Below are positions 1 through 64,000 of a stretch of 64,000 bases of DNA, one piece after another (the first letter of the stretch is position 1; every line of letters begins with the position of its first letter). Source of the stretch: Fodinicurvata sp. EGI_FJ10296 (lineage in GTDB: Bacteria > Pseudomonadota > Alphaproteobacteria > DSM-16000 > Inquilinaceae). The notes below the pieces were generated by a model. The model saw only the letters and a list, made by a program, of their open reading frames with translations, was not told where the DNA came from and made no database searches. A program made the position numbers and the translations under genes. The stretch spans positions 248,001-312,000 of the forward strand of contig NZ_JBFCVL010000004.1 of the NCBI RefSeq assembly GCF_040712075.1. The letters are read 5' to 3'.

Positions 1-514
1 CGCCCAGAGCGCCGGCGCCGGCAAGGACGATAATCGGATGCACGCGCGTCATGATGACGATGGCGGCCGCGACCGCCGTCACGGCATAGCTTTGCCAGCC
101 TGAAGCGGCGGCAATGGTCAGCAACGCCGCGCTGGCGACAATCAGACCCACGGTCAATGGCGCCAGACCATTGCGCAAGGCCGTGAACCACGGCTGATGC
201 CCCCATGCGAGCCAAAGCCGGGCCATACCATAGGCCAGAATCACGGCCGGGCCGGACATGGCCGCCGTGGCCGCCAGTCCACCGGGAATGCCGCCCACCT
301 TCCAGCCGATAAGCGTTACGAACAACATGTTCGGGCCCGGGGCGGCCTGGGCCAGCGCGAACAAGGTGGTGAATTCCTCGTCGGTCATCCACCCTTCGCC
401 CAGGACCGCGACCCTGTGCAGATCGGGCAGGATGACGTTGATTCCGCCGACCGCGACCAACGACAGCACCAGAAGATGCAGGACAAGATCGATCAGAGGA
501 TCACGGCCGTCCAT
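1..514 (-). CDS. Chromate transporter (CHR family), second half-size subunit, partial
   Basis: Membrane transporter half of the CHR family (chromate/anion efflux). The visible 171 residues start at an ATG at 514 and run off the left edge, so the C-terminus is missing. Translation shows a hydrophobic first segment with a Gly-rich VGGINVILPDL stretch, then the conserved FALAQAAPGPNM block and alternating membrane segments typical of CHR domains. It overlaps the 3' end of the upstream CHR gene by 14 bp, so the two half-size proteins are probably translationally coupled and act as a pair. That is the usual arrangement for short-chain CHR proteins. The true substrate is not shown by the sequence; many chromosomal CHR pairs are annotated as chromate transporters only by homology. 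Confidence 0.85.
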   Translation of the reverse strand, partial: MDGRDPLIDLVLHLLVLSLVAVGGINVILPDLHRVAVLGEGWMTDEEFTTLFALAQAAPGPNMLFVTLIGWKVGGIPGGLAATAAMSGPAVILAYGMARLWLAWGHQPWFTALRNGLAPLTVGLIVASAALLTIAAASGWQSYAVTAVAAAIVIMTRVHPIIVLAGAGALG

Positions 515-1103
515 CGGTGTCTCTCTCTCCGTCTGCCTTGGCGCGGTTGTCCCACCAGGCGAGCGCGATGCTGATCGGGCCCAGCACGGCAACGACGGCG
601 AACAGGGGCAAGCGCAGCATGACAATGGCGACGATCACTGCGGCCATCAGCACCAGCGGGCGCAGGGCCATGCCCATCGCCGTCACCATCTTGAAAGCCA
701 TGGCCACCAACAGGCCGGCCGCGGCGGCGGCGATGGCGCGGAAGGCGTCGCGAACCTGTGGCACTTCGCTGAACTCGGCATAGAGAACCGCCAGCGCCAG
801 AACGATGGCCACCGGCATGACCATCAGCCCCAGGAACGCCGCAACGGCACCGCGTATGCCGTCCACTCGAACGCCGAACGTGACAGTCAGATTGACGACG
901 TTGGGGCCGGGAAGAAACTGGCAGATGCTGAGAATGTCCGTGAATTCCGCAGCCGAAACCCATCGCTTGCGCTCGACCAGTTCGTGCCGGGCGAACGGCA
1001 GCACACCGCCGAAGCCCGAAAGGCCGATGAAGGCAAAGGTCAGGAAAAGACTGGACAGCCGGATGTCCCGGCTCCGGGACCAATTCTCGGATCGAACGCT
1101 CAT
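501..1103 (-). CDS. Chromate transporter (CHR family), first half-size subunit
   Basis: A 200-residue integral membrane protein of the CHR family. After a short charged N-terminus it shows the family signature: a GLSGFGGVLPFARHE-type segment near residues 27-41, then LSICQFLPGPNVVN near 60-73, followed by several hydrophobic helices. At about 200 residues it is one CHR domain, half the length of the fused bidomain ChrA proteins, and the second half is encoded by the overlapping downstream gene. The pair is expected to form the antiporter in the inner membrane. The C-terminus is short and polar (RAKADGERDTDGRP). No regulator gene of the ChrB type is visible beside it. Confidence 0.87.
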   Translation of the reverse strand: MSVRSENWSRSRDIRLSSLFLTFAFIGLSGFGGVLPFARHELVERKRWVSAAEFTDILSICQFLPGPNVVNLTVTFGVRVDGIRGAVAAFLGLMVMPVAIVLALAVLYAEFSEVPQVRDAFRAIAAAAAGLLVAMAFKMVTAMGMALRPLVLMAAVIVAIVMLRLPLFAVVAVLGPISIALAWWDNRAKADGERDTDGRP

Positions 1104-1163
1104 GGCGTCATCGATAGCCGAACGTATCTGCCCATACGATAAAAACCGTCACCGCATTGCACA

Positions 1164-2453
1164 TTATTTCGCCGCGAGGCAATACGCCATGACGAGCCGG
1201 GCCGCTTCGGCGAAATCTGCCATCTCCATGGATTCGTCGGGGTTGTGACTGCCATGTGTGTTGCGGATGAAGATCATCGCTGTCGGAACGCCGGCCCCGG
1301 CGAATACCGCCGCATCATGACCGGCGCCGCTGGGCATGATCTCGGTGCCGATACTCAGATCCGCTGCCAGGGAACTGAGTTTTTCGATCATCCGGCCGTC
1401 GATCGCTGCCGGCGTGGAGCCCGTTTTCGGGCCGAGTTCGATCGTAACGCCGTGCGTTTTCGCAATTTCCTGAGCGGCGGCCTGAAGCTCGGCATCGAAT
1501 CGATCAAGAGTGTCCGTCGACAGGCTGCGGACGTCGATCGTGAATGTCGTTTCGCCGGAAACCTTGCTGAACGCATCGGCCGCCGGATCGGTATGAAGTT
1601 TCCCGACCGTGAACACCAAATCCTCGCCCGCCGCCTCGAATTGCCGCCACAATGCGTTGGTGGCCTCGATCAGGGCGGCGGTCGCCGACACGGCGTCGTG
1701 GCGCAGATGGCGCGGCGTCGCCCCGGAATGGGCATATTCCCCAATGCAGCGCGCGGTGCGATAGCGAAGGCTGCCGCGAATGCCGCTGACCAGCCCCAAG
1801 GGTACGGCGCGATCGATCAGCAGCGGCCCCTGTTCAATGTGAGCTTCGATGAATGCACCGACTTTTGCGGGGTCGATCGCCGGCGCCGTATCGTCCAGCT
1901 CAGAGGGATCGAAACCGGCTTCGGCCATATGATCTGCCAGTGACCGGCCGGTGTCGGACCGACGGATCTTCCGGGCGTCATCGTGGGAAAGAAGCCCCAG
2001 AGCCGACCGGCTGCCGACATAGCTGGCGTCGAACCAGGCGCTTTCTTCAGCGCGAATCGCCAGGGTGACGATGTCGACCGGCGGGACAACCTCCATCCGT
2101 GAGAGGCCGATCGCCACGGCCAGTCCCAGCAGAACGCCCGCGGTTCCGTCATAGTCGCCACCTTGTGGGACGGAGTCGAGATGTGACCCGATCACGATCG
2201 GAGCCGCCGAACGATCCCTGCCCGGCAGCGTGAGATGCAGGCTACCGACCTTGTCGACATGGCATTCGAGACCATGTTGTGTCCCGATCGCTCGCACCAG
2301 GTCGTGGGCAATCTGCTCACCCTCGCCAAAGGACGGTCGCGAGACTCCGGCCCCCTCGCCGGCTGGATCGGGTGTTCGGGCTGCTATCTTCCGGAAAAGC
2401 GCGTCAGCGATGTCGATCGCTGGCGCCAGCGTTGTTACTTCGACTGATGTCAC
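1164..2453 (-). CDS. M20-family Zn-dependent amidohydrolase (N-carbamoyl-L-amino acid hydrolase / allantoate amidohydrolase type)
   Basis: Cytosolic metallohydrolase of the hydantoinase/carbamoylase branch of M20 (429 residues, normal length). Metal ligands are visible: H91 and D93 in GSHLDSVPQGG, D102 in YDG, the E136-E137 pair, H205 in HIEQGP and the C-terminal His in SHNPDE. The family removes carbamoyl or ureido groups from N-carbamoyl amino acids, allantoate, ureidoglycolate or beta-ureidopropionate; the exact substrate cannot be read from motifs. The start is a GTG at 2453 with AGGAG about 9 bases upstream. It is divergent from a GntR/FCD regulator gene, with a likely operator 29-48 bp upstream of this start. 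A TRAP importer lies beyond the regulator, so uptake and hydrolysis of one small carboxylate is plausible but inferred. Confidence 0.88.
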   Translation of the reverse strand: MTSVEVTTLAPAIDIADALFRKIAARTPDPAGEGAGVSRPSFGEGEQIAHDLVRAIGTQHGLECHVDKVGSLHLTLPGRDRSAAPIVIGSHLDSVPQGGDYDGTAGVLLGLAVAIGLSRMEVVPPVDIVTLAIRAEESAWFDASYVGSRSALGLLSHDDARKIRRSDTGRSLADHMAEAGFDPSELDDTAPAIDPAKVGAFIEAHIEQGPLLIDRAVPLGLVSGIRGSLRYRTARCIGEYAHSGATPRHLRHDAVSATAALIEATNALWRQFEAAGEDLVFTVGKLHTDPAADAFSKVSGETTFTIDVRSLSTDTLDRFDAELQAAAQEIAKTHGVTIELGPKTGSTPAAIDGRMIEKLSSLAADLSIGTEIMPSGAGHDAAVFAGAGVPTAMIFIRNTHGSHNPDESMEMADFAEAARLVMAYCLAAK

Positions 2454-2481
2454 GGTCTACAACTCCTATTGCCCGCAACCA

Positions 2482-2501
2482 TGGTATATAAGTGGTATAC
2501 C
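2482..2501. promoter_or_regulatory. Candidate GntR/FCD operator in the divergent spacer
   Basis: TGGTATATAAGTGGTATACC lies between the divergent hydrolase (start 2453) and GntR gene (start 2658). It contains the perfect 8-bp palindrome GGTATACC (2494-2501) and repeats TGGTATA at 11-bp spacing (2482 and 2493). FadR/FCD-type GntR regulators commonly bind TGGTnnnACCA-like palindromes, so this is a good candidate site. It lies where it could cover the promoter of the hydrolase gene. Binding is inferred. Confidence 0.5.
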
Positions 2502-2657
2502 GCGAACAAGCCGACACTTCCGTCCGACGCGATTTGCGCCTAGGATCGCCGCCGGTCCAGAACGTGGTCCAAACCCCCGGCCAGACAGGGCGGTCGACGC
2601 CGTTCGGGTGCCGATGGCTGCAGCTTTTAATTGAATACTCGACTTCAAGGGTTACCG

Positions 2658-3341
2658 GTGACAACTGATCGCATTGTAGTGGAAAAGGACGGACAACGTC
2701 TGGCACGGCTCGCTTATGAGCGGCTGATCGACCTGATTCTTTCCGGCCAGATCAAGGGTGGCGAAACGATTCAGGAGCGGCGGCTGGCCGATCGGCTCGG
2801 CGTGTCGCGCAGCCCCATTCGCGAGGCACTCATCCTGCTGGAGGGCGAAGGCATCCTGACCCGGCAAAGCGGCGGACTGCTTCAGGTCAAGCAGTTCACC
2901 GTCACCGATTACGTCCAGTCGCTGCAGATACGCCGTTTGCTCGAACCCGAAGCCGCGCGTCAGGCGGTCGGCCGGATACCGCCCGCCACGCTGGCCGATC
3001 TGCGCACGAAGCTGCAGGCATTACGCGACTTTGCCGACCGGCCCCAGGGCCTGGAGCCGGAAGACGGCGACCATCGCCGGATCGACGACGACCTTCACAA
3101 CACGATTCTCGACCACTGCGGCAACGCGCTCATGGCAGACATCGTGCGCGACGTGCGCCGCAAGACGCGTATGTTCGATCTCCGCCGGCTGCCGGAACGA
3201 TTCGTCCAGACATGCAACGAACACGAACATCTGCTCGATACCCTCGAACGCAGCGACGGCGACGCGGCGGCAGCGGCAATGACGGCCCATCTGGACGCCG
3301 TATTCCAGAGCATCGTGACCCGTATCGGCGAACTCTACTAG
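2658..3341 (+). CDS. GntR-family transcriptional regulator with FCD ligand-binding domain
   Basis: DNA-binding regulator of 227 residues. The N-terminal winged helix-turn-helix (about residues 10-75) has the GntR pattern with RRLADRLGVSRSPIREAL as recognition region. The C-terminal FCD domain has the expected ligand-site histidines in DLHNTILDHCGN, CNEHEHLL and MTAHLDAV. FCD regulators usually sense small carboxylates or amino acids bound through a metal. The GTG at 2658 is chosen because AAGG precedes it by 7 bases; an in-frame TTG at 2631 has no ribosome-binding site and would add nine residues. It is divergent from the M20 hydrolase gene and upstream of PAS and TRAP genes, so it is the likely local regulator of substrate uptake and breakdown. 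Confidence 0.88.
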   Translation: MTTDRIVVEKDGQRLARLAYERLIDLILSGQIKGGETIQERRLADRLGVSRSPIREALILLEGEGILTRQSGGLLQVKQFTVTDYVQSLQIRRLLEPEAARQAVGRIPPATLADLRTKLQALRDFADRPQGLEPEDGDHRRIDDDLHNTILDHCGNALMADIVRDVRRKTRMFDLRRLPERFVQTCNEHEHLLDTLERSDGDAAAAAMTAHLDAVFQSIVTRIGELY

Positions 3342-3465
3342 AGCTGCCCTCCGGCGCATCCCGCGCGGCGGCATCCGGATCGGATTATCCATCCATTAAT
3401 ATATCCCCGTTAACCTGAAACTCGTCCCGTCCTGGTGCGGGTGGCGCAGGGTTCGGATACCATCC

Positions 3466-4011
3466 ATGACAACAGCATCGATCCATACTCTCGGCAAAGT
3501 GCCCACGACGCCGGCTCTGGCAGTCGATCCCGATATCGACCGCCTGACGAAGGCCGATCAGGCGGCGCTGCTTGGCCTCTGGCGGCAACTGGTCAAAGGC
3601 CATTTTCTTCAGCCGGCCTCACTCTCGGGCCGTACACTCGCTCCCTGGTCGGGCAATCTGCTGGTTGTCAGACGCCTGCGCGGGCCGCTGCAATTCGAAA
3701 TCACGCTGTGCGGCAGTTCGATTGAATCGGCCCTGGGCAGCCCCGGCAAAGGCCGTCTGGTTCACGACCTTATCGCGCAGTCTGCCCTGCCCAAGGCCGT
3801 GTTTACCGGCCTGCAGCAATGCCTGGATCGCGGCTGCCCCATATATCAGGTCATCGATGACGATTTCGGATCCAACGGCAACGGAACCCAGGCACTCCAT
3901 CTGCCGGTCGGCCGGGCAAACGATCTGCCCACGCACATCCTGACCCATATCGACGGTCTGGCCGGGGCGGCTGAAGATGCGGCGCAAAGCTCGGCCCGTA
4001 AGGCCGCATAA
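3466..4011 (+). CDS. PAS_5-domain protein
   Basis: A 181-residue soluble protein that fits the alphaproteobacterial PAS_5 family. Residues about 32-150 hold the characteristic LWRQLVKGHFLQPAS start, the APWSGNLLVVRRL segment, FEITLCGSSIE and a Gly-rich turn (ALGSPGKGRLVHDL). The N-terminal 25 and C-terminal 25 residues are polar and probably disordered. PAS_5 proteins have no output domain and their function is mostly unknown. The gene sits between the GntR regulator and the TRAP genes in the same direction with spacers of 124 and 67 bp; a functional link is not shown. Confidence 0.75.
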   Translation: MTTASIHTLGKVPTTPALAVDPDIDRLTKADQAALLGLWRQLVKGHFLQPASLSGRTLAPWSGNLLVVRRLRGPLQFEITLCGSSIESALGSPGKGRLVHDLIAQSALPKAVFTGLQQCLDRGCPIYQVIDDDFGSNGNGTQALHLPVGRANDLPTHILTHIDGLAGAAEDAAQSSARKAA

Positions 4012-4078
4012 CTGTCGGCCGCCTGATCGCCGTCGCCGTGCCAAGGTCATATTGATCAAATGATTCCGATATAGCACG

Positions 4079-4600
4079 ATGCGCACCGACGTATTCGGGG
4101 CGCAGCCAATGGAAAAAGCCGTTTCGGCAATTCAATCCGGTTTGACACTTCTGATCGCCGTCGCGCTGTTCGCGATGATGGGATTGATGTTCGCCGACGT
4201 GGTGTTCCGCTATGCGCTGAACGCACCGATCACCGGCGCCTACGAATTGACCGAATTTCTGATGGTGTTCGTCGTATTCGGCGCTTTGCCGGTGATCACG
4301 GTCCGGCGCGGGCATGTTCAGGTGACGGCATTGCAGGAGGCCGTCCCGGCACTCGCGCCATATCTGGCGTGGCTGCGGGCCGCGGTTACAGCCGCCATGC
4401 TGGGCTTTCTCGCCTGGCATCTGGGGCAACTGGCACTGCAGTTCGCCGCGCGTGGTGACACCACGCTGTTCGGCGGCATTCCGCTGTTCCCGTTCGTGGC
4501 GTTCGCAGCGGTACTGACCGGCCTCAGCACCATCGCCGCGCTGATCGAACCGCTGGCCGCCGAAGACGCCACCACCGCCCTGTATCGAGATGCCGGATGA
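4079..4600 (+). CDS. TRAP transporter small permease (DctQ type)
   Basis: Small membrane subunit of a tripartite ATP-independent periplasmic importer, 173 residues with four predicted membrane helices. The conserved ADVVFRYALNAPITGAYELTE segment near residues 39-59 and the following MVFVVFGALP and RRGHVQV stretches are typical of DctQ. The ATG at 4079 lacks a clear ribosome-binding site; an in-frame ATG at 4109 (MEKAVSAIQ) preceded by GGGG is a reasonable alternative. The stop overlaps the start of the large permease gene by 4 bp, so the two are translationally coupled. Confidence 0.92.
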   Translation: MRTDVFGAQPMEKAVSAIQSGLTLLIAVALFAMMGLMFADVVFRYALNAPITGAYELTEFLMVFVVFGALPVITVRRGHVQVTALQEAVPALAPYLAWLRAAVTAAMLGFLAWHLGQLALQFAARGDTTLFGGIPLFPFVAFAAVLTGLSTIAALIEPLAAEDATTALYRDAG

Positions 4601-5883
4601 GCCCCATTCTCGGTCTGGTCGTTCTCTTCACCATGCTGGGCCTTGGCATTCCGGTCGGCGTCGCCATGCTGGCGGTGGGAACCATCGGGTTCGCACTGAT
4701 CACCGATATCGGCCCGGCGGCGTATATGACGGCGCGAACCGCCTATTCCACTGTCACCAGCTACAGCCTGTCGGTCATCCCGCTCTTCCTGCTGATGGGC
4801 AATCTGATCAACCGGGCCGAGGTCAGCCGCGATCTCTATGACAGCGCGCACAGCTTCGTCGGGCATTGGCGGGGCGGCCTGTCCATGGCGACGATCCTGG
4901 CCTGCGGCGGCTTCGCCTCGGTTTCCGGGTCGAGCATGGCGACCACGGCGTCGATGGCACGCGTCGCCTATCCGGCCATGAAACGCTATGGCTATGGCGA
5001 CGTTCTGGCCACCGGATCGATCGCCGCCGGCGGAACGCTGGGCATCCTCATTCCGCCCAGCGTTGTACTCATTCTCTACGGCGTCCTGACAGAAACCGAT
5101 ATCGGCATGCTGTTCGCCGCCGGCTTCCTGCCGGGGCTTCTCGGTGTCGTGCTGTACATGGTGACCTGCGGAATCATCGCCCGCGCCCGGCCAGACTGGG
5201 CGCCAACGGCCGACCGGCAATCCTGGCCCGAGCGGTTGCGCTCGCTCAAGCGGGTCTGGGCCGTGCTGCTGCTGTTCGGCATCGTCATGGGCGGTATCTA
5301 CGGTGGAATCTTCACCCCGACCGAAGCCGCCGGTGTCGGTGCGGTCGGCGCCTTCATCATCGCCCTGATCCGGCGGCGCCTGACCCTGATCGTGCTGCGC
5401 GACGTGCTGATCGATACCGCGATCACGACGGCCATGATGCTGTTCGTCATCGTCGGCGCGCTGGTCTTCATGAACTACGTCAATGTGGCCGGGCTGCCGC
5501 GCATGATCGCGGGGTTCCTGGCCGGCATCGACGCCTCGCCGATGGTCATCGTGCTTATCATCTGCGGGATCTATCTGGTGCTGGGATGCATCCTGGAAAG
5601 CATGTCGATGATCCTGCTGACGATCCCGATATTCTTTCCGGTGATCACGTCGCTGGGCCTCGACCCGGTCTGGTTCGGCATCATCATCGTCATGGTCGTC
5701 GAGGTCGGGCTGATCACCCCACCGATCGGGCTGAACGCGTTCATGTTGCGCACGGTCCTGAACACGGTCCCGCTCGGCACCATTTTCACCGGCATTGCCC
5801 TGTTCCTGGGAGCCGACATCCTGCGTATTCTGCTGGTCGTCGTTTTTCCGGAAATCGCTCTGTTCCTGCCGTCACGCATGTAG
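4597..5883 (+). CDS. TRAP transporter large permease (DctM type)
   Basis: Twelve-helix large membrane subunit of the TRAP importer (428 residues, normal length), which uses an ion gradient to take up a small organic acid delivered by the DctP protein. Family segments are visible: IPLFLLMGNLI near 66-76, GGTLGILIPPSVVLILYGVLTE near 147-168, the FTPTEAAGVGAVGAF block near 235-249 and GLITPPIGLNAFML near 371-384. It overlaps dctQ by 4 bp and is followed 53 bp later by the binding protein gene. The order Q-M-P is one of the standard TRAP operon arrangements. Confidence 0.95.
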   Translation: MSPILGLVVLFTMLGLGIPVGVAMLAVGTIGFALITDIGPAAYMTARTAYSTVTSYSLSVIPLFLLMGNLINRAEVSRDLYDSAHSFVGHWRGGLSMATILACGGFASVSGSSMATTASMARVAYPAMKRYGYGDVLATGSIAAGGTLGILIPPSVVLILYGVLTETDIGMLFAAGFLPGLLGVVLYMVTCGIIARARPDWAPTADRQSWPERLRSLKRVWAVLLLFGIVMGGIYGGIFTPTEAAGVGAVGAFIIALIRRRLTLIVLRDVLIDTAITTAMMLFVIVGALVFMNYVNVAGLPRMIAGFLAGIDASPMVIVLIICGIYLVLGCILESMSMILLTIPIFFPVITSLGLDPVWFGIIIVMVVEVGLITPPIGLNAFMLRTVLNTVPLGTIFTGIALFLGADILRILLVVVFPEIALFLPSRM

Positions 5884-5936
5884 CCAGCGGAAACGGGCCA
5901 CGAATCATCAATCGCCAAAAGGAGGCACATACCGTC

Positions 5937-7001
5937 ATGAAACCCTGTTCAAAGCCATACCTGACGACGGCAACGGCCGTTGCCGCCCTCGTCTCGGTCG
6001 CTGCGGGCGCGACCGGCGCCGCTGCGGACGACCAGACGGTGCTGCGATTCTCCAACTGGCTGCCACCGACCCACCACGTCGTCACCGAAATGGTGACGCC
6101 TTGGGCCGAGGCCGTCGAAGAAGCCACAGAGGGGCGCGTCACCGTCGAAATCGTCTCGGCGCTCGGCGATCCGCCGTCCCATTACGATCTGGTCGCCAAT
6201 GGCGTCGCCGATCTGGCGTTCGGCGTCCATGGCTATACGCCGGAACGCTTCAAGCTGACCGAGATCGGGGAATTGCCGTTCACGTCCAACGATGCCGTGG
6301 TCAATTCACTGGCCTACTGGCGCACTTACGAAGAATTCATGATGGATGCCGGCGAGCACGACGATGTCGTCCTGCTCGGCCTCTGGACCAACGGCCCCTA
6401 TCAGCTGTTCACGAACGACACGACCCTGACATCGATCGACGCGGTCGACGGCAAACGCATTCGCGTCCCCGGCGCCGTGGTAGAGCAGATCACCCAGGCT
6501 CTGGACATGACGCCGATTTCGTCGCCATTGACCGAAGCTTATGAACAGGTCGCGCGCGGCGTCATCGACGGCATGTTCCAGCAACTGGAAACCGTCGTTG
6601 CCTTCAACATGACCGAACACATGCCCATGGGCTCGATCGCGCCCGGCGGCTTCGCCCATTCCAGCCAGTTCATGGTGATGAACCGCGACAGCTTCGACAG
6701 CCTCTCCGAAGCCGATCAGGAGGCGATCATGGAACTGTCGGGCGAGGCGATGGCGCTGAGATTTGCCGAGGTGTGGCAGGAATATGAGGAAAACGCCATT
6801 GCAGCCCTGGAGGAAGAAGGCGCCACCCTGCATCAGATCGACGATGAGGTACTTTCCGAACTTCAGGACCTTCTGGCCTTCGTGACCGAAAACTGGGTCG
6901 AGGCGGCCGAAGAACGCGACGTCGACGGCCAAGCCGCGCTCGATTTCTATCACGACCAACTAGCGGCCGTGGCAGAGGAACGGGACGTATCAGCGGACTG
7001 A
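5937..7001 (+). CDS. TRAP transporter substrate-binding protein (DctP family)
   Basis: Periplasmic binding protein of 354 residues with an N-terminal Sec signal (hydrophobic TATAVAALVSVAAGATGAAA, cleavage near residue 31). The mature part begins with the typical TVLRFSNWLPP and has the carboxylate-clamp region DGKRIRVPG (Arg expected to bind the substrate carboxylate) and GVIDGMFQQLE. The ATG at 5937 is preceded by GGAGG at 5921-5925. The open frame extends far upstream through the permease gene but that part is a shadow. With the two preceding permease genes it forms a complete TRAP system. The substrate is unknown; the neighbouring M20 hydrolase suggests a carbamoylated or other small acid. 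Confidence 0.93.
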   Translation: MKPCSKPYLTTATAVAALVSVAAGATGAAADDQTVLRFSNWLPPTHHVVTEMVTPWAEAVEEATEGRVTVEIVSALGDPPSHYDLVANGVADLAFGVHGYTPERFKLTEIGELPFTSNDAVVNSLAYWRTYEEFMMDAGEHDDVVLLGLWTNGPYQLFTNDTTLTSIDAVDGKRIRVPGAVVEQITQALDMTPISSPLTEAYEQVARGVIDGMFQQLETVVAFNMTEHMPMGSIAPGGFAHSSQFMVMNRDSFDSLSEADQEAIMELSGEAMALRFAEVWQEYEENAIAALEEEGATLHQIDDEVLSELQDLLAFVTENWVEAAEERDVDGQAALDFYHDQLAAVAEERDVSAD

Positions 7002-7003
7002 CG

Positions 7004-7041
7004 AAATGGCGTCACTCCCGTTCGCGGGGGTGACGCCATTT
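7004..7041. terminator. Strong intrinsic terminator between convergent genes
   Basis: A 17-bp stem (7004-7020 with 7025-7041, one G-T pair) closes a TTCG loop and is flanked by AAA on the left and TTTT on the right. It begins 2 bp after the DctP stop and lies between convergent genes (DctP rightward, polyprenyl synthase leftward). The near-symmetry with A-tract and T-tract means it can end transcription from both sides. Confidence 0.85.
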
Positions 7042-7061
7042 TCGTTCGTGGATTGTGCCGG

Positions 7062-8120
7062 TCAATAGTCGCGGTCGACCACGAAGGTAAGGACCCCTGC
7101 CAGGGCGTCGCGAATTGGTCCGTCGGGCGCCGCTTCCAGCAACCCCACGGCCTCGGTCGCAATGGTCCCGGCACGCGCCATGGCAGCATCCAGGGTTCCG
7201 TGCCGACCCAGCAGCATCTGTGCGTGGGCGAGATCGCCGTCGCGGATATCCTGGTCCTGCATGGTCCGCCGCCAGAAGGCCTTTTCGGTCTCGTCACCGG
7301 CTTCGAATGCCAGAATCACGGGCAGCGTCACCTTCCCTTCGGCAAAGTCGTCCCCCACGCGTTTGCCCAGACGCGCCTGCTCGGCCGAATAGTCCAGCAC
7401 GTCGTCGACCAACTGGAATGCGAGGCCAAGAGACAACCCGTAACGGCGGAGGTTGTCGCGCGCGGTCTCGTCGGCACCCGCGATAACGGCCCCGACTTCG
7501 CAGGCCGCGGCAAAAAGCTGGGCCGTCTTCGACTCGATCACCTGCATGTATGTCGATTCGGTCGTTGCGACATCATGCTGCGCCGAAAGCTGCAGAACCT
7601 CGCCCTCCGCGATGACCGCCGATGCCCGCGACAGGATGCGCAGGATATCCAGCGATTCGCCTTCGACCATTAGTTCGAAGGCCCGGGCGAACAGGAAATC
7701 GCCGACGAGAACCGACGCCTGATTGCCGAACAGCTCGTTCGCGGACGCCTGCCCCCGGCGCAGCGCGCTTTCGTCGACGACATCATCGTGCAACAGGGTT
7801 GCGGTGTGAATGAATTCCACCGTCGCCGCCAGCCCGACATGGGCATCGCCGCCATAGCCCAGCAACCGGGCGGTCGCCAGCGTCAACAGGGGGCGCAAGC
7901 GTTTGCCGCCGCTGGACACGATATAGCTGGCCAGTTGCGGGATCATCTCCACCGGGCTGTGCATCCGGTCGACGATCGTTCGGTTGACGGAATCCATGTC
8001 CGCCGCGACCAGCGATGCCAGTCGGTCCAGCGCGGAGGACTCCACGTCGTCAGACCGGGAAGCTGCAGGTGATTTTGCCTTATTGGATCCGACAACGCCG
8101 GGCACGGTGATAATCTCCAA
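7062..8120 (-). CDS. ispB: Long-chain polyprenyl diphosphate synthase (octaprenyl/decaprenyl type)
   Basis: Trans-prenyltransferase that builds the isoprenoid side chain of ubiquinone from FPP and IPP. At 352 residues it shows the substrate-binding GGKRLRP motif (71-77), the first Asp-rich motif LLHDDVVDES (DDVVD 112-116) and the second motif FQLVDDVLDY (DDVLD 239-243). The chain length cannot be fixed from sequence; alphaproteobacteria often make Q10. The N-terminal 30 residues are polar and non-conserved. It is divergent from the DUF2007 gene, an arrangement seen in many alphaproteobacteria. Confidence 0.93.
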   Translation of the reverse strand: MEIITVPGVVGSNKAKSPAASRSDDVESSALDRLASLVAADMDSVNRTIVDRMHSPVEMIPQLASYIVSSGGKRLRPLLTLATARLLGYGGDAHVGLAATVEFIHTATLLHDDVVDESALRRGQASANELFGNQASVLVGDFLFARAFELMVEGESLDILRILSRASAVIAEGEVLQLSAQHDVATTESTYMQVIESKTAQLFAAACEVGAVIAGADETARDNLRRYGLSLGLAFQLVDDVLDYSAEQARLGKRVGDDFAEGKVTLPVILAFEAGDETEKAFWRRTMQDQDIRDGDLAHAQMLLGRHGTLDAAMARAGTIATEAVGLLEAAPDGPIRDALAGVLTFVVDRDY

Positions 8121-8248
8121 CTCCGTTGACCTTGGGAGTGATGAGCGTCAGCATAGGTGGCGTTCGCCGCCGGTCAAGAGCATGGCCATGGACGCCCCGA
8201 TACTTTCGCCCCGACAGATACCCGACTGGTAGACGAGTCGTTCGTTCC

Positions 8249-8467
8249 ATGAAAGAAATAATGCGCACCAACGATGTCGTCCGGCTGTCCTGGATCAGCG
8301 CCTTGCTGTCGGATGCGGGGATAGAATGCCTCGTGCTGGATGTGCACACGTCGATCATGGAGGGCAGCGTCGGGGCCATCCCCCGGCGACTGATGGTCGC
8401 CGACGACGATGTCGCCAGCACCATCAAACTCCTGACCGACGCCGGTGAGAACGATCTGGTGGAGTGA
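8249..8467 (+). CDS. DUF2007 domain-containing small protein
   Basis: A 72-residue soluble protein matching DUF2007: it starts MKEIMRTNDVVRLSWI, has GIECLVLDVHTSIMEGS in the middle and ends with the IPRRLMVADDD and LLTDAGE stretches. The family is a small predicted signal-transducing or ligand-binding fold of unknown function. The next gene (methyltransferase) starts 5 bp downstream, and the GGAG used by that gene lies within the last codons of this one, so they are co-translated. Confidence 0.85.
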   Translation: MKEIMRTNDVVRLSWISALLSDAGIECLVLDVHTSIMEGSVGAIPRRLMVADDDVASTIKLLTDAGENDLVE

Positions 8468-8471
8468 CATC

Positions 8472-9266
8472 TTGACCAGTGAGCGCCCGGCGGGGACGAG
8501 CGATCGCCCGGCAGGCACGACGCGGGACGCCGTGCTCGGCGGCCGCGTTACCCTGATCCAGCCGCGCGCGGGTTATCGTGCGGCGATCGACCCGATCCTT
8601 CTGGCAGCCTCGGTTGATGCGCATGCAGGCGACGTCGTCGTCGATCTCGGCTGCGGGGTCGGCACGGCCGGCCTCTGTCTGGCCGTGCGTTCCCCCGGCG
8701 TATCGATCATCGGGCTGGAAAAGCAGACCGCTTATGCCCTGCTGGCCGGGCTTGGCGCCGCGGCGACCGGTGTGCAGGATCGTATGGCGATAGTCGCGGG
8801 CTGTGTCGGTGCCGGCACCATGGCCTCAGGCCCCATCGCGCCTGGAACTGCCGATCGCGTGATGACCAATCCGCCCTATGCGGAATCGGGACACGGGCGC
8901 TCGCCGCGAGCCGACCGCGCCATGTCCATGGCGGAAGGCGATATCGACCTTCGGGCCTGGATCGCGGCGGCCCATCGCCTGCTGAAGCCACGGGGCTGGT
9001 TGTCGATAATCCATCGGGCTGACAGAATCGCCGACATCATCGCCACGCTTGCGCCGCGATTCGGCGCGATCGCCATCCATCCGATCTACAGCCGCCATGG
9101 GGACAGCGCGCGCCGCGTCATCGTTCACGCCCGGCGCGACGTCAAAACGCCGGCATCGATTGCTGCCGGTCTGGTTCTGCACGAGGCCGATGGCGGCTTT
9201 ACCCCGGCCGCGCTTCGGATCCTGAACGACGCACAGCCCCTTGAAGAAAATGCCGGCAGGCGATGA
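8472..9266 (+). CDS. Class I SAM-dependent methyltransferase, TrmN6-like (tRNA1(Val) A37-N6 type)
   Basis: Predicted N6-adenine methyltransferase of 264 residues. It has the SAM-binding motif VVDLGCGVGTAGL (about 56-68) and the catalytic NPPY (133-136) of N6-amino methyltransferases. The fold and length agree with the YfiC/TrmN6 family that methylates A37 of tRNA-Val; this target is inferred from family. The TTG at 8472 is chosen because GGAG lies 7 bases upstream and the previous gene stops at 8467; a GTG at 8445 would overlap that gene. The N-terminus repeats RPAGTSDRPAGT, a minor low-complexity feature. Confidence 0.8.
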   Translation: MTSERPAGTSDRPAGTTRDAVLGGRVTLIQPRAGYRAAIDPILLAASVDAHAGDVVVDLGCGVGTAGLCLAVRSPGVSIIGLEKQTAYALLAGLGAAATGVQDRMAIVAGCVGAGTMASGPIAPGTADRVMTNPPYAESGHGRSPRADRAMSMAEGDIDLRAWIAAAHRLLKPRGWLSIIHRADRIADIIATLAPRFGAIAIHPIYSRHGDSARRVIVHARRDVKTPASIAAGLVLHEADGGFTPAALRILNDAQPLEENAGRR

Positions 9267-9354
9267 TCGAGTGCCCACCCCCCTTGCAACACCGCGAACC
9301 ATGGGCATTTGTCAGGATCTGGTCGCACGTCCGACACCACAGGCATCGCCATTC

Positions 9355-10338
9355 ATGAGTGCTGAAATCTCCGACTCCCCGAACCCGGCCCCACAGCCGC
9401 CGGCTCCGCCCGATCGGACGCCCGGATCGTGGCCCCGGTCCAGGCTTGGGGCGCAATCCCGTTCCTGGCTGGACCGGCTGTTGAGACGCGGTCAGCCCGA
9501 CATTCCCGTCCTGCGGCTGGTCGGCACGATCGGCCAGGCCGGGTTCGGCCGTTCCGGCATGACGCTGGCGTCGCTGGAATCTCACATCGCGCGTGCCTTC
9601 GCCACCAAGGGGCCGGTGGTAGCACTTGTGGTCAACTCGCCCGGCGGCTCGCCCGTTCAATCATCCCTCATCGCCGGCCGCATTCGCGATCTGGCGGTGG
9701 AAAAAAACAAGACCGTCATCGCCTTCGTCGAGGATGTTGCTGCCAGTGGCGGCTACTGGCTTGCCTGTGCTGCCGACGAGATCATTGCCGACAAATCATC
9801 CATTGTCGGCTCGATCGGCGTGATTTCAGCCGGTTTCGGCTTTACGGGACTCCTCGAACGTATGGGAGTCGAGCGGCGCGTCTATACCGCCGGCACCCGT
9901 AAGCTGATTCTGGACCCCTTCTCTCCGGAGCGGCAGGACGACGTGCACAAGCTGGAAAGCCTGCAACAGGACGTTCACGAGGCCTTCATCAAATTGGTCC
10001 GCGAGCGCCGTGGTGACCGATTGGCCGCCGGCGACGGCACGACCGGATCTGACATCTTCAACGGCGAGTTCTGGAGTGGCGAGGCTGCCCGGCGGTTGGG
10101 GCTGGTCGACGCGATCGACCATATGCGGCCCTTCCTGCGCGCCCGCTATGGCTCGAAGCTGCGCCTGAGGGTTGTTAATCCGGACAAGCCCTCGCTTCGG
10201 CGGCGGTTCGGCCTGGCAGGAGGAGTGTCCGGAGGTGTGGCCGGGGGACTGACGACCGAGGATGCCCGCAGCCTGGTTCATGCGGTGCTGGACGTCATGG
10301 ACGAACGCGCTCAGAACCAACGCTACGATCTGTCGTAG
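9355..10338 (+). CDS. S49-family serine peptidase (SppA/SohB-like)
   Basis: Signal-peptide-peptidase-type protease with a Ser/Lys dyad. The core contains VVNSPGGSPVQS, the catalytic serine in VAASGGYWLACAAD (Ser131 counted from the ATG at 9355), SIVGSIGVIS, and the general-base lysine in TRKLILDPFSPE (Lys183). There is one S49 core, the short form. No clear signal peptide or membrane helix is seen; the first 60 residues are Pro-rich and polar, which is unusual for SppA and leaves its location open. In-frame starts exist at 9241 and 9301; none has a good ribosome-binding site and 9355 gives the most family-like N-terminus. Confidence 0.85.
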   Translation: MSAEISDSPNPAPQPPAPPDRTPGSWPRSRLGAQSRSWLDRLLRRGQPDIPVLRLVGTIGQAGFGRSGMTLASLESHIARAFATKGPVVALVVNSPGGSPVQSSLIAGRIRDLAVEKNKTVIAFVEDVAASGGYWLACAADEIIADKSSIVGSIGVISAGFGFTGLLERMGVERRVYTAGTRKLILDPFSPERQDDVHKLESLQQDVHEAFIKLVRERRGDRLAAGDGTTGSDIFNGEFWSGEAARRLGLVDAIDHMRPFLRARYGSKLRLRVVNPDKPSLRRRFGLAGGVSGGVAGGLTTEDARSLVHAVLDVMDERAQNQRYDLS

Positions 10339-10437
10339 CTTCGCGCCCCCCCATCTGTCGCAATATCCATCTTTCGCGCCCTGCGCCGCAGGGTCCACTT
10401 GACCGGCAACAGGCCCCGGCCCTAACGTCTTCGGGAC

Positions 10438-10668
10438 ATGCTCAGCATCCGCGAACTCCTCGTCCTGGCGGTGATTATTTTCGTCGTCTGGTATGGTTAC
10501 CGGGTTTACGCCCGGATCGATTCCGCCCGCACCCGCCGCGCGGCCGATCAGGCGCGCCGTTCGGCCAACAAGAAGCCCGAACTCGATCTGGTGCGGTGTC
10601 CCCAGTGCGGCGCCTACATTTCCGACCCCAACATCCATGTCTGCGATCCAGACGGTCCGGCCCGATAG
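10438..10668 (+). CDS. PP0621-like small membrane protein with a cysteine pair
   Basis: A 76-residue protein with one N-terminal membrane helix (LLVLAVIIFVVWYGYRVYA), a basic linker (RTRRAADQARRSANKK) and a C-terminal CPQCGAYISD motif that resembles half of a zinc ribbon. Short proteins of this layout are usually annotated as PP0621 family; the function is unknown. The gene stands alone between the S49 peptidase and glyQ. Confidence 0.7.
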   Translation: MLSIRELLVLAVIIFVVWYGYRVYARIDSARTRRAADQARRSANKKPELDLVRCPQCGAYISDPNIHVCDPDGPAR

Positions 10669-10831
10669 CCCTCGAAATTGGCCCCCTGTTTTGGGCCGGA
10701 ACGCGAAGGCCCGGCCGGAATTCTTGCGTCGCGCGCTTGATCCCGCCGGCGCGCGGCACTAGTGTGCGCTGCAACGCGGATATCGGGCCGCGCCCCGACG
10801 AACGACAATCGAAAAGCCGTCAGGCCACCGC

Positions 10832-11713
10832 ATGGACGTCGCCACCTCACCACCACGATCCTTTCAGGACGTTATCCTGACGCTTCAGCAATACTGGAGC
10901 CGGCAGGGCTGCGTTATCCTTCAGCCCTATGATCTGGAGGTCGGGGCCGGCACGTTCCACCCGGCCACCACGCTGCGGTCGCTGGGGCCGGAACGCACCT
11001 GGAACTGTGCCTATGTCCAGCCGTCACGGCGGCCGACCGACGGCCGGTACGGCGAGAATCCGAACCGGGTTCAGCACTATTACCAGTTTCAGGTCCTGAT
11101 GAAGCCCTCGCCCGCCGACAGCCAGGAGCTGTATCTCGGCAGTCTGGCGGCGCTGGGCATCGATCCCGCACTGCACGACATCCGCTTCGTGGAGGACGAC
11201 TGGGAAAGCCCGACCCTCGGCGCCTGGGGCCTGGGGTGGGAGGTCTGGTGCGACGGGATGGAGGTGACGCAGTTCACCTATTTCCAGCAGGTCGGCGGAA
11301 TCGAATGCGATCCGGTTCCGATGGAACTGACCTACGGCCTGGAACGCCTGGCGATGTACGTCCTGAAGAAGGAATCGATCTTCGATCTTCCGTACAACGA
11401 TCCGGATACGCCCGGCGCCAAGACCTATGGCGACGTCTTCCATCGGGCGGAGCGGGAATATTCCGCCTATAATTTCGAGCTGGCGAACACCGACGTCCTG
11501 CTGCGGCATTTTTCGGACGCGGAAACGGCCTGTCAGGACCTGATCAAGGCGCGCAAGGCGCTGCCGGCCTACGATCAGGCGATCAAGGCCAGCCATCTGT
11601 TCAACCTTCTCGACGCGCGCGGCGTCATCAGCGTGGTGGAACGCCAGGCCTATATCGGCCGGGTGCGGGAACTGGCCAAGGCATGCTGCGAAATGTGGCT
11701 GGCGGAGCGATAG
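10832..11713 (+). CDS. glyQ: Glycyl-tRNA synthetase alpha subunit
   Basis: Catalytic class II subunit of the bacterial alpha2beta2 glycyl-tRNA synthetase (293 residues, normal). The N-terminus [18 protein letters not shown] and the motif-2 region [20 protein letters not shown] (about 63-82) are nearly invariant in GlyQ, as is [20 protein letters not shown]. It is followed 7 bp later by glyS, so both subunits are produced together. Confidence 0.98.
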
Positions 11714-11720
11714 ACGATCC

Positions 11721-13805
11721 ATGGCGGAATTCTTTCTCGAAATCCTCTCCGAAGAAATCCCCGCGCGCATGCAGGCGCGGGCGGCGGACGAGTTGCGACG
11801 CCTGTTCGCGGCCGCGCTGACCGACGCCGGTCTGCCCCATGACGGCGGCACCGCCCATGTCACGCCGCGCCGGCTGGCTTTGTCGATCGGCGGCATGCCG
11901 ATCCGGCAGGACGACCGGGTCGAGGAACGCAAGGGCCCGAAGGTCGATGCGCCGGAAAAGGCGGTCGAGGGGTTCCTGCGCGCTACGGGACTGACGCTGG
12001 ACCAATGCGAACAGCGCGAAACGCCCAAAGGCAATATCTGGTACGCAGTGATCCAGAAACCCGGCCGCCCGACGGCCGAGGTGCTGACCCAAACGATTTC
12101 GACGGTGCTTTCGGGATTCGGCTGGCCGAAATCCATGCGCTGGGGCGACAGACCGTTCCGCTGGGTCAGGCCGCTTCGCCAGATCGTCGCGCTTTTCGAT
12201 GGCGTGGTGCTGGATGGCGGGTTCGAGCCCGACGCCCGAACCCGCTTCGCATTCGGCGATACTACTGTCGGCCATCGCTTCATGGCGCCCGGACCGATCA
12301 CGGTTACCGGAATGGCCGATTACGCCGCCCAGCTGCTGGACGCAAAGGTCGTTCTCGACCGGGACGACCGCAAGCGCCTGATCGAGGACGGCGCCCGCGC
12401 CCGTGCCGCCGAAGCCGGGTTGACGCTGCGTGACGATCCCGGGCTGATCGATGAAGTTGCCGGACTGGTCGAATGGCCGGTCGCACTGCTGGGCCATTTC
12501 GACACCGCCTTTCTGGATGTTCCGCCGGAAGTGCTGACCACATCCATGCGGACTCATCAGCGTTATTTCGCCCTTGAACGGCCTGACGGCACCCTGGCGC
12601 CGAATTTCGTCGTCATCGCGAATATCGAGGCCGCCGATGGCGGCAAGGCCGTTGTCGAGGGCAACCAGCGCGTGCTTCAGGCACGGCTGAGCGACGCCAA
12701 GTTCTTCTGGGACCAGGACCGCAAATCACCCCTGGCCAGCCGTGTCCCCAAGTTGAGTGAAGTGACATTCCACGCGCGGCTGGGCACCATGGCCGAAAAG
12801 GTCGACCGGATGGTGGCGCTCGCCGGGACCCTGGCGCCCCTGCTCGGATGCCCGATCGATCAGGCGACACGTGCTGCCACACTGGCAAAGGCCGACCTCG
12901 TAACCGGCATGGTCGGTGAATTCCCGGAACTGCAGGGCATCATCGGCGGGTACTATGCCACCGCCGAGCACGAAGATGCCGCCGTGGCCGCTGCAATCGG
13001 CGGTCACTATGCGCCGCTCGGCCCGAACGACCAGTGTCCCGACGATCCGGTCACAGCCGCCGTCGCCCTCGCCGACAAGCTGGATACCCTGGTCGGCTTT
13101 TTCGGCATCGACGAGAAACCGACCGGCAGCCGCGACCCGTATGCGTTGCGGCGCGCTGCGCTCGGGATCATCCGGATCACCGTCGAGAACGGCTATCGGC
13201 TGTCGCTGTCATCGCTGTTCGACGAGGCGGCGTCGCTGTACGGCCACCACGTCGAAGCCGGCCCCGACCTTAAAACAGAACTGCTGGCCTTCTTCGCCGA
13301 CAGACTCAAGGTCGTTTTGCGCGACAGCGGGGTCCGGCACGACCTGATCGACGCCGTGTTCGCCGCCGCGACCGAAGACGATCTGGTGCGCCTGCTGGCC
13401 CGGGTCCGGGCGCTGGAATCATTCCTGAAAACCGACGACGGCGCCAATCTGCTGGTTGCGTATCGGCGAGCGGCGAACATCGTCCGGATCGAGGCCAAAA
13501 AGGACGGCCAGCGCGCCGAAGATTATGCGCCGGTAGAACCTGAGATGCTCACCGACGCGGCGGAGACCACACTTCACGCGGCAATCATGGCCACGGACGA
13601 ACAGATCGGTCCGCTCACGGCGCAGGACCGGTTCGAAGACGCAATGACAGTATTTGCCGGCCTTCGCGGGCCGGTGGACGCCTTTTTCGATACGGTGACC
13701 GTGAACGCCGAGGACGGCGCCATTCGGCGGAATCGTCTGGCGCTGCTTCAGGCGATGGTCACCACGATGGACCGCGTGGCAACATTCAGCCGAATAGAAG
13801 GCTGA
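11721..13805 (+). CDS. glyS: Glycyl-tRNA synthetase beta subunit
   Basis: tRNA-binding beta subunit of glycyl-tRNA synthetase, 694 residues, full length. Visible family features include the start FFLEILSEEIPARMQ, the HD-like segment TSMRTHQRYFAL near 273-284, the conserved KADLVTGMVGEFPELQGI stretch near 391-408, and a C-terminal anticodon-binding helical region. It forms a two-gene operon with glyQ. Confidence 0.98.
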   Translation: MAEFFLEILSEEIPARMQARAADELRRLFAAALTDAGLPHDGGTAHVTPRRLALSIGGMPIRQDDRVEERKGPKVDAPEKAVEGFLRATGLTLDQCEQRETPKGNIWYAVIQKPGRPTAEVLTQTISTVLSGFGWPKSMRWGDRPFRWVRPLRQIVALFDGVVLDGGFEPDARTRFAFGDTTVGHRFMAPGPITVTGMADYAAQLLDAKVVLDRDDRKRLIEDGARARAAEAGLTLRDDPGLIDEVAGLVEWPVALLGHFDTAFLDVPPEVLTTSMRTHQRYFALERPDGTLAPNFVVIANIEAADGGKAVVEGNQRVLQARLSDAKFFWDQDRKSPLASRVPKLSEVTFHARLGTMAEKVDRMVALAGTLAPLLGCPIDQATRAATLAKADLVTGMVGEFPELQGIIGGYYATAEHEDAAVAAAIGGHYAPLGPNDQCPDDPVTAAVALADKLDTLVGFFGIDEKPTGSRDPYALRRAALGIIRITVENGYRLSLSSLFDEAASLYGHHVEAGPDLKTELLAFFADRLKVVLRDSGVRHDLIDAVFAAATEDDLVRLLARVRALESFLKTDDGANLLVAYRRAANIVRIEAKKDGQRAEDYAPVEPEMLTDAAETTLHAAIMATDEQIGPLTAQDRFEDAMTVFAGLRGPVDAFFDTVTVNAEDGAIRRNRLALLQAMVTTMDRVATFSRIEG

Positions 13806-13920
13806 TACCGCCGCGCGGACGATAGCGCACGGATTAGAACCGGATCCGGCCCGCCTCGCACGGTGACGGCCGAAGCGGTTGACGTGCGCGTGCAAGAAAA
13901 GGCTGAAGGGGATTCAAGCC

Positions 13921-16599
13921 ATGACCAAGTGGGTCTACAATTTCGGCGGCGGCGAAGCCGACGGTCGATCCGACATGCGCGACCTGTTGGGCGGCAAGGG
14001 CGCCAATCTGGCGGAGATGAGCACGCTGGGCCTGCCGGTGCCGCCAGGCTTCACGATCTCGACCGCCGTGTGCACCCACTTCTACGACAACGGCCGGCGG
14101 TATCCCGACGACCTGAATGCCGCCGTCGACGAGGCGATTGCCCGCATCGAGAAGCGGCTGGGCATGGGATTCGGTGACGCGCACAACCCGCTGCTTGTTT
14201 CGGTGCGCTCCGGCGCCAGGGCGTCGATGCCGGGCATGATGGATACGGTCCTCAACCTGGGCCTCAACGACGAAACGGCAGAAGGTCTGGCGAAGAAGAC
14301 CGGCGACCGCCGCTTTGCCCTCGATAGCTATCGCCGCTTCATTCAGATGTATTCAGGCGTGGTGCTGGGTGTCGATCACTACCTGTTCGAAGACGTGCTC
14401 GACAGCACCAAGCGCGCCAACGGGTTCACACTGGACACCGACCTGACAGCCGCCGACTGGGAAGAAGTGATCGAAGGCTACAAGCGGGTCGTCGCCGACG
14501 AAACACCCGATGGCTTTCCCCAGGACGCCCGCGAGCAGCTATGGGGCGCCGTCGGTGCTGTTTTCGGTTCATGGCAGAACCAGCGCGCCATCACCTATCG
14601 CCGGCTGCACAACATCCCCGATGCCTGGGGCACGGCCGTCACCGTTCAGGCGATGGTGTTCGGCAATATGGGCAATGACTGCGCCACCGGCGTCGCCTTC
14701 ACCCGTGACCCCTCCACCGGCGAAAACGTCTTCTATGGCGAATACCTGATCAATGCCCAGGGCGAGGACGTCGTTGCCGGCATTCGCACACCGCAGTCAT
14801 TGACCAGAGCGGCTCGCGAAAATGCCGGCTCGAGACTGCCCAGCATGGAAGAAGAAATGCCGGCGGTGTTCGGCCAGTTGGTCGATATCCGCGACCGGCT
14901 GGAAGCCCACTACAAGGACATGCAGGATATCGAGTTCACCATACAGCAAGGCGACCTCTTCATACTGCAGACCCGCAACGGCAAGCGAACGGCACCCGCC
15001 GCCCTGAAGATCGCCGTCGACCTCTGCCATGACGGCGTGATCGACGAATCCGAAGCCGTCCGCCGGGTCGAGCCTGCCAGTCTCGATCAGTTGCTCCACC
15101 CGCGCCTGGACCCGGACGCCGAGCGCAATGTCATCGCCAAGGGACTGCCGGCATCGCCCGGCGCGGCAGCCGGGATCATCGTGCTCAATGCCGACGACGC
15201 CGAAGCGCGTGCCGGTCGCGGCGAAACCGTCATTCTGGTGCGCGAGGAAACCAGCCCGGAAGACATTCACGGTATGCACGCCGCCGCCGGAATCGTGACC
15301 ACGCGCGGCGGCATGACGAGCCACGCCGCCGTGGTGGCGCGCGGTATGGGACGCCCGTGCGTCTCCGGCGTCGGTGGAATCCGAATCGACGAACAAGCCG
15401 GCAAGGTCATTGTCGCCGGGCATACACTGGCTGCCGGCGACCGGCTGACCATCGACGGCGGCACGGGCGAGGTGATGCTGGGCGACGTCGGTACCATCCA
15501 GCCAACCCTGTCCGGCGATTTCGCGACCCTGATGGCATGGGCGGACAAGCACCGCCGCATGCGTGTGCGGGCAAACGCCGAGACGCCTGCCGATGCCCGG
15601 ACCGCGCTATCCTTCGGCGCCGAAGGTATCGGCCTGTGCCGGACCGAGCACATGTTCTTCGACCAGGAGCGGATCACCGAGGTGCGCCGCATGATCCTGT
15701 CGACGACCGAGACCGCCCGCCGCGCCGCCCTGGACCGGCTGCTGCCGATGCAACGCAGCGACTTCGTCGAACTTTTCACCATTATGCGCGGGTTTCCGGT
15801 CACGATCAGGCTACTGGATCCGCCACTGCACGAATTCCTGCCCCGGTCGGACGGCGATTTCGCCGATGTTGCGGAAGCCGCGGGCGTGGATGTTCCCACG
15901 GTGCGCCACCGGGCGCTGCAACTGCATGAATCCAACCCGATGCTGGGGCATCGCGGCTGCCGCCTCGGAATCACCTATCCCGAAATCTACGAAATGCAGG
16001 TCCGCGCGATCCTGGAAGCCGCGGTCGAGGTCGCCCGCGAAAGCGGCGATACGGTCATCCCGGAAATCATGATCCCACTGGCCTTTTCGCGTGAGGAACT
16101 CGACATCCTGAAGACGATGATCGACCGGGTCGCAACCGAAGTGGGCGCGGGAGAAAAGCTGACATATCTCGTCGGAACCATGATCGAATTGCCGCGCGCC
16201 GCGCTGTGCGCGGACAAACTGGCCCAATCGGCCGAGTTCTTTTCGTTCGGCACCAACGATCTTACCCAGACGACACTCGGCATCAGCCGGGACGACGCGA
16301 CCAATTTCATGGGGGCGTATGTCGATCAGGGTATCCTCGATCGCGATCCGTTCACCACCCTCGATCAGGAAGGCGTCGGTCAACTCGTCCGCCTGGGCGT
16401 CGAACGCGGGCGCGAGACCCGGCCCGATATCAAGCTCGGCATCTGCGGCGAGCATGGCGGCGATCCTGACAGCATCAGCTTCTGCGAATCCGTCGGGCTC
16501 GACTATGTGTCCTGCTCGCCGTTCCGCGTTCCGATTGCGCGGCTGGCAGCGGCGCAGGCAAGCCTGAAATCGGACCCGCCGGGACACAGAACAGGATGA
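13921..16599 (+). CDS. ppdK: Pyruvate, phosphate dikinase
   Basis: Interconverts pyruvate, ATP and Pi with PEP, AMP and PPi. The 892-residue length is normal. Domains in order: N-terminal nucleotide-binding grasp domain (GGKGANLAEMSTLGLPVPPGF near 20-40), the swivelling phosphohistidine domain with GGMTSHAAVVARGMGRPC carrying the phosphorylated His, and the C-terminal PEP/pyruvate TIM barrel (GLCRTEHMFF, FFSFGTNDLTQTTLG, GICGEHGGD). The ATG at 13921 is preceded by AAGGGG; a frame extension to 13879 lacks conservation. A ppdK next to glyS is a recurrent alphaproteobacterial arrangement. Confidence 0.97.
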   Translation: MTKWVYNFGGGEADGRSDMRDLLGGKGANLAEMSTLGLPVPPGFTISTAVCTHFYDNGRRYPDDLNAAVDEAIARIEKRLGMGFGDAHNPLLVSVRSGARASMPGMMDTVLNLGLNDETAEGLAKKTGDRRFALDSYRRFIQMYSGVVLGVDHYLFEDVLDSTKRANGFTLDTDLTAADWEEVIEGYKRVVADETPDGFPQDAREQLWGAVGAVFGSWQNQRAITYRRLHNIPDAWGTAVTVQAMVFGNMGNDCATGVAFTRDPSTGENVFYGEYLINAQGEDVVAGIRTPQSLTRAARENAGSRLPSMEEEMPAVFGQLVDIRDRLEAHYKDMQDIEFTIQQGDLFILQTRNGKRTAPAALKIAVDLCHDGVIDESEAVRRVEPASLDQLLHPRLDPDAERNVIAKGLPASPGAAAGIIVLNADDAEARAGRGETVILVREETSPEDIHGMHAAAGIVTTRGGMTSHAAVVARGMGRPCVSGVGGIRIDEQAGKVIVAGHTLAAGDRLTIDGGTGEVMLGDVGTIQPTLSGDFATLMAWADKHRRMRVRANAETPADARTALSFGAEGIGLCRTEHMFFDQERITEVRRMILSTTETARRAALDRLLPMQRSDFVELFTIMRGFPVTIRLLDPPLHEFLPRSDGDFADVAEAAGVDVPTVRHRALQLHESNPMLGHRGCRLGITYPEIYEMQVRAILEAAVEVARESGDTVIPEIMIPLAFSREELDILKTMIDRVATEVGAGEKLTYLVGTMIELPRAALCADKLAQSAEFFSFGTNDLTQTTLGISRDDATNFMGAYVDQGILDRDPFTTLDQEGVGQLVRLGVERGRETRPDIKLGICGEHGGDPDSISFCESVGLDYVSCSPFRVPIARLAAAQASLKSDPPGHRTG

Positions 16600-16608
16600 T
16601 CGAACTCC

Positions 16609-17577
16609 ATGGACGCTGACGGGGCGAGTTCGGCGGATGAAGCGGTCGCGGCCAAACATTGGCCGGGACCGACGATCGATCGGGTCGTCACGAAAGACGG
16701 CCTGTCGATCCGGCGCGGCCGGTGGCAGGCACGATCGCCGTCCCGCGGCATCGCCCTGCTGATGAGCGGCCGTACGGAGTTCATGGAGAAATACGCAGAG
16801 ACCGCCGCCGATCTGACTCACCGCGGCTATGACGTCGTCGGCTGGGACTGGCGCGGTCAGGGACTGTCGGACGGCCGCCCCCCGTCCAATCCTTCCATGG
16901 GCCATGTGACCGATTTCAGCGGCTATCTCGCCGATGTCGCGACCGTCGTCGATTCGATCGACAAATCGGCCATACGCATCGTGCTCGGCCACTCCATGGG
17001 CGGGCACATGGCGCTTCGGGCGGTGGCGGCGGGGCTGATCGCGCCACCGTCGATGGTCCTCAGCGCCCCGATGGTCGGTCTTCGGCCCGTGGCCGGCGTG
17101 CCGGTCCGGCTGATCGCCGCGATGGCACGGCTGATGGTCGCCATCGGCCGGGGCTCGACCTATCCGCCCGGTCAGAGCGACGGCAGCGCCCCCAAACGCC
17201 AGACCTTCGACGGCAATTGCCTGACCAGCGATCCGCTGCGCTTTGCGGTGCAGTCGAAATGGACCGATCACAACCCCGGCCTGACCGTTGGCGGTCCAAG
17301 CTGGGCCTGGTTTCTGGCCGCCTATCGGTCCTGCCGCCTGTTGTCGCAACCGGAGTCGATCGCGAAACTGACGATGCCTGTGACGATCGTACAGGCCGGC
17401 CAGGAAGAACTGGTCGACAACGCTGCCCAGGATCGTCTGGTCGACAAGCTCGGGAACGCACGGCTGGTCAGGATCGACGAGGCGCGTCACGAAATCCTGA
17501 TGGAGCGCGACGCCTTGCGCGACCGATTCTGGGAAGCCTTCGACGCCACTGCCGACATGATCGCGAACGCGTCCTGA
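16609..17577 (+). CDS. Alpha/beta hydrolase, lysophospholipase/monoacylglycerol lipase type
   Basis: A 322-residue serine hydrolase of the PldB/monoacylglycerol lipase group. It shows the RGQGLSDGRP oxyanion-side motif near 83-92, the nucleophile elbow GHSMGGH near 126-132, and late acid and histidine positions in VQAGQEELVDN and DEARHEILME. No signal peptide, so probably cytosolic or peripheral. It starts 9 bp after ppdK and could share its transcript. The natural lipid or ester substrate is unknown. Confidence 0.85.
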   Translation: MDADGASSADEAVAAKHWPGPTIDRVVTKDGLSIRRGRWQARSPSRGIALLMSGRTEFMEKYAETAADLTHRGYDVVGWDWRGQGLSDGRPPSNPSMGHVTDFSGYLADVATVVDSIDKSAIRIVLGHSMGGHMALRAVAAGLIAPPSMVLSAPMVGLRPVAGVPVRLIAAMARLMVAIGRGSTYPPGQSDGSAPKRQTFDGNCLTSDPLRFAVQSKWTDHNPGLTVGGPSWAWFLAAYRSCRLLSQPESIAKLTMPVTIVQAGQEELVDNAAQDRLVDKLGNARLVRIDEARHEILMERDALRDRFWEAFDATADMIANAS

Positions 17578-17595
17578 CGGCGATCCACTACCGCC

Positions 17596-17820
17596 TCATC
17601 GGTCGCGAAGCGCCTGCAACTTGCTGCGGATACGATCCGCCCGGTGCTGCCGCTCGCCTTCGTCGAGTTGAAACTCGTCCAGGTGCGATCGCAGGACCGC
17701 ACCCTCGCCCGCCCCGGCCGGCAGTCGCCCGGCGTCGATCTCGTACGCCGTACCATCATCGCCGATCAGGACCGCAACGCCGTCGGATAAGCGGTCGACC
17801 GTGTAAAGCATTCTGTCCAT
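17596..17820 (-). CDS. DUF3006 domain-containing small protein
   Basis: A 74-residue protein beginning MDRMLYTVDRLSDG. It has the DUF3006 layout: a first strand reading VDR.SDGVAVLI, a middle EIDAGRLPAGAGEGAVLR, and a helical basic C-terminus (ADRIRSKLQALRDR). DUF3006 genes often lie beside secreted ComEC-like metallo-beta-lactamase genes. Such a gene is found here on the same strand at 18521-19609, with ribH2 inserted between on the other strand. The start at 17820 is preferred; the frame continues to 17856. Confidence 0.75.
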   Translation of the reverse strand: MDRMLYTVDRLSDGVAVLIGDDGTAYEIDAGRLPAGAGEGAVLRSHLDEFQLDEGERQHRADRIRSKLQALRDR

Positions 17821-17968
17821 ACGGCAGAGTGTATCCATGCACCGCCATAGAATCAATACTCAAGGTTGCGCGACGAGCGTAATGCGATCGAAAAATGCGG
17901 CAATGTGGCAAACCGGTTGCCGTTCCCGTTGCGCCCTTGAGCCGACTGGCCTAGACGGAGGCTGGTAA

Positions 17969-18493
<525 letters not shown>

Positions 18494-18520
18494 CAGGCGC
18501 AACCTGCCGGCGGTGGCCGG

Positions 18521-19609
18521 TCAGGGACCGCAGGCCAGCCCCTGGGCGGCGATATCGGCAAGGCGGGCCGGTCCAATTCCCGGCACGCGGCCCAACTCGT
18601 CGATGCTGCCAAAGGGGCGCGCTGCGGCAACCGCCTCGGCGCGGGCAGGCCCGATATGGACGATCTCCGCCAGCCGATCCGGCGTGGCGGCGTTCAGGTC
18701 CACACATGCCGCCGCCGCCATTAGAGGAGCCCCGTCAATGTCCGGAACCGCCCAGTTTTTCCCGTCGCTGCGCGCGACGACCGTACCGTGGGTATCGGTT
18801 CCATAGACTGCGATATCGGCAGCTGCCAGACGGGCCAGCACGGCGTCATCGGGGTGGCCATAGCGATTGTCCGCCGCTGCCTGATAGACCGCGATTTCCG
18901 GCGACACCGCTTCAAGGAAAGCAACCGAGGTGCTGGTTGACGATCCGTGGTGTCCCAATTTCAGAATGTCGGCATGGACGGAGATTCCGGTTTCCAGAAG
19001 GCTCGCTTCCAACGCCACCTCGGCATCGCCCGTTAGCAGAACGCTGGTTTGCCCATAATCGGCACGCAGGATGATCATGCTGTCGTGCAGGTCACCTGTG
19101 GCATCGGCGGCCGATGTTGCCGGATGGAGGACCGAGACCCCGATGCCGTCGATCGACACTCGGTCGCCACGAACCGGTTCCCGATAATCAATACCGGGTG
19201 CAGCAGCGATTGCATCGATGAACGTTTCGAATGTGACGGTGGTATGGGTCTGGCCATTATACCAGAGGGCGTCAACCGCAATGTCACCGGCTTGCAGCAG
19301 ATCCGTGAGACCGCCGATGTGGTCTGCATGCGCATGTGTCGCCACCACAAGATCGAGATCGGTAACGCCCAGCGCGGCCAGATAGTCACTCACCTGCCCG
19401 CCGGCGCCGCCTCCGTCCACGAGGATCCGGGCATCGGCGGTGGCCAGTAGTACCGCATCGCCCTGACCGACATCGATGAAATGAACGTCTAGGTCAGCCT
19501 GAACGGAGCCGGCCCACAACAGGACGGTGGACGCGACGAGAAGACGCCGAACCCCATTTCCGGGGCGAACACCGGTTCGGCGGGGATAGATTCCAGGATC
19601 GCGGGGCAT
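18521..19609 (-). CDS. Secreted ComEC-like metallo-beta-lactamase protein with C-terminal ComEA-like helix-hairpin-helix domain
   Basis: A 362-residue predicted exported hydrolase. An N-terminal signal sequence (RRLLVASTVLLWAGSVQA) precedes a metallo-beta-lactamase fold of the ComEC/Rec2 C-terminal type: FIDVGQGDAVLL (45-56), the metal motif HAHADH (92-97), LLTGDAE and LGHHGS. The last 60 residues are a double helix-hairpin-helix (DLNAATPDRLAEI, IGPARAEAVAAARPFGS, VPGIGPARLADI) like the DNA-binding ComEA protein. No ComEC channel region is present. The ATG at 19609 is preferred over a GTG at 19657. Expected role is hydrolysis of a phosphodiester, perhaps DNA, in the periplasm; this is inferred. 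Confidence 0.85.
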   Translation of the reverse strand: MPRDPGIYPRRTGVRPGNGVRRLLVASTVLLWAGSVQADLDVHFIDVGQGDAVLLATADARILVDGGGAGGQVSDYLAALGVTDLDLVVATHAHADHIGGLTDLLQAGDIAVDALWYNGQTHTTVTFETFIDAIAAAPGIDYREPVRGDRVSIDGIGVSVLHPATSAADATGDLHDSMIILRADYGQTSVLLTGDAEVALEASLLETGISVHADILKLGHHGSSTSTSVAFLEAVSPEIAVYQAAADNRYGHPDDAVLARLAAADIAVYGTDTHGTVVARSDGKNWAVPDIDGAPLMAAAACVDLNAATPDRLAEIVHIGPARAEAVAAARPFGSIDELGRVPGIGPARLADIAAQGLACGP

Positions 19610-19714
19610 GAAGCATCCAGAAGGCGGAACGAAAACCGCTGATCTGATAGCCTCCACCCCGCTCCCGGAGCAACTAGAAAGTGCTTAGGTTTCGTACACT
19701 CAACTCAGGTCGAT

Positions 19715-20254
19715 CTAGAAATCCATATCGAAATCGCCCGCGCCGCCCCCGATATCGCCGCCTCCATCGTCCGTACCCTCCGCCGGGCGCTGCTCGGCGC
19801 CCGCTTCCGCGGCTTCGGCGTCGTTGCCGAAACCGGATGCCAGGCCGTAACCCAACATGGCACCGCCGATCATGGCCATTCCGGTGCCAGCGGCTGAGCC
19901 CAGAAACCCGCCACCGCGGCCCACTTGGTCCGACGGGGATCCGCCATCATGGGCATGCCGCTGTGTGGGCGGCGGAACCGGGCTGTCGCCACCGCCGAAG
20001 ATACCGGACAGGAAGCCACCCGCCGGACGCTTCTGGAGCTCTTCTTCGAGCTGGGCAATGCGGTCATTGGACCGGCCCAAGGCTTCTTCCAGCATCACGA
20101 TGGCTTGCCCCATGTAGTAGGGAGCAGCCGGATGCTCGTCCAGTTTGCTGCGAATATGGGCCTCCGCCTCCGGATCGCGGTCGCCGCCCTGCCGTTCCGC
20201 CTTCGCTACCTTGTCGAAGAGATCGTCAATCGCTTCGCGGTCCGATTTATCCAT
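19715..20254 (-). CDS. DUF2076 domain-containing protein
   Basis: A 179-residue acidic protein. The N-terminal 80 residues match DUF2076 (DREAIDDLFDKVAKAE, RDPEAEAHIRSKLDEHPAAPYYMGQAIV, then a coiled-coil ALGRSNDRIAQLEEELQ). The rest is Gly/Pro-rich, with a short Gly/Ala hydrophobic stretch (GTGMAMIGGAMLGYGLASG) and an acidic Gly-rich tail ending DFDMDF. The start at 20254 has GGAGG 8 bases upstream. The family is of unknown function, thought to be periplasmic ligand-binding, but no signal peptide is seen here. Confidence 0.8.
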   Translation of the reverse strand: MDKSDREAIDDLFDKVAKAERQGGDRDPEAEAHIRSKLDEHPAAPYYMGQAIVMLEEALGRSNDRIAQLEEELQKRPAGGFLSGIFGGGDSPVPPPTQRHAHDGGSPSDQVGRGGGFLGSAAGTGMAMIGGAMLGYGLASGFGNDAEAAEAGAEQRPAEGTDDGGGDIGGGAGDFDMDF

Positions 20255-20468
20255 TCTCGCGTCCTCCGCCGGTAAAACTGTCGCATCTTCAAATGGCCCT
20301 TCGGCGTCGGTCCACAAGAGGTCGGTCCCGAGCGGACGTTAACGAACGAGCGGTAACCTCGTCGGTTTCACCTGCGAAAATGTCGAGAATGCCGTATACT
20401 ATTATCGTGGCATCCAGTCCGGGAAGAACGACCCGGCGGGTGCCGGCCCGAGACCCGGAGGTGACGTG

Positions 20469-20669
20469 ATGGCACTTGCAGTTCCCGTCGTACCGCCGGC
20501 CCCACTTGTTCATGTAGTGGCGCCGACGCCAGCCCTGCGCCAGGCCCGCAACCCGACGCGGGTAAAGACCGAGACGATAAACGCCGTCGAAGCCATGGAA
20601 CGTGTGCACAAGACCAGCGCACGGAAGAAGCGCGGCGACCGCGGGCAGATCCTCGATATCATCATCTGA
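20469..20669 (+). CDS. Small conserved-looking protein of unknown function
   Basis: A 66-residue ORF in a spacer between two leftward genes. It has a near-ideal ribosome-binding site: GGAGGTGA at 20457-20464 sits 7 bases (from GGAGG) before the ATG at 20469. The N-terminal half is Pro/Val/Ala-rich, the middle has ETINAVEAMERV, and the C-terminus is basic then hydrophobic (SARKKRGDRGQILDIII). A TATACT hexamer at 20395-20400 is a weak -10 candidate. I do not recognise the family. The start-site signal and lack of overlap with other genes support it as real. Confidence 0.55.
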   Translation: MALAVPVVPPAPLVHVVAPTPALRQARNPTRVKTETINAVEAMERVHKTSARKKRGDRGQILDIII

Positions 20670-20740
20670 TCGGCTGTGATTGCCCCAAAAGTTGATCAGG
20701 TGAAGGTTCATCTGGCGAAAGCTCATCTGGCGGGCGGGTA

Positions 20741-21868
20741 TCAGTTGGATGGGCGGCTGTCGGTCGTGCCCGGCGCGATGTCCAGCAGCCGTCCCAGCAG
20801 ATAGTCGGCTTCTTCGGGGTGCAGATCGGATGCCTGGGTGAGGACGCGTTCCATCATCATCCTGCTATAGGATTGCGGATCGAAATCTGCACTGCGCATA
20901 TCTGTATCGTTGACCAGATCGACCGCCATCCGGAACGCCGGGAACAGCCGCTCCGGCAGCGCGGCCTTGTCGTACAGGCGGCGGAAAGCCACCTTGCCCT
21001 GATCGTAGATCAGCACGCGCGCATTATGGACCGGTATGCTGGCAAGCGTCGCAATCCCGGCCTCGAAGAAGCCGGTATCGCCGACGCAGACGGCCCTGAA
21101 CAGCAGTGACGGCGACAGTCGACCGGCGCGTTTCAGTTGCTCAACGAGACCGAGTAGTTCGCGGTCGGCCTCGCTGGAGGCAATTGAGAGCGTGGCGCGT
21201 TCCCGCGCGTTCAGAACCAGATCGGTCGCAACGGATTCCGGCAACGCCTGCCTCTCTGTCAGAACCTTGCTCAGGTGATCCGACATTCTGGCAACGAGGC
21301 GTTCGGCAACCGTAGCCGACAAGGCGGGGCGGCTCTTGAGCGATTGGCTCACGGACGTGCTGCTGCCATGTTCGTCAGCGATACGGCCCAATACGGTATC
21401 ACCGAGGGGTGCCGACGTGTTCTCCGCAATCGTCTCGGCGACCCGGCCGGAAGCGCGGTCCAGCAGCGCATCGGCGACGGTATCGTTCAGATCCGTTCGG
21501 CGGGCAACCGCAACCTGCCCGTCTTCGCTTGCCTGCGCGACCAGTTCCACCAGATCGTCTTGCGTGAGTACGGACGAGTATTCCAGGATGGGCATGGACA
21601 CGCTGTCAATGTCCGAAGCCAGTTGCCGCGCCACATCGCGTGGCACATGCGGCGACATCTTCAGGTTCTCCGCCAGCGTCGTCCGAACGAGATCCGACGC
21701 ATCGGCGGAAAGTCTGCGGATAATATCCTCGGCCATGGCCCGGGCGCGATCGCTCAGGCCCTCGGTATCGATCTGGCCTGCCAGTTTGGGAGTCAGACTG
21801 GCGCGCGATTCAACCGATGGATCCGACAGCAGCCTGGCAACGTCTTCTTCCGTGAGCCGGTCGCTCAT
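20741..21868 (-). CDS. DUF2336 domain-containing protein
   Basis: A 375-residue helical-repeat protein of the alphaproteobacterial DUF2336 family. It has repeated helical segments such as DASDLVRTTLAENLKMSPHVP and VSMPILEYSSVLTQDDLVEL and PALSATVAERLVARMSDHL, like HEAT-type repeats, and a conserved C-terminal half (LLFRAVCVGDTGFFEAGIA). The start at 21868 has GGAG 8 bases upstream; the frame extends to 21922 without support. The molecular role is unknown. Upstream lie about 300 bp without a gene, then a divergent cytochrome c gene. Confidence 0.85.
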   Translation of the reverse strand: MSDRLTEEDVARLLSDPSVESRASLTPKLAGQIDTEGLSDRARAMAEDIIRRLSADASDLVRTTLAENLKMSPHVPRDVARQLASDIDSVSMPILEYSSVLTQDDLVELVAQASEDGQVAVARRTDLNDTVADALLDRASGRVAETIAENTSAPLGDTVLGRIADEHGSSTSVSQSLKSRPALSATVAERLVARMSDHLSKVLTERQALPESVATDLVLNARERATLSIASSEADRELLGLVEQLKRAGRLSPSLLFRAVCVGDTGFFEAGIATLASIPVHNARVLIYDQGKVAFRRLYDKAALPERLFPAFRMAVDLVNDTDMRSADFDPQSYSRMMMERVLTQASDLHPEEADYLLGRLLDIAPGTTDSRPSN

Positions 21869-22166
21869 CTGCTTGTCTCCGACCGTTAACCCACGCGCAC
21901 GCACAAGAGGCCGTGTTCTCACGAATGCGCCGCGTCGCGCGACTATAGTGCGATAGTTCTTAAACGCCTCTTAAGCTCGCCCGCCTTAAACCCCGCCTCA
22001 AGCCGATCAAGCCGATCTGTCGTCGCCTTACCGACGTGCCGCGATTTGCCGCTCCTCGATGTCCCCGCGAATGCTGGCCCCGGGTGCATTGCATTGCTAT
22101 CAGGGACAGGCTGCACTCCGGTCCTTGCTTCCGGCCGGTTCCGCGATCGCGAATGAGACAAGCACC

Positions 22167-22583
22167 ATGATGCTGAAATTTCCCCGCTTCGGCCTCGCCG
22201 TCGGACTCCTGCCGCTCGTGCTGGCCGCATGCGGCGACCAGGGCGCTGATGAGGCGGCGGTCGACGAAGACCCGCAGGTCGCAGCCGGCCGATCGGCGTT
22301 CCAGGTCTGCTCGTCCTGCCACGTGATCGATGAAGAGCGTCATCGCGCAGGGCCCCACCTCGTCGGCCTTTTCGGACGCGAAGCTGGCGGCGCCGGTGGG
22401 TTCCGGTACTCTGCGGCCATGGTCGACAGCGGCATCGTCTGGAACGAGGAAAGCCTGGATGATTTTCTGGCTGCCCCCCGTAGCGTAGTCCCCGGCAACC
22501 GGATGTCATTCGCCGGCCTGCGCGACGGTGACGAGCGCGCTGCCCTGATCGCATTCCTCCGCGAGGCGACGGCAGAGCAATGA
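22167..22583 (+). CDS. Lipoprotein c-type cytochrome (cytochrome c2/c550 class)
   Basis: A 138-residue exported haem protein. The N-terminus is a lipoprotein signal (GLLPLVLAACG, lipid-modified Cys22). The haem-binding motif CSSCH is at 48-52, followed by the class I pattern HRAGPHLVGLFGR, and the axial Met is probably the one in PGNRMSF. It is likely an electron carrier anchored to the membrane on the periplasmic side. Two adjacent ATGs at 22167 and 22170 are both possible. The preceding 298 bp (21869-22166) hold no recognisable gene, only short CTTAA and AGCCGATC repeats near 21960-22010. Confidence 0.88.
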   Translation: MMLKFPRFGLAVGLLPLVLAACGDQGADEAAVDEDPQVAAGRSAFQVCSSCHVIDEERHRAGPHLVGLFGREAGGAGGFRYSAAMVDSGIVWNEESLDDFLAAPRSVVPGNRMSFAGLRDGDERAALIAFLREATAEQ

Positions 22584-22626
22584 CGCTCTGCCGATCGCGT
22601 TCGTCCCGCCGTCGTTCAGGCGCGGC

Positions 22627-23508
22627 TCAACGATTCGCCAGCAGTTCGCGAATGTCGTCGGCCCGGGCCAGGTCCCGGCCCAGCGAACGGATGCCCGAGA
22701 CCAAACCCGCCACCTGTTCGGCGTTGGAGGCGGCCGGTTCGCCGTTCAGATGGTAGATGTTGTTTTCGAAGCCGATGCGGCCATGCCCGCCCAGCATCGC
22801 CGCGCCGAGAAGCGCCGGTCCCTCCAGCGGGCCGAATGCGCAGACCGACCAGATATCGCCCTCCCGCAGCACACCGAGATAAGGCAACAGTTCCGGCGGC
22901 GCGCAGAAACGGTTCGTCGCATATTTGCCGAGCACGAGTTGAAGAAAGGCGCTTTCATCCGGGATGACGCCACGCGCCCTTAATGTGTTGAATCGCTCCA
23001 GATCAACGGCATCATACACAATGTACTGAAGGGCAATATTCTCAGTGCCGCACCAGTCGATGAAGGACTCCACGACTGAAAGATGCGCATCGTCGGCGTC
23101 GGGCGGAATCAGTTCCCGAACGGCCACCGACGCCGATTCCGGCCGGACCGCCCGCACCGTCGCCATTTGTTCCGCCGGCGTGAAGCGGCCCACCGCCTCG
23201 GTCGTGATCTGCAGGAACAGACCCTCGCCGACCGCGCCGCGAATCGCGTCGATCATTTCCACGTAAGCACCGGTATCAATGCTGTGCTGCAATTCCGCGT
23301 CGCGCACATGTACGTGAATCGCCGCCGCCCCCGCCTCCAGGCAAGCCGACGCCGTGCGGGCCATCTCGGCCGGCGTCAGGGGCAATGCCGGATGATCCGC
23401 CTGGGTGCGGCGCGCACCATTGGGAGCGACCATGACGATGCATGGCGCCCCCCATGGCAATGGCGACTCGATCGGTCGGGGGAGCGCGGAATCGTCTTCG
23501 TTCTTCAT
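22627..23508 (-). CDS. BKACE-family beta-keto acid cleavage enzyme (3-keto-5-aminohexanoate cleavage protein, DUF849)
   Basis: A 293-residue TIM-barrel enzyme that condenses a beta-keto acid with acetyl-CoA to give acetoacetate and a CoA ester. The zinc site HVHVRD is at 65-70; other conserved pieces are ITTEAVGRFTPAEQ, the long IALQYIVYDAV strand and GGHGRIGFENNIY near the C-terminus. The family acts on many beta-keto acids (3-keto-5-aminohexanoate, dehydrocarnitine, beta-ketoadipate and others), so the substrate is open. It is the last gene of a tight leftward run, 29 bp after an aminotransferase and downstream of a TAXI binding protein, suggesting degradation of an imported amino- or keto-acid. 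Confidence 0.88.
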   Translation of the reverse strand: MKNEDDSALPRPIESPLPWGAPCIVMVAPNGARRTQADHPALPLTPAEMARTASACLEAGAAAIHVHVRDAELQHSIDTGAYVEMIDAIRGAVGEGLFLQITTEAVGRFTPAEQMATVRAVRPESASVAVRELIPPDADDAHLSVVESFIDWCGTENIALQYIVYDAVDLERFNTLRARGVIPDESAFLQLVLGKYATNRFCAPPELLPYLGVLREGDIWSVCAFGPLEGPALLGAAMLGGHGRIGFENNIYHLNGEPAASNAEQVAGLVSGIRSLGRDLARADDIRELLANR

Positions 23509-23537
23509 TCGATGGCCTCGAACCAGTCGATGGGTCG

Positions 23538-24878
23538 TTATACGGCGGACTGAGCTGTAGCGGCATCGATCGCCGCGCCGAGTCGATCGACAATCACTTC
23601 GATCATATCGGCATCAATGATGAATGGCGGCGCCAGCATCACATGATCGCCGCGCTTGCCGTCGACGGTTCCCCCCATCGGGTAGCACATCAGGCCGCGG
23701 GTCATGGCTTCGGACTTGATCCGCGCATTAAGCCGGTAGGCTGGATCGAAAGGCTCCTTGCTCAGCCGGTCCGCGACCATTTCAATGCCGATGAACAACC
23801 CGCGCCCCCGGATATCGCCCACATGGGGATGATTGCCAAAGCGGCTTTCCAGGGCGTTGCGAAGCTCTTCGCCGCGCCGATTGACGTTGCTCAGCAGGTC
23901 GCCGTCTTCGATTCGCTCCTGAACCGCGATCGCCGCCGCACAGGCCAGGGCATGCCCCATATATGTATGGCCGTGCTGGAAAAATCCCGATCCGTCTCGA
24001 AAGGCGCGCCAGATCGCATCGCTGCACAAAAGAGCGCCAATGGGCTGATAGCCCGCGCCCAAACCTTTGGCCGTCGCCAGCATATCCGGTGCAATGCCGT
24101 CCTGCTCGCACGCGAACAGGGTTCCGGTTCTGCCCATTCCACACATGACCTCGTCGAGGATCAGCAGAATGCCGTGTCGATCGCAGATCTCGCGGACCCG
24201 GCGGAAATACCCCTCCACCGGTGGCAGCACACCGGCCGTCGCGCCGACTACGGTTTCGGCAACGAAGGCCATGACCGTTTCCGGCCCCTGTGCCGCTATT
24301 TCCTGCTCCAGCTCCTCTGCCAGCCGATCGGCGTAGGCCTCGTCGCTTTCGCCATCGATCTTGCCACGATACGGGTAGCAGGGCGAAACGTGCGAGGCCT
24401 CGATCAACAGCGGCTCGAACGGCGCCCGCCGCCACTGGTTACCGCCCGCCGCCAGCGCACCGAGTGTATTGCCGTGATAACTTTGCCGCCGTGCGATAAC
24501 GTGTTTGCGCTGGGGCTGCCCGGTTTCGACGAAATACTGCCGGGCCATCTTCAGCGCCGTTTCAACCGCCTCGGAGCCGCCCGAGACGAAATAGACCTTT
24601 CCGTCCCGCAGCCGTCCCGGCGCCCGGGCAACCAGGCGGGCGGCCAGCGCCTCCATCGGCTCAGTGGTGAAAAACCCGCTATGGGCAAAAGCCAGACGAT
24701 CGATCTGCGCTTTCATGGCCTCGCGCACGCTCGCGTCGCTATGGCCGAGGCATGAAACAGCCGCCCCGCCCGATGCGTCGAGATAGCGCTTGCCCTCGTT
24801 GTCGAAGAGCCAGACACCCTCGCCCCTGACAGCCGTCGGCAGCTCGTTATGGGTATGCCGGTGGAAAACGCTGGTCAT
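23538..24878 (-). CDS. Class III PLP-dependent aminotransferase (aspartate aminotransferase family)
   Basis: A 446-residue omega-type aminotransferase. It shows FVSGGSEAVETALKMARQY, the YHGNTLG segment, the LILDEVMCGMGRTG cofactor loop with its Asp, and the Schiff-base lysine in ATAKGLGAGYQP. The gene starts 28 bp after the TAXI binding protein and ends 29 bp before BKACE, so the three are one operon. It could convert an amine or beta-amino acid to the aldehyde or keto acid used by BKACE. The start at 24878 gives a family-like N-terminus; the open frame runs to 24950 but would overlap the TAXI gene. Confidence 0.88.
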   Translation of the reverse strand: MTSVFHRHTHNELPTAVRGEGVWLFDNEGKRYLDASGGAAVSCLGHSDASVREAMKAQIDRLAFAHSGFFTTEPMEALAARLVARAPGRLRDGKVYFVSGGSEAVETALKMARQYFVETGQPQRKHVIARRQSYHGNTLGALAAGGNQWRRAPFEPLLIEASHVSPCYPYRGKIDGESDEAYADRLAEELEQEIAAQGPETVMAFVAETVVGATAGVLPPVEGYFRRVREICDRHGILLILDEVMCGMGRTGTLFACEQDGIAPDMLATAKGLGAGYQPIGALLCSDAIWRAFRDGSGFFQHGHTYMGHALACAAAIAVQERIEDGDLLSNVNRRGEELRNALESRFGNHPHVGDIRGRGLFIGIEMVADRLSKEPFDPAYRLNARIKSEAMTRGLMCYPMGGTVDGKRGDHVMLAPPFIIDADMIEVIVDRLGAAIDAATAQSAV

Positions 24879-24906
24879 ATCGTCGCTTCTCGCCCGTTTA
24901 TCCAGA

Positions 24907-26112
24907 TTACTGGATACCGCGTTCGCGAAAGAATTCCAAGGCACCGTCATGGAGCGGCGCCGAAAATTCGCTGCCCAGGATTTCGGTTATCGACAGATTC
25001 GCCAGCGCCGGGTGGACGTTGCGCAGCGCCTCGATACCTTCGACGATCACTGCCGTCACGCTTTCGGCCATCGCATCGTCGACACCGGCATGCGATACCA
25101 TCAGTGCGACCGGGCCGAATGTCGGTACAGCCGGTTCGTCCGCGGCCACATCTTCGGCGCCGGATACCGCCGTATCGCGGTAGTAGCCTGACGGAATGCT
25201 CGATGCCTTGTAATAGGGATGTGCCGACAGCACCGTTTCCACGATTTCCGGACCGATTCCGATGATCCGCGCCTCGCAGGCGGTCACAGCCTCGTGGACG
25301 GTGCCGGTCGGGTGCCCTGCAATATAGGCAATCACGTCGACTTCGCCTGCGCACAAGGCTTCATGCTGGGTCCCGAGCGGCAGCGACAGGAGTGTCGGAC
25401 CCGCTTCTTCGCCGTCCGCCCCGGCGTCGTCGCCCTCTTGCCCGGCCTCCGGGATCATGCCGGCAGCCTCAAGCGCCGCCGTCATGGCAACCCGCATCGC
25501 GTTATGCTCGTCGGGCCCCAGATTGATCCGGGCGTCGCCGAGATCGGAAAAATCGTCAGCGGCAAAATCGTTGCGTGCAATGATCGTCAGCGGTTCATCG
25601 TGAAGCGCCATCAGCAGCCGCAGATCGCCCAATGGTCCACTGTCGGCGAACGGCCCGATTCCCATGACGGCTTCGAAAACGCGGTCCGATCGCGCAATCC
25701 CGAAGTCGAACTCACCGGCATTGACCCGCACGACATTCTCCCAGGAACCGGTCGTGCTTTCCGCCGCGAACGTCGTCCCGTCGAAACTGCCGCTCGCGTC
25801 GAGTATCTGCGCGACACTCCCGGCCACTGGAAAATAGAGGCCGTTTGGCATGCCCGACGCGATCGACACGACGGGGGAAACCGTCTCTCCGGAACCCGGG
25901 CCGGTCTCGGTGGCCTGCTCCGCTGGCGGCAGGGCTTCATCCTCTGCAGCGGCAGCGCCGGGTATCGCCAGCCCCCCGATCGCGAGGGCAGTGGCCATAC
26001 AGCCGAGGAGGGTTCGCAATGACCGGTCGACGCCGGAAGCATCATCAACAGTGCTTTCCCGAATCTGTCCCCCCCGAATCTGTCCCCGGTCTCGCTGTTG
26101 CATCGGCATCAC
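24907..26112 (-). CDS. TAXI-family TRAP-type solute-binding protein (orphan)
   Basis: A 401-residue periplasmic binding protein with an N-terminal signal (about residues 32-56). The mature region has the TAXI hallmark IASGMPNGLYFPVAGSVAQIL, then FDFGIARSDRVFEA, and PSGYYRDTA and GPVALMVSHAGV. An acidic Gly/Glu insertion (AGQEGDDAGADGEEAGP) near 215-235 is unusual. TAXI proteins normally work with a fused 4TM-12TM TRAP permease, but none is in this window. It lies 13 bp after the Mla-type lipoprotein gene and 28 bp before an aminotransferase gene. The exact start is uncertain. Confidence 0.85.
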   Translation of the reverse strand: MMPMQQRDRGQIRGGQIRESTVDDASGVDRSLRTLLGCMATALAIGGLAIPGAAAAEDEALPPAEQATETGPGSGETVSPVVSIASGMPNGLYFPVAGSVAQILDASGSFDGTTFAAESTTGSWENVVRVNAGEFDFGIARSDRVFEAVMGIGPFADSGPLGDLRLLMALHDEPLTIIARNDFAADDFSDLGDARINLGPDEHNAMRVAMTAALEAAGMIPEAGQEGDDAGADGEEAGPTLLSLPLGTQHEALCAGEVDVIAYIAGHPTGTVHEAVTACEARIIGIGPEIVETVLSAHPYYKASSIPSGYYRDTAVSGAEDVAADEPAVPTFGPVALMVSHAGVDDAMAESVTAVIVEGIEALRNVHPALANLSITEILGSEFSAPLHDGALEFFRERGIQ

Positions 26113-26125
26113 GATCGGCTACCCC

Positions 26126-26806
26126 TCACCCGCTGAACTCTCTGTCGCCAGCTGACAGAGCCCATTGGGCTATGTCTGTCAACGCATCGTCGGTTGCCCT
26201 GTTGAACGCAGCGACGATCTGGGCGAACTCCGTCCCGCCTGCTGTCGCCTGACCGGAATGCGATTCGCGTGCAACGATTTCGCGGTCGGGCATGTTGATC
26301 AGCGCACAACTCGTTCGCACGGTTGCAATGGTCGTATTGGTACCGGTCGTATCGGCCTGGAAATCCCGGAGTTCACAGCGCAGAACGAAATTCGCGCGTA
26401 TCGCAAGACTGTCCCGGCCCACACCGGTGATGAGGCCTGTATTCTCCAACGTTTCGACCAACAATCGCTGCATCATGACCGGCGCCCGGTCCGTCCATGC
26501 CACCCCTTCGTAGTAGTCGAGCGACGAGGTGCGCTGCCGCACCGCGATCGAGGTCGTGTCGAGCCCGGCAGGCGCGTTCATGGTGTCGACCAGAAGCTGC
26601 CACGAAACCGTCGGCCCGGCGATCGACTCCGCCGACGGCGCCGACAGGCTGTAGAGATTTGTGCTCTCGCGCAGCGTCGGCAGCGCGCCGCAGCCTGACA
26701 CGGCGACGGCGAGAAGAACCAGGGCCGACCTCAGGGCTGCACGCTTATACCGGCCACTGGTTAAGGGTATTGCGGTTCTCCGCGCTGTCGTATTGCACAT
26801 GTCCAT
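26126..26806 (-). CDS. ABC-type transport auxiliary lipoprotein (PqiC-like)
   Basis: A 226-residue lipoprotein with a signal ending in the lipobox VSGCG (LRSALVLLAVAVSGCG). The mature domain follows the PqiC/DUF330-type pattern: NLYSLSAP, WQLLVDTMNAPAGLDTTSIAVRQ, YYEGVAWTDRAPVMMQRLLVETLE. It is expected to sit in the outer membrane and act with the MCE protein MlaD in intermembrane lipid transport. It starts 6 bp after mlaD. Having a PqiC-type lipoprotein where MlaC/MlaA would be expected is common in alphaproteobacterial Mla-like loci. Confidence 0.82.
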   Translation of the reverse strand: MDMCNTTARRTAIPLTSGRYKRAALRSALVLLAVAVSGCGALPTLRESTNLYSLSAPSAESIAGPTVSWQLLVDTMNAPAGLDTTSIAVRQRTSSLDYYEGVAWTDRAPVMMQRLLVETLENTGLITGVGRDSLAIRANFVLRCELRDFQADTTGTNTTIATVRTSCALINMPDREIVARESHSGQATAGGTEFAQIVAAFNRATDDALTDIAQWALSAGDREFSG

Positions 26807-26812
26807 GACTCA

Positions 26813-27802
26813 TCACTCCACCGGAACGCCTGTTCCGCCGCGCGGGCCGAGCAGGAACTGGGTTGGGCTGCGTTCGATTTGCTCTATGACCCGAGACAGA
26901 TTGCGCGCGAGATCTCGCAGCTCGGTTGTCATGATCGTAAATTCGTAAAGGCCGGTATTGGCAAAGTCTTCAAGACCCGGTCCAGCCGCTGACACGATCG
27001 TATTGAGGCTGTTGGCTGCCTGTTCCGCGCTGGCGAGCAATTCGCGAGCCGCGGCGGATGTCGCACCGGCTTCGTCCTGAAACAATGTCAAACCGTCATC
27101 GGCCGATGTCAGGATGGTATCGAGCCGATCGCTGATGCGGGCGACGTCGACACGAAATTCTGTCACCAGACTGTCGAGATTCATCATCAGACCGCCCACC
27201 CGGTCTGTTGTCGCCGCGATCACTTCCGTCTGGCCGGACAGATCGGACGAAATGCTCTCGGCGTTCGACAGGATGCGATTGACCGAGTCCAGATTGTCGT
27301 CGGACAAAAGATCCGCAGCCTGGTTCGTCACCGCCAGCAGTTGAGCGAGCAAATCGGGTGCCTGCTCGGTCAGGCTGTCGAGGGTCGAAGGCTGCGATTC
27401 GATTACCGGGTAGTCTTCGCCGATCGGGATGGTGGGCATTGCGGCATCCTGAGAGCCACCGGAAATCTGGACGAAACTGCCGCCGGTCAGACCGGCAAGC
27501 TGCAGCATGGCAAAGCTGTCGTCGCGCAATGGGGTTTCGGGATCGACTTCGATCATCACCCGGACACGCTCGATATTGGCCGGATCGACGCGGATATCGC
27601 TCACCTGGCCGACGGGAATTCCCCGATAGCGGACCTGACTGCCGGATTGCAAACCAGTGACAGCCCCGTCGAAGTAAATCAGATAACGGTCGCCGCGATC
27701 CGTAAGGCTCGACAGACCGAGCCAGAAAGCGAAGCCAAGGAGCAACCCCGCCACGGTCAGCACGAAGGCCCCGACGGCTACATATTTCGCCCGCGTCTCC
27801 AT
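26813..27802 (-). CDS. mlaD: MCE-domain protein, MlaD-like
   Basis: Inner-membrane-anchored lipid-transport protein, 329 residues. One N-terminal helix (AVGAFVLTVAGLLLGFAFWLG) precedes a single MCE domain with YFDGAVTGLQSGSQVRYRGIPVGQV near 43-67. A long helical C-terminal region with repeated Ser/Asp-rich heptads (residues 150-310) probably forms the hexameric coiled-coil channel. It is co-transcribed with mlaF (9 bp upstream) and the lipoprotein gene (6 bp downstream). Confidence 0.9.
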   Translation of the reverse strand: METRAKYVAVGAFVLTVAGLLLGFAFWLGLSSLTDRGDRYLIYFDGAVTGLQSGSQVRYRGIPVGQVSDIRVDPANIERVRVMIEVDPETPLRDDSFAMLQLAGLTGGSFVQISGGSQDAAMPTIPIGEDYPVIESQPSTLDSLTEQAPDLLAQLLAVTNQAADLLSDDNLDSVNRILSNAESISSDLSGQTEVIAATTDRVGGLMMNLDSLVTEFRVDVARISDRLDTILTSADDGLTLFQDEAGATSAAARELLASAEQAANSLNTIVSAAGPGLEDFANTGLYEFTIMTTELRDLARNLSRVIEQIERSPTQFLLGPRGGTGVPVE

Positions 27803-27811
27803 TACCTCAAC

Positions 27812-28633
27812 CTATTCGTTCATGGAGGCAGCGGCCGGCATGGATCGCGCCCGGACACCGTTGAAATAGGCCTGCAGCCATGGATGTTGACTGCTCTTGT
27901 GGCCCTCCCATGTGTCGACCACGACCTTCTTCTCGATCAATGCGGCGATTCGATCGCAGATGGTCAACAGACTGTCCATATCGTGTGTCACCATTACGAC
28001 CGTCAACTCCAGGTTCCGGCTAAGGGTTCCGATAAGGTCATCGAACGCCGCCGCACCGATCGGGTCGAGGCCGGCGGTCGGCTCATCCAGGAACAGGATG
28101 CCCGGATCGAGCGCGAGAGCCCGGGCAAGGCCGGCGCGTTTGCGCATGCCGCCGGAAAGCTCCGAGGGAACCTTGGTTCCGGCATCGGGTGGCAGTCCGA
28201 CCATGGCCACTTTCAGTTGCGCGATCTCCCGCATCAGATCGCGCTTCATGCCGGTATGCTCAGCGAGCGGCACCATGATGTTTTCCTCCACCGTCATGGA
28301 GGAAAACAGGGCGCCGTCCTGAAACAGAACGCCCCATTGGCCCTGAAGGCGATGTATCTCGACTTCGGACATTGTCGAGATGTCATGACCATAGACTTCG
28401 ATGGTCCCCTTGGCATAGGACTGCAGGCCAATAATCTCGCGCATCAGCACTGATTTTCCGGTCCCCGATCCCCCGACCACGCCAAGCACCTCGCCCCGGC
28501 GGACATCCATATCGAGCCCGTCATGAATCACCGTCGAACCGAACTGGGTCCGCAAGCCGCGAACCCGGATGACAGGTTGGGCTGGATCCCCATCGTCGTC
28601 GCCGTCACTGAGTTTCGCCGTCATTCCCTCCAT
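27812..28633 (-). CDS. mlaF: ABC transporter ATP-binding protein, MlaF-like
   Basis: Cytosolic ATPase of the Mla-type lipid transporter, 273 residues. Walker A is GGSGTGKS, the signature is LSGGMRKRAGLARAL, and Walker B is ILFLDEPTAGLDP; the LSGGM(R/K)KR form is typical of MlaF. The ATG at 28633 overlaps the mlaE stop by one base (TGATG), so the two are translationally coupled. Confidence 0.93.
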   Translation of the reverse strand: MEGMTAKLSDGDDDGDPAQPVIRVRGLRTQFGSTVIHDGLDMDVRRGEVLGVVGGSGTGKSVLMREIIGLQSYAKGTIEVYGHDISTMSEVEIHRLQGQWGVLFQDGALFSSMTVEENIMVPLAEHTGMKRDLMREIAQLKVAMVGLPPDAGTKVPSELSGGMRKRAGLARALALDPGILFLDEPTAGLDPIGAAAFDDLIGTLSRNLELTVVMVTHDMDSLLTICDRIAALIEKKVVVDTWEGHKSSQHPWLQAYFNGVRARSMPAAASMNE

Positions 28634-29847
28634 CAAAAGCCCCAGTCGGACAGGACGATGGAGAAGACCGCGTCAAGGACGATCACCAGAAATATCGACT
28701 GGACCACCGATTTCGTCGTCAGTATCCCGACACTTTCGGCGCTGCCGGTCACGCGCAATCCCTGGTAGCATCCTACCATCGCGATCGTAAAGGCGAATAC
28801 CGGCGCCTTGACCAGCCCGGCCCAGAGATGCCCGATCGCAACGTCGCTCTGAAACTGCCGAATGAAGGTGCCGAGATCGATGTCCAGGATCACGTATGCC
28901 ATCAATGCGCCGCCCCCTATACCAGCGATGTTCGCCAGAAACGTTAACAGCGGGAACGTGATCAGCAGCGCGATCAGCCGCGGAACGACCAGGGCCTCGA
29001 CCGGGTCCAGGCCGATCGTGCCCATGGCGTCGACCTCCTGGTTCACCTTCATCGTGCCAATCTGCGCCGTAAACGCGGATCCGGATCGGCCGGCCAGGAT
29101 GATCGCCGTGACAAGGATGCCGAGTTCACGCAGCACGGAAATGCCGATCAGGTTGACGACGAACAGGTCAGCGCCGAATTGCCGGAGCTGCACGGCGCCC
29201 TGATAGGCGATCACGATGCCGACCAGGAACGACAGCAGACACACGATCGGAACGGCATTCAAGCCCGTCTGCTCGGCATGAAAAACAATCGACGTCGTCC
29301 GCAGCCGCGAAGGATGCCTGATCAACCGCCCGAAACGGGTGACAATCAGCCCCAGGAATCCGACCAGGCCGCGGGCTTCATCGCCGACGTCGAAGACCGT
29401 GCGGCCGACGGATTCCGCGATCCCGCCGAGGCGCGATCGCCCGGATGCAGGCGATGCATTTTCGCCGCCCGATCCTTCCCCTTTCGGTTTATCGACGGAC
29501 TCCGACACCGTCGCCAGAACCGAAGCGGGTTTCGTCCGGGCGCCCGACACCTCCACCGTCCGGCCGCTCCCGGCCAGCAAGAGGCGAAGGCGGCGAACCA
29601 TCAATGCCCCGGCGGTATCCAGAACCTCCAGATCCGCAAGATCGAGACGGACCTTCCCTGCCGGACAGCGCGCGACGACGGTGTCGACCATGCCGGACAA
29701 TTCCTCGACCGATTGAACCGTCCATCGTCCGACACAGCGAATCACGGCACCCGTGGATCCCGCCACCAGATCAATGGCGAAGAGCGGTTCCCCGCGCGCG
29801 CCATTGCGCGTAGACTGTGTCGTAATCGTATGGTCCGGTGAACCCAT
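28633..29847 (-). CDS. mlaE: MlaE-like ABC permease with N-terminal STAS domain
   Basis: A 404-residue permease that combines two Mla parts in one chain. The first about 120 residues form a STAS domain (RLDLADLEVLDTAGALMVRRL), equivalent to the separate MlaB protein of E. coli; a disordered Gly/Ser linker follows. The C-terminal about 260 residues are the MlaE permease, with QTGLNAVPIVCLLSFLVG, FGADLFVVNLIGISVLRELG and the ARSGSAFTAQIGTMKVNQEVDA loop. STAS-MlaE fusions are usual in many bacteria outside the gammaproteobacteria. It is the first gene of a leftward run reaching 22627. The start at 29847 is chosen; the frame extends to 29901. Confidence 0.9.
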   Translation of the reverse strand: MGSPDHTITTQSTRNGARGEPLFAIDLVAGSTGAVIRCVGRWTVQSVEELSGMVDTVVARCPAGKVRLDLADLEVLDTAGALMVRRLRLLLAGSGRTVEVSGARTKPASVLATVSESVDKPKGEGSGGENASPASGRSRLGGIAESVGRTVFDVGDEARGLVGFLGLIVTRFGRLIRHPSRLRTTSIVFHAEQTGLNAVPIVCLLSFLVGIVIAYQGAVQLRQFGADLFVVNLIGISVLRELGILVTAIILAGRSGSAFTAQIGTMKVNQEVDAMGTIGLDPVEALVVPRLIALLITFPLLTFLANIAGIGGGALMAYVILDIDLGTFIRQFQSDVAIGHLWAGLVKAPVFAFTIAMVGCYQGLRVTGSAESVGILTTKSVVQSIFLVIVLDAVFSIVLSDWGF

Positions 29848-30007
29848 ATGTCGGAAATATCCTTGCGGTTTTCGTCGTTGCCTGGCTGAAGCGTATGGCA
29901 ACCTTCTCCAGTGGATCGGTCGTTATGCCGCCGCCTCTGCTAACGGCATGAATTCCGCACGGTACGACATAGCCGAACCGTCGCGGCAACAATAGGGCAC
30001 GAGAATA

Positions 30008-30523
30008 ATGGATCTTAAGGACCATATCCGCCATGTCCCGGATTTTCCCAAGCCGGGCATACTTTTCTACGACATTTCAACCCTTCTGGCCCATCCGATC
30101 GCGTGGCGCACCACCGTCGACCGTCTGGCCGACGCCATCGCCCCCATGCAGCCCGAGGTGCTGGTCGGGATTGAAAGCCGTGGCTTTCTGACTGCGGCCC
30201 CGCTCGCCCTCAAGCTTGGCCTGGGATTCGTCATGGTTCGCAAATCCAACAAGCTTCCCGGTCCGACGGTTAAGCATACCTATGCGCTGGAATACGGCGA
30301 GGACACGATCGAGGTTCAGGAAGGCGCGGTGTCGGAAGGTCAGCGGGTGGTGATTCTCGATGATCTGCTGGCAACCGGCGGCACGATGGCGGCGTCGGTC
30401 GAGCTGATGCGACGGATCGGTGCCGACGTCCGGGGCTGCGCGTGCATCGTCGAACTGACCTTCCTGAACGGCCGGGAGCGGATCGATACGCCGATCGAAA
30501 CCCTGATCCAGTACGAAAGCTGA
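30008..30523 (+). CDS. apt: Adenine phosphoribosyltransferase
   Basis: Purine salvage enzyme that makes AMP from adenine and PRPP. At 171 residues it is the normal size. It has the start [22 protein letters not shown], the GIESRGFL segment, RKSNKLPG and the PRPP-binding loop [13 protein letters not shown] near 115-127. The next gene, a creatininase-family hydrolase, begins 13 bp later, so they are probably one operon. Confidence 0.97.
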
Positions 30524-30536
30524 TCGGAGCAATCCC

Positions 30537-31409
30537 GTGACGTCGCGGATTCCAGCCGACCCCGTCCCCCAGCCCCCTTGCCTGCCGGCGCGATGGGACG
30601 CGTTGACGTCGGGGGAGTTCGCGTCGCTTCTCGGCGGGCAGGATGGTCACCGGACGGTCGCCGTTCTCCCGATCGCGGCAACGGAACAGCACGGCCCGCA
30701 TCTGCCGGTGGCCGTAGACGCCGTTATCAATCGCGGCATTCTCGGGCGCGCGATAAGCAGGCTGGATCCCGGCACACCCGTGCTGGTCCTGCCTGAACAA
30801 TCCATCGGCTATTCGCCTGAGCACGACCGGTTCCCCGGCACGCTGACGCTTTCATCGTCCGCCGCGCTTTGCATCTGGACGGAAATCATCGCCTGCGTGG
30901 CCGCCACGGGGATCCGCCGGCTGCTCATCTTCAACAGTCACGGCGGGCAGGTCCCTCTGGCGCGACTGCTGATCCGCGAGGCCAGAGCGCGGAACGGAAT
31001 GCTCGCAACCGCCGTGAGCTGGCCCGATTTCGGTACTCCGCGTGAACTCCTTGATGCCGGCATCATCGACGAGGCCGAGTGCCGGCATGGGCTGCATGCG
31101 GGCCAGGTCGAAACGGCAATGATGATGGCCCTGGCACCCGACAGTGTGCGGATGGACCTGCTAGCGGATTTTCCCTCGCGGGCCCGGGATATGGCCGCGC
31201 GTTACGAATGGCTGGAACCGGAGGGGGCGGCACGTATCGGCTGGCGCGCCGAAGATCTCAACGCCGCCGGGGCGACCGGCAACGCCGCCAAGGCGACCGC
31301 CGCGACCGGTGATATCCTTCTCGATCACGCGGCCACGGCACTTGCCACGCTCTTGTCGGAAATGACCGACCCGGCCCTTACCGACCAGTGGCTGTCGCCC
31401 TTAACCTGA
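30537..31409 (+). CDS. Creatininase-family amidohydrolase
   Basis: A 290-residue metal-dependent amidohydrolase. The family metal and active-site segments are present: PIAATEQHGPHLPVAVDA, SPEHDRFPGTLTLS, the IFNSHGGQVPL loop and HAGQVETAMM. The family covers creatinine amidohydrolase and enzymes acting on formamide pyrimidines and pterins; the substrate is not visible. Translation starts at GTG 30537, just after apt. No other creatine gene is nearby, so a purine- or pyrimidine-related role beside apt is at least as likely as creatinine breakdown. Confidence 0.85.
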   Translation: MTSRIPADPVPQPPCLPARWDALTSGEFASLLGGQDGHRTVAVLPIAATEQHGPHLPVAVDAVINRGILGRAISRLDPGTPVLVLPEQSIGYSPEHDRFPGTLTLSSSAALCIWTEIIACVAATGIRRLLIFNSHGGQVPLARLLIREARARNGMLATAVSWPDFGTPRELLDAGIIDEAECRHGLHAGQVETAMMMALAPDSVRMDLLADFPSRARDMAARYEWLEPEGAARIGWRAEDLNAAGATGNAAKATAATGDILLDHAATALATLLSEMTDPALTDQWLSPLT

Positions 31410-31423
31410 ATCGCCCGCATCGG

Positions 31424-32473
31424 CTAGGCGCTGCGGGACGAAATCGGATAAACACCTGGTTGCAATGTTTTCAGGGTTGATGGAGCGCGATCCGACAACG
31501 CGGTCCTGCCTTGATGACGATCTGTGCCAGCATCGGTATTCTGGATGTTCGCGGCGCCATGATCCGGTCGCGCTGCGGGCGTCGCAGCACCGCCGCCTCC
31601 ATGTGGCGCGTCGTCATCATCGCTTCCCGATATCGGGCTGGATCTGGAATCTGGTTTCGGCCCCTTCCCCGCGTCACCACCCTCGTCGCCACGATGGAGC
31701 ATCGAGGCCCTGGTGGCAGCATAGCGCAGAGTCTGATTCTGATAGCGCCGCCACGCCAGGGGAATGCTCACCAGATAGGCAAGCCCCATGGCGAGCAACA
31801 TCAGCCAGGTTGCCGTGATCATTCCGGCGATCACCAATCCCATACCGACGAGAACGAATACGAGGTATTTCGCCGGTATGAACACCGATTTCAGCGAAAA
31901 TGTCGGCAGCGTGCTGACCATCAGAAGCCCGGCGCCCATGGTCCAGATGCCGATCAGTATCGGGAACTCCTGAAGCGCGATGCCGGTTTCGAGGAAGAAG
32001 AAGATCGGCAGCATTGCCAGTCCGGCACCGGCCGGTGACGGGACACCCGTAAAGTAGCTGGATGCCCAGGGCGGACGGTCTTCGTCGGTGAGCTGCACAT
32101 TGAACCGTGCCAGCCGCATCGCCGCGCAGACGGAAAAGATCAGCACCACGGCCCAACCGAATTGCCCCGCTTCGTGGATCGACCAGAAATAGATCATGAG
32201 CGCCGGAGCGACCCCGAAGCACACGAAATCCGACAGACTGTCGAGTTGCGCGCCCATCGGGCTGGTGGCTTTCAGGAGCCGGGCGACGCGACCGTCCAAC
32301 GTGTCGAGAACAGCGGCGATCAGTATCGCGATCGCGGCCAGTTCGAACCGTCCGTCGATGGCCAGCCGAATGGATGTCATGCCGGCACAGAGTGCGAAGG
32401 TCGTGAGTATATTCGGCAAGAGCCGATTGAACGTGACGTTCCTGGCCCGCCGATGGCGTCTTGGCCGTATCAT
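31424..32473 (-). CDS. pssA: CDP-diacylglycerol--serine O-phosphatidyltransferase
   Basis: Integral membrane enzyme that makes phosphatidylserine. The exact CDP-alcohol phosphatidyltransferase motif is seen from D60-G61 through A64-R65, G74, D78 to D82. About eight membrane helices fill residues 20-250. The start at 32473 has AAGGGA upstream and lies 73 bp after the psd stop. Odd point: the last about 90 residues are a hydrophilic low-complexity tail (SGSDDDD, HGGGGAATPAA) not found in typical PssA; its coding status rests on the open frame only. Confidence 0.93.
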   Translation of the reverse strand: MIRPRRHRRARNVTFNRLLPNILTTFALCAGMTSIRLAIDGRFELAAIAILIAAVLDTLDGRVARLLKATSPMGAQLDSLSDFVCFGVAPALMIYFWSIHEAGQFGWAVVLIFSVCAAMRLARFNVQLTDEDRPPWASSYFTGVPSPAGAGLAMLPIFFFLETGIALQEFPILIGIWTMGAGLLMVSTLPTFSLKSVFIPAKYLVFVLVGMGLVIAGMITATWLMLLAMGLAYLVSIPLAWRRYQNQTLRYAATRASMLHRGDEGGDAGKGPKPDSRSSPISGSDDDDAPHGGGGAATPAARPDHGAANIQNTDAGTDRHQGRTALSDRAPSTLKTLQPGVYPISSRSA

Positions 32474-32546
32474 ATGGTGTCCCTTTCGGCCGATCTCTGC
32501 CCGGCCTGGCGCCTGGTATGGGCCTTTCCCGGGCGGAACCGGCCGC

Positions 32547-33257
32547 TTAGATGCCGTGGCCGATCCGCTGCGGCTCGGCGGTGTCGAGGTCGGCAATAAC
32601 CGTTTCGCCCCCGATCATCGTCTGGCCGACGACCACGAGAGGGGCAACGCCCGGCGGCAGATAAACATCCGTCCGGCTGCCAAATCGGATCAGACCGAAA
32701 CGATGGCCGACCCGGCAGGTGGCGCCGTCGGTCAGGTTGTTGATGATCCGACGCGCTACCAGACCGGCGATCTGGACGACAGCGATTTCTCGGCCATCGG
32801 TCAGCTCGATCACCGCGCCACAGCGTTCGTTTTCCTCGCTGGCCTTGTCCAGGTTGGCACTGAGGAACTTGCCAGGGTGATAGTGAACCCTGGAGACCCG
32901 GCCATCTATCGGTATCCGGTTCACATGTACATTGAAGACGTTGAGAAAGATCGATACCCGCGTCAACGGTTCGTCGCCGAGATCAAGTTCTTTGGGCGGC
33001 AGCGCCTGACCGATCGCCGACACCAGCCCATCGGCCGGCGCGACGACCAGCCCCGGTCGGGTCGGCACGACCCGCACGGGATCGCGGAAAAAATATACGC
33101 ACCACGCTGTTGCCAGAACCCCTAGCCAGCCAAGCGGCTCCCAGAGAAAGAACAGGATCAGGGTGACGGCGGCAAATGCGGCGATAAAGGGGTAGCCCGC
33201 CCGATGGATGGGAGCGATCACGGTTCTGAGGGCGGAAGTGCCCGCGGTGCCAGCCAT
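32547..33257 (-). CDS. psd: Phosphatidylserine decarboxylase proenzyme
   Basis: Makes phosphatidylethanolamine from phosphatidylserine. The 236-residue proenzyme is of the short (archaeal/alphaproteobacterial) type with N-terminal membrane segments. The self-cleavage site is the Gly-Ser in [13 protein letters not shown] near the C-terminus; the serine becomes the pyruvoyl group. Other conserved pieces are [15 protein letters not shown] and [21 protein letters not shown]. It lies directly upstream of pssA, forming the standard psd-pssA pair. Confidence 0.95.
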
Positions 33258-33302
33258 ATTCGGTTCCCGGCCTTTCGGCGATTGAGTTGAAGAGTGTCGT
33301 CG

Positions 33303-33328
33303 AGCGGCGGCAGCGATCAGCCGCCGCT
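33303..33328. other. Perfect 9-bp GC-rich inverted repeat in a divergent spacer
   Basis: AGCGGCGGC at 33303-33311 and GCCGCCGCT at 33320-33328 flank an 8-base loop, followed by TTTGATTTAT on the + side. It lies between psd (leftward) and the carbon-nitrogen hydrolase (rightward), where no transcript should end, so a protein-binding site or a leader hairpin of the psd mRNA is more likely than a terminator. The rest of the 202-bp spacer shows nothing recognisable. Confidence 0.45.
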
Positions 33329-33459
33329 TTGATTTATACGCGTTCAGGTTACCATTTATTTGCCCCGGCGACGATGGTGGCTATATGTAACGGCTTGCCG
33401 ACTCAATTTGAACCACCGAATTGACACGCCGCGCCGGCCACAGGAAAAGAGGGGCACCG

Positions 33460-34410
33460 ATGTCCGACCCTATTGCCGACGACAGCCAATACCGTCCCAC
33501 CGGGTCGCTTCCTGCCATTTCGCTGTGGGCGACCAATGTCGGCCGGCCCGTCCGAAGCCTTGACGACTGGATCGATCGGCTGGCGAAGCAGGCCCGCATC
33601 GCTGCCGATACCGGCCACGAACTGTTGGTGCTGCCGGAATATGCCTGCGCCCAATGGCTCCACATGCCCGGCGCACCGGAATCCGCCAGCGACGAGATAC
33701 CGTGGATGGCCGATCTGGCGGCCGATGCCGCGTCGGCTGTAGCCCGGATGGCAGTGGACACCGGTATGGACATCCTGGCGGGCAGTTGGCCCTGGCGATG
33801 CAACACGGGCGATACCTCCGCCGTCAACCGCGCGTTGTTCTGCCGGCCCGACGGCACGGCGATCGTCCAGGACAAGTTGACACTGACCCCCGGTGAGCGC
33901 GACCCCGCCGCCTGGACGCTGATGCCCGGCGAGTCGGTCGCCGTGTTCGATTGGCGCGGCTGGCGCACGGCGATCCTGATCTGTCTGGATATCGAGCAAC
34001 CATCCATTGCCGCGCGGCTGGCGCCACTGGATATCGACCTGATCCTGGTGCCGAGCATGACCGCCGCTGCAACCGGCTATCACCGCGTCCATTCATGCGC
34101 CCGAGCGCGGGCCATCGAACTGATGACGGTCGTCGCAACGGTCGGTACGATCGGAACGTTGCCCGATGGAACCACCAACAACGGCGGCGCGGCCGTCTAT
34201 GGCCCCTGCGAACCCGGCCTGATCGATGACGGACTGCTGATCGGAACCGGGCGCCTGAACCAGCACCATGGAGACGGCCCCGTGCTATCGGTCCGCGACC
34301 TGCCGCTGGCGGCCGTCAGGGCCATGCGCCACGGCAGCGCCGAGGTCTGGCCGGGGCCGTGGGATGCGGCGAATATCGCCATCAGGCACGAGCCCGGACT
34401 GAAGCCCTGA
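33460..34410 (+). CDS. Carbon-nitrogen hydrolase (nitrilase superfamily)
   Basis: A 316-residue hydrolase with the full Glu-Lys-Cys triad: E60 in LLVLPEYA, K139 in IVQDKLTLTP and C175 in LICLDIEQP. The family hydrolyses amides, nitriles or carbamoyl groups. It lies 0.9 kb from the convergent agmatine deiminase, whose product N-carbamoylputrescine needs a nitrilase-superfamily enzyme (AguB) for the next step. The motif surroundings are not clearly AguB-like, so that role is only a candidate. The ATG at 33460 follows AGAGGGG. Confidence 0.82.
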   Translation: MSDPIADDSQYRPTGSLPAISLWATNVGRPVRSLDDWIDRLAKQARIAADTGHELLVLPEYACAQWLHMPGAPESASDEIPWMADLAADAASAVARMAVDTGMDILAGSWPWRCNTGDTSAVNRALFCRPDGTAIVQDKLTLTPGERDPAAWTLMPGESVAVFDWRGWRTAILICLDIEQPSIAARLAPLDIDLILVPSMTAAATGYHRVHSCARARAIELMTVVATVGTIGTLPDGTTNNGGAAVYGPCEPGLIDDGLLIGTGRLNQHHGDGPVLSVRDLPLAAVRAMRHGSAEVWPGPWDAANIAIRHEPGLKP

Positions 34411-34513
34411 AGCCCCGTCCGGCGACAATGGTTCCGTCACTTGGAATTGGAAACAGGTGCCACCATCTGACGTGCTGCGGCGACCTGCGACGGGCAGAAC
34501 GGAAGGGTGCATC

Positions 34514-35317
34514 ATGGATATCAATCGCTTACTGGAGAATTTCCTCGGTCAGGGCGGCGCCGGCCAGAGTCAGGGCGCTGGACGCGCTGCCGGGCAGGCT
34601 ACCGGGCAAGCTACCGGGCAAGCAGCCGGACAGTCCGGCGGCGGATTATCGGGGCTCGCATCGAGTCTGGGCCTGGGGTCGGCCGGGGGATCGGGCCTGC
34701 CGTCGGGCCTGGCGGGCGGAGCCGCCGCCGGTGGTCTGATTGCCCTGTTGATGGGAAACAAGAGCGCGCGGAAATTCGGCGGCAAAGCCCTTACCTATGG
34801 CGGCCTCGCCGTCGTTGGCGGCCTGGCCTACAAGGCATGGAGCAACTACAAGGCCAACACTTCCGGCAATGGCGCGCCCGGCGCGATCGCCACCGGCGCT
34901 GGCTCACCCGCCGCCGACGCTTTCGACCCCGCCACCCAGCATGACAGTGCCGGCGGCGACATGCGCCTGACGCTCGTGCGCGCCATGATCAGCGCGTCAA
35001 AGGCCGATGGCCATATCGACAAGGACGAGAATGCTCGCCTGCAGGAAGCCATTCAGTCGATGAATCTTGCGGCGGACGAAAAGGCGTTCCTTTTCGACCA
35101 GATGAATGCACCCAGCGACCCCGTCACGATCGCGCGCCTGGCCAGGGGCGAGGAGCAGGCGGCCGAAATCTATCTCGCCTCGGCGCTGTCGGTGGATGTC
35201 GACACGCCCGAAGAACGCCGATACCTTGAGAGGCTCGCCGATGCGCTGCATCTGCCGGACGAACTGCGTCGGCAGTTGGATGCCCAGGCTGAAGAAGCGG
35301 GCGCCGCTGGCCAGTAG
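34514..35317 (+). CDS. DUF533 / TerB-like protein
   Basis: A 267-residue protein. Residues 1-75 are Gly/Ala/Ser/Gln-rich and include tandem GQAT/GQAA tetrapeptides encoded by 12-bp repeats around 34588-34635. A hydrophobic stretch follows (FGGKALTYGGLAVVGGLAYKAW). Residues about 155-260 are an all-helical TerB-like domain of the DUF533 type (LTLVRAMISASKADGHIDKDENARL, then DVDTPEERRYLERLADAL), with acidic residues in the metal-loop-like DGHIDKDE. Function unknown; members are often membrane-associated. Confidence 0.83.
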   Translation: MDINRLLENFLGQGGAGQSQGAGRAAGQATGQATGQAAGQSGGGLSGLASSLGLGSAGGSGLPSGLAGGAAAGGLIALLMGNKSARKFGGKALTYGGLAVVGGLAYKAWSNYKANTSGNGAPGAIATGAGSPAADAFDPATQHDSAGGDMRLTLVRAMISASKADGHIDKDENARLQEAIQSMNLAADEKAFLFDQMNAPSDPVTIARLARGEEQAAEIYLASALSVDVDTPEERRYLERLADALHLPDELRRQLDAQAEEAGAAGQ

Positions 35318-35326
35318 GGCGGATCT

Positions 35327-36346
35327 TCAGCCGATCGCAGGCTGCTGCTGCGTAATGCAATGAATGCACCCACCGCCCCAGGCGATGTCGTAGGCCGGCA
35401 CCTGAATGATCTGGCGGTCAGGATAGACTTCGCGGAAGACCTTGTAGGCGCGGTCGTCGGCCGATTGTCCGAAACCGGGAATAATGACCGCGCCATTGCA
35501 AAGGTAAAAATTGGCATAGGACAGGGTGATGCGGCCACCGGTCGGATAGTCCCGGGCGGCCGGCTGCGGCAGTTCCACGACCTGCAGCGCCGCACCGGTC
35601 GCATCGGTGGCACTCCGCAATATGTCAAGATTGTCCTGAAGGACGTCGTAATTCGCATCGTCCTTGTCGTCAGTCGTCAACGCCAGAACGACACCCGGCT
35701 TGGCGAAGGCCGCGATCTCGTCGACATGACCGTCGGTTTCGTCTTCCTCGTATCCCTGAGGCAGCCAGATCGTTCGCGTGATTCCCAGCCACTGAGCGAG
35801 GTTTTCCTCGACCTTCTCCTTGGTCATGCCCGGATTCCGGTTCGGATTGAGCAGGCATTCCTCGGTCACGATGGCCGTGCCAAGGCCGTCGACCGTCACA
35901 GCTCCCCCTTCGAGCACGAATGGCGCTTCGAATCGCTGGACACCGACGCGGTCGACGATACCGGCGGCAACGGCGGCGTCCTTGTCATAGGGCGTGTACT
36001 TTCCGCCCCAGGCATTGAACCGGAAATGAGCGGCGGCCATACCGCCCTGACCGTCGAGGAGGAATATTGGACCGCTATCCCGCAACCAGCTATCGTCAAT
36101 TTCCAGCGGCATCACCTCCACGCTCGACCCGAGGGCGAGCGATGCTTCGATTACGTCGTCCGGGTTGCAGACCATTGTAACCGGCTCGACCGACGAAATC
36201 GCATTGGCCACATCGGCATAAGAAGCGCGTGCAGCCTCGATTCGGTCTCCCCAGATTTCTGCACGGCAAGGCCACGCCATCCACGTCCTTGCGTGGGGCG
36301 CCCATTCGGCCGGCATCCTGAAGCCGTGGTCTGCGGGCGTGGCCAT
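35327..36346 (-). CDS. aguA: Agmatine deiminase
   Basis: Converts agmatine to N-carbamoylputrescine and ammonia. The 339-residue protein has the guanidino-modifying enzyme fold: EIDDSWLRDSGPIFLLD, NAWGGKY, the GGAVTVDG loop, DGHVDEIAAF and the catalytic cysteine C330 in CIHCITQQQP. The residue three before the catalytic Cys is itself Cys (C327), where Asn or Gly is usual. It follows potI on the same strand after 136 bp and probably belongs to the polyamine cluster. Confidence 0.95.
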   Translation of the reverse strand: MATPADHGFRMPAEWAPHARTWMAWPCRAEIWGDRIEAARASYADVANAISSVEPVTMVCNPDDVIEASLALGSSVEVMPLEIDDSWLRDSGPIFLLDGQGGMAAAHFRFNAWGGKYTPYDKDAAVAAGIVDRVGVQRFEAPFVLEGGAVTVDGLGTAIVTEECLLNPNRNPGMTKEKVEENLAQWLGITRTIWLPQGYEEDETDGHVDEIAAFAKPGVVLALTTDDKDDANYDVLQDNLDILRSATDATGAALQVVELPQPAARDYPTGGRITLSYANFYLCNGAVIIPGFGQSADDRAYKVFREVYPDRQIIQVPAYDIAWGGGCIHCITQQQPAIG

Positions 36347-36450
36347 GATCGGCTATCCTGCTGATGGTGACGCGATGGAAGAGAGTATGAATGGTCGATG
36401 GGTTTGGCAATCCTGCCGTGCAGCATTGCCGATGCCAGCCCGGTCGCCAA

Positions 36451-36486
36451 CCCCGTGGTCAGCCCCGTCGTCAGCCCCGTCGTCAG
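36451..36486. repeat. Three 12-bp tandem repeats overlapping the potI stop codon
   Basis: Unit CCCCGTCGTCAG occurs three times (36451-36462 with one mismatch, 36463-36474, 36475-36486), followed by a partial CCGTCGTC copy. On the coding strand each unit carries TGA, and the outermost copy supplies the potI stop. It lies in the potI-aguA spacer. Confidence 0.7.
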
Positions 36487-37322
36487 CCGTCGTCATCCCT
36501 GAATGCGGCCTGCGCATCTTCCTGCCGCCGTCGTTCATGACGCATCAGAACCACACCCGCAACCAGAATACCGGTTGCCACGATTCCGACAATGATGGTG
36601 GCCAGGGCATTGATCTCGGGACTGACGCCCAGCCTGACGCTGGAAAAAATATACATCGGTAACGTCGTCGCCCCCGGCCCGGTAACAAAGCTGGCGATCA
36701 CCAGGTCATCGAGTGAAAGGGTGAAAGCCAGCAGCCACCCGGCAACCAGCGCCGGCGCGATGATCGGCAGTGTAATGACAGCAAAGGTCTTCAACGGCCG
36801 CGCGCCCAGATCCATCGCCGCTTCTTCGATCGATCGGTCGAAACCGACCAGCCGGCTTTGGACCACGACCGCGATATAGGCCATGGAAAAGGTGATATGC
36901 GCAATCGTGATCGTTGTGACACCCCGGCCGGACGGCCATCCGATCCATTGTTCCATCGAGATGAAAAGCAAAAGCTGGGACAGACCGGTGATGACCTCGG
37001 GCATGACCAGCGGCGCCGTCAACATGCCGGCGAAAAGGACCCGCCCTGGAAAGCCGCGGAACCGCACCATGGCATAACCACCCATGGTGCCGAGCACGAC
37101 GGCAACCGTCGCCTGAACTGCCGCAATGCGCAGGGACAGCCACGCAGCGCTCAGAACCTGTTCGTTGGCGGCAAGTTCCCGGTACCACTGGGTGGAAAAC
37201 CCGGCCCATACCGTCACCAGCCGCGACTCGTTGAAGGAATAGACGATCAACAGCAGGATCGGCAGATACAGAAAGGCATAGCCGAACGCCATCGTCGTCA
37301 GCAGGAATGCGGAACGCGGCAT
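36483..37322 (-). CDS. potI: Polyamine ABC transporter permease PotI
   Basis: Second inner-membrane permease of a putrescine/spermidine-type importer, 279 residues with six helices. The binding-protein-dependent transport motif region reads EEAAMDLGARPLKTFAVITLPIIAPAL near 163-189, with EAA...G as the ATPase contact. The C-terminal FSSVRLGVSPEINALATI is typical of PotI/PotC. The start codon overlaps the potH stop by one base. The C-terminus ends in a 12-bp repeat tract. Confidence 0.93.
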   Translation of the reverse strand: MPRSAFLLTTMAFGYAFLYLPILLLIVYSFNESRLVTVWAGFSTQWYRELAANEQVLSAAWLSLRIAAVQATVAVVLGTMGGYAMVRFRGFPGRVLFAGMLTAPLVMPEVITGLSQLLLFISMEQWIGWPSGRGVTTITIAHITFSMAYIAVVVQSRLVGFDRSIEEAAMDLGARPLKTFAVITLPIIAPALVAGWLLAFTLSLDDLVIASFVTGPGATTLPMYIFSSVRLGVSPEINALATIIVGIVATGILVAGVVLMRHERRRQEDAQAAFRDDDG

Positions 37323-38341
37323 TACTGCTCCTCCCGCAGCAGCCGGCGATTGCGCACCGCCTGGATCACCACGATCGGCACCACCAGCACCAGCAGCAAC
37401 GCGACCGCGACGGCGGAAGCCACCGGCCAGTCGCGGTTATTGAAGAATTCGTCCCACAGCACCTTGCCGATCATCAGCGTATCCGGACCGCCCAGGAGTT
37501 CCGGTATGACGAACTCGCCCACCGACGGCACGAAAACCAACAGCGACCCGGCAAGAATTCCCGGCATCGACAGCGGCAAGGTGATGGTCAGGAAGGTTTT
37601 CCAGGGCCGGCAGCCAAGATCGGCGGCAGCTTCCAGCAGCGCGCCGTCCATTTTTTCAAGCGTCGCATAGAGCGGGAGGATCATGAAGGGCAGATAGGAA
37701 TAGGTAATGCCGAGATAGACAGCCAGATCCGTGTTGATGATCTGTAGCGGCTCGTCGATGATGCCAATGCCGACCAGCAGGTTGTTGAGATAGCCATTGC
37801 CGCGCAAAATCCCCATCCACGCATAGACGCGGATCAGGAACGACGTCCAAAACGGCAGGATGACCAGCAACAATAGCGGTATCCGCCACGCCCGGTCGGC
37901 CCTGGCGATACCGTATGCCACCGGATAGCCGATCAGCAGACACAACAGGGTCGAAATCAAGGCAATCTTGATCGAATTCAGATACGCGACGGCATAAAGG
38001 CTGTCCTGCATCAGAAACAGGAAATTGGCAAAGTTCAGGTTGATCGTCAGATAGGCGTCGCCCGCCCATTCCACCAGCGGCGTATAGGGCGGCCGCCCGA
38101 ACACCATCTCGGCCAGGCTGATCTTGAGGACGATCAGAAACGGCACCAGAAAAAACAGCACCAGCCAGCCATAGGCGGGCAAGAGCGCGAAAAACCGCCC
38201 GGTCAGACCGACCCGGCGTCCAACAGCCGCAATCCGGTCGCCAATGCCGATGCCGGGCACACTTGCAGAACCTGCCTCCGGCGACCCGCCCGGGCCATGA
38301 TCAGGTACATGATCCGGGGTCCTGTCCGTGGGAATCGTCAT
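37322..38341 (-). CDS. potH: Polyamine ABC transporter permease PotH
   Basis: First permease of the polyamine importer, 339 residues. After a polar Pro/Gly-rich N-terminus of about 45 residues come six membrane helices. Family features: RVYAWMGILRGNGYLNNLL, FMILPLYATLEKMDGALLEAAADLG and the ATPase-contact loop PWKTFLTITLPLSMPGI. The ATG at 38341 overlaps the potG stop in an ATGA, so the pair is translationally coupled; an in-frame extension to 38398 would lie inside potG and is rejected. Confidence 0.93.
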   Translation of the reverse strand: MTIPTDRTPDHVPDHGPGGSPEAGSASVPGIGIGDRIAAVGRRVGLTGRFFALLPAYGWLVLFFLVPFLIVLKISLAEMVFGRPPYTPLVEWAGDAYLTINLNFANFLFLMQDSLYAVAYLNSIKIALISTLLCLLIGYPVAYGIARADRAWRIPLLLLVILPFWTSFLIRVYAWMGILRGNGYLNNLLVGIGIIDEPLQIINTDLAVYLGITYSYLPFMILPLYATLEKMDGALLEAAADLGCRPWKTFLTITLPLSMPGILAGSLLVFVPSVGEFVIPELLGGPDTLMIGKVLWDEFFNNRDWPVASAVAVALLLVLVVPIVVIQAVRNRRLLREEQ

Positions 38342-39519
38342 TCGGTCACCACGACAGCCGCCTGAGGACGCCAGCCAATCGTGACGCGGTCCTCCCACGT
38401 AATCGGCATTTCGGTGCGCCGGGCGAGATTGGGCGCGGTGACCCTGACGGTTGTCCCGTCATCGAGATCGATCATGTAGTTGGAGGTGCTGCCCAGATAA
38501 GCAATATCCCGAACGATACCGGCCGCGGTGTTGCGCGACCCATCTGGCGCCGCCCCGTTGCCCGCCCTGGCCCCGTTGCTCCCGTCGACAAGCTCGATCG
38601 AGAGCTTTTCCGGACGCACGGCGACCCAGACCCGGGTTCCCAGGGCAACGCCGCCGGTCGAGGCAACCCGCAGGATGCCCAGCGACCGACTGCCGGTATC
38701 GACGGACAGAATACCGGACTCCGCATCGGTGACGACGCCCTCGAACATGTTCACCGACCCGATGAACTCTGCCACATAGCGGCTGTGGGGGAATTCGTAA
38801 ATCTCGCCCGGAGTGCCCAGCTGGGCGACGTAACCGCTGTCCATCACCGCGATGCGGGACGACATGGTCATGGCTTCTTCCTGATCGTGCGTGACGACCA
38901 CGAAAGTGATGCCGAGCTGTTCCTGAATGTTGACCAGTTCGAACTGGGTGCGCTCGCGCAGCTTCTTGTCGAGCGCCGCCAGGGGTTCGTCCAGCAAGAG
39001 CAGCTTCGGCTTCTTGGCCAGACAGCGCGCCAGTGCCACCCGCTGACGCTGCCCGCCGCTCAGCTGGTGCGGTCGCCGGCGCCGGAACGGAACAAGTTGG
39101 ACAAGGTCCAGCATTTCCTCGACCCGGTCGCGGATTTCCGCCTTTGTCAGGCGGTCCTGTTTCAGCCCGAAGGCCACGTTCTGTTCCACCGTCATATGCG
39201 GGAACAACGCATAGGACTGGAACATCATGTTGACCGGCCGATTATACGGCGCGATCCCCGCCATATCGACGCCGTCGATGAAAATGCGCCCGGATGTCGG
39301 CTGTTCGAACCCGGCCAGCATGCGCAGCAAGGTCGTCTTGCCGCAGCCGGACCCGCCCAACAGCGCGAAGAACTCGCCCTGATAGATCGAAAGACTGACA
39401 TCGTTGACGGCGACAAATCCGCCGAACGACTTGGTCACGTTTTCGATCCGGATATAAGGCTGGGCGGCGGGGTCCTGCCAGGGTTCCTTCAGGGCGCGTG
39501 CGCGGGAATTCTGGGCCAT
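38338..39519 (-). CDS. potG: Polyamine ABC transporter ATP-binding protein PotG
   Basis: ATPase of the polyamine importer, 393 residues. It has IENVTKSFGGFVAVNDVSL, Walker A GGSGCGKTTLLRML, the signature QLSGGQRQRVALARCL and Walker B LLLLDEPLAALD, then a C-terminal TOBE regulatory domain. A short Gly/Ala/Asn/Pro insertion (GSNGARAGNGAAPDGS) lies in the TOBE region. The start at 39519 has AGGAGG about 13 bases upstream, longer than usual; the frame continues to 39717 through low-complexity repeats that do not look like protein. Confidence 0.93.
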   Translation of the reverse strand: MAQNSRARALKEPWQDPAAQPYIRIENVTKSFGGFVAVNDVSLSIYQGEFFALLGGSGCGKTTLLRMLAGFEQPTSGRIFIDGVDMAGIAPYNRPVNMMFQSYALFPHMTVEQNVAFGLKQDRLTKAEIRDRVEEMLDLVQLVPFRRRRPHQLSGGQRQRVALARCLAKKPKLLLLDEPLAALDKKLRERTQFELVNIQEQLGITFVVVTHDQEEAMTMSSRIAVMDSGYVAQLGTPGEIYEFPHSRYVAEFIGSVNMFEGVVTDAESGILSVDTGSRSLGILRVASTGGVALGTRVWVAVRPEKLSIELVDGSNGARAGNGAAPDGSRNTAAGIVRDIAYLGSTSNYMIDLDDGTTVRVTAPNLARRTEMPITWEDRVTIGWRPQAAVVVTE

Positions 39520-39579
39520 GATCGACCGGTGGACCTCCTGGGTGGGGTCGGCTGGGTGGGTCGGAAAGCGTTCGCCAGA

Positions 39580-39607
39580 AATCGGTGGCCGGGAATCGGT
39601 GGCTGGA
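39580..39607. repeat. Two 14-bp tandem repeats in the potF-potG spacer
   Basis: AATCGGTGGCCGGG (39580-39593) is followed by AATCGGTGGCTGGA (39594-39607), two mismatches. The 148-bp spacer between potF and potG holds other GGTGGGTCGG-type simple sequence and no gene. Confidence 0.6.
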
Positions 39608-39667
39608 AACCGTTCTGGTCGGGAGAGCCGGTCCGGCCATTGCCGCACCGGCCTCCCTTGCCCGCCA

Positions 39668-40774
39668 CTACTGGCCGGTGCGTACCCGGGTCCAGGTCCG
39701 CGTCCGCGCCCGTTCATAGGAAGGATCGACGGACTGCGCCGAGAACAGCCGGTCCTGTACCTCCTGCGGTGGGAACACGGACGGATCCGACGATATTTCG
39801 GGGTCCATCAGGTCGCGCGAGGCAGGAACGGCGTTCGCATAGACGACATAATTGGTGATGTCGGCAATGATTTCGGGTTGCAGGATGAAGTTGATGAACT
39901 CATGCGCCGCTTCGGGATTGGGCGCATCGGCCGGGATGCCCATCATGTCGAACCACAGCACCGTTCCTTCTTCCGGAATGGTATAGCCGATCGTGAAATC
40001 CTGTTCGGCTTCGGCGGCACGGTCCCGCGCCTGGAAAACGTCTCCCGACCAGCCGATCGCCAGACAGATCTCGCCGTTCGCCAGGTCGTTGATGTATTGC
40101 GAAGAATGGAAATAGCGCACATGTTCGCGCAGTTCCATCAGCCTGTCTTCGGCTTGCTGCAATGCGTCGAGATCTTCGCCATACGGATCGTGGCCAAGAT
40201 AGTTCAGCATCATGGGAATGATTTCAGCCGCGTCGTCCAGCATCGACACGCCGCAATCCGCAAAATTCGCCACCACTTCCGGGTCGAAGATCAGATCCAG
40301 CGAGGTCAGCGGCGCATCCTGCATGCGCTCCAGCACGGCTTCCCGGTTATAGCCGATGCCGTTCGTGCCCCACATATAGATGACGCCGTAATCCTGGGTG
40401 TCGACACGGTCCATCAGGCTGGCATCGAGGTTATCGAGATTCGGGATCAGATCCCGGTCCAGTTCCTGATAGATCCCGGCGTCGACCTGGCGCTGGAAAT
40501 ACGGAACAGCTGTCGGCACGACAATGTCGTATCCGGCCGCACCGGCCATCAGCCGGGCTTCGACAACCGAGTTGCTGTCATAGACGTCGTAATTGACGCT
40601 GATGCCGGTTTCTTCCTCGAACCGTTCGATCGTGTCTTCGGCAATATAGTCCGACCAGTTGAAGACGTTGAGTTCCTGGGCGCCGGCGGTCGTTCCCGCC
40701 ATGCCGACAACGCAAAGCGCCGTCGCCGCCAATCCCGTACCGATCGCCCTGCCGTGATTCCTGCTCTGCCGCAT
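39668..40774 (-). CDS. potF: Polyamine ABC transporter substrate-binding protein PotF
   Basis: Periplasmic putrescine-type binding protein, 368 residues, with a Sec signal (GLAATALCVVGMAGTTAGAQ). The mature start ELNVFNWSDYIAEDTIERFEEETGI is the classic PotD/PotF signature with the amine-binding WSDYI. Other typical parts are YDIVVPTAVPYFQRQ, MWGTNGIGYN, EICLAIGWSGDVFQA and PEEGTVLWFDMMGIP. It is the first of potFGHI and lies downstream of the aminotransferase gene on the same strand after a 218-bp spacer that carries 14-bp repeats. Confidence 0.95.
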   Translation of the reverse strand: MRQSRNHGRAIGTGLAATALCVVGMAGTTAGAQELNVFNWSDYIAEDTIERFEEETGISVNYDVYDSNSVVEARLMAGAAGYDIVVPTAVPYFQRQVDAGIYQELDRDLIPNLDNLDASLMDRVDTQDYGVIYMWGTNGIGYNREAVLERMQDAPLTSLDLIFDPEVVANFADCGVSMLDDAAEIIPMMLNYLGHDPYGEDLDALQQAEDRLMELREHVRYFHSSQYINDLANGEICLAIGWSGDVFQARDRAAEAEQDFTIGYTIPEEGTVLWFDMMGIPADAPNPEAAHEFINFILQPEIIADITNYVVYANAVPASRDLMDPEISSDPSVFPPQEVQDRLFSAQSVDPSYERARTRTWTRVRTGQ

Positions 40775-40916
40775 GGCCTGCCCTGCCTCGTTTGTGATTG
40801 CCCCTCGCACCGCGTGGCCGCAACCCTCGCGGGCGCGGCGCGGCCTTACTCTTTGTCAAAGACGAACGATAAGAGCAACACTCTTTGCGATCCAGCGCCA
40901 ATTGGTGCCGAAGGCC

Positions 40917-40964
40917 GGGCCCAGGGGATCGGGCCCAGGGGATCGGGCCCAGGGGATCGGGCCC
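40917..40964. repeat. Perfect 14-bp tandem repeats upstream of potF
   Basis: Three identical copies of GGGCCCAGGGGATC (40917-40930, 40931-40944, 40945-40958) are followed by a fourth GGGCCC (40959-40964). This gives four GGGCCC palindromes spaced exactly 14 bp. The block lies 143-190 bp upstream of the potF start and 29 bp from the end of the aminotransferase gene. It may be simple slippage or a repeated regulatory site. Confidence 0.8.
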
Positions 40965-40992
40965 GTGGTTTCCCTCTGTAGGGGCGGAAACT

Positions 40993-42375
40993 CTAAAGCC
41001 GCCCCAGATCCCGCGCCGTGGCGTCGATCGCTGCCCGGGCGCGTTCGAGAATCAGGTCGATATCGTCGCGTGTCGCGATCAGCGCCGGCGACAGCACCAT
41101 CGCGTCCCGCACGGCCCGCATCACGAGATTCTGTTCGAAACAGTGATCCCTGCAGCGGCTGCCGACCGAGCCCATATCGGGGAAGCGGGCCCGGGTCTTG
41201 CGGTCCGCGACCAACTCGATCGCCCCGATCAGTCCTTCGCTGCGCACTTCGCCGACAATCGGATGATCGTCGAACACCTCGTGAAGGCGCCGGTTGAGAT
41301 AGGGCCCGGTATCGTCGCGAACGCGCTCCACCAGCCCCTCGCGCCGAATCAGGTCGATATTGGCCAGGGCGACCGCGCAGGGCACCGGATGGCCCGAATA
41401 AGTATAGCCGTGGTAGAATTCGCCGCCCTTGTCGATGAGGGTATCCGCGACCCGGTCGCCGACCATGACCGCAGAAAGCGGCTGATATCCCGACGTTATC
41501 CCCTTGGCCAGGGTCATCAGGTCCGGCTTGATGCCGTACCGGTCCGAACCGAACCAATGGCCGGTCCGCCCGAAGCCGGTAATGACCTCGTCGGCGATCA
41601 GCAGCACGTCATGGCGGCGGCAAATCTGCTGGATCCTTTCCCAGTATCCGGCCGGCGGTATGATCACGCCGCCCGCGCCCTGGATCGGCTCGCCGATAAA
41701 GGCCGCGACGGTGTCGGCGCCGAGTTCCAGGATCCGATCCTCAACCGCCTGTGCCGCCCGTTCAGCGAACGCCTCTTCGCTCAGGTCGCCACCGGCATCG
41801 TACCAATAGGGCGCCATGACGTGGTGGAAACCCGGCATCGGCAGGTCGGCCTGACGGTGCATCGCCGACATGCCGCCGAGACTGATCGAGGCCATGGTCG
41901 AGCCGTGATAGCCATACTGCCGGCCGATGATCGTCTTTTTCCGGTGCTTGCCCTGCAGGTTCCAGAAATGCCGAACCATGCGCACGATGGTGTCGTTCGA
42001 TTCCGATCCCGACGAGCCATAGAACACATGGTTCAGCCCCTCCGGCGTCAGGTCGACCAGCGTGGCCGCCAGTTGCACCGGCGACGGCGTCGCCGTTTTG
42101 AAGAAGCAGTTATAATAGGGCAGCGTCTGCAGCTGCTCGTATGCCGCGCGTGCCAGTTCCTCGCGTCCGTAGCCGACATTGACGCACCATAGCCCCGCCA
42201 TGGCGTCGATCATCTCGCCGCCATCGGTGTCCCATAGCCGCAATCCGTCGGCCCGGGCGATGATCCGGCTGCCCCCCTCGCCGGCCAGCGCCTTGTAGTC
42301 GGTGAATGGATGAAGGTGGTGGGCGGTATCCAGCTTCTTCAGTTCCGCCGTACCCGGTATCGATTGTCCTGCCAT
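40993..42375 (-). CDS. spuC: Putrescine--pyruvate type aminotransferase (SpuC-like)
   Basis: Class III PLP enzyme, 460 residues, expected to convert putrescine to 4-aminobutanal using pyruvate. The N-terminus HHLHPFTDYKAL and the segments GLWCVNVGYGREELA, FYGSSGSESNDTIVRM, YHGSTMASISLGGM and ADEVITGFGRTG are close to the SpuC/PauT group; the Schiff-base lysine is in LAKGITSGYQPLSAV. It lies between a glutamine synthetase homologue and potF on the same strand. The upstream 297-bp spacer (42376-42672) has no gene; it holds a GCATGG/CCATGC inverted repeat at 42392-42408 just before this start. Confidence 0.9.
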   Translation of the reverse strand: MAGQSIPGTAELKKLDTAHHLHPFTDYKALAGEGGSRIIARADGLRLWDTDGGEMIDAMAGLWCVNVGYGREELARAAYEQLQTLPYYNCFFKTATPSPVQLAATLVDLTPEGLNHVFYGSSGSESNDTIVRMVRHFWNLQGKHRKKTIIGRQYGYHGSTMASISLGGMSAMHRQADLPMPGFHHVMAPYWYDAGGDLSEEAFAERAAQAVEDRILELGADTVAAFIGEPIQGAGGVIIPPAGYWERIQQICRRHDVLLIADEVITGFGRTGHWFGSDRYGIKPDLMTLAKGITSGYQPLSAVMVGDRVADTLIDKGGEFYHGYTYSGHPVPCAVALANIDLIRREGLVERVRDDTGPYLNRRLHEVFDDHPIVGEVRSEGLIGAIELVADRKTRARFPDMGSVGSRCRDHCFEQNLVMRAVRDAMVLSPALIATRDDIDLILERARAAIDATARDLGRL

Positions 42376-42672
42376 GGTCTGGCCCCTTTGTGCATGGGAA
42401 GTCCATGCGTCATGCTAATCAGCCGTAATGCGCGGCCCATTGACCGCACCCCTCGCGTCGGTTCGGCGCCAGCCGTCACGCGCAACACTTCACACGCGGG
42501 GAGGATTATAGCCGATACGGGCGCAGAGAATCAGAAGAACGTCTTTGGGTGTCCGGTTGCCACGATATCGCCCCTGCGGTCGACAAAGGCTGCGATAGCC
42601 ATCGGTTGAAATGCCGTGCACGTCCATGACGCTCGAACTCTCCCGACACCCCGGATTTACCGGGCGATGGTG

Positions 42673-44016
42673 CTAGACATTCAGCAGCAGGTTCTCGCGT
42701 TCCCACGAACTGATCACCTGCTGATAGGCATCGTACTCAGCCAGCTTAACATACCATACGGCATCGACGAATTTGTCGCCCAGAACCTCGCGCAACGGCT
42801 TCGAAGCACTGAACTTGCCCAACGCATCCCAGAGATGGCGCGGCAGCGTGAAAGCCAGCCGTTTGGCGCTGCCTTGTATCTGCTTCGACGGCTCCAGCGC
42901 CTGCACCATGCCCAGATAACCGCAGGCAAGCGATCCGGCGATCATCAGATACGGGTTGGCGTCGGCCCCCGCGACGCGATTCTCGACCCGCGTCGCGGCT
43001 GCCTCCGAGATCGGCACCCTGAAGCCGACGCTGCGATTGTCACGGCCCCAGTGAACGTTGATCGGCGCATCGCTCTCCGGATCCAGGCGGCGGTACGAAT
43101 TGACGTTCGGCGCGAACAGCGGCATCGCCGCCGGGACGAATTTCTGCAAGCCGGCGACGAAGCCCCGGAACAGGTCGCTGTGTTCGCCGTCTTCGGTAAC
43201 GAAAAGATTGCGACCCGTTTCGATATCGACCACCGACTGGTGCAGATGCATGGCGCTGCCGGGTTCGTGCTGCATCGGCTTGGCCATGAAGGTGGCATAG
43301 ACGTTATGCCGCAACGCCGCCTCGCGCACGGTGCGCTTGAACAGCAATACCTGATCGGCCAGTTCCAGCGGCTCGCCGTGGTTGAAGTTGATCTCGATCT
43401 GGGCGGCGCCGGCTTCGTGGCTCAACGTATCGATATCGAGATTCATCACCTCGCAGTAGTCGTAGACGTCCTCGAAGATCGGGTCGAATTCGTTGACCGC
43501 ATCGATACCATAGGCCTGGCGCCCTGTCTCCGGGCGTCCCGACCGGCCGATCGGCGGCTCAAGCGGATAGTCGGGATCGGTGTTGACCCGGACCAGATAG
43601 AATTCCAGCTCGGGCGCGACGATCGGGCGCCAGCCGCGGGCCTCGTACAGCGCCAGAACCCGTCGCAGAACCTGGCGCGGCGAAATCGAGACCGGGTTGC
43701 CATCGGCATAGACGCAGTCGCAGATCAGCTGGGCCGTCGGCTCGTCGTACCACGGAACAAGGCGTACCGAATTGGCGTCGGGCACCATATAAATGTCGAT
43801 GACGGCATCGTCGGTGACGTCCTCGTCTCGCGGATAGGTGCCGGTGACCGTCTGGATGAAGATCGATTCGGGCAGGCGGAGACCGCGTGACGAGAGGCTC
43901 TTGACGAATTTCTCGTCCGGCAGGATCTTTCCCCGCGCGATGCCATTCATATCCGGAACCAGACATTCGACCTCGGTAACGCCGTGTTCGGCCAGATAAT
44001 CTTCGAGTACACCCAT
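42673..44016 (-). CDS. Glutamine synthetase family protein, gamma-glutamyl-polyamine synthetase candidate
   Basis: A 447-residue glutamine-synthetase-fold enzyme. Motifs: CLVPDMNGIARGKILP at the start, the ATP/metal region PELEFYLV, AAQIEINFNHGEPLELADQ, the AMHLHQS glutamate site and NRVAGADANPYL. Such proteins in polyamine loci ligate glutamate to putrescine or other amines (PuuA/Pau group) rather than ammonia; assignment here rests on the motifs and on the spuC-pot context. It differs clearly from the second homologue at 44252, so the two may prefer different amines. A small CCCGG/CCGGG hairpin follows the stop near 42650-42666. Confidence 0.88.
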   Translation of the reverse strand: MGVLEDYLAEHGVTEVECLVPDMNGIARGKILPDEKFVKSLSSRGLRLPESIFIQTVTGTYPRDEDVTDDAVIDIYMVPDANSVRLVPWYDEPTAQLICDCVYADGNPVSISPRQVLRRVLALYEARGWRPIVAPELEFYLVRVNTDPDYPLEPPIGRSGRPETGRQAYGIDAVNEFDPIFEDVYDYCEVMNLDIDTLSHEAGAAQIEINFNHGEPLELADQVLLFKRTVREAALRHNVYATFMAKPMQHEPGSAMHLHQSVVDIETGRNLFVTEDGEHSDLFRGFVAGLQKFVPAAMPLFAPNVNSYRRLDPESDAPINVHWGRDNRSVGFRVPISEAAATRVENRVAGADANPYLMIAGSLACGYLGMVQALEPSKQIQGSAKRLAFTLPRHLWDALGKFSASKPLREVLGDKFVDAVWYVKLAEYDAYQQVISSWERENLLLNV

Positions 44017-44251
44017 ATATACCGGCCGGGACTTGCGCCCCGGCTCCCCTGTTGATCGCCATTCGCGGCTATGGCCATGTTCCGCTGGAGCCGTCTTCGG
44101 CTAGGATCGACCAAGCCCGGCTGTAGATCAACCCAAGGTTCAACGCGATTGCTTTGCTTGACACCAACGCCGCGTCGTTCAGCATCCGGTTCTGGATATC
44201 ATTCGTCCCGGGCCGCAGCCAGACGAATCCCGACGACCACACAGGCTTGAA

Positions 44252-45697
44252 ATGACAGACCGCAACGACATCGACCCCGTGACACCATCCGGCACCGATC
44301 AAAGCCCGCCCAGAACGGGGCGTGAGACGCTTCCCAAAGCCCCGGAGGCCGAGGTGGACGCGTTTCGTCGCGCACACCCGGACGTAACGCAGATCGACGT
44401 GCTCATCCCGGATGCCAGCGGCGTATTACGGGGCAAAAAGGTTCCGGTCGAAAGCCTGAAGAAGATCTATCGCGAAGGGGCGATGTTTCCAGGATCGCTG
44501 TTCGCAACGGATATCACGGGATCGACGGTCGAAGAGACCGGCCTCGGATTCAAGGACGGCGATTCCGACCGGCCCTGCTTTCCCGTGCCGCAGACGCTCG
44601 ACCCGATCCCCTGGCTGAAGCGGCCGACCGGACAGATCATGCTGTCCATGCGCAATCCCGACGGTACACCCTTCTTTGCCGATCCGCGCGCCGTTCTGGC
44701 GGGCGTGGTCCAGCGGCTGAACGACGACGGCTATTTTCCGGTCGTTGCCATCGAACTGGAATTCTACCTGATCGACCGTGCCCCAACGGCGGATGGGCTT
44801 CCGCAGCCGCCGCTTTCTCCGGTCTCGGGCCGTCGCCAGGGCGAAACGCAGGTCTATGGCATCGAGGAGCTGTATGATTTCGATGCCATGCTGAGCGATG
44901 TCTACGACGCCTGTCAGGCCCAGAACATTCCCGTGGACAGTTCGGTTTCGGAGTATGCACCCGGTCAGTACGAGATCAATCTGCATCATGTCGCCAATGC
45001 GATGGACGCCTGCGACGATGCAATCCTGTTCAAGCGGGCCGTCAAATCGGTGGCGATGCAGCACGGCATCGACGCCACCTTCATGTCGAAGCCATACGCC
45101 GATCAGTCGGGCAGCGGATTCCACATTCACCTCAGCATGCTCGACCGCGATGGCCGCAATATCTTCGCCGCAGAGGATGTTCACGGCACACCCGAATTGC
45201 GCCACGCGATCGGCGGACTGGGCGAGACCATGGCCGACGGCATGGCGTTTTTCGCCCAGAACCAGAATGCTTTCCGGCGGTTCCAGACCAACAGCTATGC
45301 CCCGCATGCACCGACATGGGCGCATAACAACCGCTCGGCGTCGCTGAGGATTCCCCCCAGCCCGGCTGAATCGCGCCGGGTCGAGCACCGGGTCGCCGGC
45401 GCGGACGCCAATCCGTATCTGGTCATGGCGGCCGTGCTGGCCGGGGCCCATTACGGCCTGACCCACACGATCGATCCCGGAAAGCCGGTGACGGGCAATG
45501 CCTACGAGTCGGTCGATCAGACCCTGACCTCGTCGTGGATCCAGGCGCTGGAAAGGCTGGAGAAGTGCGATATCTTCCGTGACTATCTGGGGACGCAGTT
45601 CGTCGAAGTCTATCTGGCGCTGAAGCGGGCGGAGCGGGAGAAATTCTTCTCCATGATCACGGCGTTGGAATACGAATGGTACCTGCACCGGGTCTGA
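44252..45697 (+). CDS. puuA: Gamma-glutamylputrescine synthetase (PuuA-like glutamine synthetase)
   Basis: A 481-residue glutamine-synthetase-fold ligase, divergent from the first homologue. PuuA-like features are GVLRGKKVPVESLKKIY, the ELEFYLIDR ATP/metal segment, QYEINLHHVANAMDACDDAILFKR, ATFMSKPYADQSGSGFHIHLS and RVAGADANPYLVMAAVLAG. The reaction expected is ATP-dependent ligation of L-glutamate to putrescine. The 235-bp divergent spacer (44017-44251) contains a perfect TTGACA at 44158-44163 but no good -10 element at normal spacing. Confidence 0.88.
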   Translation: MTDRNDIDPVTPSGTDQSPPRTGRETLPKAPEAEVDAFRRAHPDVTQIDVLIPDASGVLRGKKVPVESLKKIYREGAMFPGSLFATDITGSTVEETGLGFKDGDSDRPCFPVPQTLDPIPWLKRPTGQIMLSMRNPDGTPFFADPRAVLAGVVQRLNDDGYFPVVAIELEFYLIDRAPTADGLPQPPLSPVSGRRQGETQVYGIEELYDFDAMLSDVYDACQAQNIPVDSSVSEYAPGQYEINLHHVANAMDACDDAILFKRAVKSVAMQHGIDATFMSKPYADQSGSGFHIHLSMLDRDGRNIFAAEDVHGTPELRHAIGGLGETMADGMAFFAQNQNAFRRFQTNSYAPHAPTWAHNNRSASLRIPPSPAESRRVEHRVAGADANPYLVMAAVLAGAHYGLTHTIDPGKPVTGNAYESVDQTLTSSWIQALERLEKCDIFRDYLGTQFVEVYLALKRAEREKFFSMITALEYEWYLHRV

Positions 45698-45857
45698 GCG
45701 AGGGCCGCGGGCCTTCTGGTTGTCCTGGTCGACGCATATTCGGCAATAATTGCAGTTTGGCTTGCGCAGTCCTTTCTGCATCAACGATTCGTGCGACCGG
45801 CAGACCCGACGCGGCATTCACAAAGCCGCACACGTGCACGGACCAGGTGGCGTCGAC

Positions 45858-46778
45858 GTGACGACCGATCTTGCCCCCTTGTCGGCACGCGCGAAAGCCG
45901 CCGCTGCCTTCCGGTTGGCCCGGCTGCTGGGCCGCACGGAAGTGACGGTCGGCGGTTCTCTGGGTCGCTTCACCGGCCACACCGACGATGCCGTAATGCT
46001 GCGCCATTATGGCCGTACCGGCACCTGGAGCGCCGCCGGTGTCAATGCGTTGGCCGCCGCGGCCCGCGCCGCCGCCCGCGACGGTTTGGCGCCGCTTCTG
46101 GTCGATGTTGGTGCGAGCGTGGGACTGGTCACGGCGGGCATTCTGGGTCAGGCGCCGGGAACCGCACTGGCACTGGAGCCCGATCCGGAAACCTTCTCCA
46201 TGCTCGTTCGCAATATGGCGTCCGCCGGCCTGAATGGGCGGGTTACCACGCTGCGGCGGGCGGCGGGTGCTGCGAATGTCGACGCGACAGGCGCGCCACT
46301 TGCCGCCCGGATGGTCCGTACACCCGGTAATGGGGGCGATATCCGCGTCGCCTCCGTGGCCCCGCACAATGAATGTCAGCCCGAAGCCGCTCCACTCTCC
46401 ACCCTCGACGGGATCGTGCCCCTGAACGATAAGTCACTGGCCCTGCTGCTGAAGATCGATACCCAGGGGCACGAACCCGACGTTCTGGCAGGCGCGCCTG
46501 GCGCACTTGCACGAGCGACACTGACAATGGTCGAGTTCTGGCCTCATGGCTTGCGTCAAATGGGGCACGATCCCGCCAGTTTTGCGACCCGACTGATGGG
46601 ACGGGTGGCGACCGGGATGGCGACGGCGGCGTTGCTGCACGACGAGCACACACGCCAGGAAATCGTCTGGCAAACACCCGAGACGGTCCTGCAGTACCTA
46701 CTCGACCTGTGCGACACCGCCGACGATCCCGGCCGCCAGGTCGAGGTCCTGCTGAGGCCGTCGCAGGTCTATCCGTAG
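45858..46778 (+). CDS. FkbM-family methyltransferase
   Basis: A 306-residue SAM-dependent methyltransferase. The SAM motif is LLVDVGASVGLVTAGIL near 80-96, followed by ALALEPDPETFSMLVRNM and the family-specific LLLKIDTQGHEPDVLAGAPGAL near 197-216. GTG 45858 is preceded by AGGTGG with 7-base spacing; the open frame extends to 45750 without support. Many FkbM enzymes O-methylate sugars, but the substrate here is unknown. Its 3' end overlaps the convergent MFS gene by 10 bp. Confidence 0.8.
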   Translation: MTTDLAPLSARAKAAAAFRLARLLGRTEVTVGGSLGRFTGHTDDAVMLRHYGRTGTWSAAGVNALAAAARAAARDGLAPLLVDVGASVGLVTAGILGQAPGTALALEPDPETFSMLVRNMASAGLNGRVTTLRRAAGAANVDATGAPLAARMVRTPGNGGDIRVASVAPHNECQPEAAPLSTLDGIVPLNDKSLALLLKIDTQGHEPDVLAGAPGALARATLTMVEFWPHGLRQMGHDPASFATRLMGRVATGMATAALLHDEHTRQEIVWQTPETVLQYLLDLCDTADDPGRQVEVLLRPSQVYP

Positions 46779-48070
46779 AGCCCTTTGAACAATCTACCCT
46801 TCTCCGTAACCATGACGATGGCGATCGACGCAGCGCCGAGCACAGCCATGCCAAGGGTCATTGGGACGACGCTGCCGTCATAGGCCTGGCCGATGAAATA
46901 GCCCAGTACCGCTCCGCCGACGGTGCTGAGCGCGCCGACAAAGGCCGACCCCGTGCCCGCCACATGCCCCAGTGGATCCATGGCCATGGCGTTGAAGTTG
47001 GGCATGATCAAACCGAAAGCGAACATGGTCAGCGCCTGAAAGCCGACGAACGTATAGATCGTCTCGAAGCCCAGCAAAGCGACCAGCGCATGAACCGAGC
47101 AAACAGCGGTGAACAGCAGCAGCGCCGTATGCGAGACGCGCCGCATGCCGATGCGTTCGACGATTCGCGAGTTGACAATGGAGGCGAGGGCGATCGAAAG
47201 GGCGATCAGCGAGAAAACGACCGGGAACGCCGCCCCCAGTTCGAACACTTCGACGAAGACCTGCTGGGCGGAATTGATGAACCCGAACAGCCCGCCCATG
47301 ATAACGGCCGCGCCGAGACCATAGCCGACAGTCATACGGCTCGTCAGGACGAAGCCGAACGCGCTGCCGATCGATTGCGGGGAAATCGGCGTCCGTCGCG
47401 CCGGCGGCAACGTCTCGGGAAGGCGGACGGCGATCCAGATCGCCAGCGTTACGCCCAGAATCGTCAACAAGCCGAAGATCCACTGCCACGGACCGAACAG
47501 CACGATGAGCTGGCCGATCGAGGGCGCGATCACAGGCACAGCGATGAATACGATCATCACCAGAGACATGACCTTGGCCATCGGTCTGCCGCCATAGCAG
47601 TCGCGCACGATGGAGACCGCGATGACACGAGTGGCCGCGGCGCCGACGCCCTGCATCGTTCGGGCAAAGAGAATCTGGTCGAAGGTCGAGGCCATGATCG
47701 CCATGGCACCGAACACCGAATAGATGAGCAGGCCTACGATCAGCACTGACTTGCGGCCGTAGCGGTCGGTGATCGTGCCATAGAACAACTGACTGATGCC
47801 GAAACCGATCAGATAGGCCGAGATGACCAACTGATTGGCGTTGGCATCGGTCACGCCGAGTGAGCCGCCGATCGCCGGCAATGCCGGAAGCATGATGTCG
47901 ATGGCCAGGGCGTTTACGGCCATCATCGCAGCGACGATCGTGACGAACTCGCCGAACCCCATGCCGGGATGCGCGGTCCCTTGCCCGGCGCTGGCCCCAG
48001 GCTTGCCCCCGGGGCTGCCCCCGGGACCAGAGCGTATGTCGGATCCGGCTGAAGTCGAATTGCGTGCCAT
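46769..48070 (-). CDS. MFS multidrug exporter, Bcr/CflA family
   Basis: Drug:proton antiporter, 433 residues with 12 membrane helices. The MFS loop motif is GTITDRYGRKSVLIVG, and the Bcr/CflA-type region ARTMQGVGAAATRVIAVSIVRDCY follows. The first 35 residues are a Gly/Pro/Ser-rich polar tail encoded by CCCGGGG-type simple sequence (47985-48030), longer than in most relatives. The start at 48070 is preferred; the frame runs to 48184 but would need a non-conserved Arg-rich extension. Confidence 0.9.
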   Translation of the reverse strand: MARNSTSAGSDIRSGPGGSPGGKPGASAGQGTAHPGMGFGEFVTIVAAMMAVNALAIDIMLPALPAIGGSLGVTDANANQLVISAYLIGFGISQLFYGTITDRYGRKSVLIVGLLIYSVFGAMAIMASTFDQILFARTMQGVGAAATRVIAVSIVRDCYGGRPMAKVMSLVMIVFIAVPVIAPSIGQLIVLFGPWQWIFGLLTILGVTLAIWIAVRLPETLPPARRTPISPQSIGSAFGFVLTSRMTVGYGLGAAVIMGGLFGFINSAQQVFVEVFELGAAFPVVFSLIALSIALASIVNSRIVERIGMRRVSHTALLLFTAVCSVHALVALLGFETIYTFVGFQALTMFAFGLIMPNFNAMAMDPLGHVAGTGSAFVGALSTVGGAVLGYFIGQAYDGSVVPMTLGMAVLGAASIAIVMVTEKGRLFKGLYG

Positions 48071-48379
48071 GCGGTCGCTCTGTGATGTTCCTCGTGCCGA
48101 AACCGGCCTGGAGCATCGCGAAAAGCGATGCCGGATGAACCGATGCCCGCGATATCCGCAAAACCATAGAGGATGAAAACGCACTCGGGAAACCGGTTCC
48201 GTAACCTGCGGCCTGCCCGAAGGTTCGTCAAGAAAGCGAATGTCGGCACCCCGATACGTGCATAAGTCATGACGACGGCGATCTTTCGTTGATCGCGCCC
48301 GCCATCACAGGCTACCATCGCCTCGGCAAAAGGATCGCGGTGCCGATACAGGGGCCGGTTTTTGGGAGGGAAAGACGCT
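48071..48379. other. 309-bp spacer without a gene, with one inverted repeat
   Basis: Divergent spacer between the MFS exporter and an unknown membrane protein gene. The only structure seen is GCATCGC (48113-48119) and GCGATGC (48125-48131) around GAAAA, a perfect 7-bp inverted repeat 43 bp upstream of the MFS start, which could be an operator or a leader hairpin. No TetR/MarR-type regulator gene is adjacent. Confidence 0.4.
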
Positions 48380-48886
48380 ATGACACTGACCATCGGCGCA
48401 CTGGCGCGGTCATTCATCTGGGCATTCGCCGGATCGCTGGTCTTTTCGGTCGTCCTGTTTCCCTACGGGGGTGCGGGCGGGCTCGTCGGACTTCAGGTGA
48501 TGGTTGCCCATACCTTCGCGATTTTCGTCGCCGGCCTGATACTGAACGCGTATCCGACGGTGACGACCCCGATCTACAAACGGTTCATGGGGCTTCGCGG
48601 TCTGGAATCGGTGATCATATTCCTGCTGATGATCGAGCTCGCGGCGTTGGGCTCGGTCGCCGCCATCTGGCTGATCGGCGTCGTCGTCGCCTTCTTTGGC
48701 TGGTGGACGGGCAGAGTCGGCACCACCTGGGCCGCAGCCCACTTCGCGGTTACCACCGGCTTGTTCGTTTATTTCCACCACATGCGCCACGCAATGCGCG
48801 GGACTTCCTGGTTCACGGCGCCGATTGCCCTGAGCCTGGCAATGCTGCTGATACCCTTCATATACGAAGGCATTTACTTCTTTTAG
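48380..48886 (+). CDS. Integral membrane protein of unknown function
   Basis: A 168-residue protein with about five hydrophobic helices and short loops, including VMVAHTFAIFVAGLILNAYP, RGLESVIIFLLMIELAALGS and a His-rich loop YFHHMRHAMRG before the last helix. ATG 48380 is preceded by GGAGG at 48365-48369. I do not recognise the family. It stands alone; the 171 bp downstream (48887-49057) hold nothing recognisable. Confidence 0.72.
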   Translation: MTLTIGALARSFIWAFAGSLVFSVVLFPYGGAGGLVGLQVMVAHTFAIFVAGLILNAYPTVTTPIYKRFMGLRGLESVIIFLLMIELAALGSVAAIWLIGVVVAFFGWWTGRVGTTWAAAHFAVTTGLFVYFHHMRHAMRGTSWFTAPIALSLAMLLIPFIYEGIYFF

Positions 48887-49057
48887 CAGTCCCCGAAACT
48901 GACCGCATCCGGGCCTGAAGCAAGCGGTACCCATTGCATTGCGTATCGAACGCCAGTCTGTGCGCCGCCATGACAGCCGACCGGGACCGACTGCTGCAAG
49001 CCGGTTCTGGTCGGCAATTCTGGCATGGTCTGACTGAACCCGGCTTGCGATGCCGTG

Positions 49058-50125
49058 CTACAGCGCTTCGGCGACTGCCTTGCCGCATGTCGTCGTGTCG
49101 GTCTTGCCGCCGAGATCACGTGTCCGCAACGACGGTTCCGCCATGACCTTTTCGATCGCGGCCAACACGGCAGCCCCGGCCTCCGCCTGACCGAAATGGT
49201 TCAGCATCAATGCTGCCGACCAGATCTGGCCAATCGGATTTGCGATGCCTTGCCCGGCGATATCGGGCGCCGAACCGTGTACCGGCTCGAACAATGACGG
49301 GAATACGCCTTCGGGATTGATGTTTCCAGAAGGGGCAATTCCGATCGTGCCGGTACAGGCCGGCCCCAGATCGGACAGAATGTCACCAAACAGATTCGAT
49401 GCCACGATGACGTCGAACCAGTCAGGATGCAGAACGAAATTTGCGGCAAGAATGTCGATATGGAACTTGTCGGTCGAAATGTCGGGGTACTGATCGGCCA
49501 TCGCCTCGAATCGTTCATCCCAATAGGGCATCGTGATTGAAATGCCGTTGGACTTGGTCGCCGACGTCACATGCCGTCTCTTGCGTGTCGCCGCCAGTTC
49601 GAACGCGTATTTCATCACGCGGTCGACACCGGTCCGCGACATGACGGTTTCCTGGATGACGACCTCGCGGTCCGTGCCTTCGAACATCCGGCCGCCGATC
49701 GACGAATACTCGCCCTCGGTATTTTCCCGGACGATATAGAAATCGATATCGCCGACATTCCGCCCCGCGAGCGGCGGCGTGATCCCCGGCATCAGTCGCA
49801 CGGGCCGAAGGTTGACATACTGGTCGAAGACGCGCCGGAACTGAAGCAGCGATCCCCATAGCGAAATGTGGTCGGGCACCGTTTCCGGCCATCCAACCGC
49901 ACCGAAAAAGATCGCGTCCTGACCCTCCAGCTGCTGCCGCCAGTCGTCGGGCATCATCTGCCCGTGTTTGGCATAGTAGTCGCAGGATGCGAAATCGAAC
50001 CAGGTCTGTTCAATCCGGAAGCCGAACTTCGAGGCAGCCGCCTCCAGCACCCGGACCCCTTCGGGCATCACTTCCTTGCCGATTCCGTCACCCGGAATGA
50101 CGGCGATCCTATAGCTTTGCGTCAC
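49058..50125 (-). CDS. Tartrate/D-malate dehydrogenase family (decarboxylating beta-hydroxyacid dehydrogenase)
   Basis: A 355-residue NAD-dependent enzyme of the isocitrate/isopropylmalate dehydrogenase superfamily, TtuC/DmlA branch. It has IAVIPGDGIGKEVMPEG, SLLQFRRVFDQYVNLRPVRL (substrate arginines), YIVRENTEGEYSSIGG, SNLFGDILSDLGPA and the cofactor loop FEPVHGSAPDIAGQGIANP. Branch members oxidise tartrate, D-malate or 3-isopropylmalate-like acids. It is the last gene of a leftward trio with an aminotransferase and a DDAH-like hydrolase, 57 bp downstream of the aminotransferase. Confidence 0.9.
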   Translation of the reverse strand: MTQSYRIAVIPGDGIGKEVMPEGVRVLEAAASKFGFRIEQTWFDFASCDYYAKHGQMMPDDWRQQLEGQDAIFFGAVGWPETVPDHISLWGSLLQFRRVFDQYVNLRPVRLMPGITPPLAGRNVGDIDFYIVRENTEGEYSSIGGRMFEGTDREVVIQETVMSRTGVDRVMKYAFELAATRKRRHVTSATKSNGISITMPYWDERFEAMADQYPDISTDKFHIDILAANFVLHPDWFDVIVASNLFGDILSDLGPACTGTIGIAPSGNINPEGVFPSLFEPVHGSAPDIAGQGIANPIGQIWSAALMLNHFGQAEAGAAVLAAIEKVMAEPSLRTRDLGGKTDTTTCGKAVAEAL

Positions 50126-50182
50126 GTCTCTTTACTCCGTCTCGGTCTGCCCGCAAACGACCGGCGCCCCAGCGCCGGAACC

Positions 50183-51427
50183 TCAAGCCCCGGAGCCGGG
50201 ATCACCCGTGTCTGCGTACTCTTGTAGTCTATCCGCGACCGTCGGCGCCATCTCATCGGCAACATTGGCAAAGGCGATGCGCAGATAGGGCTGCTGTCCG
50301 GCGCCGAACATCGTGCCGGGAAGGACCAGTAGCCGTTGCTGGCGGGCCAGTCCCTCGGCGATCGTCGCGGCCGCCGTGCCGTCGAACGGATGCCGGAGAT
50401 AGGCGAAGAACGCGCCGATGCTGACAAGATCCCAGGCCGGAGCCCTGCTCGTCACCGCCGAGCGAAAGCGATCGGCGCGGCGAGCCAGCAGACGGGCCTT
50501 TTCCGTCGACCATTCGCCGAGCGACGCCAGTGCGAACAGTGCCGCCTCCTGTCCGATGCGCGGGGCACAAATCGCCATGCAATCCATGGCCTTTTCCAGC
50601 ACGGCGATCAGCCGTGGCCCGGCAATTACCGAACCGACCCTATAGCCGGTCATGCTGTACGCTTTGGAGAAACTATAGAGCTGTACGACCGTATCGCCCC
50701 AATCGGAATCCTGGAACAGGGCGTGGGGAATGCCTGTCCCTCCTGCCCTGCCGGTGCGAGCCGCCGAATTATCGGCAAAGCGGCCTGGATGAAAATCCTT
50801 GTACGTTTCGTCGAGGACCAGCGCGATACCCGCACGACGGGCCACAGCGGCGAATGCATCGAGCAACGGCGCAGGATAGACCGCGCCGGTGGGATTGTTC
50901 GGCGTAACCAGCACGATCGCGCGAGTGCGGGGCGTGATCAGGCGTTCGGCCTCGATCGGGTCCGGAATCCCGGCGCGATCGGGCCGAAACGGCAATGTCA
51001 CGGTCTTCAGTCCCAGAGCGTCGAGCCACATCTTGTGATTGAAATAATGCGGCTCGGGCAACAACACCTCGTCCCCCGCCGAAGCCAGGCACTGCATGGT
51101 CAGGCAGAACGCCTGATTGCAGCCCGCGGTAATGGCGACCCGCTCGGCCGGAATCGCCGCCTCGTACACGGACGACATATGCACGGCCAGAGCGTCCCGA
51201 AGCGCGGGCAGGCCCAGAATGTCGGTATAGAGATGCGTTTCGGGCCGCGTCAGTAACGCCGAAAGGTGATCTGTCAGTGAGACCGGCGGCGGGTCGGCAG
51301 GAACCGCCTGCGCCAGATCGATCAATGGCCGGTTCGGGTCTATGGGCAATCCCCTGATCCAACCCTGGGCAGCCGCGATCGGCGGCGCCTCCACGGACTC
51401 GAAGGACGGGTTGAACTGCATCGGCAT
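50183..51427 (-). CDS. Class I/II PLP-dependent aminotransferase
   Basis: A 414-residue aspartate-aminotransferase-fold enzyme. Motifs: ITAGCNQAFCLTMQ, LVTPNNPTGAVYP, VLDETYKDFHPGRF, the Schiff-base lysine in YSFSKAYSMTGYRVG, and the substrate arginine in PYLRIAFAN near the end. The amino donor is unknown. It lies 58 bp after the DDAH-like gene and 57 bp before the dehydrogenase, all leftward, consistent with one operon. Confidence 0.88.
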   Translation of the reverse strand: MPMQFNPSFESVEAPPIAAAQGWIRGLPIDPNRPLIDLAQAVPADPPPVSLTDHLSALLTRPETHLYTDILGLPALRDALAVHMSSVYEAAIPAERVAITAGCNQAFCLTMQCLASAGDEVLLPEPHYFNHKMWLDALGLKTVTLPFRPDRAGIPDPIEAERLITPRTRAIVLVTPNNPTGAVYPAPLLDAFAAVARRAGIALVLDETYKDFHPGRFADNSAARTGRAGGTGIPHALFQDSDWGDTVVQLYSFSKAYSMTGYRVGSVIAGPRLIAVLEKAMDCMAICAPRIGQEAALFALASLGEWSTEKARLLARRADRFRSAVTSRAPAWDLVSIGAFFAYLRHPFDGTAAATIAEGLARQQRLLVLPGTMFGAGQQPYLRIAFANVADEMAPTVADRLQEYADTGDPGSGA

Positions 51428-51485
51428 GTCTCTTTCTCATCGTGCCATCGGACGGCTGATCGCAGCCGGTCGGTCCCGTCGACAG

Positions 51486-52343
51486 TCAGTCAAGCCGGTT
51501 CAGCGGCATGGTCGCGCAGTGAACACCGCCGCCGCCGCGAGTCAGAAGATCGAACGCGGGCGCGAGAACCTCGATCCCCTCGGCCCGCAGCCGATCGTTC
51601 AGCCCGGTCTGATGAGCCGGCGAAATGACCCTGTCATTGCCCAGCGCCAGAATGTTCGCTCCCAGCGCCATGGCGTCGCGATAGCTGACCGGCAGCCGCC
51701 TTATGCCCCGTGCGTCGATCCAGTTCAGAAGATCGGGTTCCAGAACATCTTCGCAGACCAGCGCCAGGCCGTCGGTCACCATGCAGAACAGCAAATCCAG
51801 ATGCAGGAAATGCTCTGCGAACGGATAGAGCCGGACCTCCCAGCCCGCCGCATCTTCAAGCCAGCCCGCGAACTGCCGGGCACCAACCTCGGACGTGCGT
51901 TCTCCGGAATGGCCGATCAGCGCCAGTCCGGGGCGGATAATGTGAATGTCGCCACCCTCCAGACTGCCATGAGTGGCGTATCCCCATATCGGGATACCGG
52001 CGGATTGATAGAATTCCAGGATAGAGGCGTACTCGCCCCGCCGCTGGGGGCGGAACAGCTGCGTAACGACGGCGCCCCAGGGCGTCATCTGTGAACTGTC
52101 ACGGGTATAGACCTGATATGGCAGATGCGGATCAGGGGTCAGATAGTGGCGGCGCACACTGGCGGTATCGAGCGCGGATTCCAGCTCGCGAAATTGAGCG
52201 GCGACCTCTGCCGGCTCCGGCTTTTCGCCGGCGGCCAGCGCGGCCTTCGCGACGACATTGGTCGGGATCCAGTCATAGTGATCCGGCCGGCAGAGCAACA
52301 CATCCGTCAGCACGCCGGTTTCCGACCCAACTCCCCATTGCAT
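51486..52343 (-). CDS. Amidinotransferase-fold hydrolase (dimethylarginine dimethylaminohydrolase-like)
   Basis: A 285-residue guanidino-modifying enzyme. It has the substrate-loop YTRDSSQMTPWGAVV, the Gly-Glu-Gly-type LEGGDIHIIRPGLALIG, EHFLHLDLLFCMV and the catalytic cysteine C276 in GGGGVHCATMPL. The family includes DDAH, arginine deiminase-like and other guanidine hydrolases; dimethylarginine or a related guanidino acid is the likely substrate class. ATG 52343 has AAGGA at 7-base spacing, whereas the open frame extending to 52652 reads through the divergent gene and is rejected. Confidence 0.85.
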   Translation of the reverse strand: MQWGVGSETGVLTDVLLCRPDHYDWIPTNVVAKAALAAGEKPEPAEVAAQFRELESALDTASVRRHYLTPDPHLPYQVYTRDSSQMTPWGAVVTQLFRPQRRGEYASILEFYQSAGIPIWGYATHGSLEGGDIHIIRPGLALIGHSGERTSEVGARQFAGWLEDAAGWEVRLYPFAEHFLHLDLLFCMVTDGLALVCEDVLEPDLLNWIDARGIRRLPVSYRDAMALGANILALGNDRVISPAHQTGLNDRLRAEGIEVLAPAFDLLTRGGGGVHCATMPLNRLD

Positions 52344-52533
52344 TCGCGGTCCTTTCGATTCTCCTGATGCGGTCGTCACGATCGGGCGGCCACCACTGGT
52401 TTTCGCCTCCCTCCGTCCAAGGATGCACCGTCCCGCCCACAGCCCACAAGAACCGAACGTGTCACAAAGAAAACTCTGAAGATTCCGCAACCCGCCACTG
52501 GATATTCTGCTGTGCCGAAAGACATTGCTGGTC

Positions 52534-53337
52534 ATGCAAAGAGACCGCGTCGCCAGAGATCGTTTTATCAGAGACCGTTTTGTCAGAGCGGGCCGGCGCA
52601 AGGTCGGCATTGCGGCCGCAGTCGCCTGCGCGATGACGATCTTCATCGGCACCGTGTGGGCGTTGGGACCGTTGGATTTCGCGCCAACGACCGGTTACGC
52701 ATGGTTACCGGCGGTGATGGTATTTGCGCTGACGCTCGGCCTTATGATGGTTTTTCTCCCGCTTCACCGGGGGGTTGACCGGTTCGGTGCAGCAAACGGC
52801 GTGACACTGGCACGCGGCGTCATCACCGCCTGGCTCGCCGGATTGATCGGAACCCAGTTCGATGTAACGACTGTTGGCTGGTGGGTCACCGGCGCGGCCC
52901 TGCTCGCGCTTTCACTCGACGGCATAGACGGTTACCTCGCCCGGACCCAGAAGACCGCATCACCCTTCGGAGCGCGATTCGATATGGAAATCGACGCGTT
53001 GTTCATCCTGCTGATGTCGTATCTGGTCTTCGAAGCCGGCCGGGCTGGCCCCTGGGTACTCCTGATCGGTTTGATGCGGTACGGCTTCGTCGCCGCCGGA
53101 TGGCTCTGGCCATCGCTGCGCGACGAACTTCCGCCAAGTTTCCGACGCAAGTTGGTTTGCATCATCCAGGGTGGCGCTCTGACGCTGTGCTTCGTGCCAC
53201 TGCTCGGCGACATGGCTTCGACGATCCTGGCCATTCTGGCGCTTGCATCACTGGCGTGGTCGTTCGGCATCGACATTCTGTATCTGAGCCGGCGCCGACT
53301 CGCCACCGGCAGCGACCACAGTGGAGCGACTTCATGA
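52534..53337 (+). CDS. CDP-alcohol phosphatidyltransferase family membrane protein
   Basis: A 267-residue integral membrane enzyme. It carries the complete motif D-G-x2-A-R-x8-G-x3-D-x3-D in DGIDGYLARTQKTASPF followed by GARFDMEID near 130-155, with about eight helices. The N-terminus repeats RDR (QRDRVARDRFIRDRFVRAG) from imperfect 15-bp repeats at 52545-52590. The acceptor alcohol is unknown; this is not the housekeeping PssA or PgsA by context. The stop overlaps the YceI start (ATGA). ATG 52534 is chosen; TTG 52525 is an alternative. Confidence 0.85.
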   Translation: MQRDRVARDRFIRDRFVRAGRRKVGIAAAVACAMTIFIGTVWALGPLDFAPTTGYAWLPAVMVFALTLGLMMVFLPLHRGVDRFGAANGVTLARGVITAWLAGLIGTQFDVTTVGWWVTGAALLALSLDGIDGYLARTQKTASPFGARFDMEIDALFILLMSYLVFEAGRAGPWVLLIGLMRYGFVAAGWLWPSLRDELPPSFRRKLVCIIQGGALTLCFVPLLGDMASTILAILALASLAWSFGIDILYLSRRRLATGSDHSGATS

Positions 53338-54005
53338 TACCTCATTTTTCCGATAGTCAGATAATCGGCCGAACGTTACCCACCATGCGGACTTTCGCCC
53401 TGTTGCTGCTCAGCGTTGCCGCGACCGCGGCGACGGTTGCCATCCCGGCAAGTGGCCCCCGGGCCGAAATGGCCGATTATCGGCTCGACCCCGAGCATAC
53501 GACGGTCGCCTTCATGGTCAGTCATCTCGGCTTCGCCAAGACATTGGGGCAGTTCACCGAGGTCGACGGGACCTTCCGGTTCGATGAAGAGGCCGCAATA
53601 CTCGATGCCATCAACGTGTCAATCGAGGCGTCAAGCGTGACGACCCACCACGAGGCCCGGGACGGGCACCTGCGGAGCGGGGATTTCCTGAACGCCGCCA
53701 ACCATCCGACCATCACCTTCGTCGGGACCGGAAGCGAACAGACCGGCGATACCACCGGCCGCGTGACCGGCGACCTTACACTGCTTGGCGAGACCCGAAC
53801 GGTAACGCTTGATGTGACGTTGAACAAATCGGGTCAGTACCCCTATAGCCCGCCCGACGTCGAAGGTCGGCCCTACCATATCGGCATTTCGGCGAGGGCC
53901 GAGATCGACCGGTCCGACTGGGGCATGACCTATGGTGTCGACAATGGTCTCGTCGGCGATACGGTCGAGATCATCCTGGAGTTCGAGGCACGGCGCAATG
54001 ATTGA
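53334..54005 (+). CDS. YceI-family periplasmic protein
   Basis: A 223-residue exported protein with a lipocalin-like beta-barrel that binds isoprenoids or other lipids in known members. The signal region is MRTFALLLLSVAATAATVAIPAS (residues 18-40), and the domain starts YRLDPEHTTVAFMVSHLGFAK, with SSVTTHHEARDGHLRSGDFLNAANHPTITFV and TLLGETRTVTLDVTLN. ATG 53334 has GGAG at 7-base spacing and overlaps the upstream stop; ATG 53385 would give a more usual signal peptide. The stop overlaps the next gene by 8 bp. Confidence 0.9.
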   Translation: MIPHFSDSQIIGRTLPTMRTFALLLLSVAATAATVAIPASGPRAEMADYRLDPEHTTVAFMVSHLGFAKTLGQFTEVDGTFRFDEEAAILDAINVSIEASSVTTHHEARDGHLRSGDFLNAANHPTITFVGTGSEQTGDTTGRVTGDLTLLGETRTVTLDVTLNKSGQYPYSPPDVEGRPYHIGISARAEIDRSDWGMTYGVDNGLVGDTVEIILEFEARRND

Positions 54006-54789
54006 CCCCGCCGCTGCGGCCGGCGCCGATCCCGCAAAGCTGGATTGGCCGACCTTGCGCGGACTGGCACGCAGTCTGGCGATCTACTATGGCGTTCCCG
54101 GCCGCGGTTTCCGGCTGCGGCGCTTCTATCGGCAGTTTCTCAAACCCGGTGATATCTATTTCGATATCGGTGCGCATGTCGGGCACCGGCTGCGCGCCGC
54201 CCGCTCGACGGGGGCGACCGTGGTCGGTGTCGAACCCCAACCGGCCTGTTTTCGCCTGTTGACGCGGCTATACGGCCGCGATGCCGCCATTACGCTCGTC
54301 CAGGCCGCCATCGGCGCCGAAGTCGGGGAACTGACCCTGCGGATCAGCAGCGCGACCCCGACGGTCACGACAGTCAACGCCGACTGGATGGAAATCGTCA
54401 GCCGCGATCCGGGTTTCGCCGCTGTCGATTGGGACCGGACGGTCACCGTCCCGGCTACGACGCTGGACGCCCTGATTGCCCGTCACGGAACGCCGACTTT
54501 CTGCAAGATCGATGTCGAAGGTCACGAGCCGGCGGTCCTTGCCGGCCTGAGCACGCCGATACCGTATGTCAGTGTCGAGGCGCTGCCCGCCGCACCCGGT
54601 TCAGCGATCGATTGCATGCATCGGCTGTCGGCCCTCGGCGCCTATGATTTCAACCTGATGCGCGGGGAAAGCCCCGAACTCGCATTCGCGGACTGGTGCG
54701 GAGCCGGGAAGATGGCCGAACGCCTGGGCCGCGAGACGCGGTCCGGCGACATCATTGCCCGCCTTAATGGCGTCAGCGCCGAATCCTGA
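53998..54789 (+). CDS. FkbM-family methyltransferase
   Basis: A 263-residue SAM-dependent methyltransferase. The first motif DIYFDIGAHVGHRLRAAR is near 53-70, then VVGVEPQPACFRLL and the family signature TFCKIDVEGHEPAVLAGL near 168-185. It is the third gene of an overlapping trio with a CDP-alcohol phosphatidyltransferase and YceI. The substrate is unknown. It is only distantly similar to the FkbM protein at 45858, so the two are not a recent duplication. The 223 bp after it (54790-55012) hold T-rich sequence and no gene. Confidence 0.82.
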   Translation: MIDPAAAAGADPAKLDWPTLRGLARSLAIYYGVPGRGFRLRRFYRQFLKPGDIYFDIGAHVGHRLRAARSTGATVVGVEPQPACFRLLTRLYGRDAAITLVQAAIGAEVGELTLRISSATPTVTTVNADWMEIVSRDPGFAAVDWDRTVTVPATTLDALIARHGTPTFCKIDVEGHEPAVLAGLSTPIPYVSVEALPAAPGSAIDCMHRLSALGAYDFNLMRGESPELAFADWCGAGKMAERLGRETRSGDIIARLNGVSAES

Positions 54790-55012
54790 CGGCAATTTAA
54801 TCGAGAATAGTCGTTTACTTTTTACCCTTTTTTGGCGCCGGGTCTTGCCATGCGGGGGAGCTTTCTGCCACGTTGGCGTGAAAGACTGCCGGGCGGGACT
54901 GTTGGCGGGCGTGCTCGGCCCGGCACTCCGATATTCGGCAGGCTGCATTTCCTCGCCGACCGGTACGACAATTGGCCGTACCCAAGATTCAATCGTTCAG
55001 GAGGCTTCGATC

Positions 55013-56581
55013 ATGTCAACGGCAATCCAGCGGGGACTGACCGTTTCAGCCCTTGCCCTCATGAGTTTTTCCGCGACGGCATTGGCACAGACACCGCCGG
55101 ATGTTCTGGCCGTCGGTCAGGTCGCAGAGCCGCAATCGCTCGATCCGCATGCTGTGACCGCCACCAACGACTTCCGGATCACCGTCAATCTCTATGACGG
55201 GCTTGTGCGCTTCGCCTCCGGCTCGCTGGAAGTCGAACCGGCCCTGGCGGAAAGCTGGGAAGTTTCCGAAGACGGCACCGTCTATACTTTCAACCTTCGC
55301 GAAGGGATCACCTTTCACGACGGGACGGCGTTCAATGCCGAAGCGGTCAAGTTCAATTTCGACCGGATGCTGAACGAAGATCACCCCTATCACGACACGG
55401 GACCGTTCCCGCTATCGTTCTTCTTCAGTGCCGTTCAGGAAGTGGAAGTCGTCGACGCGTCAACGGTGCGGTTTCATCTCGACGAACCCTATGCACCGCT
55501 GCTGTCCAACCTTGCCTACCCGACCGGATTGCTGGTTTCGCCCGCTGCCGTCGAGGAATATGGCGAAGACTATGGTCGGAATCCTGTCGGGACGGGTCCC
55601 TATCAGTTCACGACCTGGGAAGCGAACCGGCAGGTCGCCCTCGAAAAGAACGAGGATTACTGGGACGGAGAACCCGGTCTGGAAGGCGTCGTCTTCCGCC
55701 CGATCACCGACGGCAACGCCCGCGTGAACGAGATGCTGTCCGGCGGCATCGATCTGATGGTCGAAGTCCCGCCCGATCTCGTCAGCACCTTCGACGAGGA
55801 CCCGACCTTTGTCGTCCACGAACAGGCGGGTCCCCATGTCTGGTTCCTGATTCTGAACATGCGCGAGGAACCGTTCGATGACGTGCGGGTCCGGCAGGCC
55901 GTGAACTATGCCATCGACAAGGAAACCATGGTCAACGATGTCCTGCAGGGCACGGCGACCGTTGCCGACAGCGTCGTTCCGCCGGCATTTGCGTGGGCCT
56001 ACAACGATCAGCTCGAAGGCTATCCGCACGACCCGGATCGGGCGCGCGAACTGCTCGAAGAAGCCGGTTACGGCGATGGCGTCGATGTCACCTTCCTGGT
56101 GACGCAGGGCGGATCGGGCATGCTCGATCCCGTCGCCATGGGAACCGCGATTCAGGCCGATCTGGCCGAGGTCGGAATCAACGCCGAGATCGAAAGCTAC
56201 GAGTGGAATACTTATCTCGGTATCGTCAATCCGGGCCTCGAAGGCGAAGGCCACATGGCACAGATGTCGTGGATGACCAACGATCCGGATACCCTGCCCT
56301 TCCTGACGCTGCGCACAGAGGCCATGCCGGACAACGGCGGCTTCAATTCGGGCTACTATTCCAATCCCGAAGTTGACGATCTGCTGGAGCAGGCGCGGCG
56401 TTCCACGGATCAGGACGATCGGGCGGCGTTGTACCGCGAGGTTCAGGAGATCGTGAACGAAGACGCCCCGTTGGCCATCATCGCCAACTGGCAGCAGAAT
56501 GCCGTGACCACGACGGCGGTCGAGAACTTCGCCCTGGAGCCCTCGTTCCTGCTGGATCTGCACGAAGTCTCGAAGCCCTGA
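55013..56581 (+). CDS. ABC transporter substrate-binding protein, family 5 (peptide/nickel type)
   Basis: A 522-residue periplasmic binding protein with Sec signal (GLTVSALALMSFSATALAQ). Family-5 hallmarks: EPQSLDPHAVTATNDFRITVNLYDGLVRF, the SWEVSEDGTVYTFNLREGITFHDG block, NPVGTGPYQFTTWEANRQVALEKN and VRQAVNYAIDKETMV. ATG 55013 has AGGAGG at 8-base spacing. It heads a complete importer operon (permease, fused permease-ATPase, ATPase). The substrate could be a peptide, glutathione-like compound or opine; motifs do not decide. Confidence 0.94.
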   Translation: MSTAIQRGLTVSALALMSFSATALAQTPPDVLAVGQVAEPQSLDPHAVTATNDFRITVNLYDGLVRFASGSLEVEPALAESWEVSEDGTVYTFNLREGITFHDGTAFNAEAVKFNFDRMLNEDHPYHDTGPFPLSFFFSAVQEVEVVDASTVRFHLDEPYAPLLSNLAYPTGLLVSPAAVEEYGEDYGRNPVGTGPYQFTTWEANRQVALEKNEDYWDGEPGLEGVVFRPITDGNARVNEMLSGGIDLMVEVPPDLVSTFDEDPTFVVHEQAGPHVWFLILNMREEPFDDVRVRQAVNYAIDKETMVNDVLQGTATVADSVVPPAFAWAYNDQLEGYPHDPDRARELLEEAGYGDGVDVTFLVTQGGSGMLDPVAMGTAIQADLAEVGINAEIESYEWNTYLGIVNPGLEGEGHMAQMSWMTNDPDTLPFLTLRTEAMPDNGGFNSGYYSNPEVDDLLEQARRSTDQDDRAALYREVQEIVNEDAPLAIIANWQQNAVTTTAVENFALEPSFLLDLHEVSKP

Positions 56582-56646
56582 TCTGACAGAGGGCCGGAAC
56601 GCGGCCGGGTCGGCGTCGGTCGCCGGTCCGGCCGTCCGGTGGCGCC

Positions 56647-57597
56647 ATGCTCTTCTATATCGTACGACGACTGCTGCAGGCGATTCCGGTTCTCTTCGGC
56701 ATCTCCATCATCGTGTTCCTGACCATATCGCTGATCCCGGGCGATCCGGCGACGGCCATACTCGGTGCATATGCAACGCCGGAAAACGTGGCGGAACTGA
56801 ACCGGGATCTGGGCCTCAATCACTCGCTGCCGATCCAGTACACGACATGGCTGTCTGGCGTGCTGCAGGGCGATTTTGGCCGATCCTTCGCGCTCAACCG
56901 TCCGGTTGCCGCGGAAATCGGTGACCGGCTGGGCCCGACGGCGGTGCTGGCGGGAACCGCGCTGGTTCTGTGCGCAATATTCGGCTTGATTGCCGGCACG
57001 GCCGCCGCCGTCAACCAGTATGGATGGACCGACCGGATACTCAGCGTGGTCGTGCTGATCGGCATTTCCACACCCTCGTTCTGGCTCGGATTGATGGCGA
57101 TCAGCCTGTTTGCGGTCTGGCTGGACTTGTTCCCGACCGGTGACATGTACTCCCTGTTCGGCGGCGGCGGGCTGGCAGATCTGCTCTGGCATCTGGCGTT
57201 GCCGGCGACGACGCTGGCGGTTGTCGCGACGGGGGTGGTGGCCCGGCTTACCCGAGCCACGGTGCTGGAAGTCCTGCGCCAGGATTTCGTGCGCACCGCG
57301 CGGGCAAAGGGCGTTCCGGAAAGCCGCGTCATCCGGAACCATGCGTTTCGCGCCGCTCTGCCCGCATTGATTCCGATTGTCGGCATTCAAGCCGGGTTCG
57401 TGATCGGTGGCGCGGTTTATATCGAGGAAGTGTTCCAATGGCCCGGCATGGGGCGGATGCTGGTCGGCGCGATCGGATCCCGTGACATTCTCCTTGTCCA
57501 GGGCGGCGTGCTCGTGCTGGCCAGCGCCTTCGTTCTGATCAACCTCGCCACCGACGTTATCCAATCCGCGCTCGATCCAAGGGTCAGACATCGATGA
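56647..57597 (+). CDS. ABC transporter permease, DppB type
   Basis: First permease of the family-5 importer, 316 residues with six helices. Typical parts: RRLLQAIPVLFGISIIVFLTISLIPGDPA, the DFGRSFALNRPV segment and the ATPase-contact loop FVRTARAKGVPESRVIRNHAFRAALPAL near 217-244, then EEVFQWPGMGRMLV. Its stop overlaps the next start by 4 bp. Confidence 0.95.
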   Translation: MLFYIVRRLLQAIPVLFGISIIVFLTISLIPGDPATAILGAYATPENVAELNRDLGLNHSLPIQYTTWLSGVLQGDFGRSFALNRPVAAEIGDRLGPTAVLAGTALVLCAIFGLIAGTAAAVNQYGWTDRILSVVVLIGISTPSFWLGLMAISLFAVWLDLFPTGDMYSLFGGGGLADLLWHLALPATTLAVVATGVVARLTRATVLEVLRQDFVRTARAKGVPESRVIRNHAFRAALPALIPIVGIQAGFVIGGAVYIEEVFQWPGMGRMLVGAIGSRDILLVQGGVLVLASAFVLINLATDVIQSALDPRVRHR

Positions 57598-59690
57598 CGG
57601 CTTCACCCTCTTCCGGGTCAGGGGCTTCCGGATCGCCCGCCCCCGGAACGCCGGCCAGCCCGACAATAACCGGCCGCGCCGCCGCCCTTGCGCGGTTGCA
57701 GGGCCAATGGGTCCGGTTCGCGGCCAACAAGACGGCAACGCTGGGCCTGATCCTGTTCGGCAGCCTCGCCGCCATCGCCATCGCCGCCCCTCTCCTGCCC
57801 CTGATCGATCCGGCGGCGACGACTCCCTCGATCGCCCGCACGCCGCCATTCTCCGCCAATGCGATCCTCGGAACCGACCATCTCGGACGGGATCTGTTGT
57901 CACGCTTGATCTGGGGTACACGGACCAGCCTCGCCGTCGGCCTTACCGCGACGGCCGTAGCGGCACTGATCGGGTCGACGATCGGGCTGATCGCGGCGTT
58001 TTACGGTCGCTGGGTCGACGCTGTATTCATGCGCAGCATCGACACGCTGATGGCCTTTCCGTATCTGCTTCTGGCGCTGGCGATCATCGCCGTGCTGGGT
58101 CCGGGACTAACCAACGCCTTGCTCGCCATTGCGGTGGTCAACATACCGTTCTTCGCCCGCGCTGTCCGCGGGCAGGCGCTGGCCATCAAATCGATGGACT
58201 ATATCGACGCCGCCCGCCTTTCGGGCTTTTCGGATTTCCGGATCATCGCCGGCGAACTGCTGCCGAACGTCCTGCCGGTCATCATCGTCACGATGTCCAC
58301 GACGCTGTCATGGATGATCCTGGAGACGGCGGGACTGAGTTTCCTGGGCCTTGGCGCGCAGCCACCGCACGCCGATCTCGGCAGCATGCTCGGCGACGGC
58401 CGGTCCATGATCTACACGGCGCCCTGGGTTGCCGTGTTGCCAGGAATGGTGATCCTGGCGCTCGCAGTCGGCATCAATCTCGTTGGCGACGGGTTGCGGG
58501 ATCTGCTGGATCCGCGGCTCAAGGCAGGCGCCCTGGCCAAGCCCGAACCGGCGACGCGCCGCAATCCGCCGCGCGGCAGCACCGCATCACGACCGCCGGC
58601 CTTCTTTACCGATCCGCCAGACACCTCGGGTGATACTTCGGGGCCGACCGCGGCGGTCCTGCCTTCATTGGCGATAACGGACCTGACGACCACCTTCGCA
58701 ACGGCGCGGAACGATCTGACGGCGGTGAATCAGGTATCCTTCAGTCTCTATCCCGGCGAGGCCTATGGGCTCGTCGGCGAATCCGGGTCGGGAAAATCGG
58801 TTACCGCCCTTTCCATCTGCGGGCTGGTCGCGTCGCCGCCCGGAACCATCGCGGGAGGATCGATCTGGTATCGCGACCGCGATTCCGGACCGATCGATCT
58901 GGCCGACGCCACACCTCGTGTACTGACCGGCATTCGCGGACGCCGCATCGCTTATATCTTTCAGGACCCGCTGACAACGCTGAACCCCGTGATGCGCATC
59001 GGCGACCAGGTGGCAGAGGGCCTGATCGTTCACCAGCATCTGACGACTGCCGCCGCAAGACGCGCGGCAATCGATCTGCTCGACGCCGTCGGACTGCCGG
59101 ACCCGAAAGCCAAGGCGGAAAGCTTCCCCCACGAATTGTCGGGTGGTCAGCGGCAACGGGTTGTGATCGCCATCGCGGTCGCCAACAAGCCCGACATCAT
59201 TGTTGCCGACGAACCGACGACCGCGCTCGATGTGACGACACAGCGCCGGGTGCTGGACATGCTGGATACGCTGCGCCGCGATCAGGGCGCCGCGCTGCTG
59301 CTGATCAGTCACGACCTTGGTGTGGTATCCGATATCTGCGACCGGGTGGGCGTGATGTACGCTGGCCGCATCGTCGAGGAAGGCCTGACCCGCGACGTTC
59401 TGGACCGGCCATCCCATCCCTATACCCGTCGACTTCTGGAATGCATTCCGTCGCTGGATGACGACCGGCCGATCCGTGGCATTCCCGGATTGCCGCCCGC
59501 GGTCGATGCGTTGCCGCCCGGCTGCGCCTTCGCCGATCGCTGCGATCAGGTCACGGCCGAATGCCGCCGGGGCACAATCGATCTTCGGCCTGTGGATTCA
59601 GCCCACGATCTGCCACGCTCGGTCGACGGTTCACATATGCGGGGATCGAAACATCAGGCCCGTTGCATCTTTGCCGGAGAACCGTCGTGA
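57594..59690 (+). CDS. Fused ABC permease (DppC type) and ATP-binding protein (DppD type)
   Basis: A 698-residue single polypeptide. Residues about 30-305 are a DppC permease: GTDHLGRDLLSRLIWGTRTS, AVRGQALAIKSMDYIDAARLSGFSD contact loop, GLSFLGLGAQPPHADLGSML. Residues about 305-355 are a Pro/Thr/Ser-rich linker. Residues about 358-698 are the ATPase with Walker A GESGSGKS (395-402), signature LSGGQRQR (515-522), Walker B IIVADEPTTALD and the oligopeptide C-terminal domain with CAFADRCDQVTAEC. The frame is continuous, with no stop or ribosome-binding site between the halves. Starts overlap upstream and downstream genes by 4 bp each. Confidence 0.93.
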   Translation: MTASPSSGSGASGSPAPGTPASPTITGRAAALARLQGQWVRFAANKTATLGLILFGSLAAIAIAAPLLPLIDPAATTPSIARTPPFSANAILGTDHLGRDLLSRLIWGTRTSLAVGLTATAVAALIGSTIGLIAAFYGRWVDAVFMRSIDTLMAFPYLLLALAIIAVLGPGLTNALLAIAVVNIPFFARAVRGQALAIKSMDYIDAARLSGFSDFRIIAGELLPNVLPVIIVTMSTTLSWMILETAGLSFLGLGAQPPHADLGSMLGDGRSMIYTAPWVAVLPGMVILALAVGINLVGDGLRDLLDPRLKAGALAKPEPATRRNPPRGSTASRPPAFFTDPPDTSGDTSGPTAAVLPSLAITDLTTTFATARNDLTAVNQVSFSLYPGEAYGLVGESGSGKSVTALSICGLVASPPGTIAGGSIWYRDRDSGPIDLADATPRVLTGIRGRRIAYIFQDPLTTLNPVMRIGDQVAEGLIVHQHLTTAAARRAAIDLLDAVGLPDPKAKAESFPHELSGGQRQRVVIAIAVANKPDIIVADEPTTALDVTTQRRVLDMLDTLRRDQGAALLLISHDLGVVSDICDRVGVMYAGRIVEEGLTRDVLDRPSHPYTRRLLECIPSLDDDRPIRGIPGLPPAVDALPPGCAFADRCDQVTAECRRGTIDLRPVDSAHDLPRSVDGSHMRGSKHQARCIFAGEPS

Positions 59691-60547
59691 CCAGAGACGC
59701 AACGCCTGCTCCTCCCCTTCTGGATGTCGACGGACTTACCCGAAGGTTTACGACACGAACACCGTGGCCCTGGCAGCCGAGCAGTCAGATGACGGCGGTC
59801 GATCATGTATCCCTTAGCGTTCAACGCGGTGAGGCCTTCGGCATCGTCGGTGAGAGCGGATGCGGCAAGTCCACGCTGGCCCGCATGATCGTCGGTCTGA
59901 TGAAACCTTCGGAAGGTACGATGACTCTGGATGGCCAGCCCTTGCCCGGCGCCGCCCATGGCCATCCTCGTGACGTCCAGCGCCGTATTCAGATGATCTT
60001 CCAGGACCCGCTTGGGTCGCTCAATCCGCGCCGGTCGGTTGGAGATCTGATCGCGGCGCCGTTGATCGGACTTCTGGGCTGGCCGCGTGAAAAGCGGCAA
60101 GCGCGCGTAAAGGAGCTGATGAGTCTGGTTGGCCTTCGACCGGAATTCATTCACCGACTGCCGCACGAGTTCTCGGGCGGTCAGTGCCAGCGCATCGGCA
60201 TCGCGCGCGCGCTCGCCGCCGATGCCGATCTATTGATCCTGGACGAGCCCGTTTCGGCGCTGGACGTATCGATCCAGGCACAGATTCTTGAGCTGTTGGC
60301 AGATCTGCGTCGGCAACTCGGGCTCACATATCTGTTCATTTCCCATGATCTGGCGGTCGTCCGATACCTGTGCGACCGCGTCATGGTCATGAACAAGGGC
60401 CAGGTTGTGGAACATGGCACAACGGCGGATGTACTCGGCGCACCCAAGCATGAATACACGCAGACGCTGATCGGCTCCGTTATGGGCGAAACCCTGAATG
60501 CGGCCAAACGATCCGGTGCCAAAAGATCGGGCGCCGGCCTGCCCTGA
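59687..60547 (+). CDS. ABC transporter ATP-binding protein, DppF type
   Basis: Second ATPase of the importer, 286 residues. Walker A GESGCGKS starts at residue 55, Q-loop FQDPLGSLNPRRSVG, Walker B LILDEPVSALDVS. The signature reads FSGGQCQRIGIARAL, with Cys where Arg is usual after SGGQ. The start is GTG 59687 overlapping the previous stop (GTGA). It pairs with the ATPase half of the fused protein to give the usual two-ATPase complex. Confidence 0.94.
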   Translation: MTRDATPAPPLLDVDGLTRRFTTRTPWPWQPSSQMTAVDHVSLSVQRGEAFGIVGESGCGKSTLARMIVGLMKPSEGTMTLDGQPLPGAAHGHPRDVQRRIQMIFQDPLGSLNPRRSVGDLIAAPLIGLLGWPREKRQARVKELMSLVGLRPEFIHRLPHEFSGGQCQRIGIARALAADADLLILDEPVSALDVSIQAQILELLADLRRQLGLTYLFISHDLAVVRYLCDRVMVMNKGQVVEHGTTADVLGAPKHEYTQTLIGSVMGETLNAAKRSGAKRSGAGLP

Positions 60548-60580
60548 TCGGCTCCGGGACTTTGGCTGACCGCGCAGCCA

Positions 60581-60826
60581 TCAGCCCCGGCTTTTGTTGC
60601 GGATAGCCGGGTCGATGCTGCCGGAAAGGGTCCGGCGGGTGTCGAACAGGATCCAGAATGCCAGGCGGATCTGGTCTGCTGTGCGCCGCGGCAGCGGTGA
60701 GCGCCAGAACACCGCCGCGGCCGCCAGCATCAAGAGCCAGATGACGACCATTGCACAGAATATGGCGATCAGCAGACCGATTGAGAGGAACAACGCCATC
60801 TCGGTGCTTCCGAAATCTGGGTCCAT
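60581..60826 (-). CDS. Small membrane protein of unknown function
   Basis: An 81-residue ORF with one or two hydrophobic helices (ALFLSIGLLIAIFCAMVVIWLLMLAAAAVFW) and a basic tail (RRTADQIRLAFWILFDTRRT). I do not recognise it. It is in the same direction as the three small membrane genes further right, 37 bp after the holin-like gene, so it may be the last gene of that group. Confidence 0.5.
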   Translation of the reverse strand: MDPDFGSTEMALFLSIGLLIAIFCAMVVIWLLMLAAAAVFWRSPLPRRTADQIRLAFWILFDTRRTLSGSIDPAIRNKSRG

Positions 60827-60863
60827 GGCCGCGCCCCTACCCGTCCTGTTTCACTTTGAATCC

Positions 60864-61358
60864 TCAGAAGTCGCCCGGCCCCGGGTCTACTGGTCCCCGA
60901 CCTGCAGGTCTTCTGTCTACTGGCCCACTGTCCGTTGGCGGTGTCGTCAGCATCCGCATGACAAGTGATCGGGCCTCAGGCACCTTGACGTAGACCACAC
61001 CACCGATCAGGGCGGTGGACAGGGCCTCCCACGGCGAACGCCGAACCCATAGCTTCAGCACCGTATCGAGCGCCGGATCACGCGACGGCGGCGCATCAGT
61101 GCCGGCGCCCGGCGGGGCAACCGCCCGCTTCTGCCGCGATCGGCCGAGGATGGCCGCGATACCGAGCAGAAAGAGCGTCAGGCCGAAACAAATTCCCGCC
61201 ACAAGACCCGCCGCACCGGGCGGGCCCCAAACGGGTTCGGCAAGTTGATAAGCGACGACCAGAAGAAAGCCGATCGACGCCAACAGAAACATCAGCGCCA
61301 GGACGATCAACAATGCGGACAGGATCGAGCGAATTATGGCTGCTTCCAGGTCCTTCAC
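60864..61358 (-). CDS. Holin-superfamily III / YqjE-like membrane protein
   Basis: A 164-residue protein with two strong helices (ILSALLIVLALMFLLASIGFLLVV and GAAGLVAGICFGLTLFLLGIAAI) and a Pro/Gly-rich basic C-terminal half. The order DUF883 then holin-like protein matches the YqjD-YqjE pair of other bacteria, so a membrane stress or ribosome-association role is more likely than phage lysis. GTG 61358 is chosen because it follows the DUF883 stop at 61372; the frame extends to 61397. Confidence 0.7.
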   Translation of the reverse strand: MKDLEAAIIRSILSALLIVLALMFLLASIGFLLVVAYQLAEPVWGPPGAAGLVAGICFGLTLFLLGIAAILGRSRQKRAVAPPGAGTDAPPSRDPALDTVLKLWVRRSPWEALSTALIGGVVYVKVPEARSLVMRMLTTPPTDSGPVDRRPAGRGPVDPGPGDF

Positions 61359-61371
61359 CGGGCCGCCCCGA

Positions 61372-61686
61372 TTACCGCCGGTCCAGAAGCTTGCCAAGCA
61401 GCAAGCCGATACCGAAGGCTGTCAGCAGGCTGACGAGCGGGCGGTCCGCGACCTCCTGTTCCAGCCGGTCGACCTGACGCCGCCCGCGACCGGTCATATC
61501 ATCGACCACTTCACCCAGATCGTCGCGCACATGCTCGGCCCGGGACCATGCGGCATTCTTGAAATCACCGGCCCGATGCCGGGCCAGGTCTGAAAGCGAC
61601 TTGGTTACCGCTGAAACATCGTTGCGAAGCGCCTCGATATCGGCGCGCAGCGCCTGAACGTCCTGATCCGACTTTTCGGTCGCCAT
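61372..61686 (-). CDS. DUF883 family protein (ElaB/YqjD-like)
   Basis: A 104-residue protein. The N-terminal 80 residues are a charged coiled coil (DVQALRADIEALRNDVSAVTKSL) and the C-terminus is one membrane helix with Gly motifs (PLVSLLTAFGIGLLLGKLLDRR), as in YqjD/ElaB proteins that tether inactive ribosomes in stationary phase. ATG 61686 has AAGGAG with a 7-base spacer; the upstream extension to 61737 is unsupported. Confidence 0.85.
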   Translation of the reverse strand: MATEKSDQDVQALRADIEALRNDVSAVTKSLSDLARHRAGDFKNAAWSRAEHVRDDLGEVVDDMTGRGRRQVDRLEQEVADRPLVSLLTAFGIGLLLGKLLDRR

Positions 61687-61819
61687 ACTGGTTCTCCTTT
61701 GCTCGGGATTATGCGTTATCAGAGGTGGGCGAGCCATCGCTGCGTGTCAATGATCCACGCGGATAGCTGATGATGCAATGGTTTCACGGCCTGGACTGCA
61801 GAGCCGCAATTGCGTGCGA

Positions 61820-62014
61820 CTAGACGACACCGGTGGCGAAGATCGCGCCGACGGCCGCTGGCGCGCCGCCGAAGAAGAATGACAGAATGAAGAGAATAAC
61901 GAAAATTGCGAACAGTATCTTCGCGATACCTGCTGCCGCCCCGGCGATCCCGGAAAAGCCGAGAACCGCCGCGATAACGGCAATCACCAGAAATACGAGT
62001 GTCCAGGAAAGCAT
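61820..62014 (-). CDS. DUF1328 small membrane protein (YtjA-like)
   Basis: A 64-residue protein with two helices: [22 protein letters not shown] and [19 protein letters not shown], the exact DUF1328 layout ([15 protein letters not shown] in the centre). ATG 62014 has GGAG with a 7-base spacer. Family members are often stress-induced in proteobacteria; function unknown. The frame extends upstream to 62251 but only this part is conserved. Confidence 0.9.
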
Positions 62015-62163
62015 TTTTTTCTCCGATACGAGTTGGTCAGGCAGACGATCGCACGCTCCCCGTATAACAACAACCGGCGAAGCATTCTGCTCCGTCCATC
62101 GAAAGAAAAATTTTAAGGTCCGTTCACCAGCCCCGTTGTTTTTGCGAGCTATCACATCCGCTG

Positions 62164-63486
62164 CTATCGGGTGACCGAAGCATCGATCCGCTCGGCGCGC
62201 GTGCCCAGATCCAGGCGATGGGCCACACACAGGGCCCGGGCATCGCACCACCGGGCTGCCACGATCTGGACGCCAATCGGCATGCCGGCGGGTCCGAATG
62301 CTGTCGGCACCGCCACGCTCGGCGTGTGCAGCGCCGACCAGGGCCGGCAGAAATGCGGATCGCCTGTGGTCGTCCGGTCAGAGGGGGCTTCGCCATTCAC
62401 GCCAATTGTGGCAATGGCGTCGACCTCGCTCAGCCACGCGTCGGCGAGCGGGCGCAGCAGGTCCACTCGCCGGATCGCTGCCAGATATTCCTTCATGCTG
62501 ATCCTGGCACCTTCGTCCAGAAAGCGGCGCAGCGTCTCGCTGAGCATATCGCCAAATGCTATGCGCTCGAACGCCAGTGCGCGGGCGCCCTCATAGGCCG
62601 CAATGGTTTCCTGCAGGCCGAAGATTTCTTCATACCATGCCGGTACCGTCATACGCCGGACCGTACATCCATCGGCCTCCAACGTTTCGGCGGCACGCTC
62701 CAGAGCCGTCAAGGCGCAGTCATCTGCCATGCTGGGGGCCACACCTGTGCTTTCCGGGATCAGGACGCCGACGGTCATGCCGGTGCCGCTTTCCGGCAGT
62801 TCCGTGTTTCGGCCGCACACGGCATCCAGGAAGAATGACCCGTCAGCAACCTCTCGCGCGAAAAGCCCGAGCGTGTCCAGACTGTCTGCCGCGGGCTTGA
62901 CGCCGGTTCTGTTGATCGTGCCGAACGTCGGCTTGATGCCGATGACACCGCAATAAAGCGCCGGCCGGATGACGGAACCCGATGTCTGCGTGCCCAGGGC
63001 GATCGGCACCATACCGGCGGCCACGGCCGCTGCTGACCCGCTGGACGATCCGCCGGGCGTATGGGCCGGATTCCACGGATTGGCGGTCGCGGGCGGATGG
63101 GTCCACGCAAATTCCGCCGTCGCCGTTTTCCCCATGATCACGGCGCCCAGGCTGCGAATCCGGCTGACGACGTAGGCATCGGCGGCTGGCTGATGACCGG
63201 CATAGATCGGCGAGCCATAGGACGTCGGCAGCAGGGCAGTGTCGATGATATCCTTCACGCCGACCGGAACGCCGTACAGGCGATCGGCCTTGCGCGGACC
63301 CGGCAAAGCGGCCACCGCCGTTCGAACGGCGCTGGTGTTGAAATCGACAAAGGCGCCCAGACTTTCGTCGCATTGTTCGATCCGTGCGATACTCGCCTCT
63401 GCGACAGTATCAGCCTGCCGGCTTCCATCGGCTATTCCCGTGCGGATCGCTTCGGCCGTCGGTGCCCGCAAATCCAATAAGGTCAT
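62164..63486 (-). CDS. Amidase-signature family hydrolase
   Basis: A 440-residue amidase with the Ser-cisSer-Lys triad: K78 in [11 protein letters not shown], the Gly/Ser loop [14 protein letters not shown] near 143-156 (cis-Ser) and the nucleophile serine in [10 protein letters not shown] near 171. Length and order are normal for the family, which includes aryl-acylamidases, allophanate hydrolase and others; substrate unknown. No GatB or GatC gene is near, so it is not the tRNA amidotransferase subunit. It is divergent from the riboswitch-controlled transcript at the window end. Confidence 0.9.
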
Positions 63487-63631
63487 AGTCTCCCCCCCCA
63501 GCCGACAGCGGCGTCACATCGCGACCTTGGCATCGGGCCTGCGCCAATGCCACCGCATGATAGTAGAACCTCACTCCTACCACAAATCGGGTAGCCGCTA
63601 CTCCATTTGGGTTCAAGTCAGGCACGGCCAG

Positions 63632-63661
63632 TTGACACCATGGCGCGCATGTCCAATTATA
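63632..63661 (+). promoter_or_regulatory. Sigma-70-type promoter candidate for the riboswitch transcript
   Basis: A perfect -35 TTGACA (63632-63637) is followed after 17-18 bases by AATTATA (63655-63661), a moderate -10 match. A start site near 63668 would place the SAM-II-like element about 35 bases into the RNA. The spacer 63487-63631 between the amidase gene and this promoter shows no gene. Confidence 0.5.
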
Positions 63662-63702
63662 AAGGCGCTCCCGATTGCCGGGGCCGGTTCCAGTCGGGAA
63701 CC

Positions 63703-63753
63703 CGCGGTCATTTGAAATACGCAGCTTGCACCGCGTCATCAAACGCTAAAGCG
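63703..63753 (+). ncRNA. SAM-II-type riboswitch aptamer
   Basis: The pattern fits the SAM-II (metA motif) class. Stem P1 is CGCGG (63703-63707) pairing with CCGCG (63731-63735). The first loop has the conserved ATTTG (63710-63714) and TTGCA (63726-63730) just before the P1 3' strand. The 3' part reads TCATCAAACGCTAAAGCG (63736-63753), containing the conserved GCTAAA. GCTT (63724-63727) can pair with AAGC (63749-63752) to form the H-type pseudoknot. SAM-II elements repress methionine/SAM genes in alphaproteobacteria; the regulated gene would lie beyond the window edge. Confidence 0.75.
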
Positions 63754-63793
63754 CCACGAACAGTGTTCGTGGTTCTCTTACCAAGGGAGAACC
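63754..63793 (+). promoter_or_regulatory. Tandem overlapping hairpins after the riboswitch (expression platform candidate)
   Basis: Hairpin 1 is CCACGAAC-AGT-GTTCGTGG (63754-63772), followed by TTCTCTT, resembling a weak intrinsic terminator. Hairpin 2 is GGTTCTC (63771-63777) with GAGAACC (63787-63793) and encloses AAGGGAG, a ribosome-binding sequence. The two share GG at 63771-63772 so they compete at the junction. This could couple SAM binding to termination or initiation. Confidence 0.5.
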
Positions 63794-63799
63794 CAGAGA

Positions 63800-63943
63800 A
63801 TGACGCCCATCCATCCGATCAGTTTCCAGGTAATCGCAGCTCCGTCGCTCCCCACAGGCTCACGCTCGGGCGAAGCACTGCAGCATCGGTCCGCCCAACG
63901 GCACCCGATCCCCTCGTCTCGACGATATCGAATGCAACGATAG
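63800..63943 (+). CDS. Possible short leader ORF after the riboswitch
   Basis: A 47-codon frame (MTPIHPISFQVIAAPSLP start, basic Arg/Ser/His-rich end) begins 10 bases after GGGAG. It has no recognisable domain and does not look like MetA, MetX or MetZ. It could be a leader peptide or a chance frame; the real target gene is probably outside the window. Confidence 0.25.
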   Translation: MTPIHPISFQVIAAPSLPTGSRSGEALQHRSAQRHPIPSSRRYRMQR

Positions 63944-64000
63944 CGATCCAGCCACACCGCATTCCGACATATCGTCAGTATCGCAGACCAGGGCGCACAA

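Follow-up and report, generated by a model that had tools for sequence, protein, structure and literature searches.

An overlapping CDP-alcohol phosphatidyltransferase, YceI and FkbM gene trio and the conserved RibA-, RibD- and PTPS-type gene cluster to which it probably belongs

Results

Three same-strand, overlapping open reading frames (Table 1) form the subject of this analysis; "the window" denotes the whole stretch of DNA analysed (64,000 nucleotides). They encode a CDP-alcohol phosphatidyltransferase (CDPAT), a YceI-family periplasmic lipid-binding protein, and an FkbM-family SAM methyltransferase. An earlier note on this DNA had proposed the same families at the same positions, with overlaps of 4 bp (CDPAT/YceI) and 8 bp (YceI/FkbM); each protein scored above its Pfam curated cut-off, and both overlaps are present as noted. 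YceI could also start at ATG 53385, with a shorter N-terminus and 47 bp left between it and CDPAT. The divergent neighbour of the trio is an arginine deiminase/DDAH-like gene.

Table 1. Positions of the trio, its neighbour, and other genes of the same genome referred to in the text (window positions unless a contig is given)
Feature	Position	Strand	Evidence
CDP-alcohol phosphatidyltransferase (CDPAT)	52534..53337	+	ATG 52534; PF01066, 44.2 bits (curated cut-off 22)
YceI-family periplasmic lipid-binding protein	53334..54005	+	PF04264, 154.6 bits (curated cut-off 23.7)
FkbM-family SAM methyltransferase	53998..54789	+	PF05050, 51.3 bits (curated cut-off 22.7)
Arginine deiminase/DDAH-like gene	51486-52337	minus	
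Creatininase-family amidohydrolase	30537..31409	+	PF02633, 211.4 bits; 367 bits to cluster-derived profile
PssA (L003)	31424-32596	minus	114.7 bits over 107
Dehydrogenase, PTPS, GT4, methyltransferase, RibD-type and RibA genes (L115)	C2:546.3-553.1 kb		
Sulfatase-like orthologue	C1:403348-404976		

The CDP-alcohol phosphatidyltransferase superfamily is marked by the motif D-x2-D-G-x2-A-R-x8-G-x3-D-x3-D. This motif is complete in CDPAT (DGIDGYLARTQKTASPFGARFDMEID), and D129, D132, G133, A136, R137, G146, D150, and D154 are invariant in an alignment of 23 rows; together with the PF01066 score and the helical membrane fold of the predicted model (pLDDT 88.4), it places CDPAT in the superfamily. 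The best fold match, among the matches listed, was PgsA (7drj_B: Z = 15.7, rmsd = 2.8, 167 aligned), followed by PIP synthase (5d92: Z = 12.8), and the first row outside the CDP-alcohol transferases had Z = 8.2. PgsA and PIP synthase use CDP-diacylglycerol and phosphorylated polyols as substrates. By sequence profile, however, the best solved relatives were CDP-choline transferases (31-35 bits), with PgsA at only 14 bits, and the two comparisons thus disagree on the nearest relative.

CDPAT scored 26.9 bits against the PgsA model TIGR00560 (cut-off 109.1), and the PssA and Pcs NCBIfam models returned no match to it at E up to 0.001. The genome encodes six PF01066 proteins and has its own PgsA (L001: 152.2 bits over 109.1) as well as its own PssA (Table 1). 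A phylogeny of the transferase against the housekeeping synthases had been suggested in the earlier note; in our tree of 108 rows, which drew a long-branch warning from the program on deep order and left out Pcs sequences, the CDPAT orthologues form a single clade of 90 rows (support 97/96) that spans four phyla and groups with neither PgsA nor PssA of this genome. Housekeeping PgsA, PssA, and Pcs are rejected on the model scores, and the first two also on the tree.

YceI has a hydrophobic N-terminus that ends, judged by eye in the alignment, at a signal-like site, which together with the PF04264 score places it in the family; against the equivalog PRK03757 it scored 131.9 bits (cut-off 232). 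A profile of 10 cluster YceI proteins matched E. coli YceI (1y0g, 7.7e-41) and also polyisoprenoid-binding structures. FkbM scored 82.5 bits against TIGR01444 (cut-off 37.7) and keeps the SAM-binding segments FDIGAHVG and KIDVEG in the alignment. Its predicted model (pLDDT 91.6) gave a Foldseek list headed by SAM methyltransferases, with modest TM-scores, so that family model, segments, and fold agree on FkbM membership. A sequence search at E up to 0.01 returned no solved structure of the FkbM subfamily.

A strong CDPAT orthologue (E below 1e-37) was present in 10 of the 61 genomes searched, including the window's own. One genome scan confirmed 130 CDPAT relatives, and 80 loci were kept for counts, drawn from Rhizobiaceae, Rhodobacterales, other Proteobacteria, Actinoplanes and relatives, Acidobacteria, and Gemmatimonadetes. 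Cluster profiles were seeded from first-pass gene groups and refreshed once. Within the 80 loci, CDPAT lies near a GT4 gene (68 loci), a BchC-like dehydrogenase (65), a PTPS homologue (64), a SAM methyltransferase (62), a flippase-like LPG_synthase_TM protein (59), a RibD C-terminal reductase (57), a sulfatase-like enzyme (52), RibA (GTP cyclohydrolase II; 44), FkbM (29), cytochrome b561 (28), YceI (9), an EEP phosphatase-like gene (7), and a creatininase (5), where absences partly reflect locus ends in the 15 loci that are under 14 kb. At other CDP-alcohol transferases (18 loci, with about 1.5 kb covered on either side), neither FkbM nor YceI occurred. The domain identities come from scanned representatives and from annotated plasmids (Peteryoungia, Thiodictyon, Alloyangia, Streptomyces, and Tateyamaria), the plasmids carrying largely the same gene set; in Rhodobacterales, CDPAT directly adjoins a sulfatase/LTA-synthase-like gene. 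Titles and abstract openings of open-licence literature, a scope that makes the search a weak one, yielded no description of the cluster, which is apparently both widespread and uncharacterised.

The neighbourhood survey proposed in the earlier note recovered the arrangement in relatives: of the 89 other CDPAT loci mapped, two have CDPAT-YceI-FkbM in this order on a single strand, one from the family of the window organism (L063) and one from another family (L125). FkbM lies directly downstream of CDPAT, with no YceI between, in 23 of the 80 loci, and the closest CDPAT relative in the tree (L117, on a 6.3-kb contig) likewise has CDPAT-FkbM without YceI. CDPAT-YceI without an adjoining FkbM was found in three loci (L088, L124, and L143), and in two others (L132 and L137) YceI stands beside a RibD-type gene with no CDPAT match nearby. 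Just 2 of the 80 anchored loci have YceI immediately after CDPAT. A YceI gene placed there, with a start that overlaps or touches, is seen in four families (f1, f28, f33, and f135); YceI is a recurring yet optional member of the cluster.

Six CDPAT-YceI loci, the window included, were compared at the junction. An overlap of -4 with the CDPAT stop is possible also in L063 (GTG), L125, and L143, the junction is -1 in L124, and L088 has no overlapping YceI start at the CDPAT stop. At the CDPAT-FkbM junction, a 4-bp overlap is possible in 9 of the 11 loci compared, with -11 in L033 and no FkbM start found in L076. Because a 4-bp overlap after CDPAT is available in relatives too, the overlap in the trio exceeds chance, and its recurrence argues for translational coupling; on the recurring overlaps and the synteny, chance neighbours are rejected. 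The earlier note had called the three genes tightly coupled, which is borne out by the recurrence of the overlap in relatives. The trio is only part of a larger unit, and most other genes of the set lie elsewhere in the genome.

In the genome of the window, the set is spread over at least three contigs, and the trio and the core are unlinked. Six core genes lie on a contig other than the trio's (C2; Table 1), PTPS and one RibA gene being 5 kb apart. The sulfatase-like orthologue is on a further contig (C1), with no further match to a cluster profile in the 20 kb around it. Two LPG_synthase_TM (PF03706) proteins score over the family cut-off in this genome and give no match to the cluster flippase-like profile; a flippase step here would therefore need another protein. 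A linked core inside the window is ruled out, the only relative of the set found there besides the trio being the creatininase. Five cluster members score 393-415 bits against the profile on which this creatininase was scored (Table 1), and by that comparison it is of the same subfamily as the cluster creatininase of some relatives, and is a probable, if unproven, member of the dispersed set.

Among the core enzymes, every cluster RibA row of the printed alignment keeps the zinc cysteines of GTP cyclohydrolase II. In the segment LRAYALQ, Met stands in place of the Tyr of the other cluster rows only in the Streptomyces member (L129), and such a Tyr/Met-type change in an S. coelicolor enzyme reportedly halts the reaction at the formyl-pyrimidine. 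The L129 locus also has a creatininase-type gene, with a weak match to the deformylase ArfB (37 bits, cut-off 180) and stronger, still sub-cut-off matches to the MftE and creatininase models; a creatininase-type deformylase could complete the formyl-pyrimidine step. The cluster PTPS (L037) scored 34.1 against the QueD equivalog (cut-off 89.25). QueD-type enzymes carry HGH (a His-x-His zinc pair), and all 18 PTPS rows, including that of the window's genome, have HGA instead. The cluster PTPS belongs to the same subfamily as S. coelicolor SCO6650 (3d7j: 214 bits, E = 5.5e-63; next best 35 bits), and this match, the QueD score, and HGA rule it out as the QueD of queuosine synthesis. From the RibA cysteines, the Met and creatininase of L129, and the SCO6650-type PTPS with HGA, we infer that the core product is a GTP-derived pyrimidine or pterin-like compound.

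We scored co-occurrence in one and the same sample of 289 genomes of the class, taking only the top candidates per genome, which makes absences soft. CDPAT was present in 20 genomes, the PTPS subfamily in 36, and FkbM in 17. PTPS accompanied CDPAT in 19 of 20 genomes and FkbM in 16 of 17, the sole exception to both pairings being one genome (G142) that is 74% complete, and CDPAT accompanied FkbM in 10 of 17. The apparent hypergeometric significance (6e-19 and 1.6e-15) is not taken as a probability, because a control, the arginine deiminase/DDAH-like neighbour gene, was found in 15 genomes and co-occurred with PTPS in 8 of them (the control was a single-protein search, whereas CDPAT, PTPS, and FkbM were profile searches). 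Kinship therefore inflates the co-occurrence, yet it explains the signal only in part.

In 17 of the 36 PTPS-positive genomes, the core was present but no CDPAT was detected. No PTPS was nearby at 16 of the 80 anchored loci, and a whole-genome search found it elsewhere in 7 of these and did not find it in 9 (L064, L065, L069, L072, L080, L084, L087, L099, and L107); PTPS is thus somewhere in the genome for 71 of the 80 loci. L080 and L099 are metagenome assemblies. The same search also took in L110 (PTPS within the locus) and two plasmid-only records (no match), all three outside the 16. All five assembly loci that match an importer binding-protein profile are among the nine (L064, L065, L069, L084, and L087). 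The importer family, identified on the Tateyamaria plasmid member, is NMT1 (PF09084, 128 bits), which includes thiamine-pyrimidine binders. Import may replace headgroup synthesis in the importer-bearing genomes; an equally good reading of these loci is a lipid module that is independent of the core.

Discussion

On the observed gene content, conservation, co-occurrence, and intact motifs, CDPAT and FkbM very probably take part, together with the RibA/RibD/PTPS core, in one conserved pathway. We propose that the trio would be the membrane-lipid part of this pathway, with the headgroup genes on another contig, and that the reactions, their order, the lipid product, and its use may be as follows. 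A RibA-type enzyme would open GTP to give diamino-ribosylamino-pyrimidine phosphate, from which the RibD-type reductase, the divergent PTPS, the BchC-like dehydrogenase, the SAM methyltransferase, and GT4 would make a pterin-like glycosylated polyol. With CDP-diacylglycerol as the donor, CDPAT would phosphatidylate a polyol hydroxyl, which would give a phospholipid; FkbM would O-methylate this pterin-headgroup phospholipid, and YceI (often cytochrome b561 in other species) would bind or process the lipid in the periplasm, possibly for redox work. The product of the trio may be a phospholipid with a GTP-derived pterin-like headgroup, the likeliest of the readings considered but one that we hold tentatively. 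The suggestion of the earlier note, that the three genes make and move a modified lipid, is supported in part: a modified lipid that is made and reaches the periplasm for handling would be plausible, but a methylated phospholipid or an isoprenoid lipid is too restrictive a description, because CDPAT usually lies within a larger cluster of RibA-, RibD-, and PTPS-type genes.

The main rival is an independent lipid module, in which CDPAT, FkbM, and YceI (with flippase-like and sulfatase-like genes elsewhere) would build a phospholipid with an ordinary polyol headgroup, and RibA, RibD, and PTPS would yield a different, soluble compound, their genes lying alongside for reasons of regulation or a common function. 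As an example, such a phospholipid could be the donor for an LTA-synthase-like enzyme. This would accommodate the CDPAT loci of the nine genomes in which PTPS was not found, the PTPS-positive genomes without detected CDPAT, and the adjacency of CDPAT to the sulfatase/LTA-synthase-like gene in Rhodobacterales. It does not readily explain why GT4 and RibD-type genes lie near CDPAT in most loci, why the importer-bearing loci (5 of 5) fall in genomes without detected PTPS, or why CDPAT is almost always accompanied by PTPS in the class sample, and we regard it as somewhat unlikely.

CDPAT might instead make a soluble phosphodiester of a pterin-like cofactor and no lipid, with YceI handling a different, isoprenoid ligand. 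Some CDP-alcohol transferases (CDP-inositol-type) do act on soluble partners, and the sequence-profile match of CDPAT to CDP-choline transferases points the same way, but its closest folds, PgsA and PIP synthase, are users of CDP-diacylglycerol, and genes for flippase-like, sulfatase-like, and YceI or b561 proteins are frequent in the cluster; a soluble product is improbable.

The YceI family includes BcnA. BcnA (a lipocalin) and LcoA (a cytochrome b561) are reported as a linked lipid-peroxyl detoxification pair, and the bcnA genes of some genera as unlinked (PMC9113575). YceI of the window could then be a BcnA-like lipocalin against lipid peroxidation that is merely co-expressed with CDPAT and FkbM, their function being unrelated. 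YceI or cytochrome b561 is present in 36 of the 80 CDPAT loci and both in 1, numbers too few for a claim of mutual exclusion, and this distribution is compatible with such a role. The cluster-derived profile found no cytochrome b561, linked or fused, within the window, however, and the position of YceI directly after CDPAT in four families speaks for a closer tie, which leaves this explanation a small probability. Finally, if CDPAT were an ordinary housekeeping enzyme (PgsA, PssA, or Pcs) and its neighbours a matter of chance, its generic motif and PgsA as its nearest fold would be accounted for, but this is very improbable given the model scores, the PgsA and PssA that the genome already has, and the separate clade.

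Our preferred explanation is the pathway in which the trio would act on a headgroup supplied by the RibA/RibD/PTPS core. A redox-carrier role for its lipid is suggested only by the BcnA-LcoA pair and by YceI or b561 in the 36 loci, and we consider it quite unlikely. In its broadest form, the proposal is of a widespread class of phospholipids with a GTP-derived pterin-like or pyrimidine polyol headgroup, which the RibA/RibD/PTPS/dehydrogenase/GT4 core would build and CDPAT would attach to diacylglycerol. FkbM would O-methylate the lipid, and YceI or b561 would cycle it, so that it would serve the membrane as a redox carrier other than the quinones; in some Rhodobacterales, the precursor of the headgroup would come from import. 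Taken as a whole, this form is unlikely.

CDP-alcohol transferases set the headgroups of membranes, and few headgroups are known. A CDPAT clade that spans four phyla and is tied to pterin-like chemistry and to YceI or b561 would point to a membrane lipid or cofactor that is undescribed within the open-licence literature. The conserved gene set defines which genes go together, and enables a direct knockout-and-lipidomics test.

Several known systems share parts with the cluster. The BcnA-LcoA pair includes a lipocalin of the YceI kind, and b561 is found also in the wider cluster of other species, whereas YceI in the window is coupled with CDPAT and FkbM and no b561 match is present there. With the FkbM-family O-methyltransferases, FkbM of the window has PF05050, TIGR01444, and the SAM-methyltransferase fold in common. 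SCO6650, the subfamily counterpart of the cluster PTPS, was deposited as an uncharacterised protein. The GTP cyclohydrolase II and RibD C-terminal reductase domains of the riboflavin pathway also occur in the cluster, but the cluster copies sit beside PTPS, GT4, and CDPAT, and the one reductase scanned (L037) matches only the C-terminal reductase part of RibD. PgsA and PIP synthase share motif and fold with CDPAT, which differs from them in scoring below the NCBIfam equivalog cut-offs, in forming a separate clade, and in its gene context.

Variation among CDPAT loci

At seven loci of the CDP-alcohol phosphatidyltransferase (CDPAT) in relatives (L064, L065, L069, L084, L087, L128, and L130), the headgroup genes are replaced by an NMT1-type ABC importer, which lies with CDPAT and with GT4, sulfatase-like, and flippase-like genes. 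At L072 and L107, a distinct set of ABC-type genes (an ATPase and a putative binding protein, assigned by eye) lies 3′ of CDPAT and the sulfatase-like gene, and a whole-genome search of the genomes carrying these two loci did not find the PTPS subfamily of the cluster. Actinoplanes and its relatives have an additional conserved gene (profile c14, ~293 aa), located on the strand opposite to CDPAT, a short distance downstream of it (L071, L083, L085, L086, L090, L091, L093, L094, L095, L103, and L108); the c14 match at L098 is weaker and lies ~8 kb away.

Other genes in the window's genome

On contig C2, the ORF located between the methyltransferase gene of the core and the RibD-type gene (locus L115; table below) scores 48.5 bits against the YopT-type cysteine protease domain model, slightly below the cut-off of 52.95. 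The GTP-cyclohydrolase-II-family gene and RibD-type reductase on contig C5 (locus L116) are weakly related to the cluster versions.

The arginine deiminase/dimethylargininase-like neighbor of the trio is sporadic within the class, occurring in 15 of 289 genomes, and served only as a control. The PssA and Psd-like pair, representing the housekeeping phosphatidylserine/ethanolamine route, adjoins the creatininase gene of the window.

Neighboring and additional genes in the window and on contigs C2 and C5
Feature	Location	Strand	Basis or remark
Arginine deiminase/dimethylargininase-like gene	window 51486-52337	-	divergent from trio
PssA	window 31424-32596	-	model score
Psd-like gene	window 32547-33257	-	by eye
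ORF, YopT-type cysteine protease domain match	L115:12078-12773		domain model
Further GTP-cyclohydrolase-II-family gene	L116, ~7.5-10 kb		RibD-type reductase close by
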